64,000 nucleotides of DNA from Dokdonella fugitiva. GTDB lineage: Bacteria; Pseudomonadota; Gammaproteobacteria; Xanthomonadales; Rhodanobacteraceae. The notes under the pieces were generated by a model. The model searched no databases. It saw only the letters and a list, made by a program, of their open reading frames with translations, and was not told the DNA's origin. A program made the translations under genes and the position numbers. The stretch is taken from positions 62,001 through 126,000 of the forward strand of contig NZ_JACGXL010000004.1 in the NCBI RefSeq assembly GCF_014138265.1, written 5' to 3'. Shown piece by piece: positions 1 through 64,000 of this stretch (positions are counted from its first letter, which is position 1; the number at the start of each line of letters is the position of its first letter).

Positions 1-1551
1 GATGCGCACGAGCCGCAGCACGCGCTCGACCGTCGCGGCATCGAAGCCCGCGCGCACGATCTCCTCGCGCGACTGCTCCTGGTCGACGTGGCGGAACAGG
101 ATCGCGTCGAGCACGTCGTACGGCGGCAGCGAATCCTGGTCGGTCTGGTTCTCGCGCAGTTCCGCCGACGGCGGGCGTTCGATCACCGCGGGCGGGATCA
201 CCGGCGAACCGGCCATCGCGTTGCGCCAGCGCGCGAGCGCGAACACCTCGGTCTTGTACAGGTCCTTGATCGGCGCGTAGCCGCCGCACATGTCGCCGTA
301 GATCGTCGCGTAGCCGACCGCGTACTCGCTCTTGTTGCCGGTCGTGAGCAGCAGCCCGCCGAACTTGTTCGCGAGCGCCATGAGGATCGTGCCGCGGCAA
401 CGCGACTGCAGGTTCTCCTCGGTCACGTCCATCTCGTGGCCGGCGAACGCGGGCGCGAGCGCGTCGAGGAAGCCGCGGAACGGCGCCTCGATCGGCACGC
501 CCAACATGCGCACGCCGAGCGCGCGCGCCTGCTCGTCGGCGAGGTGGTTGCTGAGATCGGAGGTGTAGCGCGACGGCAGCCGCACGCCGGTGACGTTGTC
601 CGCGCCGAGCGCATCGACCGCCACGCTGAGCACGAGCGCGGAATCGATGCCGCCGGAGAGGCCGATCCACGCCTTCGAGAAGCCGTTCTTCACGCAGTAG
701 TCGCGCGTGCCGCGCACGATCGCGCGCCAGGCGAGCGCATCGCGACCTTCGTCGTCCTCGACCGGCCAGGCGACGGGCGTGAAGCGGCGCGTCGACGCGT
801 CGTAGTCGGCGACGAGCCAGTGATCCTCGAACGCGCGCGCGGCCGGATGGACGTGGCCATCGCCGTCGGCGAGCACCGACGCACCGTCGAACACGACCGC
901 ATCCTGGCCACCGACGGTGTTGAGGTAGGCGACGCCGACGCCGCGGCCGTCGCGCTGCGACTCCTGCACGCGCTGCGCGAGCAGGGCGTCGCGCTGCGCG
1001 TGCTTGTCGCGCTCGAACGGCGACGCATTCGGCACGAGCACGAGTTCGGCGCCCGCGGCGACGGCGCCGGCGAGCGGCTCGGCGAACCAGAGGTCCTCGC
1101 AGATGATCAGGCCTACCCCGACCCCGCCGACATCGAACACGCAGTCCTCGCGATCCGGGTCGACGTCGAAATAGCGGCGCTCGTCGAACACCGCGTAGTT
1201 CGGCAACTCGCGCTTGCGATACGTCGCGGCGACGGTGCCGTCGCGCAGCACGCTGGCCGCGTTGTAGACGACCGCGCCGGCCGCCTGCGGCCAGCCGACC
1301 ACCGCTACGATGCCGCTCGTCGCCGCCGCGAGGCGACCGAGCGCGGCTTCGCATTCGGCGAGGAAGCTCGGTCGCAGCAGCAGGTCCTCGGGCGGATAGC
1401 CGCTCAGCGCGAGCTCGGGGAACAACACGAGATCGGCGCGGTGCAGGTCGCGTGCCTGCGCGATCAACGCGCCGATGCGCTCTTCGTTGCGCGCGACGGC
1501 GCCGACGGGGAAATCGAACTGGGCCAGGGCGATGCGTAGCTTCGGCATCAT
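1..1551 (-). CDS. nadE: NAD+ synthetase, glutamine-hydrolysing (3' end cut by window)
   Basis: Makes NAD+ from deamido-NAD+, ATP and glutamine, the last step of NAD synthesis in the cytosol. The N-terminal nitrilase-type glutaminase domain shows the expected Glu-Lys-Cys triad: Glu46 in FPELALSGYPPED, Lys113 in YRKRELPNY and Cys151 in LIICEDLWF. The C-terminal ATP pyrophosphatase domain has the PP-loop SGGIDS at residue 299. The frame is open to base 1 and ends ...RLVRI, which in this family lies shortly before the C-terminus, so only about 20-30 residues are missing (517 visible). The start is the first ATG of an ATGATG pair; it overlaps the TGA stop of the upstream acyltransferase gene, so translation is probably coupled. 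The second ATG at 1548 is an equally possible start. Confidence 0.95.
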   Translation of the reverse strand, partial: MMPKLRIALAQFDFPVGAVARNEERIGALIAQARDLHRADLVLFPELALSGYPPEDLLLRPSFLAECEAALGRLAAATSGIVAVVGWPQAAGAVVYNAASVLRDGTVAATYRKRELPNYAVFDERRYFDVDPDREDCVFDVGGVGVGLIICEDLWFAEPLAGAVAAGAELVLVPNASPFERDKHAQRDALLAQRVQESQRDGRGVGVAYLNTVGGQDAVVFDGASVLADGDGHVHPAARAFEDHWLVADYDASTRRFTPVAWPVEDDEGRDALAWRAIVRGTRDYCVKNGFSKAWIGLSGGIDSALVLSVAVDALGADNVTGVRLPSRYTSDLSNHLADEQARALGVRMLGVPIEAPFRGFLDALAPAFAGHEMDVTEENLQSRCRGTILMALANKFGGLLLTTGNKSEYAVGYATIYGDMCGGYAPIKDLYKTEVFALARWRNAMAGSPVIPPAVIERPPSAELRENQTDQDSLPPYDVLDAILFRHVDQEQSREEIVRAGFDAATVERVLRLVRI

Positions 1552-3497
1552 TGCGCCACCGCGGAACGTGCTTGCAGATAGGGCATGAGGCGCTTGCCGA
1601 TCGGCTCGGCGAGGCCGAGCACATACGAGGCGTTCAGGTGTTGCGCGTCGCGGTAGGCGAGTTCACCGGCGACCCACGCGGCACAGACGCCACGCGGACA
1701 AGCGATGTCGTTGAGGTTGACGACGGTCGCTCCCTGCACGCCTTCGACCGCCTTCTCGAGGGAATCGATGACGGGCCGGTCCTCGATATCCGCCAGTCGG
1801 GCGCTGCATAGGTCGCCCGCGCCGCCTTGCAGCGCATCGAAGTTCCGGATCACGCAGGAAGGCCCGTCGAACGGGAGGCGCGGGGACGGCGCCAATACCA
1901 CCACTTCGGCCGCACCGGCGCGCAGGGCTTCCACGAACCGACGCGAGCCGTCCGTCCATTGTTCCTGCGTGAACGGGTAGGAACCCGCCGAGCCGACAAC
2001 GACGACACCGGGGCGCGTCTTCTGGATGTAATCGATGGCGGCCCTGCGCCAGGATTCACATTCGGTGTAAGTGCGGTGGATACGTTCGTAGAAGAACGGT
2101 TCGTCCACCATCGGACATGACGATTTGGTCAGCACGACGACGTTCCAACCCATGCCCGTCAATGCGCGATGCAGCGCCGGGAACCAGTGCAGGCCGAGAC
2201 TGTCGCCGACTACGACGGCCTGGGGTTTCCCCTCGCCCGCATCGAAGGCGCACGGGACGAGCCGATCACTCGAATACCATTCGTCGCACCCGGGCATCGA
2301 GTAGATTTGCGGGATGTTGACCATCGCGCGCACGCGCGCTTCCGTCGTAGCGAACTCCGGCGTTCGCGGACGACCGAGCGCGAACCACGTCGAGGGCAGC
2401 AGGGCGAGCAGCGCCGACCCGAGTACTCCCGCGAGCACGGCCTGCCGCGCGTCGGTGATCGTCCTATGGCGTGTGGTGCGCTCCACGAGGAGGTAGCTCA
2501 GCAGCGCGGCGGCGAACGACCCGAGCACCGCGATCGCTACCGCCAATGAATCGTCGCGACCGAGGCGATGCGCCAGTGCCAGCGCGGGCCAATGCCACAG
2601 GTACCAGCTGTAGGAAACGCGACCGACCAGGGTGAGCGGTGCGCTGGTGAGGCAGCGCGAGAGAATGCCCGTCGTTCCCAAGATCATCAGTGCGGCGCCG
2701 ATGACCGGCAGCGCCGCCCATACGCCCGGGTAGGCGAGTCGCTCCGACAGGCCCATGCAAGTGCCGGCGAGCAGCACGGCGCCGAGCAGCCCGCCGCGCC
2801 ATCGCCCGAGCCGCGCGCCGACCGCGGGCGAAAGGAACACGCAGCAACCACCGACCGCGAGTTCCCACAGCCTGAACGGCATGAGGTAGTACGCCGCTAC
2901 CGGCCACAGCCACGTCGCTACGATCGACATCAGGGCCCCGACGGCGGCGACGATCGCCACAGCGGCGAACAGTGCTCTCGGGTTTCGTTTCGATACGCGC
3001 CACACGAGGGCGAGCAGCGCCGGCCATATCAGATAGAACTGCTCCTCTACGCCGAGGGACCACGTGTGCAGGAACAGGCTGTCGCGCGCGGACGACTCGA
3101 AGTAACCGAAATTCGCCAGCGAGAAGTAGACATTGGACGTCCACAACGCGGCCCACAGCCCGGACCACTTCTGCAGCTTCGTGTCGGCACCGGGGGCGAC
3201 CAGCACTAGCGCAACCCACGCGAACAGCATCATCACCGCGAACGCCGGCAGCAATCGCCGCGCGCGACGCGCGTAGAACGCCCAGAAGCCGATCCGCGAC
3301 GTCTCGCGCAACTCGCGCACGAGCAGGCCGGTGATGAGGAAGCCGGAGATGACGAAGAACACGTCGACACCGGTGAATCCGCCGCCGAACCCGCGAACGC
3401 CAGCGTGACCCAAAACGACCATCAGGATCGCGACGCCGCGCAATCCTTCGATGTCGGGGCGAAATCCGTTGCCGGACGACGATGATCGATGCTCCAT
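1548..3497 (-). CDS. Acyltransferase 3 / SGNH-hydrolase fusion membrane protein (OafA-like)
   Basis: Predicted inner-membrane O-acetyltransferase of 649 residues. Residues 1 to about 370 form the Acyltransferase_3 domain: it opens with FRPDIEGLRGVAIL, carries about ten hydrophobic segments, and has the R/H-rich loop FYARRARRLLPAF. From about residue 400 a periplasmic SGNH domain follows, with Ser433 in VVVGDSLGLHW and the Asp617/His620 pair in RDAQHL. Known relatives acetylate O-antigen, peptidoglycan or exopolysaccharide; the acceptor here is unknown. I chose ATG 3497 because GGGGAG lies 8 bases upstream and the protein then begins just before the conserved block; the frame is open further upstream. 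It overlaps nadE, which is unusual company for a surface-sugar enzyme. Confidence 0.88.
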   Translation of the reverse strand: MEHRSSSSGNGFRPDIEGLRGVAILMVVLGHAGVRGFGGGFTGVDVFFVISGFLITGLLVRELRETSRIGFWAFYARRARRLLPAFAVMMLFAWVALVLVAPGADTKLQKWSGLWAALWTSNVYFSLANFGYFESSARDSLFLHTWSLGVEEQFYLIWPALLALVWRVSKRNPRALFAAVAIVAAVGALMSIVATWLWPVAAYYLMPFRLWELAVGGCCVFLSPAVGARLGRWRGGLLGAVLLAGTCMGLSERLAYPGVWAALPVIGAALMILGTTGILSRCLTSAPLTLVGRVSYSWYLWHWPALALAHRLGRDDSLAVAIAVLGSFAAALLSYLLVERTTRHRTITDARQAVLAGVLGSALLALLPSTWFALGRPRTPEFATTEARVRAMVNIPQIYSMPGCDEWYSSDRLVPCAFDAGEGKPQAVVVGDSLGLHWFPALHRALTGMGWNVVVLTKSSCPMVDEPFFYERIHRTYTECESWRRAAIDYIQKTRPGVVVVGSAGSYPFTQEQWTDGSRRFVEALRAGAAEVVVLAPSPRLPFDGPSCVIRNFDALQGGAGDLCSARLADIEDRPVIDSLEKAVEGVQGATVVNLNDIACPRGVCAAWVAGELAYRDAQHLNASYVLGLAEPIGKRLMPYLQARSAVAQ

Positions 3498-3617
3498 GCC
3501 AAGGTCTCCCCGATGCGAAGCGCGCATCATATCCGCGCGACGGCTTCGGCGTACTCGTGGCACGACCGGCAACGGCACGATGCAAGCTGCGTAGCGCTGT
3601 CGCGATCGACGACGGCG

Positions 3618-6284
3618 CTACGGGATGCCGGTCACGACATCGACGATCGCGGTCGCGGTGCCGCCGCGGCCGTCGCTGATCGTGTAGGTGAAGGCCGCCG
3701 TGCCGAGATAGCCGGCGGGCGACCACGTCACCGTGGTTCCGGTGATCGCGACGCTGCCCGCGGGCCCGCCGTTGGCGCCGATCGGCTGCGTCACCGCGAT
3801 GATCGTCAACGGATCGCCGTCCGGATCGCTGTCGTTGGCGAGCACGGCGATCACGGTCTGGTTGAACGCGCCCGAATCGTTGACCGCGATCGGCGGCTGG
3901 TTCGGCGCGGGCGAGACGACGACGGTCACGAACGCGGACGCGCTGCCACCCCGGCCGTCGTCGATCGTGTACGCGAAGCGGTCGACGCCGCTGAAGCCTG
4001 CGTTCGGCGTGTAGACGATCGCGTTGCCGGCGATCGCGACCGTGCCGTCGAGCGGCGCGGCGACGCTCGCGACGACGAGCGCGTCGCCGTCGGGATCGCT
4101 GTCGTTGGCGAGCACGGCGATCGCCACCGGCTGGCCGAATGGGGTCGTCGCAGTGTCGTCGGCCGCGACCGGCGGCTGGTTCGCCGCTGCACCGACGGTG
4201 ACGGTCACGGTCGCCGTCGCGGTACCGCCACGGCCGTCGGAAATCGTGTAGGTGAAGCGGTCGGTGCCGATGACGCCGGCCGCGCTCGGGGTATAGGTGA
4301 TCGTCGAGCCGGACACCGCGATCGTGCCGAACGTCGGCGGCGTCGTCGCGGTGATCGCGAGCGGATCGCCGTCGGGGTCGCTGTCGTTGGCGAGCACTGC
4401 GATCGCCACCGGGCCGCCGAGCGTCGCGTTGGCGGTGTCGTCGACCGCGACGGGGGGACGATTCGGCAGCGCGCTCACGGTGATCGTGACGCGTGCGGTC
4501 GACACGCCGCCGCGGCCGTCGCTGATCGTGTATACGAACGCGTCGGGGCCGACGTAACCCGGCGCCGACGCATACACGACCTGGTTGCCGGACATCGCCG
4601 CGCTGCCGTGCAGCGGCGGCCCTACCGAGGTCAGCGACAGCACGTCGCCGTCGGCGTCGCTGTCGTTGGTGAGCACGCCGATCGCGACGAGCTGCCCGGT
4701 GGTGACGGTGGCCGCGTCGGCGCGCGCGACCGGGTTGCGATTCGGCCGCGTCGCGATCGTGATCGTGACCGTCGCGGTGGCCGTGCCGCCGTGACCGTCA
4801 CCGACGACGTAGGTGAAGCTGTCGGCGCCGCTGTAGCCGGGCGCGGGCCGGTAGACGATGGTCTGCCCGGCAATGTTCGCGCTGCCGTGCGCGGGCGCCC
4901 CGACGCTGACCAGCGTGAGCGCATCGCCGTCGGCATCGGCGTCGTTGGCGAGCACGGCGATCGTGACGGCCTGGCCGAACGCGGTCGTGGCGACGTCGTC
5001 GTTCGCGGCAGGCGCCTGGTTCGGCCGCGCGCCGACGCTCACGCTCACACGGGCGCCGGCGCTGCCGCCGCGGCCGTCGCTGATCGTGTAGGTGAACGCA
5101 TCGCTGCCGCTGAAACCGGCGACCGGCGTGTACACGATCGTGCCACCCGACGCGACCGCGCTGCCGTGCGCGGGTGTCGTCACCGCGACGACGCCGAGCG
5201 CGTCGCCGTCGGCGTCGCTGTCGTTCGCGACGACGTCGATCGACACCGCGGTGCCCTGCGCCGTGCTCGCGCTGTCCGCTTGCGCGAGCGGGAAATGGTT
5301 CGTGTACTGGCGCGGCCCGCGCGTGACCGAGACGGTCTGCGAACGCGTGCGACGATAGCTCTCGACCGTGCGCGGATGCGCGCTCGACGGTCGCGCCAGC
5401 GAGCGCGAGATCCATGCCGGGTCCTCGAGGCTCGCGGTCGGCGCGAACGCACCGTGTCGGCCGAACTCGTAGCGCAGGAACACCGACACGCGATCATCGT
5501 CGCCACCGCCCGCGCCGCCCTGCCGCGCGACGTGCTCGGCGAGCGCGGACAGCCCCCAGCCGCGCGTGCCGAGCGGCGTGTCGAGGCCGAGCGAGAACGT
5601 CGTCGCGCGCGCGCCGTCGCCGTCCTGCGTGCTCGCGCCACCGTGCACGCGCATCGCGAACGGTTCGAACACGTGGCCGAACTGCAGGCCGATCTCGGTT
5701 CCGTACGGCTTGCTCTCGAACAGCGTGTCGGTCGTGGTCGTCTCGACCTGCGTGTAGCTGCCGACGTCGTCGCTGCCGTCGAGCTGGGCGATGTCGTCGT
5801 GCAGGCTGTGGCGCGCGCCGCGCGCGCCGCTGATGCCGTGTGCGAGCCACGCCTCGACCGAATATGCGCGCCGCTCGATGCCGAAGCCGAAGGTCGCCTT
5901 GCGATCGTGCTCGGCGTTCTGGTCGACCGCGAAGCTGAGGCGGCTCACGGTCGCCTGGTCCGGATGCTCGCGCGCGGCGATCGGGTCGCCGCCCCACAGC
6001 CAGTTGAAGTCCGCTTGCGCACCGCCCGCGCCGGAATGATCCCACCAGACCTGGCCGACGAGCGCGCGCGCGTTGTTGCGCGCGAACACGCCGAGCAGTT
6101 GCCCTTCGGTGTGCCCCTCGCGGTTCACGCCGATCGACACGCTGCCGTCGCCCCCGACGTAGGTGAGCGGCACCGAGGCATCGGTGACCGACGGAACGCC
6201 GTCGTCGTTCGGATCTTTCGGCAGGATCTGCGCGGAGGCGACCGCGCTGCACACCACGAACAGCGAAACGAGGCGACGGCGCAT
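3618..6284 (-). CDS. Secreted outer-membrane-barrel-like protein with six tandem Ig/cadherin-like repeats
   Basis: 888 residues. Residues 1-19 (MRRRLVSLFVVCSAVASAQ) look like a Sec signal peptide with Ala-Ser-Ala before the cut. Residues about 40-300 are rich in alternating beta-strand patterns with Gly and aromatic residues (for example GVFARNNARALVGQVWW, ending in VFLRYEFGRHGAF), which resembles a transmembrane beta-barrel. Residues about 335-888 are six repeats of 88-94 residues. Each has the signature VLANDSDxDGD, then a strand block ending ITYTP, then FTYTISDGRGG and a link such as PNQPPVA. The chain stops within the last repeat with no anchor or autotransporter domain. This layout (barrel first, Ig domains exported) matches inverse autotransporters such as intimin/invasin, but I see no LysM and cannot confirm the fold. 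GGGGAGGG lies a few bases before the ATG. It is likely an adhesin. The gene stands alone. Confidence 0.72.
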   Translation of the reverse strand: MRRRLVSLFVVCSAVASAQILPKDPNDDGVPSVTDASVPLTYVGGDGSVSIGVNREGHTEGQLLGVFARNNARALVGQVWWDHSGAGGAQADFNWLWGGDPIAAREHPDQATVSRLSFAVDQNAEHDRKATFGFGIERRAYSVEAWLAHGISGARGARHSLHDDIAQLDGSDDVGSYTQVETTTTDTLFESKPYGTEIGLQFGHVFEPFAMRVHGGASTQDGDGARATTFSLGLDTPLGTRGWGLSALAEHVARQGGAGGGDDDRVSVFLRYEFGRHGAFAPTASLEDPAWISRSLARPSSAHPRTVESYRRTRSQTVSVTRGPRQYTNHFPLAQADSASTAQGTAVSIDVVANDSDADGDALGVVAVTTPAHGSAVASGGTIVYTPVAGFSGSDAFTYTISDGRGGSAGARVSVSVGARPNQAPAANDDVATTAFGQAVTIAVLANDADADGDALTLVSVGAPAHGSANIAGQTIVYRPAPGYSGADSFTYVVGDGHGGTATATVTITIATRPNRNPVARADAATVTTGQLVAIGVLTNDSDADGDVLSLTSVGPPLHGSAAMSGNQVVYASAPGYVGPDAFVYTISDGRGGVSTARVTITVSALPNRPPVAVDDTANATLGGPVAIAVLANDSDPDGDPLAITATTPPTFGTIAVSGSTITYTPSAAGVIGTDRFTYTISDGRGGTATATVTVTVGAAANQPPVAADDTATTPFGQPVAIAVLANDSDPDGDALVVASVAAPLDGTVAIAGNAIVYTPNAGFSGVDRFAYTIDDGRGGSASAFVTVVVSPAPNQPPIAVNDSGAFNQTVIAVLANDSDPDGDPLTIIAVTQPIGANGGPAGSVAITGTTVTWSPAGYLGTAAFTYTISDGRGGTATAIVDVVTGIP
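3621..5282 (-). repeat. Six tandem ~280-base coding repeats (Ig/cadherin-like domains)
   Basis: The 3' 60 percent of the barrel/Ig gene is made of six in-frame units of about 265-282 bases. On the + strand the most conserved segments recur as gcgtcgccgtc-type and ccgcggccgtcg-type blocks that encode DSDxDGD and SDGRGG. The units have diverged at third positions and in their central loops, so they are old domain repeats rather than a recent array. Recombination between units could change domain number. Confidence 0.85.
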
Positions 6285-6423
6285 GATCCCTCCCCGGACA
6301 CGGCGGCGCTGAGTGACATCCTAACGTCGTTTCGGCCCGGGTGCGGACAAATCGGCTGGTTCAGGTTCGTGCACGGCCGTCCAGCATCGCTTGCAGGCCG
6401 CATCGACCGCACCTGCGCCAGGT

Positions 6424-6454
6424 AAAAAAAAGCCGCGGACTGCTCCGCGGCCTT
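6424..6454 (-). terminator. Intrinsic terminator after sucCD
   Basis: Perfect 8-base stem (GCCGCGGA 6432-6439 with TCCGCGGC 6444-6451) and 4-base loop. Read on the minus strand it is followed by eight T residues (6424-6431). It lies about 45 bases past the sucD stop. Confidence 0.9.
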
Positions 6455-6497
6455 TCGTTCGATGGATGCCACCGCGACATCACGGAGGCCGCCGCGC

Positions 6498-7367
<870 letters not shown>

Positions 7368-7384
7368 GTGTTCGTGTCCTTCGC

Positions 7385-8551
<1,167 letters not shown>

Positions 8552-8725
8552 GAGACACCTTGTGCGAAGGGACGCACGCGCGCGGCGCGAATCCACCGCG
8601 GCAGCGCAATCCGGGGAGCGTCGACGCGAAGCCGACCGAAAAACGGGTCGCCTATTCTCGGGGATGGGGACCGCGAAAGCAAAGAATCAGGGGGTGCCGC
8701 GGACGCTCCGGGCGAACCCGCAGGC

Positions 8726-8731
8726 TATACT
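8726..8731 (+). promoter_or_regulatory. Candidate -10 element for pilS
   Basis: TATACT (5 of 6 consensus bases) sits 20 bases before the pilS ATG, which would give a very short leader. There is no recognisable -35 at 16-18 bases upstream, so this is weak support only. Confidence 0.3.
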
Positions 8732-8751
8732 GGCGCAACGGAGCCGTGAGC

Positions 8752-10383
8752 ATGGGTACCCAATTGCTGGACACGACGGCCTCACCGGGCGACATCACCC
8801 GGCGCGAACTGTATTTCTTCAACCTGTACCGCTGCCTCGAAGCCGTGGTCTACGTCGGCCTCGTGTTCAGCCCGTTCGCGGTCGACTGGGTGCACGTGTC
8901 GCGCCCGCTGCTCGGCCAGATCGCCTCGTCGACCTACCTCGTCGTCGCGATCGCCCTGCTGATCGGCACGGAGCGCCTGCGCTCCCGGCTCGGCGGCACG
9001 ATCAGCACCTCGTTGCTGATCGACATCGTCGCCGCCTCGCTGGTGCTGATCGCGCTCACCGGCCACAGCCTCGTGCCGATGATGCTGCTCGTCAACGTCG
9101 GCATCGCCGCGTTGCTGCTGCCCCACCGCGCCTACGTGTTCGCCACCGCCGCGGCGCTCGGCGTCGCGGTGCCGTACGCCTATGAACTCCTTAGCGGGCC
9201 GGGGCGCGAGAACAACAGCCTCGAGACGGCCGCCGTCGTCGTCGCCTATTTCATCGTCGCCGCGCTGCTGCGCTATCTCGGCGGGCACATGCGCGCGGCG
9301 GAGGACCTCGCCGCGCGGCGCGGCGTCGACCTGCTCAACCTCGAGCAGATCAACGACCTCATCATCCAGCGCATGAAGACCGGCGTGCTGCTGGTCGACC
9401 GCGCCAACCACATCCTGCGCATCAACGAGTCGGCCTGGCACCTGATCGGCAACCCGCCGCCGAACCAGCGCGAACTCGGCTCCGCCGCGCCGGAACTGTC
9501 GCGCCGGCTGTACCACTGGCGCCACACCGGCAAGAGCGAGCAGACCGCGGTCGCGCTCGCGCACGACGTGCCGGAGGTGATCCCGCGCTTCACGCGCCTC
9601 GCGCCGAACGACGACACCAACGTGCTGATCTTCCTCGACGACACCTCGCTGCTGTCGCGGCGCGCCGAGGAACTCACCCTGTCCTCGCTCGGCCGCCTGT
9701 CGGCGTCGATCGCGCACGAGATCCGCAACCCCCTCGCCGCGATCCGCTATTCGGCGCAGCTGCTCGCCGAGTCGCCCGAGCTCAACGCCGAGGACAAGCG
9801 CCTCGTCGACATCATCAACAACCACTGCACGCGCGCCAACGACGTCGTCGAGAACATCCTGCAGCTGTCGCGGCGCGAGCGCTCGCGGCCGGAGACGATC
9901 GACCTCAACGCCTGGGTGCTCGCCTTCGTCGAGGACTACAAGCAGTCGAACGACCTCGGCCAGGACCAGCTGCGCGCGGTCACCCACAACCGCACGCTCG
10001 AGGCGATGGTCGACCCGCAGCACCTGCAGCAGGTCGTGTGGAACCTCGTGCAGAACGCACTGCGCTACGGCCGCCAGCCGAACCAGCCCGCACGCGTGAG
10101 CGTGGTCGCGCGGCTCGCGGTCGACAAGGGACCACCGCTGCTGGAGGTCATCGACCGTGGACCGGGCATCCCGCCGAAGGTCGCCGCGCAGATCTTCGAG
10201 CCGTTCTACACCACCCATGAATACGGCACGGGCCTCGGCCTGTACCTGGCCAAGCAGATGAGCGAGGCGAGCCAGGCCTCGCTCGAATACGTCCCGGTGG
10301 CAGGCGGTGGCGCCTGTTTCCGCATTACATTGACGCCTGCCGGGGCGCTGCTCGCTTCGCGCATTGCGCCACAATCGGCCTGA
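8752..10383 (+). CDS. pilS: Sensor histidine kinase PilS
   Basis: Inner-membrane sensor kinase that with PilR controls pilin expression. 543 residues. About six hydrophobic segments cover residues 20-180, followed by a PAS-like cytosolic part (about 205-300), HisKA with phospho-acceptor His322 in SIAHEIRNPLAAIRY, and the HATPase domain with N box NLVQNALRYGR, G1 DRGPGIP and G2 YGTGLGLYLAK. The start ATG 8752 has GGAG 8 bases upstream; a GTG at 8746 is in frame but too close to that site. The pilR gene follows 99 bases downstream. Known PilS proteins sense pilin levels in the membrane. Confidence 0.93.
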   Translation: MGTQLLDTTASPGDITRRELYFFNLYRCLEAVVYVGLVFSPFAVDWVHVSRPLLGQIASSTYLVVAIALLIGTERLRSRLGGTISTSLLIDIVAASLVLIALTGHSLVPMMLLVNVGIAALLLPHRAYVFATAAALGVAVPYAYELLSGPGRENNSLETAAVVVAYFIVAALLRYLGGHMRAAEDLAARRGVDLLNLEQINDLIIQRMKTGVLLVDRANHILRINESAWHLIGNPPPNQRELGSAAPELSRRLYHWRHTGKSEQTAVALAHDVPEVIPRFTRLAPNDDTNVLIFLDDTSLLSRRAEELTLSSLGRLSASIAHEIRNPLAAIRYSAQLLAESPELNAEDKRLVDIINNHCTRANDVVENILQLSRRERSRPETIDLNAWVLAFVEDYKQSNDLGQDQLRAVTHNRTLEAMVDPQHLQQVVWNLVQNALRYGRQPNQPARVSVVARLAVDKGPPLLEVIDRGPGIPPKVAAQIFEPFYTTHEYGTGLGLYLAKQMSEASQASLEYVPVAGGGACFRITLTPAGALLASRIAPQSA

Positions 10384-10482
10384 AGGCCGCCCTTAGCACA
10401 AACCGGCGGGCTTTGCCTTGGACTGCCGCGCGATTTACCCTCTGCGCTGTCTCCCTGACCTGACGCGACCGATTCCGACGGC

Positions 10483-11904
10483 ATGAGCAAGCACTACGCA
10501 CTGGTCATCGACGACGAACGCGACATCCGCGAGCTGCTGACGCTCACCCTCGGCCGCATGGATCTCATCGTGGAAACCGCGGCGACCGTCGCCGAGGCGA
10601 GGCAGCGGCTGACCGAGCGCCGCTACGCGCTGTGCTTCACCGACATGCGCCTGCCGGACGGCTCGGGCCAGGAGATCATCGCGCTCGTCGCCGCTCAGTA
10701 CCCCGAGACGCCGATCGCGATGATCACCGCGTACGGCAACGTCGACGCGGCCGTCGACGCGCTCAAGGCCGGGGCATTCGACTTCGTCTCCAAGCCGGTC
10801 GACATCAGCGTGCTGCGCCGCCTCGTGCAGACGGCACTCAAGCTGTCCGAGGAAAAGCGCGCCGAGCAGTCGAACAGCGGCAGCAAGCTGATCGGCGACT
10901 CCGCGCCGATGAACGAACTGCGCGCGACGATCGCCAAGGTCGCGCGCAGCCAGGCCCCTGTCTACATCGCCGGCGAGTCGGGCACCGGCAAGGAACTCGT
11001 CGCGCGGCTCATCCACGAACTCGGCCCGCGCTCGACCGCGCCATTCGTGCCGGTCAACTGCGGCGCGATCCCGTCGGAACTCATGGAGAGCGAATTCTTC
11101 GGCCACAAGCGCGGCAGCTTCACCGGCGCGCAGACCGACAAGGACGGCCTGTTCCACGCGGCGCAGGGCGGCACTCTGTTCCTCGACGAGGTCGCCGAGC
11201 TGCCGATGCACATGCAGGTGAAACTGCTGCGCGTGATCCAGGAGAAGGCCGTGCGCCCGATCGGCGCGCGCGCCGAGGTCGGCGTCGACGTGCGCATCCT
11301 CTCGGCCACGCACAAGAACCTCGCGCGCCTGGTCGAACTCGGCTCGTTCCGCCAGGACCTGTTCTACCGCATCAACGTGATCGAACTGAAGGTGCCGCCG
11401 CTGCGCGACCGGCGCGAGGACATTCCCAAGCTCGCCGGTCGCGTGCTCGAACGCCTCGGCAAGGACAACGGCACCGCGCCCGCGCGGCTCGAACCCGAGG
11501 CCCTCAAGGCGCTGCTCTCGTACGACTTCCCGGGCAACGTGCGCGAACTCGAGAACGTGCTCGAACGCGCGGTCGCGCTGTGCGAGAACAACAGCATCGG
11601 CATCGGCGACCTGCGCCTCGCCGCCGGTGAACGCGCGGCCAGCGTCGCCGCCGAAGCGTGGGCGAACACGCCGACACCGACCGCGGGCGCGTACGCCGAG
11701 CCGCGGCCGCCCGCGTACGCGGCCGAACCGCCCGAGGACGAAGGCTTCCCGAGCGACCTCGCCGCCGCCGTCGCCGAGACCGAGCGCGCGGCGATCATGA
11801 AGGCGCTCGAAGCGACGCGCTGGAACCGCACCGCCGCGGCCAAGCAGCTCGGCCTCACCCTGCGCCAGTTGCGCTACCGGCTGGAAAAGCTTGGCATCGA
11901 GTAG
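10483..11904 (+). CDS. pilR: Sigma-54-dependent response regulator PilR
   Basis: NtrC-class activator of pilA transcription, 473 residues. The receiver domain (1-120) has the phospho-acceptor Asp54 in CFTDMRLPDG. The AAA+ domain has Walker A GESGTGKE (164-171), the sigma-54 contact loop GSFTGA (211-216, the Ser variant usual in PilR rather than GAFTGA) and Walker B LFLDE (232-236). A Pro/Ala-rich linker of about 50 residues, richer than usual, leads to a Fis-type HTH at the C-terminus (WNRTAAAKQLGLTLRQLRYRL, trimmed). The likely target is the sigma-54 promoter of pilA in this window. The gene converges on the next minus-strand gene with only 14 bases between stops. Confidence 0.94.
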   Translation: MSKHYALVIDDERDIRELLTLTLGRMDLIVETAATVAEARQRLTERRYALCFTDMRLPDGSGQEIIALVAAQYPETPIAMITAYGNVDAAVDALKAGAFDFVSKPVDISVLRRLVQTALKLSEEKRAEQSNSGSKLIGDSAPMNELRATIAKVARSQAPVYIAGESGTGKELVARLIHELGPRSTAPFVPVNCGAIPSELMESEFFGHKRGSFTGAQTDKDGLFHAAQGGTLFLDEVAELPMHMQVKLLRVIQEKAVRPIGARAEVGVDVRILSATHKNLARLVELGSFRQDLFYRINVIELKVPPLRDRREDIPKLAGRVLERLGKDNGTAPARLEPEALKALLSYDFPGNVRELENVLERAVALCENNSIGIGDLRLAAGERAASVAAEAWANTPTPTAGAYAEPRPPAYAAEPPEDEGFPSDLAAAVAETERAAIMKALEATRWNRTAAAKQLGLTLRQLRYRLEKLGIE

Positions 11905-11918
11905 CTGTCCCGGCCCGA

Positions 11919-14909
11919 TCAAGGCACGCGCGCGCGCGCGTTCGAGACGAACGACAGCGCCGCCAGCCAGCGTCGCTCGAACGCGTATTGCTTCACGTCC
12001 CCGCCATGGGCGCGCTCCAGGTCGGCCATCGCCCCGTAGCGACCCAGAGCGAAGTTGGCGAGATCGGTCGCTCCGAGTGCGAAGGCCTTGAACGACGGAA
12101 CCGTGTCCAGCCCACCATCGAACAATTCGCTGCCGATTCGCGCGGTTTCGGGCCAGTCCCTCGCGCTCAATGCCGCGTAGTACGCAAGGACGCGAGCGAC
12201 ACGCGGATCCTTGGAGGGGCAGCTCGCGAGCCATGCCGGTTGGATCCAGACGCCTTTCAGTTCTTCGGCGTCGAGATGGGAAATCGTCGCACCCGCGACG
12301 GCGGCGCTCGCTTCGATCCAGACGTCCGCCGCGAGATCCGTCGCGCAGCCCCTCGCCAGCGAACGCATCGTCACGACCTGCCGCATCATGTCCGGGTCGG
12401 CCGATCCGACCGGCTGCCCCGACAGCAGCGTCGCCTTGATGTCCAGCGCCTGCTGGCGCCCGATGTCCCCGGCGAGCAATCCGGCATTGGCACTCGCGTT
12501 TCCACTCGGCTGCGGCAACGCCATCGCGACCTCCGCGAGCGGCCAGACGCCTCCCTGCAGCCCGATGATGTCGCTCGCCGTGGTGTGCGTGAAGCGCGCC
12601 TTGGGCGCGTGCAGCTGTACGTAGGGAAACATGTCCGAGTTGGTCGGGGTCGGCGCCATTCGCGCCAGAGCCTCGAGACCTCGCCGGTCGAGCAGAGCGA
12701 ACCGCCTCCAGTCGTCGGGGCCATGCACCGACATGCGCTGCAGTTCGGAACGCAGCTGCGCCGAAGCACCGCCGATGTCGCTCAACCCGGGGAGATCGCC
12801 GTCCGCGCTGGCGACGAGCAGCATGTCGGACGAGTTGGTGGTGTAGGCCTTAACGTCGTGGAAGTGCGGGAGCATCGCCTTCAATATCGAAGCGACCAGC
12901 TCCGGCGTGATCTCGTACAGCTGCACCCACTGCACGAAGATGCCGTCACGGTTGAGATGGCGCGGCACGAACGCGTAGAACTCGTCCGAAAAGAGCGTCG
13001 CGACGCCGTTCACCCAAGGATTGGAGGGCTCCGACACGATGACGTCATAGCGCTTCGACGAACCTGCCATGTAAGCCTTCGCGTCGTCGTACGCGACGCG
13101 CACGCGCGGATCCGCGAATGCACGTCCGACCCGCGGACCGAAGCCGCGTGCGGCCGCCACCATCTCGGGCTCGATCTCGACGACATCGACGCTGCGCAAC
13201 GTGTCGCTGCCGAGCAGGGTGTGCACGGTCATGCCGGAACCGAATCCGATGACCGCCGCATCCTCGATTTGCGGCCGGTAGGCCAGCGGGAGTGCGGCAA
13301 GGAACGCCATCGTGTACTCGTCCAGCGCGGGCCGTGCAGCCGGGTCGGTTGCGATGGAGGCATCCGGCTTGCCGTTCGTCGCGATCGAACGGATCTTGCT
13401 CGGCCCTGGATACTGGAAGAGCGCCACCGTGGCGGTCTTGCCGTCCGCGTAGTACAGCATGTCGGTGCCGTCCGGCAGGCGCGGCCGACCGCTACGGTAC
13501 ACCGACGAAGCGAGCGTCAGCGGATCCACGCGTGTCCACGCGACGGCGGCGACCGCCAGTGCGGCCGAGACCACGCCGCCGACGACGAGCGCGCGCGCGC
13601 GCACTCGCATCGCGGCACCCCCGCTCCGTGCGATCAGGTACAGGCCGAGTGCGAGATCGACGAGCGCCGCGAGCCAGAGCGCGAGACGCACGCCGAGCGA
13701 AGGCATCAGCACGTGAAGGGTCAGCAGCACGCCGACGATCGCACCCAACGTGTTGGCCGCGTAGGCACGGCCGATCGCGCGTTCGCCCGATCCGCGACGA
13801 AGCAACGCGAGCGTCAGCAACGGCAACGTCATGCCGGCGAAGAAGGCGGCGGGAAACATCACCGCGAGGGAGATCGCGCCGGAGGCGACGTTGAAGAACG
13901 CGTAGCCTTCGTCGTTGCGTGCGAGACCGTTCACGAGGGCCGCGATCCAGTCGAACGAGCGCGCATAGACGAACAGCGAGCCGAGCGCGGCAAGGCCCAT
14001 GAGCACCTGGGCCCATCCGGCGGCGAGCAACGCATCCGGCAGACGATCGGCGCGTCGACGCAACCAGAGGCCACCGAACGCGATACCGCTGATGAATGCC
14101 GCGAGCATGAGCTCGAACGCATGCAGCGTACTGCCGAGCGCCTGGGCGAGCATGCGCACCCACGTGAGTTCGTACACGAAGGACGTCGCACCGGTGATCG
14201 CGGCGGCCAACAGGATGAACCCTGGCAGGAGGCCGCCTGCGGCTTCGTTTCGCGCCGAAGCCACGGCAGCGGTCGGCTGCTTCGCCAGCGGCCACACGAG
14301 GACGGCGACGACGATGCTCAGCATGCCGCCGGTCATGACGGTGCCGGGCAATCCGACGGCCGGAAGCAAGGCGAACGTCGCCGCCAATGCACCGATCGCT
14401 GCACCGAAGCTGTTGGAGAAGTAGAGTCCGGCCAGCACTTGGCCGCCCTCGACAGGTGTGCGCCGCAGGTAACCGGCGCTCATCAACGGGAAGGTCGTGC
14501 CGAGCAGGACGCACTGCGGCCCGATCAGCGCCGCGCAAATCGCGTAGCGACTCGCGTCGAGCAGGTATCCGGATCCGACGAGCGGGAAAACACGGGAATA
14601 CGCGAACCCGGTGACGCCGTGGTAGATCGGGTCGAACGCGATGCCGAGCACGCCGACGATCAGTTCCGCGGCAGCGTAGGCGACCAGGGGCCGGGCCAGC
14701 AGCTCGCTGCGCCGACTCACCAGCCAGGCTCCCAGCGCCATCCCGCCCATGAAGAGAATGAGGACGAACGATTGCGCGTAGGCGGCGTGGCCGAGGAACA
14801 GGCCCAGGTACTGGGCCCAGATGGTTTCGTACAGCAATCCCGCGAACCCGGAGACCGCAAAGAGACCGAGCAGCGCGATATTCGCCGCACGCGAACTGGA
14901 TGAGTGCAT
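11919..14909 (-). CDS. Membrane-anchored spermidine/spermine synthase-like protein
   Basis: 996 residues. The N-terminal ~450 residues carry many hydrophobic segments in an MFS-like arrangement (starts LGLFAVSGFAGLLYETIWAQ). Residues about 480-720 form a spermidine-synthase-like Rossmann domain: YYADGKTATVALFQ, the nucleotide-binding VIGFGSGMTVHTLL, the acidic VDVVEIEPEMV, and SEPSNPWVNGVATLFSDEFY. A roughly 270-residue helical tail follows. Such fused proteins are common and mostly uncharacterised; a real aminopropyltransferase activity is not established. A strong site (GAGGAGGGG) precedes ATG 14909. The gene sits between pilR and the pilin accessory gene and is transcribed the opposite way, so a link to pili is only positional. 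Confidence 0.8.
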   Translation of the reverse strand: MHSSSSRAANIALLGLFAVSGFAGLLYETIWAQYLGLFLGHAAYAQSFVLILFMGGMALGAWLVSRRSELLARPLVAYAAAELIVGVLGIAFDPIYHGVTGFAYSRVFPLVGSGYLLDASRYAICAALIGPQCVLLGTTFPLMSAGYLRRTPVEGGQVLAGLYFSNSFGAAIGALAATFALLPAVGLPGTVMTGGMLSIVVAVLVWPLAKQPTAAVASARNEAAGGLLPGFILLAAAITGATSFVYELTWVRMLAQALGSTLHAFELMLAAFISGIAFGGLWLRRRADRLPDALLAAGWAQVLMGLAALGSLFVYARSFDWIAALVNGLARNDEGYAFFNVASGAISLAVMFPAAFFAGMTLPLLTLALLRRGSGERAIGRAYAANTLGAIVGVLLTLHVLMPSLGVRLALWLAALVDLALGLYLIARSGGAAMRVRARALVVGGVVSAALAVAAVAWTRVDPLTLASSVYRSGRPRLPDGTDMLYYADGKTATVALFQYPGPSKIRSIATNGKPDASIATDPAARPALDEYTMAFLAALPLAYRPQIEDAAVIGFGSGMTVHTLLGSDTLRSVDVVEIEPEMVAAARGFGPRVGRAFADPRVRVAYDDAKAYMAGSSKRYDVIVSEPSNPWVNGVATLFSDEFYAFVPRHLNRDGIFVQWVQLYEITPELVASILKAMLPHFHDVKAYTTNSSDMLLVASADGDLPGLSDIGGASAQLRSELQRMSVHGPDDWRRFALLDRRGLEALARMAPTPTNSDMFPYVQLHAPKARFTHTTASDIIGLQGGVWPLAEVAMALPQPSGNASANAGLLAGDIGRQQALDIKATLLSGQPVGSADPDMMRQVVTMRSLARGCATDLAADVWIEASAAVAGATISHLDAEELKGVWIQPAWLASCPSKDPRVARVLAYYAALSARDWPETARIGSELFDGGLDTVPSFKAFALGATDLANFALGRYGAMADLERAHGGDVKQYAFERRWLAALSFVSNARARVP

Positions 14910-14981
14910 GTCCCCTCCTCGACACGCCGCATGCTAACCGTGCACCGCGATCCGCGTATAGGCGGCGCTCCTCGTCCGGCG

Positions 14982-14987
14982 TATATT
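14982..14987 (+). promoter_or_regulatory. Candidate -10 element for pilin accessory gene
   Basis: TATATT lies 27 bases before the ATG at 15014 in the 104-base divergent gap. No clear -35 element is visible. AAAGGTG at 15003-15009 is the ribosome site for the downstream gene. Confidence 0.25.
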
Positions 14988-15013
14988 TCTTGCTCCGCTC
15001 GCAAAGGTGCCGC

Positions 15014-15757
15014 ATGACCCGCTTCAAGGCTGCGACGATCCACCTTTCAATCAGTGCACTCCTCGGCCTCATTGCAGCGGCCGTGATATTCGGCGTCTGG
15101 TACCCGCGCCCGTACAGCCATGCAGCCGGTGCCGATCGGCTCGTGCTGTTGCTGCTCGGCGTCGACGTGGTGCTCGGCCCACTGCTGACGCTCATCGTGT
15201 TCCGTTCCGGCAAGCCGGGCATGCGCTTCGACCTCGTCGTGATCGCGCTCGCGCAGGCCTGTGCGTTCCTCTACGGCACGTCGGTGGTCGTGCGCGCTCG
15301 CCCAGCCTTCGTCGTCGGCAATGTCGACCGCTTCTCGCTCGTCGCCGCAAACGACATCGACGGCGACGCGTACGCGAAGGCCACGAACGCGGAGTTCCGC
15401 TCGGCGCCCTGGACCGGCCCGCGCATCGTCGGCGCGCTGCCGCCCACGGACGCGCAGGAACGGAATCGACTCATGCTGCGAGGACCTGGCGGACCGGACA
15501 TCGACGTGCTGCCGCAGTACTACGTCGACTACGCGCAGGTCGTCGCGGCGTTGCTGCAGAAGGCGAAGCCACTCGCGGAATTGACGCGTCGACATCCGGA
15601 AGCGGCCTCCGTCGTGACGTCGTGGCTCGCTGCGCGGCAACGCGAGGAAACGGACGTGGTCTGGCTGCCGCTCGAGGCCCGGCGCGCGAGCCTCACGATG
15701 CTGCTCGATCGCCGAAGCGGCGCGCCGCTCGATGCACTGCCCGTGGATCCATGGTGA
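15014..15757 (+). CDS. TfpX/TfpZ-type type IV pilin accessory protein
   Basis: 247 residues, inner membrane. Three or four hydrophobic segments occupy residues 7-100 (IHLSISALLGLIAAAVIFGVWYP; LVLLLLGVDVVLGPLLTLIVF; FDLVVIALAQACAFLYG). The soluble periplasmic part ends with YYVDYAQVVAALLQKAKPLAEL. The pattern VxxDxxxGPLxTxxVF, then Lys-Pro-Gly and an RPAF block, is what I know of the TfpX/TfpZ family, which lies beside pilA in Stenotrophomonas, Acinetobacter and Moraxella and helps assembly of specific pilin alleles. It stands 295 bases upstream of pilA in the same direction. ATG 15014 is chosen because it has AAAGGTG at good spacing; the upstream part of the frame is not protein-like. Confidence 0.8.
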   Translation: MTRFKAATIHLSISALLGLIAAAVIFGVWYPRPYSHAAGADRLVLLLLGVDVVLGPLLTLIVFRSGKPGMRFDLVVIALAQACAFLYGTSVVVRARPAFVVGNVDRFSLVAANDIDGDAYAKATNAEFRSAPWTGPRIVGALPPTDAQERNRLMLRGPGGPDIDVLPQYYVDYAQVVAALLQKAKPLAELTRRHPEAASVVTSWLAARQREETDVVWLPLEARRASLTMLLDRRSGAPLDALPVDPW

Positions 15758-15809
15758 GGGAATGTCCTGCGTGCAGCGTCGATGCAGAACGACAAGCCGG
15801 ATCGAAAAT

Positions 15810-15824
15810 TGTCACAAGCTGACA
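15810..15824. promoter_or_regulatory. Dyad TGTCA-N5-TGACA upstream of pilA (candidate PilR site)
   Basis: Perfect inverted repeat TGTCACAAGCTGACA centred about 129 bases before the predicted pilA start of transcription. PilR sites in Pseudomonas contain TGTC cores at comparable distances, so this is a good candidate enhancer site. Binding is inferred. Confidence 0.55.
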
Positions 15825-15851
15825 TTCCGCGCGCGATGATCCGGAGCCGTC

Positions 15852-15867
15852 TGAGAACACGTTCTCA
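15852..15867. promoter_or_regulatory. Second dyad TGAGAAC-N2-GTTCTCA upstream of pilA
   Basis: Perfect 7-base arms separated by AC, centred about 86 bases upstream of the predicted start. It is followed at 15880-15886 by a run of seven A in an AT-rich stretch that could be bent or hold an IHF-like site. The binding protein is unknown. Confidence 0.45.
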
Positions 15868-15919
15868 TTGGTGGATTTGGAAAAAAACGAAGCGTGCGCC
15901 AGTGGACAGTTCCGAAGCT

Positions 15920-15935
15920 TGGCACGGAAGCTGCT
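15920..15935 (+). promoter_or_regulatory. Sigma-54 promoter of pilA
   Basis: TGGCACGGAAGCTGCT fits the -24/-12 consensus TGGCACG-N4-TTGCW with one mismatch, and GG and GC have the exact 10-base separation. Transcription would start near 15946, giving a leader of about 107 bases. This agrees with PilS/PilR being encoded nearby. Confidence 0.82.
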
Positions 15936-16052
15936 ATCACCTACCCTGCGAGCCGTCGATCGCCGGACGATGAAGCGATCGCGGAAGCGGGCCCGCCTGG
16001 CTAGGTTGGCGGCTCTAGGGGCAAACCGTTCTACCCATGCAGAGGAAACACC

Positions 16053-16496
16053 ATGAACAAGATCCAGAAGGGCTTCACCCTGATCGAATTGATGATCGTC
16101 GTCGCGATCATCGCGATCCTGGCCGCGATCGCGCTGCCGGCTTACCAGGACTACATGGTCCGCGCCAAGCTCAGCGAAGTGTTCGTCGCCGGCGACGCGT
16201 GCAAGAACTCGGTCGTCGAGTTCTACGAGGGTCAGGGCCACCTGCCGCCGAACATCTCGAGCGCGGGCTGCAACAACAACACGACCAAGTACATCGCTTC
16301 GACGACGATGCCGAACCCGGGCGACATCTGGGTGACGACGCAGGGTGGTGCAGCCGATCTGTACGGCGCGGCGGGCGCGGTCTATGCGCTGCATCCGGCG
16401 CCGGCCGCGGGCAACACCGACGTGCTCGAGTGGACCTGCAACAAGGCCGCCGGTACGACGATCCCGGTCAAGTACGTGCCGTCGCTCTGCCGTTAA
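16053..16496 (+). CDS. pilA: Type IV major pilin
   Basis: Structural subunit of the type IV pilus, 147 residues. The short leader MNKIQKG precedes the prepilin cleavage site [25 protein letters not shown], with the essential Glu5 of the mature chain. PilD (encoded in this window) would cleave and N-methylate it. The C-terminal region has Cys in WTCNKA and the final SLCR, which likely form the D-region disulfide; two further Cys lie at about residues 50 and 71. A sigma-54 promoter precedes the gene and a strong terminator follows, so pilA is probably a single-gene unit made at high level. The ribosome site AGAGGA lies just before the ATG. Confidence 0.97.
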
Positions 16497-16518
16497 TCGG
16501 TACTGCAAGACGTGTATG

Positions 16519-16549
16519 GACGCCGCCTTCGGGCGGCGTCTTTTTTTTT
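16519..16549 (+). terminator. Intrinsic terminator of pilA
   Basis: Nine-base perfect stem GACGCCGCC / GGCGGCGTC around a TTCG tetraloop, followed by nine T residues. It lies about 22 bases after the pilA stop. Confidence 0.95.
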
Positions 16550-16589
16550 GCGGCTATCATCCACGAACGCACGCGGAGCCCCCTGATCG

Positions 16590-18494
16590 ATGAGCACCAT
16601 CGGATCTCGCCATCTAGGCATCGGCGCGGCCCTCGCCGCGCTCGGCATCGCCTGCGTGCTCGCGTACGCGCGCGGACTCGGCGGCGACTTCCTGTTCGAC
16701 GACTTCCCGAACATCGTCGCGAACCCGGCCCTCCAGGCCGTCAAGGACGGCAGGCCGGACTGGTTCGCCGTCGCCTTCCTCACCGGCTCGGGGCAACTGC
16801 GCCGGCCGATCAGCATGCTTTCGTTCGGCGCCAACGTGTACTGGTTCGGCATGAGCCCGTTCGCGTTCAAGCTCGTGAACGTCGTCATCCACCTCTTCAA
16901 TGGCTTGCTGCTGTACGGATTGTTCCGTCGCATCGCGCCGCGCCTGCTGCCCGCGGGACGTGCGGTCGATCCGCGCACCGTCGCCCTCGTGGCCGCCGGA
17001 ATCTGGCTGCTGCACCCGCTCCACGTGAGCAGCGTGCTCTACGTCGTGCAGCGCATGAACCTCCTGGCGACGTTGTTCGTCCTGCTCGGGCTGTACAGCT
17101 ACGCGGAAGGGCGAACGCGCATGCTGCGCGGCGAGCGCGGCTTGCTGGTGGCGCTGTCGGGGCTGTGCGTCTTCGGCTTGCTTGCCGTGTTCTGCAAGGA
17201 GAACGGCGCGCTCGTCGCGATGTACGCCCTGGCGGTCGAGTGGTCGTGCTTCCGCTTCGAAACCCCGGGCGGCGGAGGCCGGCGCCTGCGCGCCTTCTTC
17301 TGGCTCAGCGTCGCGCTGCCGCTCGTCGCCTACGCAGGATACCTGGTGCTGCATCCGGAGTCGCTCGCCTACGCGCGCAACGGATTCACGCTGTACACGC
17401 GCCTGCTCTCGGAGGCGCGCGTCTTGTGCGAGTACCTGTCGTGGATCTTCGTGCCGCTGCCGTCGTTCATGGGCATGTACCACGACGACATCGCCGTGTC
17501 GGCCGGCCTTTTCGCCCCCGTCACCACCGCGATCGCGATCGCCTTCCTCGTCGCGCTCGCCGCCGCCGCATGGCGCTGGCGGCGCAGCGTACCCGCGCTC
17601 GCGTTGGGCGTGGCCTGGTTCCTCGTCGGCCATTCGCTCGAGTCGACGATCTTCCCTCTCGAACTCGTGTTCGAACACCGCAACTACCTGCCGATGGCAG
17701 GCCCGCTGCTGGCCGCGACCTGCCTGTTGGCGCCGATGCTCGCGATGCGCCCGACCACCGCGCGCGCGGCGGCGTTCGGCGTGCTCGCCCTGCTCGGCAT
17801 TGCGACGACGGCGAGAGCCTACGACTGGCGCAGCGCACTGACGCTCGCGCTCGCCGACGTCGCGCATCATCCGGCGTCCTCGCGCTCGCAGTACGAAGCC
17901 GGTCGCGCCGTGGCCGCCGACGGCGCCCGCCGCGGTGCATTCGATGCGGTCGTGCCCCAGGCCATGGAATTCATGCGCAGGGCTGCGGACCTCGATCCGC
18001 GCCAGGTGTTCCCCCGCGTGTCGCAGATCCTGCTGCGCGGCAAGAGCACGCCAACCCCGCCCGAGGAGATCGGCGACCTCGCCGAACGCCTGCGCCGCGC
18101 TGAATCGAACGAGCAAGCCAATCCGTTCCTCGACATGCTGGTCACCGCTTCCGAAGGTACGCTCGCGCTCTCACCGGCCGACGTGGCGAAGCTGTTCGAA
18201 GCGGCCCTCGCGAATCCGCGCTGGCGCCCGCAGGTCCGCGCGATGATGTACAACGACTACGGCGCCTATCGATTCAACGTCGAAGGCGACCATGCGGAAG
18301 GCATCCGGCTCACCGAGCTGGCGGCGACGACCGATCCGCGCAACGCCTATTTCGAGCTGAACCTCGCCAAGATCGCAATCGCCGTCGGCGACATGCACCT
18401 GGCGGCGGAGCACCTTGCGAAGGCGCGCGACATCGACCGGCTCGACAGCCATCGCGAGGAAATCGATGCCCTGCAGAAGCAGATCCATGATTGA
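16590..18494 (+). CDS. TMTC-like GT-C membrane glycosyltransferase with TPR-like tail
   Basis: 634 residues. The first ~420 contain about 10-12 hydrophobic segments. An acidic first loop has [13 protein letters not shown], and later come [31 protein letters not shown] and [13 protein letters not shown]. These blocks resemble the TMTC/O-mannosyltransferase group of GT-C enzymes (DD motif and the HPIHTEAV-like block) that use lipid-linked sugars on the outer face of the membrane. Residues about 430-634 are helical, soluble and TPR-like, ending with [21 protein letters not shown]. It starts 41 bases after the pilA terminator in the same direction; GGAG precedes the ATG. I infer a protein O-glycosyltransferase, possibly for pilin. 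It is not recognisably TfpO/PilO or TfpW; an O-antigen ligase or polymerase role is the main alternative. Confidence 0.65.
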
Positions 18495-18542
18495 ACGGCA
18501 GCGCCCGCCACGCCGCGAGTCCGCACGCGTACGGTATCGGTC

Positions 18543-19661
18543 GTGAACGAATCACCCTTGCGCGTGCTGATGGTCAGCACGTCCTACCCGGCCGACCTCG
18601 GCGACTGGCGCGGACTGTTCATCCGCCACGTCGCCGATGCGCTCGCACGTCGCCGGGATATCCGACTGCGCCTGTGGTCCCCACCGGGCGAGATGCCCGC
18701 CGACGCGACTTACGCGGCGACGCCCGACGAACGCCGCTGGCTCGCCCAGCTGATGCAAGCGGGTGGGATCGCTCACCTGATGAGGATGCGTGGCGCGCGC
18801 GGCCTCGGCACGCCACTGCAGCTGCTGCGGATGCTGCGTTCTCTGTACCAGAGAGAGCGCGACATTGACGTCCTGCACGTCAACTGGCTGCAGAATGCGC
18901 TCGTGCTGCCCTGCAATGCGACCCCGCTGCTGGTCACGGTGCTCGGCACGGACCTCGCCCTGCTGCGCCTGCCCGGCATGGAGGCGCTGCTTCGTCGCGT
19001 GTTTCGCGGGCGGCGCGTCTTCATCTGCCCGAACGCGGCCTGGATGGTGCCGCGACTGGAGCGCCTGTTCGGTGATCTTGCACGCGTGCGCCATGTCCCG
19101 TTCGGAATCGATCCTCGCTGGTACGAGGTCGAGCGTGCTCCGGTGACGCCGTCCCGATGGCTGTGCGTCTCCCGGCTCACCGCCGGCAAGATCGGCAACC
19201 TCTTCTCGTGGGGCGAAGCCGCCTTCGCCGGGGCGAATCGCGAACTGCATCTGTTCGGCCCCATGCAACAGTCGATGGTGGTTCCCGACTGGGTGCATTA
19301 CCACGGCGCGGCGAGCCCCGATGTGCTGTGCAACGACTGGTTCCCGACCGCGCGGGGACTGGTCACGCTCAGCGTGCACGCGGAGGGCCTGCCGCAGGTC
19401 ATGCTCGAAGCCATGGCGGCGACGCTGCCGATCGTCGCGTCGCGCATCCCGGCGCACGAGGACCTGATTCGTCACGGCTCGACCGGCTGGTTGTGCGGCG
19501 GCACCGACGACTTCGCCGCGGCGCTCGACGCGCTCGAGGACGACACGCGCGGCCGCGAGATCGGCGAGCGTGCGCGCGAGTTCGTCAGGGCCGGGGTTGG
19601 CACGTGGGACGATTGCGCGGCACGCTATGCGGACATCCACCGGGAGCTCGTCGCCTCGTGA
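18543..19661 (+). CDS. Glycosyltransferase family 4
   Basis: 372 residues, cytosolic GT-B fold. The N-terminal half opens with RVLMVSTSYPADLGDWRGLFIRHVADAL, the usual GT4 opening. The C-terminal half has WLCVSRLTAGKIGN, the conserved Glu region SVHAEGLPQVMLEAMAATLPIVAS (E-x7-E type) and a tail GSTGWLCGG. Known relatives add a sugar from a nucleotide donor to a lipid-linked or oligosaccharide acceptor. The start is GTG (GTG AAC GAA); there is no better ATG. It overlaps the next gene by 4 bases (GTGA), so the run 18543-21522 is translationally coupled. Confidence 0.88.
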   Translation: MNESPLRVLMVSTSYPADLGDWRGLFIRHVADALARRRDIRLRLWSPPGEMPADATYAATPDERRWLAQLMQAGGIAHLMRMRGARGLGTPLQLLRMLRSLYQRERDIDVLHVNWLQNALVLPCNATPLLVTVLGTDLALLRLPGMEALLRRVFRGRRVFICPNAAWMVPRLERLFGDLARVRHVPFGIDPRWYEVERAPVTPSRWLCVSRLTAGKIGNLFSWGEAAFAGANRELHLFGPMQQSMVVPDWVHYHGAASPDVLCNDWFPTARGLVTLSVHAEGLPQVMLEAMAATLPIVASRIPAHEDLIRHGSTGWLCGGTDDFAAALDALEDDTRGREIGERAREFVRAGVGTWDDCAARYADIHRELVAS

Positions 19662-20584
19662 CTGACACCACCGCCAGGAGCGTCCTGTTGCTCGGGGGCG
19701 CCGGCTTCATGGGCCGCGCTCTCTGTGCGCGACTGGGAGCACGCGGCTACGACGTCCATGTGCTCACACGGGGTACGGCGCTGGAGATCGCCGAGGGCTG
19801 CACCGTCCACGGCGGCGGAATCGAAAATACCGAGCTGCTGAGGCGATTGCTGCCGCGCATGGGGACGGTCGTCCATCTCGCTTCGGCGACGACGCCCGGC
19901 TTGTCCGCCGCCACGCCTTCGCTCGAAGCCGACCTCAACATCGCGCCGACGCTCGGCCTGCTCGGCGAACTGATCGCCCATCCACGCGTTCGCCTCGTCT
20001 ACGTTTCTTCCGGCGGAACGGTATACGGCGATCCCGGCGGCGGCTCGGCGGACGAATCGTCGGAGCTCAAGCCACTGTCGTTCTACGGCGCGGGCAAGGT
20101 GGCCGCCGAAACCTTCCTGCGCTGCTTCCAGCAACGACACGGCAATCCGCTCGTGATCCTTCGTCCGTCGAACGTCTATGGTCCCGGACAGCCGCGCTAT
20201 CAGGGGTTCGGCGTCATCCGCACGATGCTGCAGCACGCGCTCGACGGCACGACGATGGGCATCTGGGGGGACGGATCCATCGTGCGTGATTTCGTCTACA
20301 TCGACGACGTCGTTTCGGCGATGGAGTGCTTCGTCGCGGACGACGCGCTGGTCGGCACGTTCAACGTCGGCGCCGGCGTCGGCCACAGCCTCAACGACCT
20401 CGTGGCGATCATCGAACGCGTCAGCGGCCGGCCGCTGTCCGTCCGCCACGAAGCCGCACGCGGCATCGACGTACAGCGTATCGTGCTCGACACGCGAGCG
20501 ATCCGGCAACGCTGCGGCTGGACGTCCACGACGTCGCTGGAAGCCGGCGTGGCCACCACCTGGCAATGGTTGCGGGCACAATGA
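19658..20584 (+). CDS. NAD-dependent nucleotide-sugar epimerase/dehydratase
   Basis: 308 residues, extended SDR fold. It shows the NAD-binding GGAGFMG at about residues 13-19, SSGGTVYG, the catalytic pair Tyr-x3-Lys in SFYGAGKVAAE, and RPSNVYGPGQ. It likely interconverts or dehydrates a UDP- or GDP-sugar that supplies the neighbouring glycosyltransferases; the exact sugar cannot be told. It starts with GTG inside the stop of the GT4 gene (GTGA) and its own TGA overlaps the ATG of the next gene (ATGA). Confidence 0.86.
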   Translation: MTDTTARSVLLLGGAGFMGRALCARLGARGYDVHVLTRGTALEIAEGCTVHGGGIENTELLRRLLPRMGTVVHLASATTPGLSAATPSLEADLNIAPTLGLLGELIAHPRVRLVYVSSGGTVYGDPGGGSADESSELKPLSFYGAGKVAAETFLRCFQQRHGNPLVILRPSNVYGPGQPRYQGFGVIRTMLQHALDGTTMGIWGDGSIVRDFVYIDDVVSAMECFVADDALVGTFNVGAGVGHSLNDLVAIIERVSGRPLSVRHEAARGIDVQRIVLDTRAIRQRCGWTSTTSLEAGVATTWQWLRAQ

Positions 20585-21522
20585 GTCAGATTCCAGACAG
20601 CGACGCCACCGAGACTATCTGCGCGGGATGCGCAGCGAAGGCTCGCGCGCAGGTTCCCGCGCATGTTCATCGCGCGGGGCACAACCAGCGCACCTACACG
20701 TTGCAGCAATGCCCCGACTGCGACCTGCAGTTCTGGTGGCCGTTGCAGGCCGATCCGACCGTGTACGAGGGCGAGGGCTTCGAGGCCTACGTCGACTACC
20801 ATTCCGGCAAGCGGCCGTTCCCGCGCTGGGCCGAGCCACTGTTCGCGGCGTTGCCGCCGGGACGCGGCCGCGCGCTCGACATCGGCTGCGGCGACGGCGC
20901 CGTGCTGCACCGGCTCTCGCAGGTCGGCTACGAACCCCATGGCATCGACCTGGACGAGAAGAGCGTCGCCGTCGCGCGGGACAAGTTCCGGCTCTCGAAC
21001 GTGGCGGTGTCGACGCTCGATGCCTACGAGGACGCGCGCCGGGTCGACGGCGAACGATTCGACCTGGTGACGTTCTTCGAGGTGCTCGAGCACCAGGACG
21101 CGCCGCTCGAGTTCCTCGCGCAGGTACGGCGCCTATGCCGGCCCGGTGGCGTCGTCGCAGGCAGCGTGCCCAATCGCGACCGGTTCCTCGCGCGGTTCGA
21201 CCGCAGGCTCGGCGACGGCGACCTGCCTCCGCACCACTTCTTGTGGTTCTCGCGCGTGTCACTGATTCGCCTGCTCGAGCGCGCCGGCTTCATCGACGTC
21301 GAGGTCCGCCTGACCGGAGCCCTTCCCTACGCACAGATCGTCGCCAAGCTCGGCGCACTCGTCGGGCGCAGACTGCGCAAGGCGCCCGCGGGGTTGCGCT
21401 GGCTCGAGTGGCCGATCAAGGCATTCGTCCCGGCGCTCGCGGTCGTCCCCTGGATCGGCATGCGGCTTGCGCCGTCGCACCTGTTCTTCCGCTGCACGGT
21501 CCCCACCGTGGGCGCGTCATGA
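20581..21522 (+). CDS. Class I SAM-dependent methyltransferase with N-terminal Cys-rich motif
   Basis: 313 residues. The N-terminus has two CxxC pairs (CAGCAAKA and CPDCDLQF), like the zinc-ribbon head seen on methyltransferases of polysaccharide clusters. The Methyltransf_11/23 core has motif I LDIGCGDGAV, the acidic IDLDE and the post-motif FDLVTFFEVLEH. The C-terminal ~60 residues are hydrophobic and may sit at the membrane (FVPALAVVPWIGMRLAPSHLFF). It probably methylates a sugar or lipid-linked intermediate. It ends the plus-strand glycan operon and overlaps the 3' end of the opposing gene by 6 bases. Confidence 0.84.
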   Translation: MSQIPDSDATETICAGCAAKARAQVPAHVHRAGHNQRTYTLQQCPDCDLQFWWPLQADPTVYEGEGFEAYVDYHSGKRPFPRWAEPLFAALPPGRGRALDIGCGDGAVLHRLSQVGYEPHGIDLDEKSVAVARDKFRLSNVAVSTLDAYEDARRVDGERFDLVTFFEVLEHQDAPLEFLAQVRRLCRPGGVVAGSVPNRDRFLARFDRRLGDGDLPPHHFLWFSRVSLIRLLERAGFIDVEVRLTGALPYAQIVAKLGALVGRRLRKAPAGLRWLEWPIKAFVPALAVVPWIGMRLAPSHLFFRCTVPTVGAS

Positions 21523-22491
21523 ACCTGCGCGTTTGCGAGGTGCGAAGGGGGCGAACAGCAAGCCGAGCACCAGATCGACGAACAGCAGGCTGACGCGACC
21601 AACTACCGCCATCAACACGATAGCGTCGTTCGGAAAATCCTGCGCGAGCCAGGCGAACACGAGTTCGCGCACGCCCAGCCCGGACGGCGTCAGCAGCGAG
21701 ACGTAGCCGACGAACCAGGCCACCATGTAGTAGGCACACATGCGCACGCCGCCTGCGCCACCGAGCGGCGCGTACGCCATTCCGTTGACGTACCAGCTCG
21801 CATAGCAGGCGAGCCAGCTCACGGCGAACAGCAGCAGGATGTGCAGCTTGTCCTCCGGCGGCAGGATGGCCGAAACAGGTAGCGAATCGTCACCGAAACG
21901 ACGCCTCGCTCGCGGGCCGATCCACGGCAACGCCATGAGCAGCCGCGGAGCACTCCACAGCAGGGCGCAGCCAAGCGCGCCGACGAGGAAGGCGGCGCCG
22001 CCGGCGAGCGGACGGATGAAGGAGGCGATCGCGATCGTCGAACTCCACAACGCGAAATAGGTCGCGAGCAAGGTGTGCAGCACGTTCGCCTGGACCCAGC
22101 TGCCGAGCGACGCCGTTCTTCCGCCCGCCATCCATTGGTAGCCGATCCCCCAGATCCGCCCCGGAAGATGCTTGAACAGCTGCGCGGTGAAATACAGGTG
22201 CGCGAGTTCGCGCAGGCGGTATCCCTCGACGCGGAGCGCCGGCAGCAGCCTCGCGAAAGCAAGGAACGTGAACCAGGAAGCGACGACCGCGAGCAGCAGG
22301 GCGAAGAGCAGGCGGAGAGGATCGATTTGGTCGTAGTGCGCGGCGATGTCGGGCAGCGCCTGCGCGACCAGGCGCGCGGCCCAGGCGATCGCCAGCAAGG
22401 TGAGGATCGCCGCGACGACGCGCCACGTGCGCGAACGGGCTGGCGCCGGGGGTTCGCCGCCCGGCGCGCCGCGGCTCAGGTCTCTTTCCAC
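21517..22491 (-). CDS. UPF0104 / lysylphosphatidylglycerol synthase TM-like membrane protein (module 1)
   Basis: 324 residues with about eight hydrophobic segments. It matches the flippase-like UPF0104 group: AQLFKHLPGRIWGIGYQ, and the signature LLTPSGLGVRELVFAWL followed by VGRVSLLFVDLVLG near the C-terminus. Members are often next to polyprenyl-phosphate glycosyltransferases and are thought to act in lipid-linked sugar handling or transport; activity is unproven. The start is GTG 22491, overlapping the stop of the upstream methyltransferase by 16 bases; the longer upstream open frame is antisense-like low-complexity Arg-rich sequence. It converges on the plus-strand methyltransferase. Confidence 0.78.
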   Translation of the reverse strand: MERDLSRGAPGGEPPAPARSRTWRVVAAILTLLAIAWAARLVAQALPDIAAHYDQIDPLRLLFALLLAVVASWFTFLAFARLLPALRVEGYRLRELAHLYFTAQLFKHLPGRIWGIGYQWMAGGRTASLGSWVQANVLHTLLATYFALWSSTIAIASFIRPLAGGAAFLVGALGCALLWSAPRLLMALPWIGPRARRRFGDDSLPVSAILPPEDKLHILLLFAVSWLACYASWYVNGMAYAPLGGAGGVRMCAYYMVAWFVGYVSLLTPSGLGVRELVFAWLAQDFPNDAIVLMAVVGRVSLLFVDLVLGLLFAPFAPRKRAGS

Positions 22492-23234
22492 AACAGCCAG
22501 ATGTATCCGGGGAACATCCTGCGCAGGAGGCCGTACATGGACCGGGCGGCGAAGTGCGCGAACCGCGTAGGGAACAGGTAGCCGGCCCCGTAACGCTCGG
22601 GATTGGACAACACCTTGCCTGTGTAGTCCTCCCTGCGGAACGCGGAAACGAGGTCGAGCAGCGGCCCATACCCGAGGTGGCGCTCGTAGTAGGCGTCGCC
22701 CTTGCGTGCCCACCGGATGTAACGGTCCGCCGCACGCGCGGGCAGCCAGGAAAGAAACGGCAGCCGATGGTGCTTCTCGATGATCGCCCAGCGATTCGTC
22801 GCCGCGAAATAACACACCCCGCCCGGTCGGAGTACGCGCCGGATCTCCGCCATCATGCGCCGTGCATCAGGCACGTGTTCGTAGACCTGAGAGCAGATGA
22901 CGACGTCGAATGTCTCGTCGGCGGACGCAAGGTCCATCGCGTCGCCGAGCTGGAATCGCAGGTTGGGAGCGGCCACGCGCGACGTCGCCAGCGCGATCGC
23001 CGGCTCGTCGATGTCGACACCCGTCATCGTGCGAACGTGCGGAGCGATGTACTCGTCGATGATCCCCGTCGAGCAACCGAGGTTGAGCGCGTCCGCGCGG
23101 GCGAGGCGGGGACCGAGCGCCTCGCCGAGTATCGCGACCATGGTCGACGCCTTGCGGCGGCGCTCGTCGAGCGAGTGCATCGACTCGTACATCGTCGAGA
23201 AATCGGGTTGGTATCCGCGATTCATGGCTTCCAT
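22476..23234 (-). CDS. Class I SAM-dependent methyltransferase (module 1, a)
   Basis: 252 residues, Methyltransf_11 type. SAM motif I is ALNLGCSTGIIDEYI, the acidic ribose contact is GVDIDEPAI, and the core ends with FDVVICSQVYEHVPDARRMM and LRPGGVCYFAATNRW. The C-terminal part has amphipathic stretches (MFPGYIWLLWKET) that may touch the membrane. The substrate is unknown; its place between a GT2 enzyme and a UPF0104 protein suggests a lipid-linked sugar. It lies 19 bases after the next methyltransferase gene upstream. Confidence 0.83.
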   Translation of the reverse strand: MEAMNRGYQPDFSTMYESMHSLDERRRKASTMVAILGEALGPRLARADALNLGCSTGIIDEYIAPHVRTMTGVDIDEPAIALATSRVAAPNLRFQLGDAMDLASADETFDVVICSQVYEHVPDARRMMAEIRRVLRPGGVCYFAATNRWAIIEKHHRLPFLSWLPARAADRYIRWARKGDAYYERHLGYGPLLDLVSAFRREDYTGKVLSNPERYGAGYLFPTRFAHFAARSMYGLLRRMFPGYIWLLWKET

Positions 23235-23253
23235 CTTCCTGCTTGCTCGGTCG

Positions 23254-23967
23254 TCAGGGGCGCGTTGCCGACAGGCGATAGCCTGCGGTCATAGCATCCC
23301 ATGACGGCAGCAGGCGCGCGGCGATCCACGCCGTGGAATTGACGAGCGGTATGGCGAGCGCGAGCACGGGCAGCAGCACGAGGCGCAGGTCGCGCCGCTC
23401 GATGAGCGACGCGGCTGCGCCGCCCAGGGCCAGGCACGCCATCAGGCCTGCGGTTTCCAGCGAGCCGAGCGCGGGCGTCACGCGCTCGACTTTCAGGCCC
23501 GCCGCTTCGACGTCGCGAATCAGGCCATGCACAGTCAATCGCTGGTAGTCGTGCGGCGCGTCGTGCACCGGGTAGAGGAACGGCAGGCTCAGCAGCACCT
23601 TCCCTTGCGGACGCACCACGCGTGCCGCTTCGCACAATGCTTCGCGCGGGCGCCGCAAGTGCTCGAGCACCTCGAGCAGCACGACCGTATCGAAGGTCGC
23701 GTCCTGCAACGGTAGTGCGCTGGCATCGGCGAATACCTCTGGGCGGGCCCTGTACAGGTCCCGTCCGGTCGTCGGATAGTCCAGGCCGACGTAGCTGCAG
23801 CCCGGCGCCAGCCAGCGCTCGATCCAGCGGCTGGCGCAGCCGACGTCGAGTACACGGCCGCGTGCGTGGTCGCGCACCCATTCCCCCGCGATCGCTTCGC
23901 CGCCGAGCAGCCACTGCGGGTGCAATGGCGTCCGCCGAACTTTCGACGCCAGGCTGCGCAGGTTCAT
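23254..23967 (-). CDS. SAM-dependent methyltransferase-like protein with divergent motif I (module 1, b)
   Basis: 237 residues. Motif I is VLDVGCASRWIERWL, which lacks the second and third Gly of the usual GxGxG. The rest is typical: VGLDYPTT, ATFDTVVLLEVLEHLRRP, VRPQGKVLLSLPFLYPVHDAPHDYQRLT. The last ~60 residues are hydrophobic (LVLLPVLALAIPLVNSTAWIAARLL), suggesting a membrane anchor. It may be a true methyltransferase acting at the membrane or one with weakened SAM binding. It sits between the GT2 gene and methyltransferase a in the same direction. Confidence 0.78.
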   Translation of the reverse strand: MNLRSLASKVRRTPLHPQWLLGGEAIAGEWVRDHARGRVLDVGCASRWIERWLAPGCSYVGLDYPTTGRDLYRARPEVFADASALPLQDATFDTVVLLEVLEHLRRPREALCEAARVVRPQGKVLLSLPFLYPVHDAPHDYQRLTVHGLIRDVEAAGLKVERVTPALGSLETAGLMACLALGGAAASLIERRDLRLVLLPVLALAIPLVNSTAWIAARLLPSWDAMTAGYRLSATRP

Positions 23968-24000
23968 CGGCTCGTCCCGGCGGGCTGCGATGCGAGTGCG

Positions 24001-24855
24001 CTAGCCACGATCGTCGCGCCGGTAGGTCAGCGCGGTGATCTGTTCCGAAATCAGCCCGATGAGGAACACGATGACCGACGCGCTGAACAGGAGCACGCTC
24101 ATGTTCGTGAGCCGGTGCGCCGTCGCGAACGTGTACGCGTAGTGGCCAAGGCCGAGCAGGAAGAACAGCGCGCTCGCGGGCGCGAACAACTTCAGCGGCG
24201 AGTACAGCGTCGCGATCTTGAAGATGATCAGCAGGAATCGCACGCCGTCGCGCAACGGTCGGATGTGGCTCCTGCCGATGCGCTGTGCCACCGGCACCGG
24301 CTCGTAGGCGACGGCATAGGCGCTGCGGAAGAACGCCATCGTGCAGGTCGTGGGGTAAGAAAATCCGTTCGGCAGCAGGTGCAGGAACTCGCGGAACTTG
24401 TCCGCGCGCACGGCGCGGAACCCCGAGGTGAGATCCCTCACGGCGAATCCGGTCATGCGCGTGGCGAGCCAGTTGTAGAACGTGTTGGCGACGCCGCGGC
24501 CGACGCCGGCCTGGCCCGACCAGTCACGCGCTCCGACGACCATGTCGAACCCTTCGTCGAAGCGGTCGAGCAGGCGCCCGATGAGCGCCGGGTCGTGCTG
24601 GCCGTCCGCATCCATGAAGACGAGGACATCGCCGCGCGCCTCGCGCGCACCGCGCTTGATCGCCGCGCCATTCCCCATCGAATACGCCTGGCGGACCGTG
24701 CGCACGCCGGCATCGCCGCAGATCCGCGCCGTGTCGTCCGTGGATCCGTCGTCGACGACGATGATCTCGGCGTCCGGCCAGGTGGAGCGCAGGCGCGGAA
24801 GAAGGTCGGCCAGGGCCGCCGCCTCGTTCTTCGCCGGCAGGATGATGCTGAGCAT
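24001..24855 (-). CDS. GT2 glycosyltransferase, polyprenyl-phosphate sugar synthase type (module 1)
   Basis: 284 residues. The GT-A domain has the family opening MLSIILPAKNEAAAL, nucleotide site VVDDGSTDDTA, metal-binding DADGQHDP and the DLTSGFRAVRAD loop. Two C-terminal hydrophobic segments (APASALFFLLGLGHYAYTFA and VLLFSASVIVFLIGLIS) anchor it. This layout is that of dolichol-phosphate-mannose-synthase/GtrB-like enzymes, which transfer a sugar from a nucleotide to undecaprenyl phosphate. Such a product would be a donor for the GT-C protein encoded nearby. First gene of the minus-strand module, diverging from pilB with 126 bases between starts. Confidence 0.87.
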   Translation of the reverse strand: MLSIILPAKNEAAALADLLPRLRSTWPDAEIIVVDDGSTDDTARICGDAGVRTVRQAYSMGNGAAIKRGAREARGDVLVFMDADGQHDPALIGRLLDRFDEGFDMVVGARDWSGQAGVGRGVANTFYNWLATRMTGFAVRDLTSGFRAVRADKFREFLHLLPNGFSYPTTCTMAFFRSAYAVAYEPVPVAQRIGRSHIRPLRDGVRFLLIIFKIATLYSPLKLFAPASALFFLLGLGHYAYTFATAHRLTNMSVLLFSASVIVFLIGLISEQITALTYRRDDRG

Positions 24856-24894
24856 GGCCTCCCCGGCCTAAAGGCATGATTTTATGTGAGCTGC

Positions 24895-24917
24895 CTCCCT
24901 ATACTGCCGGCAGGGAG
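24895..24917. promoter_or_regulatory. Inverted repeat in the pilB / GT2 divergent gap
   Basis: CTCCCT at 24895-24900 pairs with AGGGAG at 24912-24917, and inside it CTGCCGGCAG (24904-24913) is a perfect palindrome. It could be an operator for either divergent gene. I found no sigma-54 match (GG-N10-GC) and no clean -35/-10 pair here. Confidence 0.35.
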
Positions 24918-24981
24918 TTCTTTCGGCAATGCATTTGGGGTAGATTCAGCTTTAGATAACGGGGACTTGCACGGCATTTCT

Positions 24982-26706
24982 ATGGCGACCCAGATGAATA
25001 CGCCACCGTTGGCGGGCCTCTCCGGCATCGCAAGGCGGCTGGTTTCCGAGGGTGCCCTTGCCGAGAACGATGCGCGCAAGGCGGTCGAGGACGCCGCGAA
25101 GGCGAAGATTCCGATCGGCGCGTGGCTCGTCGAGAACGGCCTCGCGCAAGGCCGGCAGGTTGCGATGGCGGCCTCGGCCGAGTTCGGCATGCCGCTGCTC
25201 GACATCACCTCGCTCGACCTCGGCCAGCTTCCGCTGAACATCGTCAAGGAAGAACTCATCACGAAGCACAAGGCGTTGCCGCTGTTCAAGCGCGGCAATC
25301 GCCTGTTCGTCGGCGTCGCGGATCCGACCAACCTGCGCGCGCTCGACGAGATCAAGTTCCAGTCGAACCACCTGATCGAACCGATCCTCGTCGAGGACGG
25401 CGTGCTCGAGCGCGCGATCGAGCAGGCGCAGACGAACGCCAACCAGAACATCACCGACATCGGTGATGCGGAAGGACTCGAGAACCTCGAGCTCGGCGCG
25501 GTCGACGACGACGAACAGACCGGTGTCGACGCGACCGGCGGCGACGATGCGCCGGTCGTCAAGTTCGTCAACAAGGTGCTCGTCGACGCGATCAAGCGCG
25601 GCGCCTCGGACATCCATTTCGAGCCGTACGAAACCGCCTACCGCGTGCGTTACCGCATGGACGGCATGCTGCGCGCGGTGGCGTCGCCGCCGCCAAAGCT
25701 GAGCCCGCGAATCTCCTCGCGCCTCAAGGTCATGAGCGGCCTGGACATCGCGGAAAAGCGCGTACCGCAGGACGGCCGCATCAAGCTCAACCTGTCCAAG
25801 ACCAAGGCGGTCGACTTCCGCGTCAGCACCTGCCCGACGTTGTTCGGCGAGAAGATCGTGCTGCGTATCCTCGATGCTTCCGCCGCGAAGATGGGCATCG
25901 AGAAGCTAGGCTACGAAGAAGACCAGCAGAAGCTGTTCCTCGACGCGATCGACAAGCCGTACGGCATGGTGCTCGTGACCGGCCCGACCGGTTCCGGCAA
26001 GACGGTTTCGCTCTACACCGCGCTGAACATCCTCAACACCGAAGGACGCAACATCTCGACGGTCGAGGATCCGGTGGAAATCCGCCTTCCGGGCGTGAAC
26101 CAGGTGCAGCAGAACACCAAGCGCGGCATGACGTTCGCCGCCGCGCTGCGCTCGTTCCTGCGCCAAGACCCGGACGTGATCATGGTCGGCGAAATCCGCG
26201 ACCTCGAAACCGCGGAGATCGCGATCAAGGCCGCCCAGACCGGTCACATGGTGCTGTCGACGCTGCACACCAACGATGCGGCGCAGACGATCTCGCGCCT
26301 CATGAACATGGGCATCGCCCCGTACAACATCACTTCGTCCGTGTCACTCGTGATCGCACAGCGTCTCGCACGCCGGCTGCACGACTGCAAGAAGCCGCTG
26401 GTGCTGCCACCCGCCGCCTTGCTCGCGGAAGGCTTCACCCAGGCCGACATCGACTCCGGCATGCAGTTGTTCGATGCCGGCGGCTGTTCGGGCTGCAATG
26501 ACGGCTACAAGGGCCGCACCGGCATCTATCAGGTGATGCCGATGTCCGAGGCGATCCAGAAGATCATCCTCGCCGGCGGCAGCGCACTGCAGATCGCCGA
26601 GGAAGCGCGTCGCGTCGGCATTCGCGACCTGCGCCAATCGGCATTGCTCAAGGCCAAGCAGGGCCTCGTCAGCCTCGCCGAAATCAACCGCGTCACCAAG
26701 GATTAA
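24982..26706 (+). CDS. pilB: Type IV pilus extension ATPase
   Basis: Hexameric cytosolic motor that drives pilus assembly, 574 residues. The N-terminal MshEN/GSPII_E domain spans about 20-160 (GIARRLVSEGALAEND). The ATPase core has Walker A GPTGSGKTVSLY, the Asp box STVEDPVEIRLPGVNQVQ, Walker B DPDVIMVGEIRDLETAEIA and the His box GHMVLSTLHTNDA. Of the usual tetracysteine zinc site only three Cys are visible (one in RRLHDCKKP and CSGC). The start is taken at ATG 24982 (MATQMNTPP); ATG 24994 is possible, and no strong ribosome site marks either. pilC follows 2 bases after the stop. Confidence 0.96.
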   Translation: MATQMNTPPLAGLSGIARRLVSEGALAENDARKAVEDAAKAKIPIGAWLVENGLAQGRQVAMAASAEFGMPLLDITSLDLGQLPLNIVKEELITKHKALPLFKRGNRLFVGVADPTNLRALDEIKFQSNHLIEPILVEDGVLERAIEQAQTNANQNITDIGDAEGLENLELGAVDDDEQTGVDATGGDDAPVVKFVNKVLVDAIKRGASDIHFEPYETAYRVRYRMDGMLRAVASPPPKLSPRISSRLKVMSGLDIAEKRVPQDGRIKLNLSKTKAVDFRVSTCPTLFGEKIVLRILDASAAKMGIEKLGYEEDQQKLFLDAIDKPYGMVLVTGPTGSGKTVSLYTALNILNTEGRNISTVEDPVEIRLPGVNQVQQNTKRGMTFAAALRSFLRQDPDVIMVGEIRDLETAEIAIKAAQTGHMVLSTLHTNDAAQTISRLMNMGIAPYNITSSVSLVIAQRLARRLHDCKKPLVLPPAALLAEGFTQADIDSGMQLFDAGGCSGCNDGYKGRTGIYQVMPMSEAIQKIILAGGSALQIAEEARRVGIRDLRQSALLKAKQGLVSLAEINRVTKD

Positions 26707-26708
26707 CC

Positions 26709-27992
26709 ATGGCCACAGCAACCGCCGCAGCCCTCAAGGCAAAAGCCGCCGCCACCCAGCGCGGCAAGGCCCGCGCGCAGGTCAGCGACATGCAGACCTT
26801 CACCTGGGTCGGCATCGACAAGCGCGGCATCAAGATCAAGGGCGAGCAAGTCAGCAAGAACGCCAACCTGGTGAAGGCCGACCTGCGCAAGCAGGGCATC
26901 AATCCCCAGGTCGTCAAGGCCAAGCCCAAACCGCTGTTCGGCAAGGCCGGCAAGGCGATCAAGGGTCGCGACATCGCGGTGTTCAGCCGCCAGCTCGCGA
27001 CGATGATGGCCGCGGGCGTGCCGATGGTGCAGGGCTTCGAGATCGTCGCGGGCGGCCAGAGCAATCCGCGCATGAAGGACATGCTCACCGACATCAAGAC
27101 CGAGATCGAAGGCGGCTCGGCACTGCACGAGGCGCTCAACAAGTACCCGCTGCATTTCGACGAACTGTTCGTGAACCTCGTCAAGGCCGGCGAATCGGCG
27201 GGCGTGCTCGACACCGTGCTCGACACGATCGCGACCTACAAGGAAAACATCGAGAACATCAAGGGCAAGATCAAGAAGGCGATGTTCTACCCGGCGGCGA
27301 TCTTCGCGGTCGCGATCATCGTTTCCTGCATCCTGCTGATCTTCGTGATTCCGCAGTTCGAGGAAGTGTTCAAGGGCATGGGCGCGGACCTGCCCGCATT
27401 CACGCAGATGCTCATCAATATCTCGCGTTTCATGGTGTCCTACTGGTACATCGTGCTCGGCATCTTCGTCGGCACGATCGTCGGCATCATCATGCTCTAC
27501 AAGCGATCGGAGAAGTTCGCCCATTTCGTCGGCAGAAGCCTGCTGAGGATCCCGATCGTCGGCGAGATCCTGCGGCAGTCGGCAATCGCGCGTTTCGCGC
27601 GCACGCTCGGCGTGACGTTCAAGGCGGGCGTGCCGCTGGTCGAGGCGCTCGACTCGGTCGGCAACGCGACCGGCAGCGTCGTCTACAACGAAGCGGTCCG
27701 ACGCATCCGCGAGGACGTCGCAGTAGGCCACCAGTTGCAGCTCGCGATGCGGCAGACCAACCTGTTCCCGAACATGGTCACGCAGATGGTCGCGATCGGC
27801 GAGGAAGCCGGCGCGCTCGACGCCATGCTGTTCAAGATCGCCGAGTTCTACGAGACGGAAGTCAACAACGCCGTCGACGCGCTGTCGAGCCTGCTCGAGC
27901 CGCTCATCATGGTGGTCATCGGCACGCTCGTCGGCAGCATGGTCATCGGCATGTACCTGCCAATCTTCAAGCTCGGCGCGGTGGTCGGCTGA
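26709..27992 (+). CDS. pilC: Type IV pilus inner-membrane platform protein
   Basis: Platform on which PilB works and pilins are inserted, 427 residues. After a ~90-residue cytosolic N-terminus rich in Ala and Lys come two T2SSF domains, about residues 95-220 (FSRQLATMMAAGVPMVQGFEI) and 300-420 (FARTLGVTFKAGVPLVEALD). Three long hydrophobic segments are seen (PAAIFAVAIIVSCILLIFVI; YWYIVLGIFVGTIVGIIML; LIMVVIGTLVGSMVIGMYLP). It is tightly spaced behind pilB and 73 bases ahead of pilD, all in one direction. Confidence 0.96.
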   Translation: MATATAAALKAKAAATQRGKARAQVSDMQTFTWVGIDKRGIKIKGEQVSKNANLVKADLRKQGINPQVVKAKPKPLFGKAGKAIKGRDIAVFSRQLATMMAAGVPMVQGFEIVAGGQSNPRMKDMLTDIKTEIEGGSALHEALNKYPLHFDELFVNLVKAGESAGVLDTVLDTIATYKENIENIKGKIKKAMFYPAAIFAVAIIVSCILLIFVIPQFEEVFKGMGADLPAFTQMLINISRFMVSYWYIVLGIFVGTIVGIIMLYKRSEKFAHFVGRSLLRIPIVGEILRQSAIARFARTLGVTFKAGVPLVEALDSVGNATGSVVYNEAVRRIREDVAVGHQLQLAMRQTNLFPNMVTQMVAIGEEAGALDAMLFKIAEFYETEVNNAVDALSSLLEPLIMVVIGTLVGSMVIGMYLPIFKLGAVVG

Positions 27993-28065
27993 TCCGGAGA
28001 ATCGAAGCGGCGATGGACGGACGCGCGACCGGAGTCGCCGTCCGCCGGCGCGCCACGCTACCACG

Positions 28066-28956
28066 ATGAACGATCTCGGCTGGTTCCATGCTCCCGCAGT
28101 TCTGATCCCCCTGACGGGGCTGCTCGGCCTGCTGGTTGGCAGCTTCCTCAACGTGGTCATCCTGCGGCTGCCGCGACGCCTCGAGCACGACTGGAAGCAG
28201 CAGGCGCGCGAGATCCTGTCGACGGACGTCGTCCCTGCGGAGACGGCCGACGGCGCGGAAGCAGCGCCCCCCGACCTCGTCTTCACCGGTTCGCACTGCC
28301 CGCAGTGCAAGCACCCGCTGTCGCCGCTGGACAACATTCCACTGTTGAGCTGGCTCGCATTGCGCGGGCGCTGCCGATACTGCGGCACATCGATCTCGTG
28401 GCAGTACCCGCTGGTCGAACTGCTCACCGCACTTGCGTCCGCGACCGTCGCCTGGCGCTTCGGCTTCGGACTTCCGCTCGCCGCGGCGCTCGCGTTCACC
28501 TGGATCCTCGTCGCCGCGTCCGGCATCGACGTGCGCACGCAGCTGCTGCCCGACCAGCTCACCTTGCCGCTGCTTTGGCTCGGCCTGCTCGCCGCGCTCG
28601 TGCCGCTGTTCGTCGATCCGCCGGCGGCGATCGTCGGTGCCGCGATCGGTTACCTCAGCCTCTGGTCCGTGTTCTGGCTGTTCAAGCTCGGCACCGGCAA
28701 GGAAGGGATGGGCTACGGCGATTTCAAACTGCTCGCCGCACTCGGCGCGTGGATGGGCGCGTCGAGCCTGCTGCCGATCGTGCTGCTGTCTTCGCTGACC
28801 GGTGCGCTGGTCGGTGGCATCGCGCTCGCCGCGCAAGGTCGCGACCGCAGCACGCCGATTCCGTTCGGCCCGTTCATCGCTGCCGCCGGCTGGATCTGGT
28901 TCGTGTTCGGCCGCGATCTCGGCGAGGCGTACTCCAGGCTGTTCGGCCTGGCCTGA
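28066..28956 (+). CDS. pilD: Prepilin peptidase / N-methyltransferase
   Basis: Integral membrane aspartic protease that removes the pilin leader and methylates the new N-terminus, 296 residues. The cytosolic DiS_P_DiS domain has its two Cys pairs, CPQC and CRYC, about 25 residues apart, with the conserved LSWLALRGRC. The two catalytic Asp are in GIDVRTQLLPDQ and GMGYGDFKLLAALG. About eight hydrophobic segments are present. Its substrate pilA is encoded upstream. It is followed by coaE 22 bases later, the same order as in Pseudomonas and Xanthomonas. Confidence 0.96.
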   Translation: MNDLGWFHAPAVLIPLTGLLGLLVGSFLNVVILRLPRRLEHDWKQQAREILSTDVVPAETADGAEAAPPDLVFTGSHCPQCKHPLSPLDNIPLLSWLALRGRCRYCGTSISWQYPLVELLTALASATVAWRFGFGLPLAAALAFTWILVAASGIDVRTQLLPDQLTLPLLWLGLLAALVPLFVDPPAAIVGAAIGYLSLWSVFWLFKLGTGKEGMGYGDFKLLAALGAWMGASSLLPIVLLSSLTGALVGGIALAAQGRDRSTPIPFGPFIAAAGWIWFVFGRDLGEAYSRLFGLA

Positions 28957-28978
28957 CGATTCTGGCGCGAACGGATCC

Positions 28979-29593
28979 ATGACGTTCACCGTCGCACTCA
29001 CCGGCGGCGTCGCGAGCGGCAAATCCGCCGCCGCTACGCGATTCGCGGCGCTCGGCGCGAACGTGATCGACGCGGACGTCGTCGCGCGCGAACTCGTCGA
29101 GCCCGGCCGCCCCGCCCTGCAGGAGATCGTCACCGCATTCGGCACGCGCATCCTCGATGTCGCAGGCGCGCTCGACCGCCGCGCCTTGCGCGAGCGCGTG
29201 TTCGCCGACGCGACCGCGCGGCACCGACTCGAAGGCATCCTGCATCCGCGCATACGCGATGCGCTGCGCCAGCGGGCGTCCGCGCCATGCGGCACCTACG
29301 CGATGATCGTCGTGCCGCTGCTGGCGGAGAACGCCGAGCAGTACGCATGGGTCGACCGCGTGCTCGTCGTCGATGTCCCGCGCGAGGTACAGCTCGCGCG
29401 CCTGCTCGCGCGCGACGCGGTCTCGCCGGCGACGGCAGACGCGATGCTCGCCGCGCAGGCTTCGCGCGAGCAGCGCCTCGCCATCGCCGACGACGTGATC
29501 GAGAACGACCGCAGCCTCGCCGATCTCGGCGATGCGGTCGGCGCCCTGCACGCACGCTATCTCGCGATGTCCGAGACCGCGAGCGTCAATTGA
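28979..29593 (+). CDS. coaE: Dephospho-CoA kinase
   Basis: Phosphorylates dephospho-CoA to CoA with ATP, the last step of CoA synthesis. 204 residues, the normal length. The P-loop is ALTGGVASGKS at residues 7-17, followed by NVIDADVVARELV, the HPRIRDAL block and VPLLAEN. The start ATG 28979 places the P-loop at the N-terminus as in homologues; the frame is open further up into pilD. Last gene of the plus-strand pilBCD-coaE unit; it converges on a minus-strand gene with only 10 bases between stops, so there is no room for a private terminator. Confidence 0.95.
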   Translation: MTFTVALTGGVASGKSAAATRFAALGANVIDADVVARELVEPGRPALQEIVTAFGTRILDVAGALDRRALRERVFADATARHRLEGILHPRIRDALRQRASAPCGTYAMIVVPLLAENAEQYAWVDRVLVVDVPREVQLARLLARDAVSPATADAMLAAQASREQRLAIADDVIENDRSLADLGDAVGALHARYLAMSETASVN

Positions 29594-29603
29594 CGGCGAC
29601 GAC

Positions 29604-30488
29604 TCAGGTCCGCTCGCGCAGCAGGAAACCGACGCCCGCGGACAAGGCATCCACCACGATGGTGACGAAACGGTAGGCGAGCGCGAGGACGAGCGCGTCC
29701 GCTTCGCCGAGCGCGGGTCCGAGGCCGATCACGAGCACGGTTTCACGCACGCCCACGCCCGCCGGCGCGCCCGGCATCACGTAGCCGAGGAGCCACGCGA
29801 GTGCGAGCCATCCGCACCAGCTCGCGATGGGCAATCCGGCAGCGCCGGCGCCCAGGCTGCGCAACGCCGCCGTCGCCAGCACGAAGAATGAAAAGTCGAT
29901 CGCCAGCACGAAGAGGACGGCGCGCAGCACGCGTGGCATTGCGGCGGCTCCGCCCACATGCCGCGCATGGATCGACGCGGCAAGCGCGGCCGCGAGCGGC
30001 AACAGCGGCCCTACCCAGGCGAACCCGTGCGCCCACGGTGCCACGGCCGCGACGCGCGCGTCGGTCACGACGCCCATCGAGAACACCGCCGCGCTCGCGA
30101 TCAGCAACGCCGACTCCATGCCCAATGCGAGCGCGAGCGGTGCGTGGCCGACGCCCGCCCGGCGCGCGGTGACGTGCCGATAGGCGAGGTGGAACACATT
30201 GCCGGGCAAGTATTTCGCAAGCTGCGATCGCAGGTGCGAGGCGAAGAGCGGTGTCGCCTCCGGCTGCGCGCCCGAGGCGACGCGCACGAGGGTCACCCAG
30301 GCCAGCCCGAGCAGCGCCGCCGCCGCCGCATAGCACGCGCACGCGAGTAGCAGCGCACGCGCGCCGATTCGCGCGAGCCCGTCGCCGAGCGAATCGCCGA
30401 GCGTGTAACCGCGCTGCACCAGGAAGGCGATCGCAACCAGGCAGAGCAGCGTGCCGGCGACATTCGCGGCACGCCACCACGGGCTCAC
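29604..30488 (-). CDS. UPF0104 / lysylphosphatidylglycerol synthase TM-like membrane protein (module 2)
   Basis: 294 residues, about eight hydrophobic segments. It shows the same family marks as the module 1 protein: SQLAKYLPGNVFHLAYRHV, and YVMPGAPAGVGVRETVLVIGL followed by ALAYRFVTIVVDALSAGVGFLL. GTG 30488 is taken as start because it overlaps the upstream TGA by the 4-base GTGA pattern seen throughout this region; the longer open frame upstream is an antisense-like Arg-rich shadow. Likely role in lipid-linked sugar metabolism; biochemical function unknown. Confidence 0.77.
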   Translation of the reverse strand: MSPWWRAANVAGTLLCLVAIAFLVQRGYTLGDSLGDGLARIGARALLLACACYAAAAALLGLAWVTLVRVASGAQPEATPLFASHLRSQLAKYLPGNVFHLAYRHVTARRAGVGHAPLALALGMESALLIASAAVFSMGVVTDARVAAVAPWAHGFAWVGPLLPLAAALAASIHARHVGGAAAMPRVLRAVLFVLAIDFSFFVLATAALRSLGAGAAGLPIASWCGWLALAWLLGYVMPGAPAGVGVRETVLVIGLGPALGEADALVLALAYRFVTIVVDALSAGVGFLLRERT

Positions 30489-31096
30489 CGGCGCCGGCAC
30501 AGCACCATCGTCCAGGGTAGCGGCGACCGCACCTGCAGAACGTCGAAGCGACGCGCCATCAACTGCAGGAATGCGTTGCGCCCCCAGTGGTTGACGTGTC
30601 CGGGCGTGTTGCCGAGTGCACCGAGATACTTCCCGCGCGCCATGTTGAGCATGCGCCAGACCGGCTCGCGCGGCACGCTGGCGACCAGGTAGGGGCGAGC
30701 AAGATCGGCGAGCACGTCGACCGCGCGTACGGGATCGTCGACATGCTCGAGGACCTCGCAACAGACGACCAGCGGCGCGGCTTCGGCTCCCACGTCGATC
30801 GATTCGATCGACTGCCGCCAGAACGCCGCATCGACCTGCGCGGCGCGCGCGCGACGGCGCGCCTCTTCGACGATATCCGCCGAGATGTCGCAACCGCGAA
30901 CGCGGAATCCGCGCTGCGCGAGGCGGATCGACAGCTCGCCTTCGCCGCAGCCGATCTCGAGCGCGTTCGACACGGGCACCTGTTCGACCAGCGCGTCGAA
31001 TGCATCGAGGAAACCGCGCATGAGGCGGCGGGCGATCGGATTCGCGGTGCGGTACTTGTCGTAGTAGTTGCCGGCGGGCTGCGCAGCCGGGCTCAT
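30485..31096 (-). CDS. Class I SAM-dependent methyltransferase (module 2)
   Basis: 203 residues, Methyltransf_23 type. It has NYYDKYRTANPIARRLMRGF, then motif I ALEIGCGEGELSIRL, VRGCDISADIV, and LVVCCEVLEHVDDPVRA. It begins with an ATGA overlap on the GT2 stop and ends with a GTGA overlap on the UPF0104 gene, so the three genes are made as one unit. The substrate is unknown; a polyprenyl-linked sugar is a positional guess. Confidence 0.83.
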   Translation of the reverse strand: MSPAAQPAGNYYDKYRTANPIARRLMRGFLDAFDALVEQVPVSNALEIGCGEGELSIRLAQRGFRVRGCDISADIVEEARRRARAAQVDAAFWRQSIESIDVGAEAAPLVVCCEVLEHVDDPVRAVDVLADLARPYLVASVPREPVWRMLNMARGKYLGALGNTPGHVNHWGRNAFLQLMARRFDVLQVRSPLPWTMVLCRRR

Positions 31097-32130
31097 GCGC
31101 GCGGCCCTTGCTCGCGCGAGCGCCGCACGTCCGCCTCGACCTGACGCAGACGCCAGTCGATGCCCTCGAGCAGGCGGCGGTTCACCGACGCGAGATCGGC
31201 GATGAAGCCGAGCATGAACAGCAGGAAGCCGATCGTGACCGACGCGGCGGCGAGCACCGCGGACTGCACGTGACCCGTGCCCTCGCCGATCAGCATGTGG
31301 AACACGTACCACGTGCCGAGGAGCGCGCCGACCATCAGGAAGAAGGAGGACAGCAGGCCGAAGAACGCGAGCGGGCGATAGGTGGCGAAGATGCGCACGA
31401 TCGTCGCGGCCGAGCGCCACACGTAACGGCCCATGCTTTTCACGAGCCGCGACGGGCGCAGGTCCGGATTGGTTCTCACCGGAACCGAGAGCACACGGAT
31501 ATTGCTCTGCCCTGCCTGGATGATCGTCTCGAGCGTGTAGGTGTACGAGCTGAATACGTTCAATCGCTGCGCCGCCTCGCGCGTGAACGCGCGGAAGCCG
31601 CTCGGCGCGTCGGCGACCTGCGTCCGGCTCGCCGCACGCACGACCCAGCTGCCGAGCAGCTGCAAGCGCTTCTTGACCCAGGAGAAGTGCTCGGTGTCGG
31701 TGATCGGCCGTGCACCGACGACCATTTCGGCACGGCCCTCGACGATCGGCCGCACCAGAGTCTCGATGTCGCGCGCGTCGTACTGGTTGTCCGCATCGGT
31801 GTTGACGATGACATCAGCGCCGAGAGCGACCGCCGCCTCCAGACCCGTCATGAAAGCGGCGGCGAGGCCGCGATTCACCGGATGGCGCACGACATGATCG
31901 ACGCCCAGCGCCTTCGCGATGTCGGCGGTGCCGTCGATCGAGCCATCGTCGACGACGAGCCACTCGACGCGATCGAAGCCGGGTACGCTGCGCGGCAACT
32001 GCGGAATCGAGTGCGGCAGCGATTCGCGCTCGTTGAAGCACGGCACCTGCACGATCAATTTCGCCGGGCGACGGCGTACGGCGGCAGCGCCTGCGGGAGG
32101 TTCCTGTTCCCGGATCGGCTGTTCGGGCAT
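31093..32130 (-). CDS. GT2 glycosyltransferase, polyprenyl-phosphate sugar synthase type (module 2)
   Basis: 345 residues. The GT-A domain is marked by LIVQVPCFNERESLP, VVDDGSIDGTADIA, VNTDADNQYDARDI and the VADAPSGFRAFTREA loop. Two hydrophobic segments follow (LAFFGLLSSFFLMVGALLGTWYVF and SAVLAAASVTIGFLLFMLGFIADLAS), and the tail ends in a charged helix (RLRQVEADVRRSREQ). It is a DPM1/GtrB-like enzyme as in module 1, but with a longer tail. First gene of module 2; the start MPEQPIREQEPP precedes the conserved core by about 25 residues. Confidence 0.87.
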   Translation of the reverse strand: MPEQPIREQEPPAGAAAVRRRPAKLIVQVPCFNERESLPHSIPQLPRSVPGFDRVEWLVVDDGSIDGTADIAKALGVDHVVRHPVNRGLAAAFMTGLEAAVALGADVIVNTDADNQYDARDIETLVRPIVEGRAEMVVGARPITDTEHFSWVKKRLQLLGSWVVRAASRTQVADAPSGFRAFTREAAQRLNVFSSYTYTLETIIQAGQSNIRVLSVPVRTNPDLRPSRLVKSMGRYVWRSAATIVRIFATYRPLAFFGLLSSFFLMVGALLGTWYVFHMLIGEGTGHVQSAVLAAASVTIGFLLFMLGFIADLASVNRRLLEGIDWRLRQVEADVRRSREQGPRA

Positions 32131-32257
32131 CGGTTCAAATCCTGTCGGTCTCGGGCGGCGTGCGGTCGGAGGCGTCGTCCATGGCCGGACCTGATCTTCC
32201 GCGAATCTAGCAATCGATGGGCAGGGTGTCACGGAACCCCGTCCGGCTCCGGTCGCG

Positions 32258-33199
32258 TCAAGTCCACAGGCCGCGGATCGCGGCAATGCCCTGCGCGCCC
32301 GCCATCCATGCGGCGTCGATGTCCTCGCCCTCCATGCCGCCGAGCGCGTACACGGGCATCGGCGCGTGCGCGACGAGGTCGGCGAAGCGCTCCCAGCCGA
32401 GCGTCGGTGCCTCGTGGTCGGGCGTGGGGAAGATCGGCGACAGTGTCGCGAAATCGGCTCCGATGCGCACCGCGTGCAGCAGTTCGGCCGCATCGTGGCA
32501 GGACACGCCGAGCCAGCGATCGGCCGGCAGCGGTCGCTGGATGAGCTCGGCGGCCACGCGTGCGGGCAGGTGCGCGCCGTCGAGGCCGAGCACCATCGCG
32601 AGCTGCACATCGCCGTTGAGCAGCAGGCGCGCGCCATGGGCACGGCAGATCCCGCGCGCACCACGCGCCGCCTCGGCGAGCCGGGCGCGCGGCCAGTGCG
32701 GCTGGCGCAGCTGGACGAGGCGCATGCCGCGGCGACAGGCGCGCTCGATACCGGCGAGCAGTTCCTCGAGCGCTTCCGGCGCCATCGCCGGCGTGATCAG
32801 GTAGCGGTCGGGGAGATCCAGCGCGGCGATCACCGGACGATCGGCCGCCGGCATTGCGACCTGCGCGAGCGCGACCTGCTCGACCCAGGCGAGCGCCTGT
32901 CCCTCGTGCGGATGCGGTACGCCGGTCCAGGCGGAAACCTGCCAGACGTCGAGCAGGATGTCCTGTTCGGGATAGCGATGCGGAACCGCGATGAGCGGCC
33001 GCGCCGACTCGACGACGACGCCGAGTTCCTCGCGCAGTTCGCGAGCGAGCGCGTCGACCGGCGCCTCACCCACGTCGCATTTGCCGCCGGGAAACTCCCA
33101 CAGGCCCGCGAGATGCTTGCCCGGCGGCCGGCGCGCGAGCAGCACGCGGCCGCCCGCATCGCGCAACACGCCCGCTACGACGTGGACCGAAGCCGGCAC
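32258..33199 (-). CDS. Nudix hydrolase fused to thiamine-phosphate-synthase-like domain
   Basis: 313 residues. The first ~130 are a MutT-like Nudix domain with the box GGKCDVGEAPVDALARELREELGV, which fits GX5EX7REUXEEXGU. Residues about 135-313 are ThiE-like (RYLITPAM; RGMRLVQLRQPHW; DGAHLPARVA; ADFATLSPIFPT; VYALGG). The same fusion is found after secA in many gammaproteobacteria and is described as a mutT homologue; it likely cleans oxidised nucleotides, while the ThiE half may not make thiamine. The start is GTG 33199, 7 bases after the secA stop, so it probably shares the secA transcript. Confidence 0.88.
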   Translation of the reverse strand: MPASVHVVAGVLRDAGGRVLLARRPPGKHLAGLWEFPGGKCDVGEAPVDALARELREELGVVVESARPLIAVPHRYPEQDILLDVWQVSAWTGVPHPHEGQALAWVEQVALAQVAMPAADRPVIAALDLPDRYLITPAMAPEALEELLAGIERACRRGMRLVQLRQPHWPRARLAEAARGARGICRAHGARLLLNGDVQLAMVLGLDGAHLPARVAAELIQRPLPADRWLGVSCHDAAELLHAVRIGADFATLSPIFPTPDHEAPTLGWERFADLVAHAPMPVYALGGMEGEDIDAAWMAGAQGIAAIRGLWT

Positions 33200-33206
33200 G
33201 GCAGGC

Positions 33207-35960
<2,754 letters not shown>

Positions 35961-36049
35961 GGGTCGTCTTGGTCGGAACGGGGGAATGAGAGGCGGTTCA
36001 TGGCGCCCGGCCGGGAACGGCCGGTCCGTCCTTCCGCGACGGGAATCGC

Positions 36050-36083
36050 GGAAAAACAAAACAACCGCCGATGATACGGCGGC
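36050..36083 (-). terminator. Intrinsic terminator after the M23 peptidase gene
   Basis: Stem CCGCCG (36065-36070) / CGGCGG (36077-36082) with a 6-base loop. On the minus strand it is followed by TTGTTTTGTTTTT. It separates the M23 gene from secA. Confidence 0.8.
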
Positions 36084-36165
36084 CCCTCGATACACGCCAG
36101 CTTGAGGCGACGGGACGCGCTTTCAACCGCCCTCTTCGACCGCCGCCCCGGTGCCGCGGCGTCGG

Positions 36166-37104
36166 TCAGGCGCGGTTCGCGCGGGTCGACTTCACGTAGA
36201 CCATCGGGTTGACCGCACGGCCGTTGTACCAGACCTCGAAATGGCAATGCGGCCCGGTCGAGCGGCCGGTGGAGCCGACGCTCGCGATCGCCTGGCCCGC
36301 GTGCACGCGCTGGCCGGGTGTCGCGCTGATCGCGGAATTGTGCGCGTAGCGCGTCATGTAGCCATTGCCGTGGTCGATCTCGACCACGTTGCCATAGCCG
36401 GCGCGCACGCCGGTGTAGGTGACGACGCCATCGGCGACGGCGTTGACCGGCGTGCCTTCCGGGGCGGCGAAGTCGACGCCCATGTGGATCGCCTGGTGCC
36501 CATCGAACGGATCGGAGCGGTCGCCGAAGCCGGACGCGATGTAACCCTGGTTCACCGGCATGCCGCTCGGCAGCAGCTGGTTGTCGATCTTGCGGTCGCG
36601 CAGGAGGTTCTCGAGCACGTCGAGCTGGGCCTGCTGGCCATCGAACTCGGCGCGTAGGCTGTCGATGCCACTCTGCAGCGGCAGCGGCATCGTCACGCCG
36701 GTGGCCGGCTCCTCCGGACCGCCGACGGCCGGATCGCCGCCGAAGTCGAATTCACCGTCGTCGAGCTTGCCGACCTGGGTCAGCCGCTCGCCGAGCGCAT
36801 TCAGTCGCGTCGCCTGCGCCTGCAGCTGGCCGAGCTGGGCGGCGAGTGCGTCGATGTTGCGATGGGAATCTTGGTCCAGCGTCACGAGCTGGGCGCGCTG
36901 TGCGGAGAGCGTCGCGCGCATGTCGGCGACTTCACTCAGCGCGCGCGCGCGCGGACTGGTGAAGATCCAGGTACCGAGGGCGCCGAGCCCGATCAACACG
37001 AACGCACAGGTGGCGAGCGCGGCGGCCAGCAGGTGGCCGTGCCGGCCGGACAGGTCGATGCGCCATGGCAGGGCGTGCGCATTGCGGACGATAATGATGT
37101 TCAT
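36166..37104 (-). CDS. Membrane-anchored M23 family peptidase
   Basis: 312 residues. One hydrophobic segment at about 27-50 (LLAAALATCAFVLIGLGALGTWIF) anchors it, followed by a periplasmic coiled coil (residues 58-110) and a LytM/M23 domain at about 195-305. The zinc site is complete: HMGVDFAAPEG supplies His and Asp, and GPHCHFEVWYNG supplies the HxH. It likely cuts peptidoglycan cross-links or regulates amidases during growth or division, as its place beside the dcw cluster suggests. It diverges from dciA with only 26 bases between start codons. Confidence 0.92.
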   Translation of the reverse strand: MNIIIVRNAHALPWRIDLSGRHGHLLAAALATCAFVLIGLGALGTWIFTSPRARALSEVADMRATLSAQRAQLVTLDQDSHRNIDALAAQLGQLQAQATRLNALGERLTQVGKLDDGEFDFGGDPAVGGPEEPATGVTMPLPLQSGIDSLRAEFDGQQAQLDVLENLLRDRKIDNQLLPSGMPVNQGYIASGFGDRSDPFDGHQAIHMGVDFAAPEGTPVNAVADGVVTYTGVRAGYGNVVEIDHGNGYMTRYAHNSAISATPGQRVHAGQAIASVGSTGRSTGPHCHFEVWYNGRAVNPMVYVKSTRANRA

Positions 37105-37130
37105 GCTGCTCGGCCGGGTTCTTGTTCGTC

Positions 37131-37592
37131 ATGTCGCCAAAGCGCAATCCCACCTCGTCCGCCACCGCAGGCCCCAGGCCCGCCGCGGAGTGCATCACCC
37201 TCGGCACGCTCGCGGATCGCGCGCGCGCACTGGATGCGCTGGATGAAAGACTGCGCCGCCTCTTGCCCGCCGCGACCGCTCGCGAGACGCGTCTCGCCGA
37301 CGTGCGCAACGGCCGAATTGTCTTTCTGGCGTCCAGTCCGACCTGGGCGAGCCGCTTGCGCCTACATCAAGCCGCGCTGCTGGCCGAAGCCCGTACCGCA
37401 CTGGGCGGTACCGTCGAACGTTTCGCCGTGAAAGTGGCGCCCTTGCCGACCGTTCCCCCGGACCCGACAAAGCCTAAACCGCTTTCCGCCGCCACCACCC
37501 GCCACCTGCGAGCGACAGCGACAGCCCTCCAGGACCCTGAACTCAGGGCCCTCTATCTCCAACTGGCGTCCATCGCCGGTGATGATTCCTAG
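37131..37592 (+). CDS. dciA: DciA-like protein (DUF721), replicative helicase loader
   Basis: 153 residues. The DUF721 core is at about 28-100 (LADRARALDALDERLRRLLP ... VFLASSPTWASRLRLHQAALLAEAR). DciA recruits or loads the DnaB helicase in bacteria lacking DnaC. The N-terminus is basic and the C-terminus Pro/Thr rich and probably flexible. ATG 37131 is chosen; an in-frame TTG three codons earlier is less likely. Its position between lpxC and an M23 peptidase ahead of secA is standard in Xanthomonadales. Confidence 0.82.
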   Translation: MSPKRNPTSSATAGPRPAAECITLGTLADRARALDALDERLRRLLPAATARETRLADVRNGRIVFLASSPTWASRLRLHQAALLAEARTALGGTVERFAVKVAPLPTVPPDPTKPKPLSAATTRHLRATATALQDPELRALYLQLASIAGDDS

Positions 37593-37608
37593 GAGCCGGG
37601 GCGGCTCC
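37592..37608. other. Small hairpin after dciA
   Basis: GGAGCC / GGCTCC with a 5-base loop, starting at the last base of the dciA stop codon. No T tract follows, so terminator function is doubtful. The rest of the 240-base convergent gap to lpxC (37609-37832) shows a pyrimidine-rich stretch at 37630-37665 and nothing else I recognise. Confidence 0.35.
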
Positions 37609-37832
37609 CATTCCCCGCTTGTCTGCTTCCTGGCGGAAGCTGTTCTTCTTCTTGTCCTGCTCCACCCGGACCTTTCCCGGCCCGTGGTGTCACGATCGCT
37701 GCAGCGGGAACGCCCGGTGCGCGACCAAACCGGCTTTTCGTACCGGCCGCCCCGCCACCCTACCGGGAGCGGGACGTACGTTTCGCGATGCGGTTCGCCT
37801 TTCCAATCGCCGGCGCCGCCCACGTACGTGCT

Positions 37833-38744
37833 TCAGACCGCCTGTGCCGGATGAGCGTAGGAGATCGGTGCCGCGCTTTCGTCCTCGAAGCTGACCTCTT
37901 CCCACGCCGTCGCGTCGGCGAGCAGCGTGCGCAACAGCTTGTTGTTCAACTCGTGGCCCGACTTGTAGCCGTAGAACGCGCCGATGAGGCTGTGGCCGAG
38001 CAGGTAGAGGTCACCGATCGCATCGAGGATCTTGTGCTTGACGAACTCGTCCTCGTACCGGAGGCCGTCCTCGTTGAGCACCCGATAGTCGTCGAGCACG
38101 ATCGCGTTGTCCATCGATCCGCCGAGCGCGAGGTTGCGCTCGCGCAGGTACTCGATGTCGCGCATGAAACCGAAGGTGCGCGCGCGACTGACTTCCTTGA
38201 CGAACGACGTCGTCGAGAAATCGATCTCGCTGGTCGAGGTGCGCTTGGTGAACATCGGATGGTTGAAGTCGATCGAGAAGCCGACCTTGAAGCCGTCGAA
38301 CGGCTCGAAGCGGGCCCACTTGTCACCGTCGCGGACGGTGACCGACTTCTTGATGCGAATGAAGCGCTTGGCCTTCGACTGCTCCTCGATGCCTGCAGAC
38401 TGCAGCAGGAACACGAACGGACCCGCGCTGCCGTCCATGATCGGCACTTCGGGCGCCGAGAGGTCGACGTAGGCATTGTCGATGCCGAGGCCGGCCATCG
38501 CCGAGAGCAGATGCTCGACCGTGGCAATGCGCACGTCGCCCTTCACGAGCGTGGTGGAAAGACGGGTGTCTCCGACGTTCTCGCAGCAGGAGCGGATGTC
38601 CACCGGGTTCGGCAGGTCGACGCGGCGGAACACGATACCCGTGTCCACGGCCGCAGGACGCAACGTCATGTAGACCTTGTCGCCCGTGTGAAGACCCACG
38701 CCCGTCGCTCTGATGACGTTTTTGAGCGTGCGTTGTCTGATCAT
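37833..38744 (-). CDS. lpxC: UDP-3-O-acyl-N-acetylglucosamine deacetylase
   Basis: Zinc enzyme for the committed step of lipid A synthesis, 303 residues. It starts [21 protein letters not shown], with zinc ligand His in TVEHLLSAM (about residue 79) and the H-x3-D pair in [18 protein letters not shown]; the FDF-like NHPMF block and GHELNN are also present. A GGGGG-type ribosome site lies about 12 bases before the ATG. It follows ftsZ in the same direction after 289 bases, which hold a hairpin and possibly its own promoter (TAACCT around 38787). Confidence 0.96.
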
Positions 38745-38910
38745 TTTTATGTATTGCCCCCTGGGGCAGGAGCCGACAAAACGCCGGCGAGGTTAGCACA
38801 GCGACGGGGGCGAGAAAAGTTAAGCGACGTATGGAACCCACACTCCGTCGCTTTTTCGCAACACACTCCGGCAATTCCCGTCATCACCGTCGCTCACCGA
38901 CGGCAGCGAC

Positions 38911-38936
38911 CGCCATCCTGACGCCACAGGATGGCG
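38911..38936. other. Hairpin between ftsZ and lpxC
   Basis: Perfect 10-base stem CGCCATCCTG / CAGGATGGCG with a 6-base loop, about 100 bases past the ftsZ stop. No T tract follows on either strand. It may act as an attenuator or RNA stabiliser between the division and lipid A genes. Confidence 0.45.
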
Positions 38937-39033
38937 GGGCCGGGGCGGCGATGTGTTCGAAGCATCGCCGCTGCGGCCGGTGCGCGCGCTTCCCAGCGAG
39001 CGCCCGTGCCGGATGGGAGCCGGTTTCCTGCGC

Positions 39034-40209
39034 TCAGTCGGCCTGGCGGCGCAGGAAGGCCGGGATGTCGAGGTAGTCGCCGGACGCCTCGGGCTGCGCG
39101 TGGTCGACGGCCTGGCGCATCGGCTGCCCCGGGATGCCGAGGTAGTCGACCTCGCCGGTCGTCGCGTTGCGCACGACGCGCATCGACGGGCGCTGCGAAC
39201 TCACCACCTCGCGTTCGCGCTCGCGGTGCTCGCGCAACGGCTGCCGCGCGACCGCGCGGTTGAGGCCGGTGGCGACCACGGTCACGCGCACGTCGTCCTT
39301 GAGTTCCGGATCGAGCGCGGTGCCGATGACCACCGTCGCGTCCTCGCTCGCGAACTCGTGCACGACCTGGCCGATGTCGTCGAACTCGCGCATCGTGAGG
39401 TTGGTGCCTGCGGTCACGTTGACGAGGATGCCGCATGCGCCGGCGAGGTTGACGTCGTCGAGCAGCGGGTTGTTGATCGCCGCTTCGGCCGCCGCGACCG
39501 CGCGGTCGTCGCCGTGCGCCGTACCCGTGCCCATCATCGCCATGCCCATCTCGGACATGACCGTGCGCACGTCGGCGAAGTCGACGTTGATCAGGCCCGG
39601 ACGCGTGATCAGGTCGGCGATGCCCTGCACCGCGCCGAGCAGCACGTCATTGGCCTGCTTGAACGCGCTGAGCAAGGTCACGTCGCGGCCGAGCACGGTC
39701 AGCAGCTTCTCGTTCGGCACGGTGATCAGCGAATCGCAGTACTGGCCGAGGTCCTCGATGCCCTTGAGCGCGACCTGCATGCGGCGACGCCCTTCGAACG
39801 GGAACGGCTTGGTCACGACCGCCACCGTGAGGATGCCCATCTCCTTGGCGAGCTGCGCGACCACCGGCGCCGCGCCGGTGCCGGTGCCGCCGCCCATGCC
39901 GGCCGTGATGAACGCCATGTCGGCGCCCTGCAGCAGCTCGACGATGCGCTCGCGATCCTCGAGCGCGGCTTGGCGGCCGACTTCCGGATTGGCGCCGGCG
40001 CCGAGGCCCTTGGTCACGTTCGCACCGAGCTGCAGCGTGAACTTCGCGCCGCTGCTCTTGAGTGCCTGCGCGTCGGTGTTCGCGCACACGAAGTCGACGC
40101 CTTCGACACCCGCCTGCACCATGTGGCTGACCGCGTTGCCGCCGCCACCACCGACGCCGACGACCTTGATCACCGCATTCGGTGCCATCTTTTCGACGAA
40201 CTCGAACAT
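39034..40209 (-). CDS. ftsZ: Cell division GTPase FtsZ
   Basis: Tubulin-like protein that forms the division ring, 391 residues. The GTP site shows VVGVGGGGGNAVSHM and the tubulin signature GMGGGTGTGAAPV; the T7 loop has INVDFADVRTVM. The conserved C-terminal peptide DYLDIPAFLRRQ, which binds FtsA and ZipA, is intact. A strong ribosome site GGAGG lies just upstream. It is separated from ftsA by 191 bases with a hairpin, unlike the tight junctions upstream, so separate promoter or processing control is likely. Confidence 0.98.
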   Translation of the reverse strand: MFEFVEKMAPNAVIKVVGVGGGGGNAVSHMVQAGVEGVDFVCANTDAQALKSSGAKFTLQLGANVTKGLGAGANPEVGRQAALEDRERIVELLQGADMAFITAGMGGGTGTGAAPVVAQLAKEMGILTVAVVTKPFPFEGRRRMQVALKGIEDLGQYCDSLITVPNEKLLTVLGRDVTLLSAFKQANDVLLGAVQGIADLITRPGLINVDFADVRTVMSEMGMAMMGTGTAHGDDRAVAAAEAAINNPLLDDVNLAGACGILVNVTAGTNLTMREFDDIGQVVHEFASEDATVVIGTALDPELKDDVRVTVVATGLNRAVARQPLREHREREREVVSSQRPSMRVVRNATTGEVDYLGIPGQPMRQAVDHAQPEASGDYLDIPAFLRRQAD

Positions 40210-40371
40210 ATCCCATCCTCCGCAAGTGGTTACTGCCTGGTTTTCTTATCGTTCCCGGGTCCGTGACCTTCCCGGTCCGGCCCGTCCTGCCGCGGCTGGC
40301 GTGCCGTGGCATCGCGACCGTTTCGGCCGCTTCGCGACGCGCTCCGTGCGCCGCGGTGTTGCTCCTGTCCG

Positions 40372-40395
40372 GGCGAGGTCGCGTGCGACCTCGCC
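40372..40395. other. Strong hairpin just after the ftsA stop
   Basis: GGCGAGGTCGC (40372-40382) and GCGACCTCGCC (40385-40395) form an 11-base inverted repeat with a GT centre, i.e. a 10-base stem with a 4-base loop. It starts 5 bases after the ftsA stop on the minus strand and has no T tract. It may protect or process the mRNA upstream of ftsZ. Confidence 0.5.
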
Positions 40396-40400
40396 GTCCA

Positions 40401-41633
40401 CTAGAACTCTCCCTTGAACCAGGTCGTCACCCGGCCCCACAAACCGCCGACCGCGGTTCCCGCCACCGGCGCGCCACGCGTCGCGCCGCCACGGCTGCCG
40501 TAGATGAGCAGCCCCACGCCGGTCGCCTGCATCGGGTTGGCGACGACGTCGGCGAGGCCGGTGACGTGCTGCGGCGTGCCGAGGCGCACCGGCATGTGGA
40601 ACAGCTCCTCGGCGAGATCGAGCGCGCCTTCCATGCGCGCGGCGCCGCCGGTGAGGACGATGCCCGCGCGCACGAGCTCCTCGCGCCCGCTGCGGCGCAG
40701 GTCGGCCTGCACCATCTCGAAGATCTCCTCGTAGCGCGGCTGCACGGCCTCGGCGAGGTTCTGCCGCGCGAGGCGGCGCGGCGGGCGGTCGCCGACGCTC
40801 GGCACCTGGATCGTCTCTTCCGCGTGCGCGAGCTGCGCCAGCGCGCAGGCGTAGCGCACCTTGAGCTCCTCCGCGTGCGCGGTCGGCGTGCGCATGAGGT
40901 GCGCGATGTCGCTGGTCACCTGGTCGCCGCCGATCGCGAGCGAGGTCGTGTGGCGCAGCGCGCCGCCGGTGTAGATCGCGATGTCGGTGGTGCCGGCGCC
41001 GATGTCGACCATGCACACGCCGAGTTCGCGCTCGTCGTCGGTCAGCACCGCGCGCGCGGACGCGACCGCGGCCGGCAACAGCTCGTCGACCTGCAGGCCG
41101 CAGCGGTTGATGCACTTGGTGATGTTCTGGATCGCGCTCGCCGCGCCGGTGACGAGGTGCACGTTCGCCTCCAGGCGCACGCCCGACATGCCGACCGGGT
41201 GGCGGATGCCTTCCTGGCCGTCGATGAGGTATTCCTGCGGCTCGCGGTAGAGCACGCTGCGGTCGGCCGGGATCGCGATCGCGCAGGCGGAGTTCAGCAC
41301 GACGTCGAGGTCGGCTGAGGTGACCTCCTTGTCGCGGATCGGCGCGGTGCCGTGCGAGTTCTCGTCCTTGATGTGGCTGCCGGCGATCGACGCGTAGACC
41401 GAGCGGATCTGGCAGCCGGCCATGAGCTCGGCTTCCTCGACCGCACGCTGGATCGAGTGCACCGTCGACTCGATGTCGACCACGACGCCGCGCTTGAGGC
41501 CGTGCGCTGGGTGCGAGCCGATGCCGATGATCTCGACCGACTCGCCCGGCGTGTGCTCGCCGACGATCGAGACGATCTTCGAGGTACCGACGTCGAGGCC
41601 GACGATGAGGTTCTTTTCGGACTTGCGGTTCAT
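40401..41633 (-). CDS. ftsA: Cell division protein FtsA
   Basis: Actin-like membrane tether for FtsZ, 410 residues. It shows LIVGLDVGTSKIVSIVGE (phosphate 1), the 1C-domain stretch around IAGSHIKDENSHG, CMVDIGAGTTDIAIY (phosphate 2) and GIVLTGGAARMEG (adenosine). The C-terminus ends with the amphipathic helix GRVTTWFKGEF that binds the membrane. The start overlaps the ftsQ stop (ATGA). Confidence 0.97.
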   Translation of the reverse strand: MNRKSEKNLIVGLDVGTSKIVSIVGEHTPGESVEIIGIGSHPAHGLKRGVVVDIESTVHSIQRAVEEAELMAGCQIRSVYASIAGSHIKDENSHGTAPIRDKEVTSADLDVVLNSACAIAIPADRSVLYREPQEYLIDGQEGIRHPVGMSGVRLEANVHLVTGAASAIQNITKCINRCGLQVDELLPAAVASARAVLTDDERELGVCMVDIGAGTTDIAIYTGGALRHTTSLAIGGDQVTSDIAHLMRTPTAHAEELKVRYACALAQLAHAEETIQVPSVGDRPPRRLARQNLAEAVQPRYEEIFEMVQADLRRSGREELVRAGIVLTGGAARMEGALDLAEELFHMPVRLGTPQHVTGLADVVANPMQATGVGLLIYGSRGGATRGAPVAGTAVGGLWGRVTTWFKGEF

Positions 41634-42415
41634 GCGTGCTGGGCCGGATTGCGGAGGACCGCCACCTGCGGCGGCGAGGCGGGCTGGATCAGTGCCGGGT
41701 TCGTGGCGGGAGCCGGCTCGGGCCAGCGCATCGCGAAGCCGTTCTCGTAGCGCAGGTCGATGTACGCGGGCGCGTTCGCGTGCGTGCCGGACAGGCGCGG
41801 CCACACGTCGAGGAAGCGCTTCAGGCGGCGCTGCGCGTCGTCGCGGCCGAGCTCGACGACCGTGCCCGAGGCGAGTTCGAGGCGCCAGCCGCCGCGCGGC
41901 GACAGCGCGACCGCGTCGACCGCGAGCCCGCTGCCGGTGAACTCGCGCTGGCATTCGGCGTGGAAGCGCAGCACGTCGTCGAGGCGATCATCGGGGCCGC
42001 TCAGGCGCGGCAGACCCTGCAGGCCCTCCGCGCCGGCTACGCTGAAGAGCTGGCCGCGGCGGTTGACCAGGCGGTCCTCGCCCCAACGCGCGAACGGCTG
42101 CTGTTCGTAGACGGTGAGCTCGACCGTGTCGGGCCAGCGCTTGCGCACTTCGGCACGTTCGACCCACGGCAGTTTCGCCACCGCCGCGCGCACGTCGTCG
42201 AGGTCGAGCGCGAAGAAGCCCTTGCCGAGCAGCGGCTGCGCCGCAGCGCGGATCTGTTCGGCGCTGACGTGGTCGAAGCGCGCGCTCACGTCGAGGCGCG
42301 TGACCGGCCAGCGGTCGCCCGCGAACCAGCCGTTGAGCACGCCGAGGATCGGCAGCGCGACGAGCGTGAGCGCGATGCCCCAGGCGGCGAGCTTGAACGG
42401 GTAGCCCGTGCTCAT
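41630..42415 (-). CDS. ftsQ: Cell division protein FtsQ
   Basis: Bitopic divisome protein that links early and late division proteins with FtsB and FtsL. 261 residues: a short cytosolic tail, one hydrophobic segment ([23 protein letters not shown]), a POTRA domain ([22 protein letters not shown] ... [26 protein letters not shown], shown in parts) and the FtsQ beta domain. It is coupled at both ends by ATGA overlaps with ddlB and ftsA. Confidence 0.95.
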
Positions 42416-43377
42416 CCGCGCTTCTCCTCGAACGACGTTTCGAGCACGCGCCAGCACAGCTCCTCGAAGCCGATGCCGAGCGTGCCGGCCGCCTTCGGCA
42501 CGAGCGAATGGCTCGTCATGCCCGGTGCGGTATTCACCTCGAGCAGGTAGTTGCGACCTTCGCGGTCGCGCATCACGTCGACGCGACCCCAGCCGGAACA
42601 TCCCGCGGCGTCGAACGCGGTGAGCGCGAGCGCGCGGATGTCCGCCTCCGCGGCGCCGTCGAGTCCGGGGCAGATGTACTGCGTGTCCTCGGCGACGTAC
42701 TTGGCGTGGTAGTCGTAGAACGCACCCTTCGGCACGATGCGTATCGACGGCAGCGCCTCGCCGCCGAGGACCCCGACGGTGAGCTCGTCGCCGACGATCA
42801 TCTCCTCGACGAGCAGGTCGCCCGGGTAGCGCGCCGCGAGTTCGGCCGCCGCATCGAGGTCGGCGTCGCGGAACACGCGCGACACGCCGACGCTGGAACC
42901 TTCGCAGGCCGGCTTGACGATGACCGGCAGACCGAGCTTCGCCGCCGCCGCATGCACGTCCGGCGTCGCACCGCCGCGCTTGCGCAACGCGACGAAACGC
43001 GGCGTCGGCAGGCCCGCGGCGATCCACACCTGCTTCGTGCGCACCTTGTCCATCGACAGCGCCGAGCCGAGCACGCCCGAGCCCGTGTACGGCACGTGCA
43101 GCGACTCGAGCGCACCCTGCAGCACGCCGTCCTCGCCACCGCCGTGCTGGCCGTGCAGGATATTGAACACGCGCGCGTAGTGCCCCGCGCGCAACGCGTC
43201 GAGCAGGGCCGGGATGCCGTCGACCGCGTGCGCGTCGACGCCCTTCGCGCGCAGCGCGTCGAGCACGTTGCGACCGGAGTCGAGCGAGACCTCGCGCTCG
43301 GCCGACTGGCCGCCCATCACGACGGCGACGCGGCCGAACTGCCTGGCATCGGTGATCTTCACGAGCATGTCCTTCAT
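42412..43377 (-). CDS. ddlB: D-alanine-D-alanine ligase
   Basis: ATP-grasp enzyme that makes the D-Ala-D-Ala dipeptide of peptidoglycan, 321 residues. It shows [31 protein letters not shown], the ATP site [16 protein letters not shown], and the metal/catalytic [20 protein letters not shown]. The start [10 protein letters not shown] gives an ATGA overlap with murC; the inner ATG three codons later is possible. murB is not present between murC and ddlB, as is usual in gammaproteobacteria. Confidence 0.96.
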
Positions 43378-44816
43378 GGGTGTTTCTCCGAGCGCAGCCG
43401 CCCGCCCGTCGCGAGTTCGTTCGCCGCCGCGCCGATGTCGCCGGCGCCGAGCAGCAGCAGCAGGTCGCCGTCGCGCAGCAGTGGCGGCAGCGCGCCGGCG
43501 AGGTCGCGCGGATGTTCGACCAGCACCGGGTCGACCTTGCCGCGCGCACGCACGGCGCGCGCGAGCGCGCGGCCGTCGGCGTTCGCGATCGGCGCTTCGC
43601 CGGCCGGGTAGACGTCGGTGAGCACGAGCACGTCGACCTCGGCGAGCACCTTGGCGAAGTCGTCGAGCAGATCGCGCGTGCGCGAGTAGCGATGCGGCTG
43701 GAAAGCGACGACGAGGCGGCGCTCGGGCCAGCCCGCGCGCGCCGCGGCGAACACCGCGGCGAGTTCGCGCGGATGGTGGCCGTAGTCGTCGACGAGCAGC
43801 GCGCGGCCGTGGTCGAGCTCGATCTCGCCGCGCAGTTGGAAGCGCCGACCGACGCCCTGGAACTGCGCGAGCGCGTGCTGCATCGCTTCCGGTGGCACGC
43901 CGAGCTGCCAGCCGACCGCGCACGCGGCGAGCGCGTTGAGCACGTTGTGGCGCCCCGGCAGGTTGAGGCGCATCGGCACGCTCGGGCCGCCTTCCGGCAG
44001 GTGCAGCGTGAACTCGGTCGCGCGGCCGTCCTGGCGCAGGTTCGACGCGCGCACGTCGGCGTCCGCGTCGATCGCGTAGGTCAGCACGCGCCGGCTCGAC
44101 GCGCGCGCGAGCGCGGCGACCTCGGCGTCGTCGACGCACAGAACGGCGACGCCGTAGAACGGCAGGCGGTGCAGGAAGTCGGCGAACGCCTTCTTCACGC
44201 GTTCGAAGTCGCCGTCGTAGTTCTCCAGGTGGTCGGCGTCGATGTTGGTGACGACCGCGATCACCGGCGACAGCAGCAGGAACGAACCGTCCGATTCGTC
44301 CGCTTCGGCGACGAGGTATTCGCCGGTGCCGAGGCGCGCGTTCGCGCCCGCGGCGATGAGCTGGCCGCCGATGACGAAGGTCGGGTCGAGTCCGGCTTCG
44401 GCGAGCACGCTCGCGGTCAAGCTCGTCGTGGTCGTCTTGCCGTGCGTGCCGGCGACCGCGATGCCGCGCCGGAAGCGCATGAGTTCGCCGAGCATCTCCG
44501 CACGCGGCACGACCGGGATGCGCCGTTCGCGCGCGGCGACGAGCTCGGGATTGTCGGGCCTGATCGCGCTCGACACGACGAGCACGTCGGCGTCGGCGAC
44601 GTTGGCGGCGTCGTGGCCGCGGTCGATGCGCGCACCGAGGCCGGCGAGCCGGCGCGTGGTCGCGTTGTCGGCCTTGTCCGAGCCGGACACCGAGTAACCG
44701 AGGTTGCACAGCACCTCGGCGATGCCGCTCATGCCGACGCCGCCGATGCCGACGAAATGCACGCGGCGGAAGTCCTGCATGATGTCGCCGTGCTGCTTGA
44801 GGCGCGCCGGAGTCAT
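43374..44816 (-). CDS. murC: UDP-N-acetylmuramate-L-alanine ligase
   Basis: Adds the first amino acid (L-Ala) to UDP-MurNAc, 480 residues. It shows the UDP-binding [18 protein letters not shown], the ATP P-loop [35 protein letters not shown] and [17 protein letters not shown] 44816 overlaps the murG stop (ATGA); an in-frame ATG at 44780 directly before the conserved core is an alternative start. Confidence 0.97.
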
Positions 44817-45895
44817 GCGCCCGCCTCCAGGCATATCTCGGCGATGCGCCGTGCGGCATCGGGCTTCGCCTGCGCGCGCGCCGCCGTCGCCATTCGCAAC
44901 AACCGCACGCGATCGTTGAGCTCCTCGAACGCCGCGCCGAGGCGCTTGACGAACTCGTCGCCCTCGGCGACGAGGCGCGCGCCGCCGGCGGCGACCATCG
45001 CTTCGGCGTTCTTCGTCTGATGGTCGTCGACCGCGTGCGGGAACGGCACGAGGATCGACGGCACGCCGGCCGCGGCGAGCTCGGCGATCGTCAGCGCACC
45101 GGCGCGGCAGATCACGAGGTCGGCCCACGCGTAGGCGGCAGCCATGTCGTCCTCGAACGGCACGACATCGGCATCGATGCCTGCATTCATGTACGCGGCG
45201 CGCGCCTTGTCGAAGTGCTTCGAACCGCACTGGTGGCGCACCGACACCGCCATGCGCGAACCACGCCGCCGCAGCACTTCGGGCAGCGCGGCGTTGAGGC
45301 TTTGCGCCCCCTGGCTGCCGCCGAGCACGAGCAGGTGCAGCGGCCCTTCGCGCCCGGCATAGCGTTGCGCCGGCGCGGGCAGCGCCGCGATCGACGAACG
45401 CACCGGGTTGCCGATCCATTCGCCGCGCGCGAACACGTCGGGGAAACCGGTCAACACGCGCTTCGCCTTGCGCGCGAGCAGGCGATTGGTGATGCCGGCG
45501 ACGCTGTTCTGCTCGTGCACGACGAGCGGCACGCCCGACAGCCGGGCGGCGATGCCGCCGGGCGCGGCCGCATAGCCGCCGAGCGAGATCGCGCAGCGCG
45601 GCGCCTGTCGCTTGAGCAACGCACGCGCGCCGGACACCGCGGCGGCGAGGCGGAACGGCATCGCGAGCTTGGTCAGCACGCCCTTGCCGCGCAGGCCGCC
45701 GATCGACAGCGTTTCCAGGCGCAGGCGATGGCGCGGCACGAGTTGCGTCTCGAGACCCCCGACCGCTCCGAGCCAGATCACGGGGACCTTGCGCGCGACG
45801 AGTTCGTCGGCGACCGCGAGGCCCGGGAAGATGTGCCCGCCGGTGCCTCCGGCCATGATCAGCACCGGTCCGTTGCGGTCGGCGACGGCGCTCAC
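44813..45895 (-). CDS. murG: UDP-GlcNAc:undecaprenyl-PP-MurNAc-pentapeptide GlcNAc transferase
   Basis: Converts lipid I to lipid II at the inner face of the membrane, 360 residues, GT28. It has the Gly-rich loop [41 protein letters not shown] and the sugar-binding stretch [31 protein letters not shown] (shown in part). The start is GTG 45895 (GTG AGC GCC), overlapping the ftsW stop by GTGA; no ATG fits better. Confidence 0.96.
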
Positions 45896-47103
45896 GGGCG
45901 CACCTCGAGCGCCTGGCGCTCGCTGATCACCTGCAGCATCGCGTTCTCGGCGCGCGACACTTCGTAGCTCACGCGCGCGAGCAGCCCGATCGCCGCGCAC
46001 GTCATCATCACGCTCGAGCCGCCCGAGCTCACCAGCGGCAGGGTCAGGCCCTTGGTCGGCAGCACGCCGAGGTTCACGCCGATCGAGACGAGCGCCTGCA
46101 GCGCGAGCATGAGCGAGACGCCGAACGCGCAGTAGCCGGCGAAATGCCGGTTCTGCTCCACCGCGCGCAGGCCGATCGCGAATCCACGGCCGACCAGCCA
46201 GGCGAACAGCACGAGCACGAGCACGATGCCGGCGAAGCCGAGTTCCTCGGCGAGCACGGCGAGGATGAAATCGGTGTGCGCCTCGGGCAGGTAGAACAGC
46301 TTCTGCACCGATGCGCCGAGGCCGACGCCTGTCCACTCCCCGCGCCCGATCGCGATGAGCGCCTGGGTCAGCTGGAAGCCGTCCTTGAACGGATCGGCCC
46401 ACGGATCGAGGAACGAGGTGAGGCGCTTGACGCGATAGTCCTGGCTCAACGCGGCGCCGGCGAGCACGGGCAACGCGAGCGCCCCGAGCAGGGCGAGGTT
46501 GCGCAGGCGCGCGCCGCCGAGCCAGACCATGCCGAGCGTGACCGCCATCAGCAGGGTCGCGGAACCGAAGTCCGGCTGCACCAGCAGGAGGCCGGCGAAG
46601 ATCGCCGCGATGCCGAGCGGCTTGATCACGCCGAGCAGCTTGCCCTGCAGGTTGTCGCGATGGCGCACGAGATAGCTCGCCATGTACACGACGAGCAGGA
46701 TCTTCACCGCTTCGACCGACTGGAAACCGACGAAGCCGAGGCGGATCCAGCGGCGCGCACCGTTGACGCGCACGCCGATGAACGGCACGAACACGAGCAA
46801 CAGCAGTACCGCGCCGCACAGCAGCAGCGGCAGCGCATTGCGCTCGAGCCAGGACAGCTCGATGCGCGCCATCACGAGCGACGCGACGAGCCCGATCGCC
46901 AGGAATGCGACGTGCCGGTACAGGTAGTAGAACGCGCCGACGTGCTGGCCGTCGGCGATCGCGATCGAGCTCGACGCGACCATCACGAGGCCGAGGCTCG
47001 CGAGCAGCATCGCGGCGACGACGAGGCCGAGGTCATAGCGCCCCTTGACGTCGCCGAAGCGCGTCGCCTGCTGGTCGTCGTTGCTGAAGTCGAAGAGCAG
47101 CAT
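45892..47103 (-). CDS. ftsW: Peptidoglycan glycosyltransferase FtsW (SEDS family)
   Basis: SEDS-family lipid II polymerase of the divisome, partner of FtsI. 403 residues with about ten hydrophobic segments. It shows the loop [27 protein letters not shown], and the conserved [22 protein letters not shown] and [12 protein letters not shown]. The start overlaps the mraY stop by one base (TGATG). It lies between mraY and murG, so it is ftsW rather than rodA. Confidence 0.96.
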
Positions 47104-48242
47104 CAGCGCACCTTCAACGTCGCGAGGCCGATCAGCACGAGCACGACGCTGATGATCCAGAAGCGCACGATCACCCGCGGTTCCGGCCAGCCCTTGAGCT
47201 CGAAGTGATGGTGGATCGGCGCCATGCGGAAGATGCGCTTGCCGGTGAGCTTGAAGCTCGCCACCTGCAGCATCACCGACGCGGTTTCCATCACGAACAC
47301 GCCGCCCATGATCAGCAGGACGATTTCCTGGCGCACGATCACCGCGACGCAACCGAGCGCGGCACCGATCGCCAGCGCGCCGACGTCGCCCATGAACACC
47401 TGCGCCGGATAGGTGTTGAACCAGAGGAAGCCGAGGCCGGCGCCGGCGAGCGCGCTGCAGAAGATCGCGAGCTCGCCCGCGCCCGGGATCGCCGGGATGC
47501 CCAGGTACTCGGAGAACACCTTGTTGCCGGCGAGGTAGGCGAACACGCCGAGCGCGGTCGATACGAGCACGCTCGGCATGATCGCGAGGCCGTCGAGGCC
47601 GTCGGTGAGGTTCACCGCGTTCGAGAATCCGACGACGATGAAGTAGGCGAGGCCGACGAACACCACCGCCCCGAACACCGTCCACCACGCGAACGGCGCC
47701 TGTGCGGCGACGTCGGCCATGTGGCCGAGCGGCACCTGCGCATGCTTGATCAGCGGCAGGTAGAACGTCGTCGCCGCGGGCGTGTCGGCGCTGAAATAGA
47801 GGTACAGCGCGACCGCGAGGCCGAACACCGATTGCCAGAAGTACTTCCAGCGCGCGGCGAGCCCGCGGCTGTCCTTCAGCACGAGCTTCTTGTAGTCGTC
47901 GTAGAAGCCGATCGCACCGAACGCGACGGTCACGCCGAGCACGAGCCAGACGTAGCGGTTGTGCAGGTCGGCCCAGAGCAGCGTCGACACCGCGATCGAG
48001 CCGATGATCAGCGCGCCGCCCATCGTCGGCGTGCCCGCCTTCGACAAATGCGTCTGCGGGCCGTCGCTGCGGATCACCTGCCCTGCCTTGACCTCGGCGA
48101 GCTTGCGGATGATCCACGGACCCGCGAGCAGCGACACCGCGAGCGCGGTGAGCGTGCCCATGATCGTGCGGAAGGTCAGGTACTGGAACAGGTGGAACGC
48201 GCTGATCCAACCCTTCAGCAGCTCGGCGAGCTCAAGCAGCAT
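47103..48242 (-). CDS. mraY: Phospho-N-acetylmuramoyl-pentapeptide transferase
   Basis: Makes lipid I by moving phospho-MurNAc-pentapeptide onto undecaprenyl phosphate. 379 residues, ten membrane segments. It shows [43 protein letters not shown] and the cytosolic [13 protein letters not shown] longer in-frame start exists 11 codons upstream, but [12 protein letters not shown] matches the family N-terminus. It overlaps murF by 11 bases. Confidence 0.97.
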
Positions 48243-49608
48243 GACGTTCGCCTCCGTTGCCGTCTTCGTCGCCACCGATGGCGAGCACGACGCGATCCAT
48301 CGCCGACGAGCGCGACCCCTTGACCAGCAGCACGACGCCCGCGCGCAGGTCCGCGCGCAACGCGTCGACGAGCTGCGCCTGGTCGGCGTAGTGCGCGGCG
48401 CCCGCGCCGAACGCGTCGACCGCCGCGCGGCTCAGGCGGCCGACCGCGCGCAGGCGCTGGATGCCGCTGCGCTTGGCCAGCGCGCCGACCTCGGCGTGCA
48501 GGCGCTCGGCGTCGGTGCCGAGTTCGGCCATGTCGCCCATCACGAGCACGCGCTCCGCCGGCTCCGCGGCGAGCGTCGCGATCGCCGCGGCGAACGAACC
48601 GGGATTCGCGTTGTAGCTGTCGTCGACGACGACGGCGCCGCTCGCGTGCACGCGCCGCACGAGGCGACCGGCCACCGCGGGCGCCGCCTCGATGCCGGCC
48701 TTGATCGTCGCGAGCGGGACGCCGAGCGCGAGCGCGATCGTCGCGGCGGCGAGCACGTTCATCACGTTGTGGCGTCCCCGCAGCGGCGATGCGACCTCGA
48801 TCGCTCCGGCCGGCGCGAGCAGGCGGAAGCGCCCGCCGTCCGCCCCGTCGATTTCCAGATTCGCGCCGACGTCGGCGCGGCGCAGAAGGCCGAAGCGCAG
48901 CGTGCGCCGCGTGCCGGCGAGCACGCCGAAGTATTCGGCGAACGCGTCGTCGGCGTTGACGACGGCGATGCCGTCGTTCGGCAGCGCGCGGTAGATCGCG
49001 CCCTTCGTCTCGGCGACGCCCTGCAGCGAGCCCATGCGCTCGAGGTGTGCCGGCGCGACGTTGTTGACGAGCGCGACGTCCGGTCGCGCGATGCGCGCGA
49101 GGTAGGCGATGTCGCCGGGCTTGCCCGCGCCCATCTCGAGCACGGCGTACTCGGTGTCCGCCGGCATCGCGAGCAGGGTCAGCGGCAGACCGATCTCGTT
49201 GTTGAAATTGCCGGCGTTGACATGCGTGCGGCCATGGCGCGCGAGGATCGACGCGACGAGCGTCTTGACCGTGGTCTTGCCGTTGGAGCCGGTGATGCCG
49301 ACCACGCGCGCCTCGCTGCGCGCGCGCACTGCGCGAGCGAGTTCGCCGAGCGCGACGAGCGTGTCGGCGACGACGACCTGCGGCAGCGCGACGGCGAGTT
49401 CGCGCTCGACCAGCAGCGCGGCCGCACCGCGTTCGCGCGCGGCGTCGGCGAATTCGTGCGCGTCGTGGCGCTCGCCCTTGAGCGCGACGAACAGCATGCC
49501 CGCGCCGAGCGCGCGCGTGTCGGTCGACACCGCGTCGATGGCGGCGTCGGCGCCGTGCAGGCGGCCGCCGGTCCAGCGCGCGACGTCGGCGAGTCGCAGG
49601 TTCAGCAT
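48232..49608 (-). CDS. murF: UDP-MurNAc-tripeptide-D-alanyl-D-alanine ligase
   Basis: Adds D-Ala-D-Ala to the UDP-MurNAc tripeptide, 458 residues. It has the N-terminal uridine-binding part ([25 protein letters not shown]), the P-loop [44 protein letters not shown] and [13 protein letters not shown]. The start overlaps the murE stop by 7 bases. It works with MurE, DdlB and MraY encoded around it. Confidence 0.97.
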
Positions 49609-51107
49609 GGGCGCGCCTCCAGTGCGTCGCGCGCGACCGCGAGATCGTCGAACGGCAGCTTCGCGCCGGCGACTTCCTGGTACGGTTCGTGGCCCTTGCC
49701 CGCGACGAGCACGACGTCGCCCGCGTGCGACATGCCGATCGCGAGCGCGATCGCCGCGGCGCGGTCGCGCTCGATCGAGGCGAGCGCCGGACGGGTCAGG
49801 CCCGCGACGATCTGCGCGACGATCGCGTCGCCGTCCTCGCCGCGCGGATTGTCGTCCGTGACGATGATGCGATCGGCGAGCGTCTCGGCGATCGCCCCCA
49901 TCTGCGGACGCTTGCCGGCGTCGCGTTCGCCGCCGCAGCCGAAGACGCAGACGAGGCGACCGCTGCAATGCGCGCGCAGGCTCGTCAGCGCCTGCTCGAG
50001 CGCGTCGGGCGTATGCGCGTAGTCGATCACGACGAGCGGACGCGTCGCGTCGCCGCCGAGGCGGTTCATGCGCCCGGCCACCGGCTCGAGCGCCGCGAGT
50101 GCCTCGCGGATCTGCGCGAACGTGAAACCGAGCCGGCCGAGGCAAGCCGCGACCGCGAGCAGGTTGGAGACGTTGAAGCGACCGAGCAGGCGCGAGGAGA
50201 CCGCGCCTTCGCCCCACGGCGTGACGAGGCGAAAATGCATGCCGGCGGCGCCGGATTCGACCGCGTGCGCGACCACGTCGGCGTCGTCGCGCTCGATGCC
50301 GTAACGCACCAGCGCGACGCCGTCGCCGACGACCCTGGCGAGCACGCGCCCGAACGCGTCGTCGGCGTTGACGATCGCCGCGGCGAGCCCCGGCCACGAG
50401 AACAGGCGCTGCTTGGCCGCACCGTACGCCTGCATCGTGCCGTGGTAGTCGAGGTGGTCGCGCGTGAGGTTGGTGAACACCGCGAGTTCGAACGCGACCG
50501 CGTTGACACGCCCCTGGTCGAGCGCGTGCGAGGAGACTTCCATCGCGACGTGGCTCGCGCCGGCGTCGCGGAATTCCGCGAGCAGGCCGTGCACGGCGAT
50601 CGCGTCCGGCGTCGTGCGCTCGCCTTCGCGGATCGCGCCGTGCATGCCTGCGCCGAGCGTGCCGATCGTGGCGACGCCGCGCCCCGCGTGCTGCAATGCC
50701 TGCGCGAGCAGTTGCACGGTCGACGTCTTGCCGTTCGTACCGGTCACGCCGATCACGTGCAGCGCACGCGACGGCTCGCCGAAGAAGCGCGAGGCGATCG
50801 CGCCGACGCGATCGCGCAGGCCGTCGACGCGCACCACGGGCGCCGTCGGCTCATGGGGGCGCACGCCGGACGCGGGCGCTTCGATGCCTGCCGGATCGGC
50901 CAGGATCACCGCTGCGCCACGCGCCGACGCCGCCGGGGCAAACGTGATGCCGTGCGCTCGGGCGCCGGCGAGTGCGACGAACGCGTCGTCCTTGTTCACG
51001 CGCCGCGAGTCGAGTGCGAGGCCGCGCACGACGATGTCGCCGGCCGCACCGGCCTCGCCGTGTCCTTGCAGCAGTTCGCCCACGCTCATCCGGTACTGCC
51101 TGTTCAT
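49602..51107 (-). CDS. murE: UDP-MurNAc-dipeptide:meso-diaminopimelate ligase
   Basis: Adds the third residue of the stem peptide, 501 residues. The P-loop is VIGVTGTNGKTSTVQLL, with EVSSHALDQGRV and NLTRDHLDYHG; the motif TDDNPRGED is the DNPR signature of the meso-DAP-specific enzymes, so the cell wall is of the DAP type. The start ATG 51107 overlaps the ftsI stop (ATGA); a second ATG at 51089 is nearer to the conserved part. Confidence 0.97.
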   Translation of the reverse strand: MNRQYRMSVGELLQGHGEAGAAGDIVVRGLALDSRRVNKDDAFVALAGARAHGITFAPAASARGAAVILADPAGIEAPASGVRPHEPTAPVVRVDGLRDRVGAIASRFFGEPSRALHVIGVTGTNGKTSTVQLLAQALQHAGRGVATIGTLGAGMHGAIREGERTTPDAIAVHGLLAEFRDAGASHVAMEVSSHALDQGRVNAVAFELAVFTNLTRDHLDYHGTMQAYGAAKQRLFSWPGLAAAIVNADDAFGRVLARVVGDGVALVRYGIERDDADVVAHAVESGAAGMHFRLVTPWGEGAVSSRLLGRFNVSNLLAVAACLGRLGFTFAQIREALAALEPVAGRMNRLGGDATRPLVVIDYAHTPDALEQALTSLRAHCSGRLVCVFGCGGERDAGKRPQMGAIAETLADRIIVTDDNPRGEDGDAIVAQIVAGLTRPALASIERDRAAAIALAIGMSHAGDVVLVAGKGHEPYQEVAGAKLPFDDLAVARDALEARPC

Positions 51108-52873
51108 TCGGGTACACCCTCCGCATAGTCGGGCTCGACCTGCGCGCCGTCGGGCGCCTGTCGTGCCATGCGTACGGTGTGCCCGGAATCGGGCGACGCG
51201 GTGTACCAGTTCTGCACGTCGTCGGGCGGAACGTCGAGCAGGCGCAGCGCGCCGTCCATGACCTTGCTGAACACCGGCGCCGAGACGAGCGCGCCGTAGT
51301 ACGCGCCCTGCGGATCGTGGATCACGACGACGCCGACGAGGCGCGGCGCGGTCGCCGGCACCATGCCGGCGAACAGCGAGATGTACTTCTTCTGGTAGCC
51401 GCCGCCGATCGCGGTGCGCGAGGTGCCGGTCTTGCCGGCGACGCGGTAGTTGGTGATCGCCGCCTTGATGCCGCCGCCGGGCGGGTGCACGACGGTCTCG
51501 AGCATGCCGCGCAGGGTCGTCGCGATCTGCGGATCGATGACCGCGCGATCCTTCGCCTGGCCGCCCTTGACGAATGTCGGCGGGCGCAGGCGGCCGTCGT
51601 TGGCGAGCGCCGCGTAACCCTGCGCGAGCTGCAGCGGCGTCACGCTGAGGCCGTAGCCGTACGCGATCGTCGCCTGCTCGACCGGCCCCCAGTTCTTCGC
51701 GATCGGCAGGTTGCCGGGCGATTCGCCGGGGAAGCCGCAGCCGGTGACTTCGCCGAAGCCGAAGCGGTGGAACACGTCGTACATCTCGTCGCGGCCGAGC
51801 GTCGCGGCGATCTTCGCCGCGCCGACGTTGCTCGAATACGTGATCACGCCGGTGACGTCGATCATGCCCTTGTTGTGCACGTCGCTGATCGTGTGCCCGT
51901 ACAGCGTGTACGTGCCCGGCGAGGTGTCGATCGGCGTGTGCGGTTTCCATTTGCCGCTCTCGAGCGCCGCCGAGATCGTGAACGCCTTCATCGTCGAGCC
52001 CGGCTCGACCACGTCGGTCGCCGCGCGGTTGCGCCGGTAGGCCGGGTCGACGTTGCCGCGCGCGTTCGGGTTGAACGACGGCTGGTTGACCATCGCGAGG
52101 ATCTCGCCGGTCGGCACGTCGAGGATGACCATCGAGCCCGAACTCGCGTGGTGCTCGGCGAGCGCCGCCTTGAGCTCGCGGTAGGCGAGGTACTGGATGC
52201 GCCGGTCGATCGAGATCGTCAGGTCCTTGCCCGGGCGCGCCTCGCGCACGAGTTCGACGTTCTCGACCTCGTGGCCGAGGCGATCGCGGATCACGCGCTT
52301 GATGCCCTTCTCGCCCGCGAGCCACGAGTCGAACGCGAGCTCGAGGCCTTCCTGGCCCGCGTCGTCGATGTTGGTGAAGCCGAGCACGTGGGCGATGACC
52401 TCGCCGCTCGGGTAGTAGCGGCGGAACTCGCGCTGGCTCGACACGCCGGGGATGCCGAGGCCGAGGATCGCCTGCGCGTCGTCCGGGTTGAGGTGGCGCT
52501 TGATGTAGTAGAACTCCTTGTCGGAGCGCTCGACGAGGCGCTCCTTGAGCGACTCCTCGTCGAGCCCGGCCGCCCGCGCGAGTTCGCCGATGCGGTCGGC
52601 GTGCTCGAGCAGCTCCATCGGGTTCGCCCAGATCGATTCGACCGGCGTCGACACCGCGAGCGGCTCGCCGTTGCGGTCGAAGATCGTGCCGCGCGAAACC
52701 GGGATGTCGATGTCGCGCAGGTAACGCGCGTCGCCCTGCTCCTGGTAGAAGTCCTTGCGCACGACCTGCAGGTCGACCGCGCGCACGACCAGCGCGCTCG
52801 AGGCGAGGCCGAGCACCGCGAACACGGCGTAGAGCCGCGTGCGCGTGTTGGCCGGCTTCGTGCGCGCGTTCAT
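51104..52873 (-). CDS. ftsI: Division-specific peptidoglycan D,D-transpeptidase (PBP3)
   Basis: Class B penicillin-binding protein of the septum, 589 residues. One hydrophobic segment near the N-terminus (LYAVFAVLGLASSALVVRAVDL), then the PBP dimer domain (RGTIFDRNGEPLAVS) and the transpeptidase domain with the catalytic Ser in EPGSTMKAF, SxN in TYSSNVG and KTG in AGKTGTSR. It is coupled to ftsL and murE by ATGA overlaps. Confidence 0.97.
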   Translation of the reverse strand: MNARTKPANTRTRLYAVFAVLGLASSALVVRAVDLQVVRKDFYQEQGDARYLRDIDIPVSRGTIFDRNGEPLAVSTPVESIWANPMELLEHADRIGELARAAGLDEESLKERLVERSDKEFYYIKRHLNPDDAQAILGLGIPGVSSQREFRRYYPSGEVIAHVLGFTNIDDAGQEGLELAFDSWLAGEKGIKRVIRDRLGHEVENVELVREARPGKDLTISIDRRIQYLAYRELKAALAEHHASSGSMVILDVPTGEILAMVNQPSFNPNARGNVDPAYRRNRAATDVVEPGSTMKAFTISAALESGKWKPHTPIDTSPGTYTLYGHTISDVHNKGMIDVTGVITYSSNVGAAKIAATLGRDEMYDVFHRFGFGEVTGCGFPGESPGNLPIAKNWGPVEQATIAYGYGLSVTPLQLAQGYAALANDGRLRPPTFVKGGQAKDRAVIDPQIATTLRGMLETVVHPPGGGIKAAITNYRVAGKTGTSRTAIGGGYQKKYISLFAGMVPATAPRLVGVVVIHDPQGAYYGALVSAPVFSKVMDGALRLLDVPPDDVQNWYTASPDSGHTVRMARQAPDGAQVEPDYAEGVPE

Positions 52874-53139
52874 CGCTTGATCACCAGTGTCTGCGCCGCG
52901 GCGGGCGGCAGCATGCCGAGGCGGCCGCGCGCGATCTGGTCGATGCGGTTGTTTTCCGCCCAGGTCGCCTGCTCGAGCTGCAGGCGGCCGAACTCGAATT
53001 CGAGGTTGTCGCGCTCGTTGCCGAGCCGGCTCAGTTCGATGAACGCGAGGCGGCTTTGCTGGCGCGCGTAGACGACGCCGATCGCGCTCGCGATCGTCGC
53101 CAGCAGGAGCAGGGAGAGGGCGGCGATGCGCAGGCTCAC
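52870..53139 (-). CDS. ftsL: Cell division protein FtsL
   Basis: Small bitopic divisome protein, 89 residues. A hydrophobic segment at about 4-25 ([22 protein letters not shown]) is followed by a heptad-rich coiled coil ([24 protein letters not shown]). It pairs with FtsB and FtsQ. The start is GTG, overlapping the rsmH stop by GTGA. Identity rests on size, topology and place between rsmH and ftsI. Confidence 0.92.
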
Positions 53140-54077
53140 GTCGCCCCCGCTCCGCTCGCGCGCTTCTGCGCGACGCGCAGCACCGCGCTGCGCGCACGCG
53201 GGTTCATCACGAGTTCCGAGTCGCCGGCGAATTGCGCCTTGCCGACCGCGACGAGCGCGGGCGGCGCGACGTCGGGCAGCGGCAGTCCGCGCCGCACGGG
53301 ACGCGCGACTTCGCCGCGGATGAACTGCTTGACGACCCGGTCCTCGAGCGAATGGAAACTGATCACCGCGAGCCGACCGCCGGGCTTGAGGCAGCGCAAC
53401 GCGGCGTCGAGCCCGCGTTCGAGCGCGCCGAATTCGTCGTTGACGTGGATGCGCAATGCCTGGAACGTGCGCGTCGCCGGATGCTTGTTGCGCTCGCGGT
53501 GGCCGATCGTCTTCGCGACGAGCTCGGCGAGATCACGCGTCGTCGCCAGCGGCCGCTCGCGTTCGCGTTCCACGATCGCTCGCGCGATGCGTCGACTCAT
53601 CCTTTCCTCACCATGACGCCACAGCACATCGGCGATCTCCTTCTCGTCCGCCGTCGCCAGCCACTGCGCCGCGCTCGTCCCCTGCGTCGGGTCCATGCGC
53701 ATGTCGAGTGGTCCTTCACTCTGGAAGCTGAAGCCGCGCGCCGGGTCGTCGAGCTGCGGCGACGACACGCCGAGGTCGAGCAGCACGCCGTCCAGGCCCG
53801 CCGCCGCTTCCGGCCACGCGGCCATCTCGGCGAAGTTCGCGTGACGGATCGCGACGCGCGGATCCTGCGCGAACTCCGCCTGGGCGGCCGCGATCGCCTC
53901 CGGATCGCGATCCATCAGCAACAGGCGTCCTTCCGGCCCCAACCGCTTCAGGACTTCGCGCGCATGCCCACCGCGCCCGAACGTCCCGTCCAGCCAGCGT
54001 CCCTTCTCCGTCACGCGGAGGCCTTCCAGGACCTCCGCCAGCATCACCGGCACGTGCCGGAGCTGCGACGCGCTCAT
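53136..54077 (-). CDS. rsmH: 16S rRNA (cytosine-1402-N4) methyltransferase
   Basis: Methylates C1402 in the ribosomal P site, 313 residues. It opens [14 protein letters not shown] and carries [16 protein letters not shown] (SAM motif I), [28 protein letters not shown] and [13 protein letters not shown]. It is the usual second gene of the dcw cluster (mraW) and lies 13 bases after mraZ. Confidence 0.97.
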
Positions 54078-54090
54078 CGATGAACCCCGC

Positions 54091-54534
54091 TCACAGCTTC
54101 AGCTCGAGCATGTCCTCCGTGATCTGCTCCTCGCCGATCGTTTCGCGGATCTTTGCGAGGTGCGCCTGTTCGCTCCACAGCTCGAACTTGTTGCCCATGC
54201 CGAGCAGCACCGCGCGCTTCTCGATGCCGCTCGCGCCGCGCTGGCTGCCCGGCAGCGAGATGCGACCGTTCGCATCCGGTTCGACGTGCGCCGCCGCGCC
54301 GACGAGTTTCATCTGCAGGTTGCGGTGGACGGCCTTCACCGACGGCAACGCGTTCACTTCGTCGCGGACGCGCTCCCATTCCTGCTGCGGGAAGATCCAC
54401 AGGCAGCCGTGTTCGAACGGGTTGTAGGTCACGACGAGCCGGTTGCCGGATTTGGCGACGAGATCGCGATGGGCGGCGGGTATGGCTACCCGACCCTTGT
54501 CGTCCAGCGTGACAGCCGTTTCACCCTGAAACAT
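54091..54534 (-). CDS. mraZ: Transcriptional regulator MraZ
   Basis: DNA-binding AbrB-like regulator that represses its own dcw operon, 147 residues. Two SpoVT/AbrB repeats are visible: [20 protein letters not shown] with [17 protein letters not shown], and [14 protein letters not shown] with [15 protein letters not shown]. The start ATG 54534 is chosen to match homologues; the frame continues 13 codons upstream through the operator. First gene of the dcw operon. Confidence 0.96.
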
Positions 54535-54535
54535 G

Positions 54536-54570
54536 ACCCACTTCCCGCCACAAAAAACCACCTGAACCCA
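54536..54570 (-). promoter_or_regulatory. MraZ operator: four TGG(N2) boxes at 10-base spacing
   Basis: Read on the minus strand: TGGGT-N5-TGGTT-N5-TGGCG-N5-TGGGT, at 54566-54570, 54556-54560, 54546-54550 and 54536-54540. The family box is TGGGN repeated each 10 bases; the first and last boxes are perfect and the inner two keep TGG. The array reaches from the -10 region to one base before the mraZ ATG. Confidence 0.82.
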
Positions 54571-54598
54571 CATTAGGCGGCGAGGCGTGGACTGTCAA
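54570..54598 (-). promoter_or_regulatory. Promoter of the dcw operon (P-mraZ)
   Basis: Minus strand -35 TTGACA (54598-54593, perfect), 17-base spacer, -10 TAATGT (54575-54570, keeps the key T1, A2 and T6). The predicted start near 54563 puts the MraZ boxes on the promoter and leader. Confidence 0.72.
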
Positions 54599-55116
54599 GG
54601 AAATTCAGGAAAAAAATCCTGTTCAGGCAAGGATTTGACGCACATCGAGCTAACCCGAACGCAGCAGTATTGATATCGATTCTGAAGTGTCGCGGGCAAC
54701 CCATTGATGTACTGATCATCCGTGCCGAATGCGATGGTTGGCGCCTGCCAGTCCGTGGCGTCCTTCGACGACGCAGCGCGGGACTGATGCACCTACAGCC
54801 CCCCTGGTAATATATCTACCGCCACGCGGATATTGAAGCGACAATAATAGACTTCCGGTGTATGTTGCCTTCGTCCGGCCCAGGGGCGTTGCCGCAGTGG
54901 CAGCGTAGCCGGACGCGATCGGTCGACGGCCGGTCAAGGGGCGACATGTCCGGGGATCAGGCTGCGACGCTGCGGGCGTGCGAATGCCGCGGACCCCTGC
55001 GCCTCGGCGCGGCACCGCCGTCCGGGCCGCCTGCCGCACTTTCCCCATGCTCCGCCTTCTCCACACGTGCACATCGCGCCGACTCGCGCACCCATCCCCG
55101 TGCAGGACATCCCGTG
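54599..55116. other. Intergenic region between mraZ and the collagen-like locus
   Basis: 518 bases without a convincing gene. The first 100 bases are AT-richer, with a small CAGGA/TCCTG hairpin around a T run near 54605-54625. A second AT-rich patch at 54806-54855 (taatatatct ... ataatag) is the likeliest place for the promoter of the downstream secreted-protein operon, though no clean -35/-10 pair is seen. From 54870 to 55100 the sequence is GC-rich and would form a long leader. AGGA at 55104-55107 is the ribosome site of the next gene. Confidence 0.5.
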
Positions 55117-55425
55117 ATGAAGCGATCCGATGACTCGCGCCCGCGTCTGCGCGGCGCGTGGCGAACCGTGTTCGCGGCCGGCGCATTCGCACTGTGCGCG
55201 GGCAATGCATTCGGCCAGTTCGTACTGCGCCAGGCGACGACGGCGGGAACCGGCGTGTCCGAAGTCATGACGCCGTGCTACGCGCTGTCGGCCACCGCCG
55301 GCGAAGCAAGCGCCGCACCGGCGTCCGCGGGCGCATTCCGGCTGTTCTCCGGCTTCTGGGGAGCAGGGCCGGCGACACCACGCAACAGCATCTTCCGCGA
55401 CGGATTCGAGGACTGCAGCCCATGA
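55117..55425 (+). CDS. Small secreted protein with C-terminal IFRDGFED tail
   Basis: 102 residues; not a family I can name. Basic N-terminus and hydrophobic core ([19 protein letters not shown], then [15 protein letters not shown]) look like a signal peptide cut after AFG or FGQ. The mature ~65 residues contain [15 protein letters not shown] and FRLFSGFWG, and end [14 protein letters not shown] recall short DGFE-type tails at the ends of secreted proteins in this bacterial group, but cannot verify this. AGGA lies 9 bases before ATG 55117 (GTG 55114 is also in frame). The stop overlaps the ATG of the collagen-like gene (ATGA), so the two are coupled. Confidence 0.68.
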
Positions 55426-57335
55426 AACCGAACTCTCTGGTCATCGCCATCGCGCTCGGCCTCGGCACGGCGACCTTCCACGCCAACGTCGCGAGTGCAG
55501 CGCCGCAAGCCGCGCAGTCGTACGACTTCGTCTACCAGGGTTATCTCGAGCAAAACGGTGTGCCGGCGAACGGCAACTACGACCTCGAGTTTTCGCTGTG
55601 GGATGCGCAGACCGGCGGCAATGCATTCGGCTCGGCGATCGTCGAAACCGGATGGCCGGTCGTCGACGGCCGCTTCAGCATCAATCTCGCGTGGGCCGGT
55701 GCATTCGACGGCACGCAGCGCTGGATCCAGGTCAAGATCGACGGCACGACCCTGCCGCGCCAGCCCGTGTCCAGCACGCCGGTCGCGCAGTACGCCTTGA
55801 ACACGCCGCCGGGTGCCGTCGGGCCGACGGGTCCCACCGGCCCGACCGGACCCGCGGGTGTGGCGGGACCGACCGGGCCCGCGGGCGCCACCGGCAACAC
55901 GGGACCGACCGGCGCCGCCGGTGCGACAGGCAGCGCGGGCGCGACAGGTGCGACCGGCCCCACCGGAGCCGCAGGCGCCATCGGCCCGACCGGAGCCCAG
56001 GGCCCGGCTGGCTCAACCGGTGCCACGGGCGCGCAAGGCCCGGCCGGCGCTACGGGCGCCCAAGGACCCGCGGGCGCGACAGGCGCCACGGGCACGCAGG
56101 GGCCCATCGGCGCGACGGGCACCACCGGTCCGCAGGGACCGACTGGCCCGACCGGCGCAACGGGGGCGACCGGTGCGCAGGGTCCGGCCGGCGCTACGGG
56201 TGCGACGGGCGCGCAAGGTCCGATCGGTCTCACGGGGTCGACCGGTGCACAGGGCACGACAGGACCGACGGGAGCGACTGGCGCGCAAGGCGCGGTCGGC
56301 CTCACGGGCGCGACCGGTGCGCAAGGTGCCACCGGTGCGCAAGGTCCGGCCGGACCGACGGGCGCAACAGGTGCCACCGGCGCACCAGGTGCAGACGGAG
56401 CCACGGGCGCGAGTGGCGCGCAGGGGCCGATCGGTGCGACCGGCGCACAAGGCCCCACGGGCGCCCAGGGCGCCACCGGTCCAACGGGAGCGACCGGTCC
56501 CGTGGGCGCAGACGGTCCTGCAGGCCCGACCGGCGCACAGGGCGCCACCGGGCCGGCGGGCGTCCAGGGGCCGGCGGGAGCGACCGGCGCCACGGGTCCG
56601 CAAGGTCCGGTTGGATCGCCGGGCCCTGCAGGAAGCGACGGAGCCACCGGTGCCGTAGGCGCGACGGGCCCGGCCGGCCCAACCGGTGCGCAGGGCCCGA
56701 CCGGAGCCCCCGGTACGGCGGGAACCAACGGCGCCACGGGCGCAACCGGTCCGCAAGGTCCGACCGGTGCCGTGGGAGCCACGGGCGCCGCCGGCCAGCA
56801 AGGCTCGACCGGCCCAAGCGGCCCACCCGGACCGACGGGCGCGACCGGCCCCGCGGGCCCGGCCGGCGTTGCCGGACCCAGCGGCGATACCGGACCGGTC
56901 GGGCCTGCGGGTCCGACCGGTCCCGCCGGCGACACGGGCCCGGCCGGTTCGACGCCGGCCGTCGCGACGGTCGCGACCAACCAGCTCACCAACAGCACGG
57001 CCTACGGCGCGCTCGCGACGGCCGGCCCGGCGGTCGCCGTCACGCCGCTCACGGGCAAGGTGCTCGTCACGCTTACGGCCGGCATCACCAACGTCGACAA
57101 CGGCGCGAGCTGCTTCATGGGCTTCGCCACGTCCGGCGCGGGTGCGACCGTGGTCGCCGCGAGCGACACGCGTTCGCTGTCGGCTGCGCGCGACCGCATC
57201 TGGCACGGCAGCGCGACCTACCTCGTGACCGGGCTCAACAACGTGGCGACGACGTTCACGGCCGTGTACCGCACCAACGTCAACAATAACGAATGCGATT
57301 TCTCCGACCGGAGCATCATCGTCCAGCCGTTCTGA
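55422..57335 (+). CDS. Secreted collagen-like protein
   Basis: 637 residues. Signal peptide about 1-27 (ending NVASAAPQA). Residues about 32-126 form a beta-rich head ([49 protein letters not shown]), a type common at the start of bacterial secreted repeat proteins. Residues 131-508 are 126 unbroken Gly-X-Y triplets, mostly GPT, GAT, GAQ and GPA, so Thr takes the place hydroxyproline has in animal collagen. Residues about 512-637 form a globular tail ([19 protein letters not shown] ... [13 protein letters not shown]) that could nucleate the trimer. It probably makes a triple-helical surface or extracellular fibre. No membrane anchor is seen. A strong terminator follows. Confidence 0.9.
55812..56954 (+). 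repeat. Gly-X-Y coding repeat array (collagen-like)
   Basis: About 1.14 kb of 9-base units encoding G-X-Y. Imperfect longer units such as ggcgcgaccggtgcgcaagg recur many times. The reading is continuous with no frame break. Slippage or recombination here would change fibre length between strains. Confidence 0.9.
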
Positions 57336-57348
57336 ACTGCGAGAGCGT

Positions 57349-57384
57349 GGCGGCGGATCCGTCGTGGTCCGCCGCCTTTTTTTC
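57349..57384 (+). terminator. Intrinsic terminator of the collagen-like operon
   Basis: Nine-base stem GGCGGCGGA (57349-57357) / TCCGCCGCC (57368-57376), loop of 10 bases, then seven T residues. It lies 13 bases after the stop. Confidence 0.92.
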
Positions 57385-57449
57385 TTCCATCCCGTGCCGC
57401 GACCGCGTACAACGACCGCGCACGGCATCGCGGAACGGATCGGAAGGAC

Positions 57450-58427
57450 ATGACGCGGGTAGCGGTCACCGGCGGCGCCGGCTACATCGGATCGCACATG
57501 TGCAGGCGGCTCGCCGCGCACGGACACGACGTCGTCGTCATCGACGATCTGTCCGGCGGCCATCGCGACGCGGTGCGCTGGGGCCCCCTGCGGCAGTGCT
57601 CGCTGCTCGATGCACCGGCGCTGTCCCAGGCATTGCGCGACGCGCGCTGCGATGCGGTGATCCATTTCGCGGGCGCGATCGCCGTCGGCGAGTCCGTCGC
57701 CGATCCGCTCAAGTACTACGCGATCAACTTCGGCGGCAGCCTGAACCTGCTGCAGGCGATGCGCGACGCCGGCATGCGACGCCTCGTGTTCTCCTCGAGC
57801 GCGGCGATCTTCGGCGAACCACGGCAGTCCTTCATCGACGAACGACATCCGATCGACCCGATCAGTCCGTACGGCCGCGGCAAGGCGATGGTCGAGCAGC
57901 TGCTGCGCGATGCCGCGCCTGCGTACGGCATTGACGCGGTCGCGTTGCGCTACTTCAACGCCGCCGGTGCCGATCCGTCGGCGGCGATCGGCGAGTCGCA
58001 CGATCCGGAAACGCACCTGATCCCGCGCCTGCTGCGCCACGTCGCGGGCGAGCGCGGGCCGATCGAAATCTACGGCGACGACCATGCGACACCCGACGGC
58101 ACCTGCATCCGCGACTACGTGCATGTCGACGACCTGTGCGCGGCACACCTCGCCGCGCTCGAACATCTCGATTCCCATCCCGGCTTCCACGCCTTCAACC
58201 TCGGCAACGGCAACGGCTACTCGGTGCGCGAGGTCGTCGCCGCCGTGCATGCCGTGACCGGCAAGCACGTGCAGGCACGCGTCGCGGCGCGGCGCGCGGG
58301 TGATCCCGCCCGGCTCGTCGCCTGCCCCGACCGCGCACGCGCGGTGCTCGGCTGGCACCCCGCGACGCCGTCGCTCGAAGCGATCGTCGAGACCGCCTGG
58401 CGCTGGCATCGCGCTCCCGCGTACTGA
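57450..58427 (+). CDS. galE: UDP-glucose 4-epimerase
   Basis: 325 residues, extended SDR. It shows RVAVTGGAGYIGSHMCRRL, VVIDDLSGGHRDAV, HFAGAIAVGESVADPLKYY, the Ser and Tyr-x3-Lys region FSSSAAIFG and PISPYGRGKAMVEQLL, ALRYFNAAGADPS and CIRDYVHVDDL. It supplies UDP-galactose or UDP-GalNAc. It stands between the collagen terminator and the GT-methyltransferase gene, so it may provide sugar for that enzyme. GGAAGGA lies close to the ATG. Confidence 0.93.
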   Translation: MTRVAVTGGAGYIGSHMCRRLAAHGHDVVVIDDLSGGHRDAVRWGPLRQCSLLDAPALSQALRDARCDAVIHFAGAIAVGESVADPLKYYAINFGGSLNLLQAMRDAGMRRLVFSSSAAIFGEPRQSFIDERHPIDPISPYGRGKAMVEQLLRDAAPAYGIDAVALRYFNAAGADPSAAIGESHDPETHLIPRLLRHVAGERGPIEIYGDDHATPDGTCIRDYVHVDDLCAAHLAALEHLDSHPGFHAFNLGNGNGYSVREVVAAVHAVTGKHVQARVAARRAGDPARLVACPDRARAVLGWHPATPSLEAIVETAWRWHRAPAY

Positions 58428-58463
58428 TACGGTTCCGCCGCGACGTCGGCGACGGAGAGATGC

Positions 58464-60179
58464 ATGGCGCGGCTCTGCCTCAACATGATCGTGAAGAACG
58501 AGGCGGCGATCATCGAGCGCTGCCTCGCGGCGGCGGGGCCCCACGTCGACGTCTACGCGATCCTCGACACCGGCTCGACCGACGACACGATCGCGCGCAT
58601 CCGCGCCCATTTCGCGCGACTCGGCATCCCCGGCGTCGTCGCCGAGGGCGTGTTCCACACGTTCGAACAGGCGCGCAACGACGCGCTCGATCTCGCATTG
58701 CGCAGCGGCCTCGATTTCGACTACCTGCTGTTCTGCGACGCCGACATGGACCTCGAGGTCACGCGCCGCGATTTCCGCGACCGCCTCGACGGCCCCGTCT
58801 ACTCGATTGCGCAGCGCAGCGTGGACGGCTTCGAGTATCCGAACGTACGCGTGCTCCGGCGCGACGTGCCCGCGCGTTACCGCGGCGTCACGCACGAATA
58901 CCTCGACGTCGGCGACCGCCCGCGCCCGCTGCTCGACGGCGTCGCGTTCCTCGACCACGCGTCGGGGGCGAACCGCACGGGGAAATACGAGCGCGACATC
59001 GCGCTGCTCGGCGAGGCGCTGCGCGCCGAACCCGACAATGCGCGCTACGTGTTCTACCTCGCCAACTCGCATTACGACCTCGGCGACTTCACGACCGCGA
59101 TGGCGTGGTACGCGCGCCGCGAGGCGATGGCGGGATGGGCCGAAGAGGTTTTCTATTCGTCCTATCGCACCGGTCTGTGCCTGCAGCGCCTCGAGCGCGA
59201 CGACGAGGCGGCGGCGCGCCTGCTCGACACGTGGCAGCGCTTTCCGGAGCGTGCCGAACCGCTGCACGCGCTCGCGCTGCACTACCAGCGCAAGGGCCAG
59301 CATCGGCTCGTGCACCTCGTCGCCGGTGCGGGACGCGCGATCGCCGCGCCGCGGGAAGCGCTGTTCGTCGAGACGGACGTCTATGCGTGGCGCCTCAAGG
59401 ACCTCGACGCGGTCGCGCTGTACTGGCTCGGCCGACGCTCGGCGGCCGCGGCGCTCAATCACGAACTGCTCGCGCTCGTGCCCGCGGGCGAGCGCGCGCG
59501 CATCGCGCAGAACCTCGCCTATTGCGAAAGCCGGCCTGCTGCGCCGTCGTTGCCGGATGCCACGGCCGCGACGCGACAACCGTACGACAAGTACGACGGC
59601 CTCAAACGCTGGGGTTGGTACGTCGACCAGTTCGAGGCGTGGCGCGAACACCTCGCCACCGATGCGCCCGTGCGCGTGCTCGAGATCGGTGCCTTCGACG
59701 GCGTGTCGGCGAACATGATGCTCGACGCGATCTTCACCCATCCGCAGTCGCAGGTCGTCGCGATCGATCCGTACCACGCCGACCCGACCACGCCGGAAGT
59801 CGACGCGTCGACGCGCGACACGTTCCTGCGCAACGCGCGCATCGGCGGCCACCAGGAGCGCATCAAGCTGCTGCAGGGCTACAGCTTCGACCTGCTGCCG
59901 GCGATGGCGCATGCATCGTTTGACCTCATCTACATCGACGGCAGCCATCTCGCGCGCCACGTGCTCGAGGACGCGGTGCTCGCGATGCGCCTGCTCAAGC
60001 CCGGCGGCATCATCGGCTTCGACGACTACCTGTGGACTTCGACGAGCGATCCGGGCGACCCGACCGCGAGTCCGAAGGTGGCGATCGACGCGTTCGAACG
60101 CGTCTACGCCGACCGCATCGAACCGTTGTTCGGCACGCGCCAGCGCTTCTACCGCGTGCGCGCCGACGCCGCGCCGTGA
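58464..60179 (+). CDS. GT2 glycosyltransferase fused to a class I methyltransferase
   Basis: 571 residues. Residues 1 to about 175 are a short GT2 domain of the SPBc2/tetratricopeptide-glycosyltransferase type (LCLNMIVKNEAAIIERCL; AILDTGSTDDTI; LFCDADMDLE; THEYLDVG). Residues about 180-355 are TPR-like helices (YVFYLANSHYDLGDFTTAMAWYARR). Residues about 375-571 are a Methyltransf_24-like domain (RVLEIGAFDGVSANMML; VVAIDPYH; FDLIYIDGSHLARHVLEDAVLAMRLLKPGG; GFDDYLW). The fusion suggests sugar addition and methylation of the same acceptor. It follows galE by 36 bases, with GGAGA before the ATG. The acceptor is unknown. Confidence 0.84.
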   Translation: MARLCLNMIVKNEAAIIERCLAAAGPHVDVYAILDTGSTDDTIARIRAHFARLGIPGVVAEGVFHTFEQARNDALDLALRSGLDFDYLLFCDADMDLEVTRRDFRDRLDGPVYSIAQRSVDGFEYPNVRVLRRDVPARYRGVTHEYLDVGDRPRPLLDGVAFLDHASGANRTGKYERDIALLGEALRAEPDNARYVFYLANSHYDLGDFTTAMAWYARREAMAGWAEEVFYSSYRTGLCLQRLERDDEAAARLLDTWQRFPERAEPLHALALHYQRKGQHRLVHLVAGAGRAIAAPREALFVETDVYAWRLKDLDAVALYWLGRRSAAAALNHELLALVPAGERARIAQNLAYCESRPAAPSLPDATAATRQPYDKYDGLKRWGWYVDQFEAWREHLATDAPVRVLEIGAFDGVSANMMLDAIFTHPQSQVVAIDPYHADPTTPEVDASTRDTFLRNARIGGHQERIKLLQGYSFDLLPAMAHASFDLIYIDGSHLARHVLEDAVLAMRLLKPGGIIGFDDYLWTSTSDPGDPTASPKVAIDAFERVYADRIEPLFGTRQRFYRVRADAAP

Positions 60180-60192
60180 CCGCCCGCGCGTG

Positions 60193-60222
60193 CATCCGCG
60201 CACGGTGGCCCGTGCGCGGATG
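60193..60222. other. Perfect 13-base hairpin between GT-methyltransferase gene and rnpB
   Basis: CATCCGCGCACGG (60193-60205) pairs fully with CCGTGCGCGGATG (60210-60222) around TGGC. There is no T tract on either side. It lies where both the plus-strand gene and the minus-strand rnpB end, so it may stop or trim both transcripts. Confidence 0.6.
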
Positions 60223-60232
60223 ACGCGAAGGA

Positions 60233-60582
60233 GTGAAGTCGGCCGATAAGCCGGGTTCTGTCGTGGACAGCCATTCCTCTAGGCCGTGCGTCGCCGCACG
60301 GCTCGAGCAACCAACCCGGGGACGACGCGGGCCACGTCATGGTCCCCCTATTCGGTCTTGCTCCAGGTGGGGTTTGCCGTGCCGGTCCGTTGCCGGACTC
60401 GCGGTGCGCTCTTACCGCACCGTTTCACCCTTGCCTGATCCTCTCGCGAGGCCATCGGCGGTCTGCTCTCTGTTGCACTATCCGTCGGCTCGCGCCGCCC
60501 AGGCGTTACCTGGCACCTTGCCCTATGGAGCCCGGACTTTCCTCGAAGCCTCGCGGCCTCGCGGCTGCCTGGCCGACTCCAC
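60233..60582 (-). ncRNA. rnpB: RNase P RNA (bacterial type A)
   Basis: Catalytic RNA that matures tRNA 5' ends. On the minus strand, near the 5' end, the conserved GAGGAAAGTCCGGGCTCC is followed by ATAGGGCAAGGTGCCAGGTA; GGTGCGGTAAGAGCGCACC and GAGCAAGACC follow; the 3' part has GAACCCGGCTTATCGG. The ends are set by helix P1: GTGGAGTCGGCC at the 5' end pairs over 12 bases with GGCCGACTTCAC at the 3' end. Length is about 350 bases, normal for type A. Confidence 0.95.
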
Positions 60583-60615
60583 GCGTAGTCTAGCAGGCTG
60601 CCCCGGCGACGGCCG

Positions 60616-61965
60616 TCAACGCGTCGCCGCCGCGACGCGCGCGATCGCCTCGATGCTGAGCTCGACGTCGGCGTCGGTGGTCGCCCACGACGACACGCTG
60701 ATGCGCATCGCGCTGCGGCCCTGCCAGACCGTCCCGCCGCACCAGCAAGTGCCCTCGGCCTGCACCGCGTCGACGACGCGGCGCGTGCGCCCGGCATCGC
60801 CGAACGCGACCAGCACCTGGTTCAGCGCGACCTCGTTCAGCACCTCGAAGCCGTGCGCGGCGAGCGCCTCGGCGAAACGGCGCGCCTGGCGGCAATTGCG
60901 CTCGACGAGTTCGTCGACGCCGCTGCGCCCGAGCCCGCGCAGCGCGGCCCAGACGTCGACCCCGCGCGCGCGCCGCGACAGCTCCGGCGTGTAGTCGGCC
61001 GGATTGCGCCACGCGCTCTCGGTCGGCAGGTAGTCGGCGGTGATCGCCATCGCCGCGCTGAGTGCGACGGGATCGCGCACGAACGCGAGCCCGCTGTCGT
61101 ACGGCACGTTCAGCCACTTGTGCGCGTCGGTCGCCCACGAATCGGCGAGCTCGATGCCGCGCACCTGTTCGCGCACGCGCGAACCCGCGCGCGCCCACAG
61201 ACCGAACGCGCCGTCGACGTGCAGCCACGCGCCTGCGCCGATGCGCTCGCGCACGTCGGCGACGGCGTCGCAGGCACCGGTGTTGACGTTGCCGACCTGC
61301 GTGCAGACGATCGCCGGCGCGGCGATCCGCGGCAGCGCGTCGACGCGCAGGCGTCCCTCGCCGTCGACCGGCACACGCCGCACGCGGTTGCGGCCGAGAC
61401 CGAGCAGGCCGAGCGACTTGACCAGGCTCGGATGCGCCTCGTCGCCGATCACGACGTCGATCGGTGGCGCGTCGAACAGGCCGTCCGCCTCGACGTTCCA
61501 GCCCGCCTGCGCGAGCACGCGATGTCGCGCGGCGGCGAGTGCGACGAAGTTGGCGACGGTCGCGCCGGTCACGAACGCGCCACCGGTGCCGTGCGGCAGC
61601 CCGAACAGGTCGACCAGCCAGCGCAGCGCGACCTGTTCCAGCCGCGACGTCGCAGGCGTCACCCGGTACAGCGCCGAGTTCTGGTCCCAGGCGGTCGCGA
61701 GCCAGTTCGCCGCGAGCGCGACCGGCAATGCACCACCGATCACGAAGCCGAAGAAGCGCGGCCCCGCCATCGCGGTCGTCGCGGGCGAACCGAATCGGTC
61801 GAGTTGGTCGAGGACCGTGTGCGCGTCGACCGGCGTGTCGGGCAACGGCGTGTCGAAAGCGTCGAGCGCACCCTCGGCCGCCGGGTCGAACGCGACGCGA
61901 CGCTTGGCGAGGCCATCGAGGTACGCGCCCGCACGCTCGGCGGCGTCCTGCAGCAGGGGTTGCAC
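60616..61965 (-). CDS. Group II pyridoxal-phosphate-dependent decarboxylase
   Basis: 449 residues, AAT-I fold (Pfam Pyridoxal_deC type). It shows FFGFVIGGALPVALAANWLATAWDQN, TGATVANFVALAAARH, DEAHPSLVKSL, VCTQVGNVNTGA, HVDGAFGLWA and the PLP-binding Lys in SWATDAHKWLNVPYDSG. Relatives remove the carboxyl group from amino acids such as Glu, aromatic amino acids or 2,4-diaminobutyrate; the substrate cannot be told from sequence alone. The start is GTG 61965 with GGAGG 7 bases upstream; no ATG is well placed. It lies 34 bases before the rsmI stop and just ahead of rnpB, all on one strand. Confidence 0.85.
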   Translation of the reverse strand: MQPLLQDAAERAGAYLDGLAKRRVAFDPAAEGALDAFDTPLPDTPVDAHTVLDQLDRFGSPATTAMAGPRFFGFVIGGALPVALAANWLATAWDQNSALYRVTPATSRLEQVALRWLVDLFGLPHGTGGAFVTGATVANFVALAAARHRVLAQAGWNVEADGLFDAPPIDVVIGDEAHPSLVKSLGLLGLGRNRVRRVPVDGEGRLRVDALPRIAAPAIVCTQVGNVNTGACDAVADVRERIGAGAWLHVDGAFGLWARAGSRVREQVRGIELADSWATDAHKWLNVPYDSGLAFVRDPVALSAAMAITADYLPTESAWRNPADYTPELSRRARGVDVWAALRGLGRSGVDELVERNCRQARRFAEALAAHGFEVLNEVALNQVLVAFGDAGRTRRVVDAVQAEGTCWCGGTVWQGRSAMRISVSSWATTDADVELSIEAIARVAAATR

Positions 61966-61999
61966 GGCGACCTCCGCATTCCGCAGCGAAGGCGCCACT

Positions 62000-62824
62000 C
62001 TACTCGTACAGCGCCTTGCGCGGCGCGCCGGTGATCGCCGCGGCGAGCTTGGCCGCACGCGCGGGCGGCAGCTCCTCGCGCAGCAGTGTGAACACCCTTC
62101 GCCCCTCGGCGAGGACCGCATCGGCGGCGGCACCTTCGGCGCCCGCCACGACGAGCACGAACTCGCCACGCTGCTGGTTCGCATCGGCGAGCACGCGCGC
62201 CTCGACGTCGGCGAGCGGCGCGGCGATCACCGTCTCGAACAGCTTGGTCAGCTCGCGCGCGAGCACCGCGGCACGCGCGCCGCCGAACACCGCGACGAAG
62301 TCGGCGAGCGCCTCGACGATGCGATGGCTCGACTCGTAGAAGAGCAGGGTGCGCGGTTCGGCAACGAGTTCGGCGAGCCGTTCGCGCCGCGCGGCCGCCT
62401 TTGCCGGCAGGAACCCTTCGAACACGAAGCGGTCGCTCGCGAGTCCGGCGACCGACAGCGCCGCGATCGCCGCGCACGGGCCCGGCACCGGCGAGACCTC
62501 GCAGCCGGCTTCGCGCGCAGCGCGCACGAGCCGATAACCGGGATCGCTGACGAGCGGCGTGCCCGCGTCGGAGACGAGCGCGACGTCGTCGCCGCCGAGC
62601 AGGCGCTCGACGACGCGCTCGGCCTGATCGCGTTCATTGTGTTCGTGCAGCGCGAACGTGCGCGCGCGACTGCCCGCGTGGGCGAGCAGCGGCGCGCTGT
62701 GGCGCGTGTCCTCCGCGGCGACGAGTGCGACCGCGCGCAGCACGTCGCGCGCGCGCGGCGACAGGTCGTCGAGGTTGCCGATCGGCGTCGCGACGATCCA
62801 CAGCTTGCCTCGTTTCCGTTCCAT
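62000..62824 (-). CDS. rsmI: 16S rRNA (cytidine-1402-2'-O) methyltransferase
   Basis: 274 residues, tetrapyrrole-methylase fold. It opens GKLWIVATPIGNLDDLSPRA and has AAEDTRHSAPLL, VALVSDAGTPLVSDPGYRLV, PVPGPCAAIAALSVAGL and FYESSHRIVEAL. It modifies the same nucleotide as RsmH, which is encoded in this window. It diverges from lpoA with 94 bases between starts, in which tatcat (62873-62878) may be part of a promoter. Confidence 0.95.
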   Translation of the reverse strand: MERKRGKLWIVATPIGNLDDLSPRARDVLRAVALVAAEDTRHSAPLLAHAGSRARTFALHEHNERDQAERVVERLLGGDDVALVSDAGTPLVSDPGYRLVRAAREAGCEVSPVPGPCAAIAALSVAGLASDRFVFEGFLPAKAAARRERLAELVAEPRTLLFYESSHRIVEALADFVAVFGGARAAVLARELTKLFETVIAAPLADVEARVLADANQQRGEFVLVVAGAEGAAADAVLAEGRRVFTLLREELPPARAAKLAAAITGAPRKALYE

Positions 62825-62918
62825 CGCGTCCTGTCCCGCGCCGTCGCGGCGGGCCCGTCCGCGCGATCGGCTATCATTCCAGCGTAGCGCATCGCGCAGC
62901 CCCGGAGGGACGCAACCC

Positions 62919-64000
62919 ATGCTTCGCCGATTCGAAGGAACCGTGATCGCGCGCCGCGCCCGGCTCATGCCACTCGCCCTGCTGTGCGCCGCGCTCGGCG
63001 CCTGCGCGACGATGGGCGACCTGTCGGACCGCGTCAGCGGTGCCGGCCCGGCCGCGACCGGTGCGCAAGCCGATCACGCCGAACAGCTCTACGCCGACGG
63101 CCAGCTCGACCAGGCAGCGAGCGAATTCCTCGCCCTCGCGGACGGCGCGCGCGGCGACGCGGCCGCGCACTACCGCCTGCGCGCGGCCGAAGTGCTGCGC
63201 GACCGCGGCGATCTCGACGGCGCCGCGCGCGCACTCGGCGACATCAAGCGGCGCCGCCTGCACGGCGACGAACCGCAGCGGCTCGACCTGCTCGACGCGG
63301 AGATCGCGATCAAGCACGGCGACGTCGGCCGGGCCGATGCGCTGCTCGCGGGCCTCGGCGACAACCCGTCCGAAAGCGTGCGCATCCGCGCGCTGGAATT
63401 GCGCGCGCGCGCGGACCTCGCGCGCGGCGACCGCTTTGCCTCGGCGCGCTCGCGCGCGGTGCTCGACCGCGATCTCCAGGGCGGCGATCGCGAACAGAAT
63501 CGCCGCCAGCTCGTCGAAGCACTCGCCGGCCTCGACGTCAACGCCTTGCGTACCGGCGTCGAAGGCCTGCGCGTCGACGATCCGCTACGCCCGTGGGTCG
63601 AACAGGCGCTGCGCGGCAAGGGCCAGCCGCTCGCGCGCGCGCTGCCAAAGCCAAGCCGCCCGGTCGGCACGATGCAGCCGGGCGGCAACGGCTCGCTCGA
63701 AAGCGAAGGCTACAACTCGCTGCATCGCGTCGCGCTGCTGCTGCCGCTGAGCGCGCAGTTCGCCACGGTGTCGCAGTCGATCCGCGACGGTTTCCTCACC
63801 GCGTACTTCGCCGACGCGCGCGAACGCCGTCCCGAATTGCGCATCTACGATTCCGGCAAGACGCCGGCGGACGCGATCGCCGCGTACGACCGCGCCGTCG
63901 CCGACGGCGCCGACCACGTGGTCGGGCCGCTGCAGCGCGAATCGGTCGGCGAGCTGTTCCACCAATCGCTGCGCGCGCGCGTGCTCGCGCTCAACCATCC
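62919..64000 (+). CDS. lpoA: Penicillin-binding protein activator LpoA/LppC (3' end cut by window)
   Basis: Outer-membrane lipoprotein that activates PBP1A in peptidoglycan synthesis. 360 residues are visible. The signal has the lipobox LLCAALGAC at about residues 21-29. Then comes a helical TPR-like N-domain (YADGQLDQAASEFLALAD), followed from about residue 270 by the LppC periplasmic-binding-like domain (SLHRVALLLPLSAQFATVSQSIRDGFLTAYF, trimmed; VVGPLQRESVGELF). GGAGGGA lies 8 bases before the ATG. The order lpoA-rsmI facing apart matches other gammaproteobacteria. Confidence 0.93.
   Translation, partial: MLRRFEGTVIARRARLMPLALLCAALGACATMGDLSDRVSGAGPAATGAQADHAEQLYADGQLDQAASEFLALADGARGDAAAHYRLRAAEVLRDRGDLDGAARALGDIKRRRLHGDEPQRLDLLDAEIAIKHGDVGRADALLAGLGDNPSESVRIRALELRARADLARGDRFASARSRAVLDRDLQGGDREQNRRQLVEALAGLDVNALRTGVEGLRVDDPLRPWVEQALRGKGQPLARALPKPSRPVGTMQPGGNGSLESEGYNSLHRVALLLPLSAQFATVSQSIRDGFLTAYFADARERRPELRIYDSGKTPADAIAAYDRAVADGADHVVGPLQRESVGELFHQSLRARVLALNH

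Follow-up and report, generated by a model that had tools for sequence, protein, structure and literature searches.

Pilin O-glycosyltransferases known so far include TfpO/PilO and PglL, which are of the O-antigen ligase type. The cyanobacterial Ogt belongs to another enzyme class than GT-C: it is soluble and of the O-GlcNAc-transferase type. The Ogt gene adjoins pilA and affects pilin glycosylation (PMC12288463). TfpW, the arabinosyltransferase of Pseudomonas group IV pilins, is a GT-C enzyme encoded in a pilA accessory cassette; it modifies the adjacent pilin, and its donor is D-arabinofuranose (passages of PMC11841053 and PMC12369383). Gtr-type periplasmic glycosylation is a three-component system of a lipid-phosphate sugar synthase, a flippase and a GT-C enzyme, with O-polysaccharide as acceptor (PMC11127046). 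In eukaryotes, the O-mannosyltransferases TMTC1-4 combine a GT-C half with a TPR tail. The motifs listed for the human enzymes are DD, SHKSYRP, RxD, KE, DW and ERxxY (PMC7801869).

The window, a stretch of 64,000 nucleotides of Dokdonella fugitiva DNA, holds a pilA locus between pilR and pilB (Table 1). Directly 3' of pilA and its terminator lies a gene for a 634-residue GT-C/TPR protein. An earlier note, a model's reading of the letters of this DNA, had placed it there, and its coordinates, strand and the two quoted motifs of 11 and 18 residues are exact. The GT4, epimerase and methyltransferase genes follow in the same direction, also as described in that note, and then come opposite-strand genes ending in a GT2, just before pilB. 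This GT2 is the nearest to the GT-C gene and groups with dolichol and undecaprenyl-phosphate sugar synthases. The TfpX/TfpZ gene and the pilR-pilB setting of the locus had been overlooked. The locus combines a presumed assembly helper, TfpX/TfpZ, and a presumed glycosyltransferase. A looser form of the sigma-54-type site was found within 300 nt upstream of 40 out of 118 homologous pilin genes, compared with 2 out of 118 random stretches. Between pilR and the TfpX/TfpZ gene, a long fused MFS/spermidine-synthase-like protein is encoded at 11919-14909 (-); it is near pilA also in four other loci (L033, L044, L088, L113). The GT-C/TPR protein is probably a GT-C glycosyltransferase that faces the periplasm and is dedicated to the adjacent type IV pilin. 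This reading builds on the genomic linkage, a conserved site at the predicted periplasmic face and the predicted fold.

Table 1. Features of the pilA locus and of the GT-C/TPR protein, with positions in the window.
Feature	Position	Strand	Evidence
pilR	10483-11904		named from sequence
TfpX/TfpZ family pilin accessory protein, 5' of pilA	14984-15757	+	NF041437, 260.6 bits (cut-off 200)
Sigma-54-type -24/-12 site, 5' of pilA	15920-15935	+	
pilA, type IV major pilin, C-terminal Cys pair, presumed acceptor	16053-16496	+	PF00114, PF07963
Terminator between pilA and GT-C gene, presumed attenuator	16518-16549	+	strong, 10-bp stem at 16518-16541, then T run
Candidate pilin glycosyltransferase, TMTC-like GT-C membrane protein with C-terminal TPR tail, 634 aa	16590-18494	+	ORF translation, alignments, AF2, Foldseek
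GT-C membrane half, residues 1-413, 11 TM helices, N-in topology (inferred)	16590-17828	+	AF2 helices, loop charge tally, fold matches
D37-D38, loop EL1, candidate catalytic acids	16698-16703	+	130/131, other row a gap; invariant in set A2
Q154-R155, loop EL2	17049-17054	+	130/131, other row a gap
K203-E204, loop EL3	17196-17201	+	E to A in 28/131, mostly first tandem copies
D299, loop EL4	17484-17486	+	129/131
EHRNY motif, residues 362-366, loop EL5	17673-17687	+	131-row alignment
Helical/TPR-like tail, residues 414-634, predicted periplasmic	17829-18491	+	matched by consensus TPR proteins in sequence and fold
GT4 glycosyltransferase, variable accessory gene	18543-19661	+	PF13692, PF00534
NAD-dependent sugar epimerase/dehydratase, variable accessory gene	19664-20584	+	PF01370, 149.6 bits
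Class I methyltransferase, variable accessory gene	20584-21522	+	PF13489
GT2, polyprenyl-phosphate sugar synthase type (DPMS/ArnC/GtrB-like), presumed donor synthase	24001-24855	-	
pilB	24886-26706		named from sequence

Homologues of the GT-C/TPR protein are encoded in 166 of 198 Rhodanobacteraceae genomes. A survey of pilA adjacency, proposed in the earlier note, revealed pilA beside the GT-C gene in more than 90% of eligible loci, within the family and beyond it. Eighty family loci were read, and 69 were eligible with at least 2 kb of upstream sequence. In 65 of these, pilA directly precedes the GT-C gene on the same strand; in one more (L112), it was recognised by motif. Named loci with enough upstream sequence gave the same arrangement in 58 of 63 cases. 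No recognisable pilin gene directly adjoins the GT-C gene in three loci of the family and five of the named ones. The adjacency is not due to chance, since it recurs in all 26 genera (26/26) of the family in which the homologue is present. Across the phylum, 36 of the 397 genomes sampled had a match to the protein at 1e-10. Plasmid and phage records gave no match to it, so there is no sign of mobile carriage. A contiguous cassette of pilA, one or two GT-C genes and GT2 is present in Nitrosomonadales, Dechloromonas, Halieaceae and several gammaproteobacterial MAGs (MAG names are as recorded and may be wrong), in both gamma- and betaproteobacteria.

The synthase of the DPM/ArnC/GtrB type for lipid-phosphate sugars is a recurrent partner: a GT2 is nearby in 21/21 family loci with at least 9.5 kb of downstream sequence or pilB in view. 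Tandem GT-C copies occur at 58 of the 80 family loci. Their number tracks that of the pilins, with 70 loci having two of each, 23 having one of each and the mixed classes having 22 and 12 (odds ratio 6.1, Fisher p 2e-5, calculated over two collections that count some loci twice and ignoring relatedness). No acceptor serine or threonine is convincingly conserved in the neighbouring pilins.

Alternatively, a GT-C enzyme could lie beside pilA for shared regulation and have other acceptors: several proteins of the periplasm or surface, minor pilins or a surface polysaccharide. Genes of the O-antigen-ligase type and the GtrA type elsewhere in the genome are in line with this, as is the modification of O-polysaccharide by Gtr-type GT-C enzymes (PMC11127046). 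The explanation is nevertheless unlikely: in many genera and two proteobacterial classes, it is the pilin gene itself that the GT-C gene is linked to, the order pilA-GT-C is kept while the remaining neighbours change, and the copy number follows that of the pilins. The adjacent pilin is the most likely acceptor because of this link to pilA itself, the copy numbers and a terminator typical of pilin-accessory cassettes, in which it is a common feature after the pilin gene (passages of PMC11841053).

Residue conservation was scored in an alignment of the window protein with 130 homologues (131 sequences). D37, D38, R72, Q154, R155, K203, R271, Y282, R364 and Y366 are present in all rows but one, which has a gap; D299, E358, E362, H363 and N365 are conserved in at least 93% of the sequences. 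According to the AlphaFold2 helices and an N-in topology, of 25 polar positions that are highly conserved in the membrane half, 17 are periplasmic, seven lie in helices and one is cytoplasmic. The aspartate pair provides conserved acidic residues in the first extracytoplasmic loop, a feature of the GT-C superfamily. Conservation of acidic residues across homologues had been set beforehand as a test, and D37-D38 and the GT-C-like site were kept over sets of 82 to 131 homologues. In the third loop, the change of KE to KA at position 204 characterises a subgroup of first tandem copies (L075, L089, L061 and others), perhaps with an altered donor or activity.

The order of these residues parallels that of TMTC1-4 by eye: DD in EL1, R in EL2, KE in EL3, D in EL4 and E..Y in EL5 (PMC7801869). 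The same visual comparison finds counterparts of the human DD, RP, R, KE, D and E..Y but not of the exact SHKSY or the tryptophan. The fifth loop has EHRNY in the window protein and ERxxY in TMTC1-4. The likeness claimed in the earlier note does not extend to the Pfam family: PF08409 (TMTC_DUF1736) had no match in the own genome at E 0.01 or in 32 members at 0.1. The protein is named TMTC-like and not TMTC because this profile finds nothing in the genome. It further differs from TMTC1-4 in being bacterial and pilin-linked.

A non-enzymatic, TfpY-like helper of pilus assembly, with the GT-C half as scaffold and the TPR tail as pilin chaperone, is improbable. TfpX/Y/Z raise assembly without pilin modification (passages of PMC11841053), protein binding is common for TPR tails, and the E204A subgroup exists. 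However, acidic, basic and aromatic residues of the site are near invariant in the 131 sequences, the GT2 partner recurs, and the locus in the window already has a helper in TfpZ.

A dedicated pilin glycosyltransferase is in agreement with the predicted structure. The AlphaFold2 model of the full-length protein, built from 82 aligned sequences (pLDDT 94.3, pTM 0.93), shows a TPR tail behind a multi-pass membrane half, as expected from the earlier note. The tail matches consensus TPR proteins in sequence and Foldseek searches. Since TPR proteins swamped the Foldseek search with the whole model, residues 1-440 were refolded and searched alone (pLDDT 94.1, pTM of the models 0.93-0.94). The best 11 PDB folds were exclusively GT-C: PimE, yeast and human STT3, archaeal AglB, bacterial ArnT and PglB, with Foldseek probabilities of 0.99-1.00, E-values of 0.002-0.08 and TM scores of 0.35-0.49. 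Membership of the membrane half in the GT-C fold class is well supported by these model comparisons; the nearest subfamily is not. The assignment stops at the class because all best folds are GT-C but E-values are modest and TM scores do not exceed 0.49. The topology of 11 transmembrane helices with a cytoplasmic N-terminus is predicted from model helices and loop charges. Searches with Pfam and NCBIfam models left the membrane half of the window protein unassigned, those of 32 relatives gave only scattered weak single hits in these collections (one to WsfD, E 4.5e-4), and a membrane-half profile reached no GT-C protein, or anything else, among PDB sequences. A viral fold search had no match at E 0.001, and its best results were mostly TPR proteins.

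An O-antigen ligase or Wzy-type polymerase is extremely improbable and was rejected as an identity: known pilin transferases with the role proposed here, TfpO/PilO and PglL, are of that class, and Wzy_C was hit below threshold in one distant relative (E 0.04), but neither the window protein nor 32 members matched a Wzy_C or PglL Pfam profile, and no ligase or polymerase was among the best PDB folds of the membrane half, which bears out the dissimilarity to TfpO/PilO seen in the earlier note.

For a glycosyltransferase dedicated to the pilin, we infer the following path. In the cytoplasm, the GT2 would load a sugar onto undecaprenyl phosphate, as expected for its family, and a putative flippase would turn the lipid-sugar over. 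By analogy, K203 and residues of loop 5 may bind the lipid phosphate and aspartates and glutamates of the GT-C half a metal. D37 and D38 would activate a serine or threonine hydroxyl of the membrane-embedded pilin before assembly, with the periplasmic TPR tail possibly docking the pilin head. The variable accessory genes (GT4, epimerase and methyltransferase) may serve to lengthen or diversify the glycan. A lipid-linked sugar from nearby GT2 enzymes had been suggested before. The recurrence of the GT2 agrees with this, and its type, a polyprenyl-phosphate sugar synthase, points to a lipid-monophosphate sugar as donor rather than to a long lipid-linked glycan. The pairing of such a synthase with a GT-C enzyme is shared with the Gtr-type systems, which include a flippase (PMC11127046), whereas no dedicated flippase was identified in the minimal pilA-GT-C-GT2 cassette. 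In the window, 21517-22815 (-) encodes a multi-pass membrane protein that looks flippase-like by eye and has no Pfam match at E 0.01; it could be the missing lipid-sugar flippase.

The enzyme had been proposed as a new kind of pilin O-glycosyltransferase. The architecture and the family appear to be new, but the use of a GT-C fold is not: pilin glycosyltransferases of GT-C type (TfpW, in passages of PMC11841053 and PMC12369383) are already known besides those of the ligase type (TfpO, PglL). Like TfpW, the window protein is a GT-C enzyme inside a pilA cassette. It differs by its DPM/GtrB-type GT2 partner, where TfpW uses D-arabinofuranose, and by its TPR tail, which those passages do not mention for TfpW (a comparison by description). 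A GT-C half joined to a predicted-periplasmic TPR tail, with a DPM/GtrB-type partner and present almost throughout one family, appears to be undescribed in the open-access literature searched. That search found no description of a TPR/GT-C gene adjoining pilA, and the main text of a Xylella pilus survey mentions neither glycosylation nor TPR. We lean towards a wider reading, held less firmly than that for the single enzyme: TMTC-like GT-C/TPR proteins would make up a large family without a name and, together with a polyprenyl-phosphate sugar synthase, a cassette dedicated to pilin glycosylation. This cassette would be carried nearly throughout one bacterial family, extend across gamma- and betaproteobacteria, pair tandem enzymes with tandem pilins and represent a bacterial counterpart of animal TMTC O-glycosylation.

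If so, a further architecture would stand besides TfpO/PglL and TfpW, and a gene present in many species without a Pfam or NCBIfam name would be explained. The family would provide a bacterial model for TMTC enzymes, whose own transferase activity was not yet demonstrated at the time of PMC7801869, and a new transferase for glycoengineering. It would also bear on the evasion of pilus-specific phages, to which the glycosylating TfpO and TfpW contribute (passages of PMC11841053).

Distant TMTC-like homologues served as a control. Within the 11-19.5 kb read around 11 of them (10 loci and L236), no pilin motif was found; the pilin linkage is therefore a trait of the GT-C/TPR clade and not of all TMTC-like proteins. 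In a quick tree that includes long branches, a branch with 99% SH-aLRT separates 12 outgroup homologues from the rest, and the pilA-linked long-branch row L248 loosely joins their side. L236 (8797-10323) is a second, distant TMTC-like gene of the window's own genome, on contig 2 and with no pilin nearby. About 7 kb from the TMTC-like relative L238 (7567-9360) are genes for pseudopilins of the general-secretion type and pilB/pilC-like genes, which may reflect a comparable association with a secretion pseudopilus.
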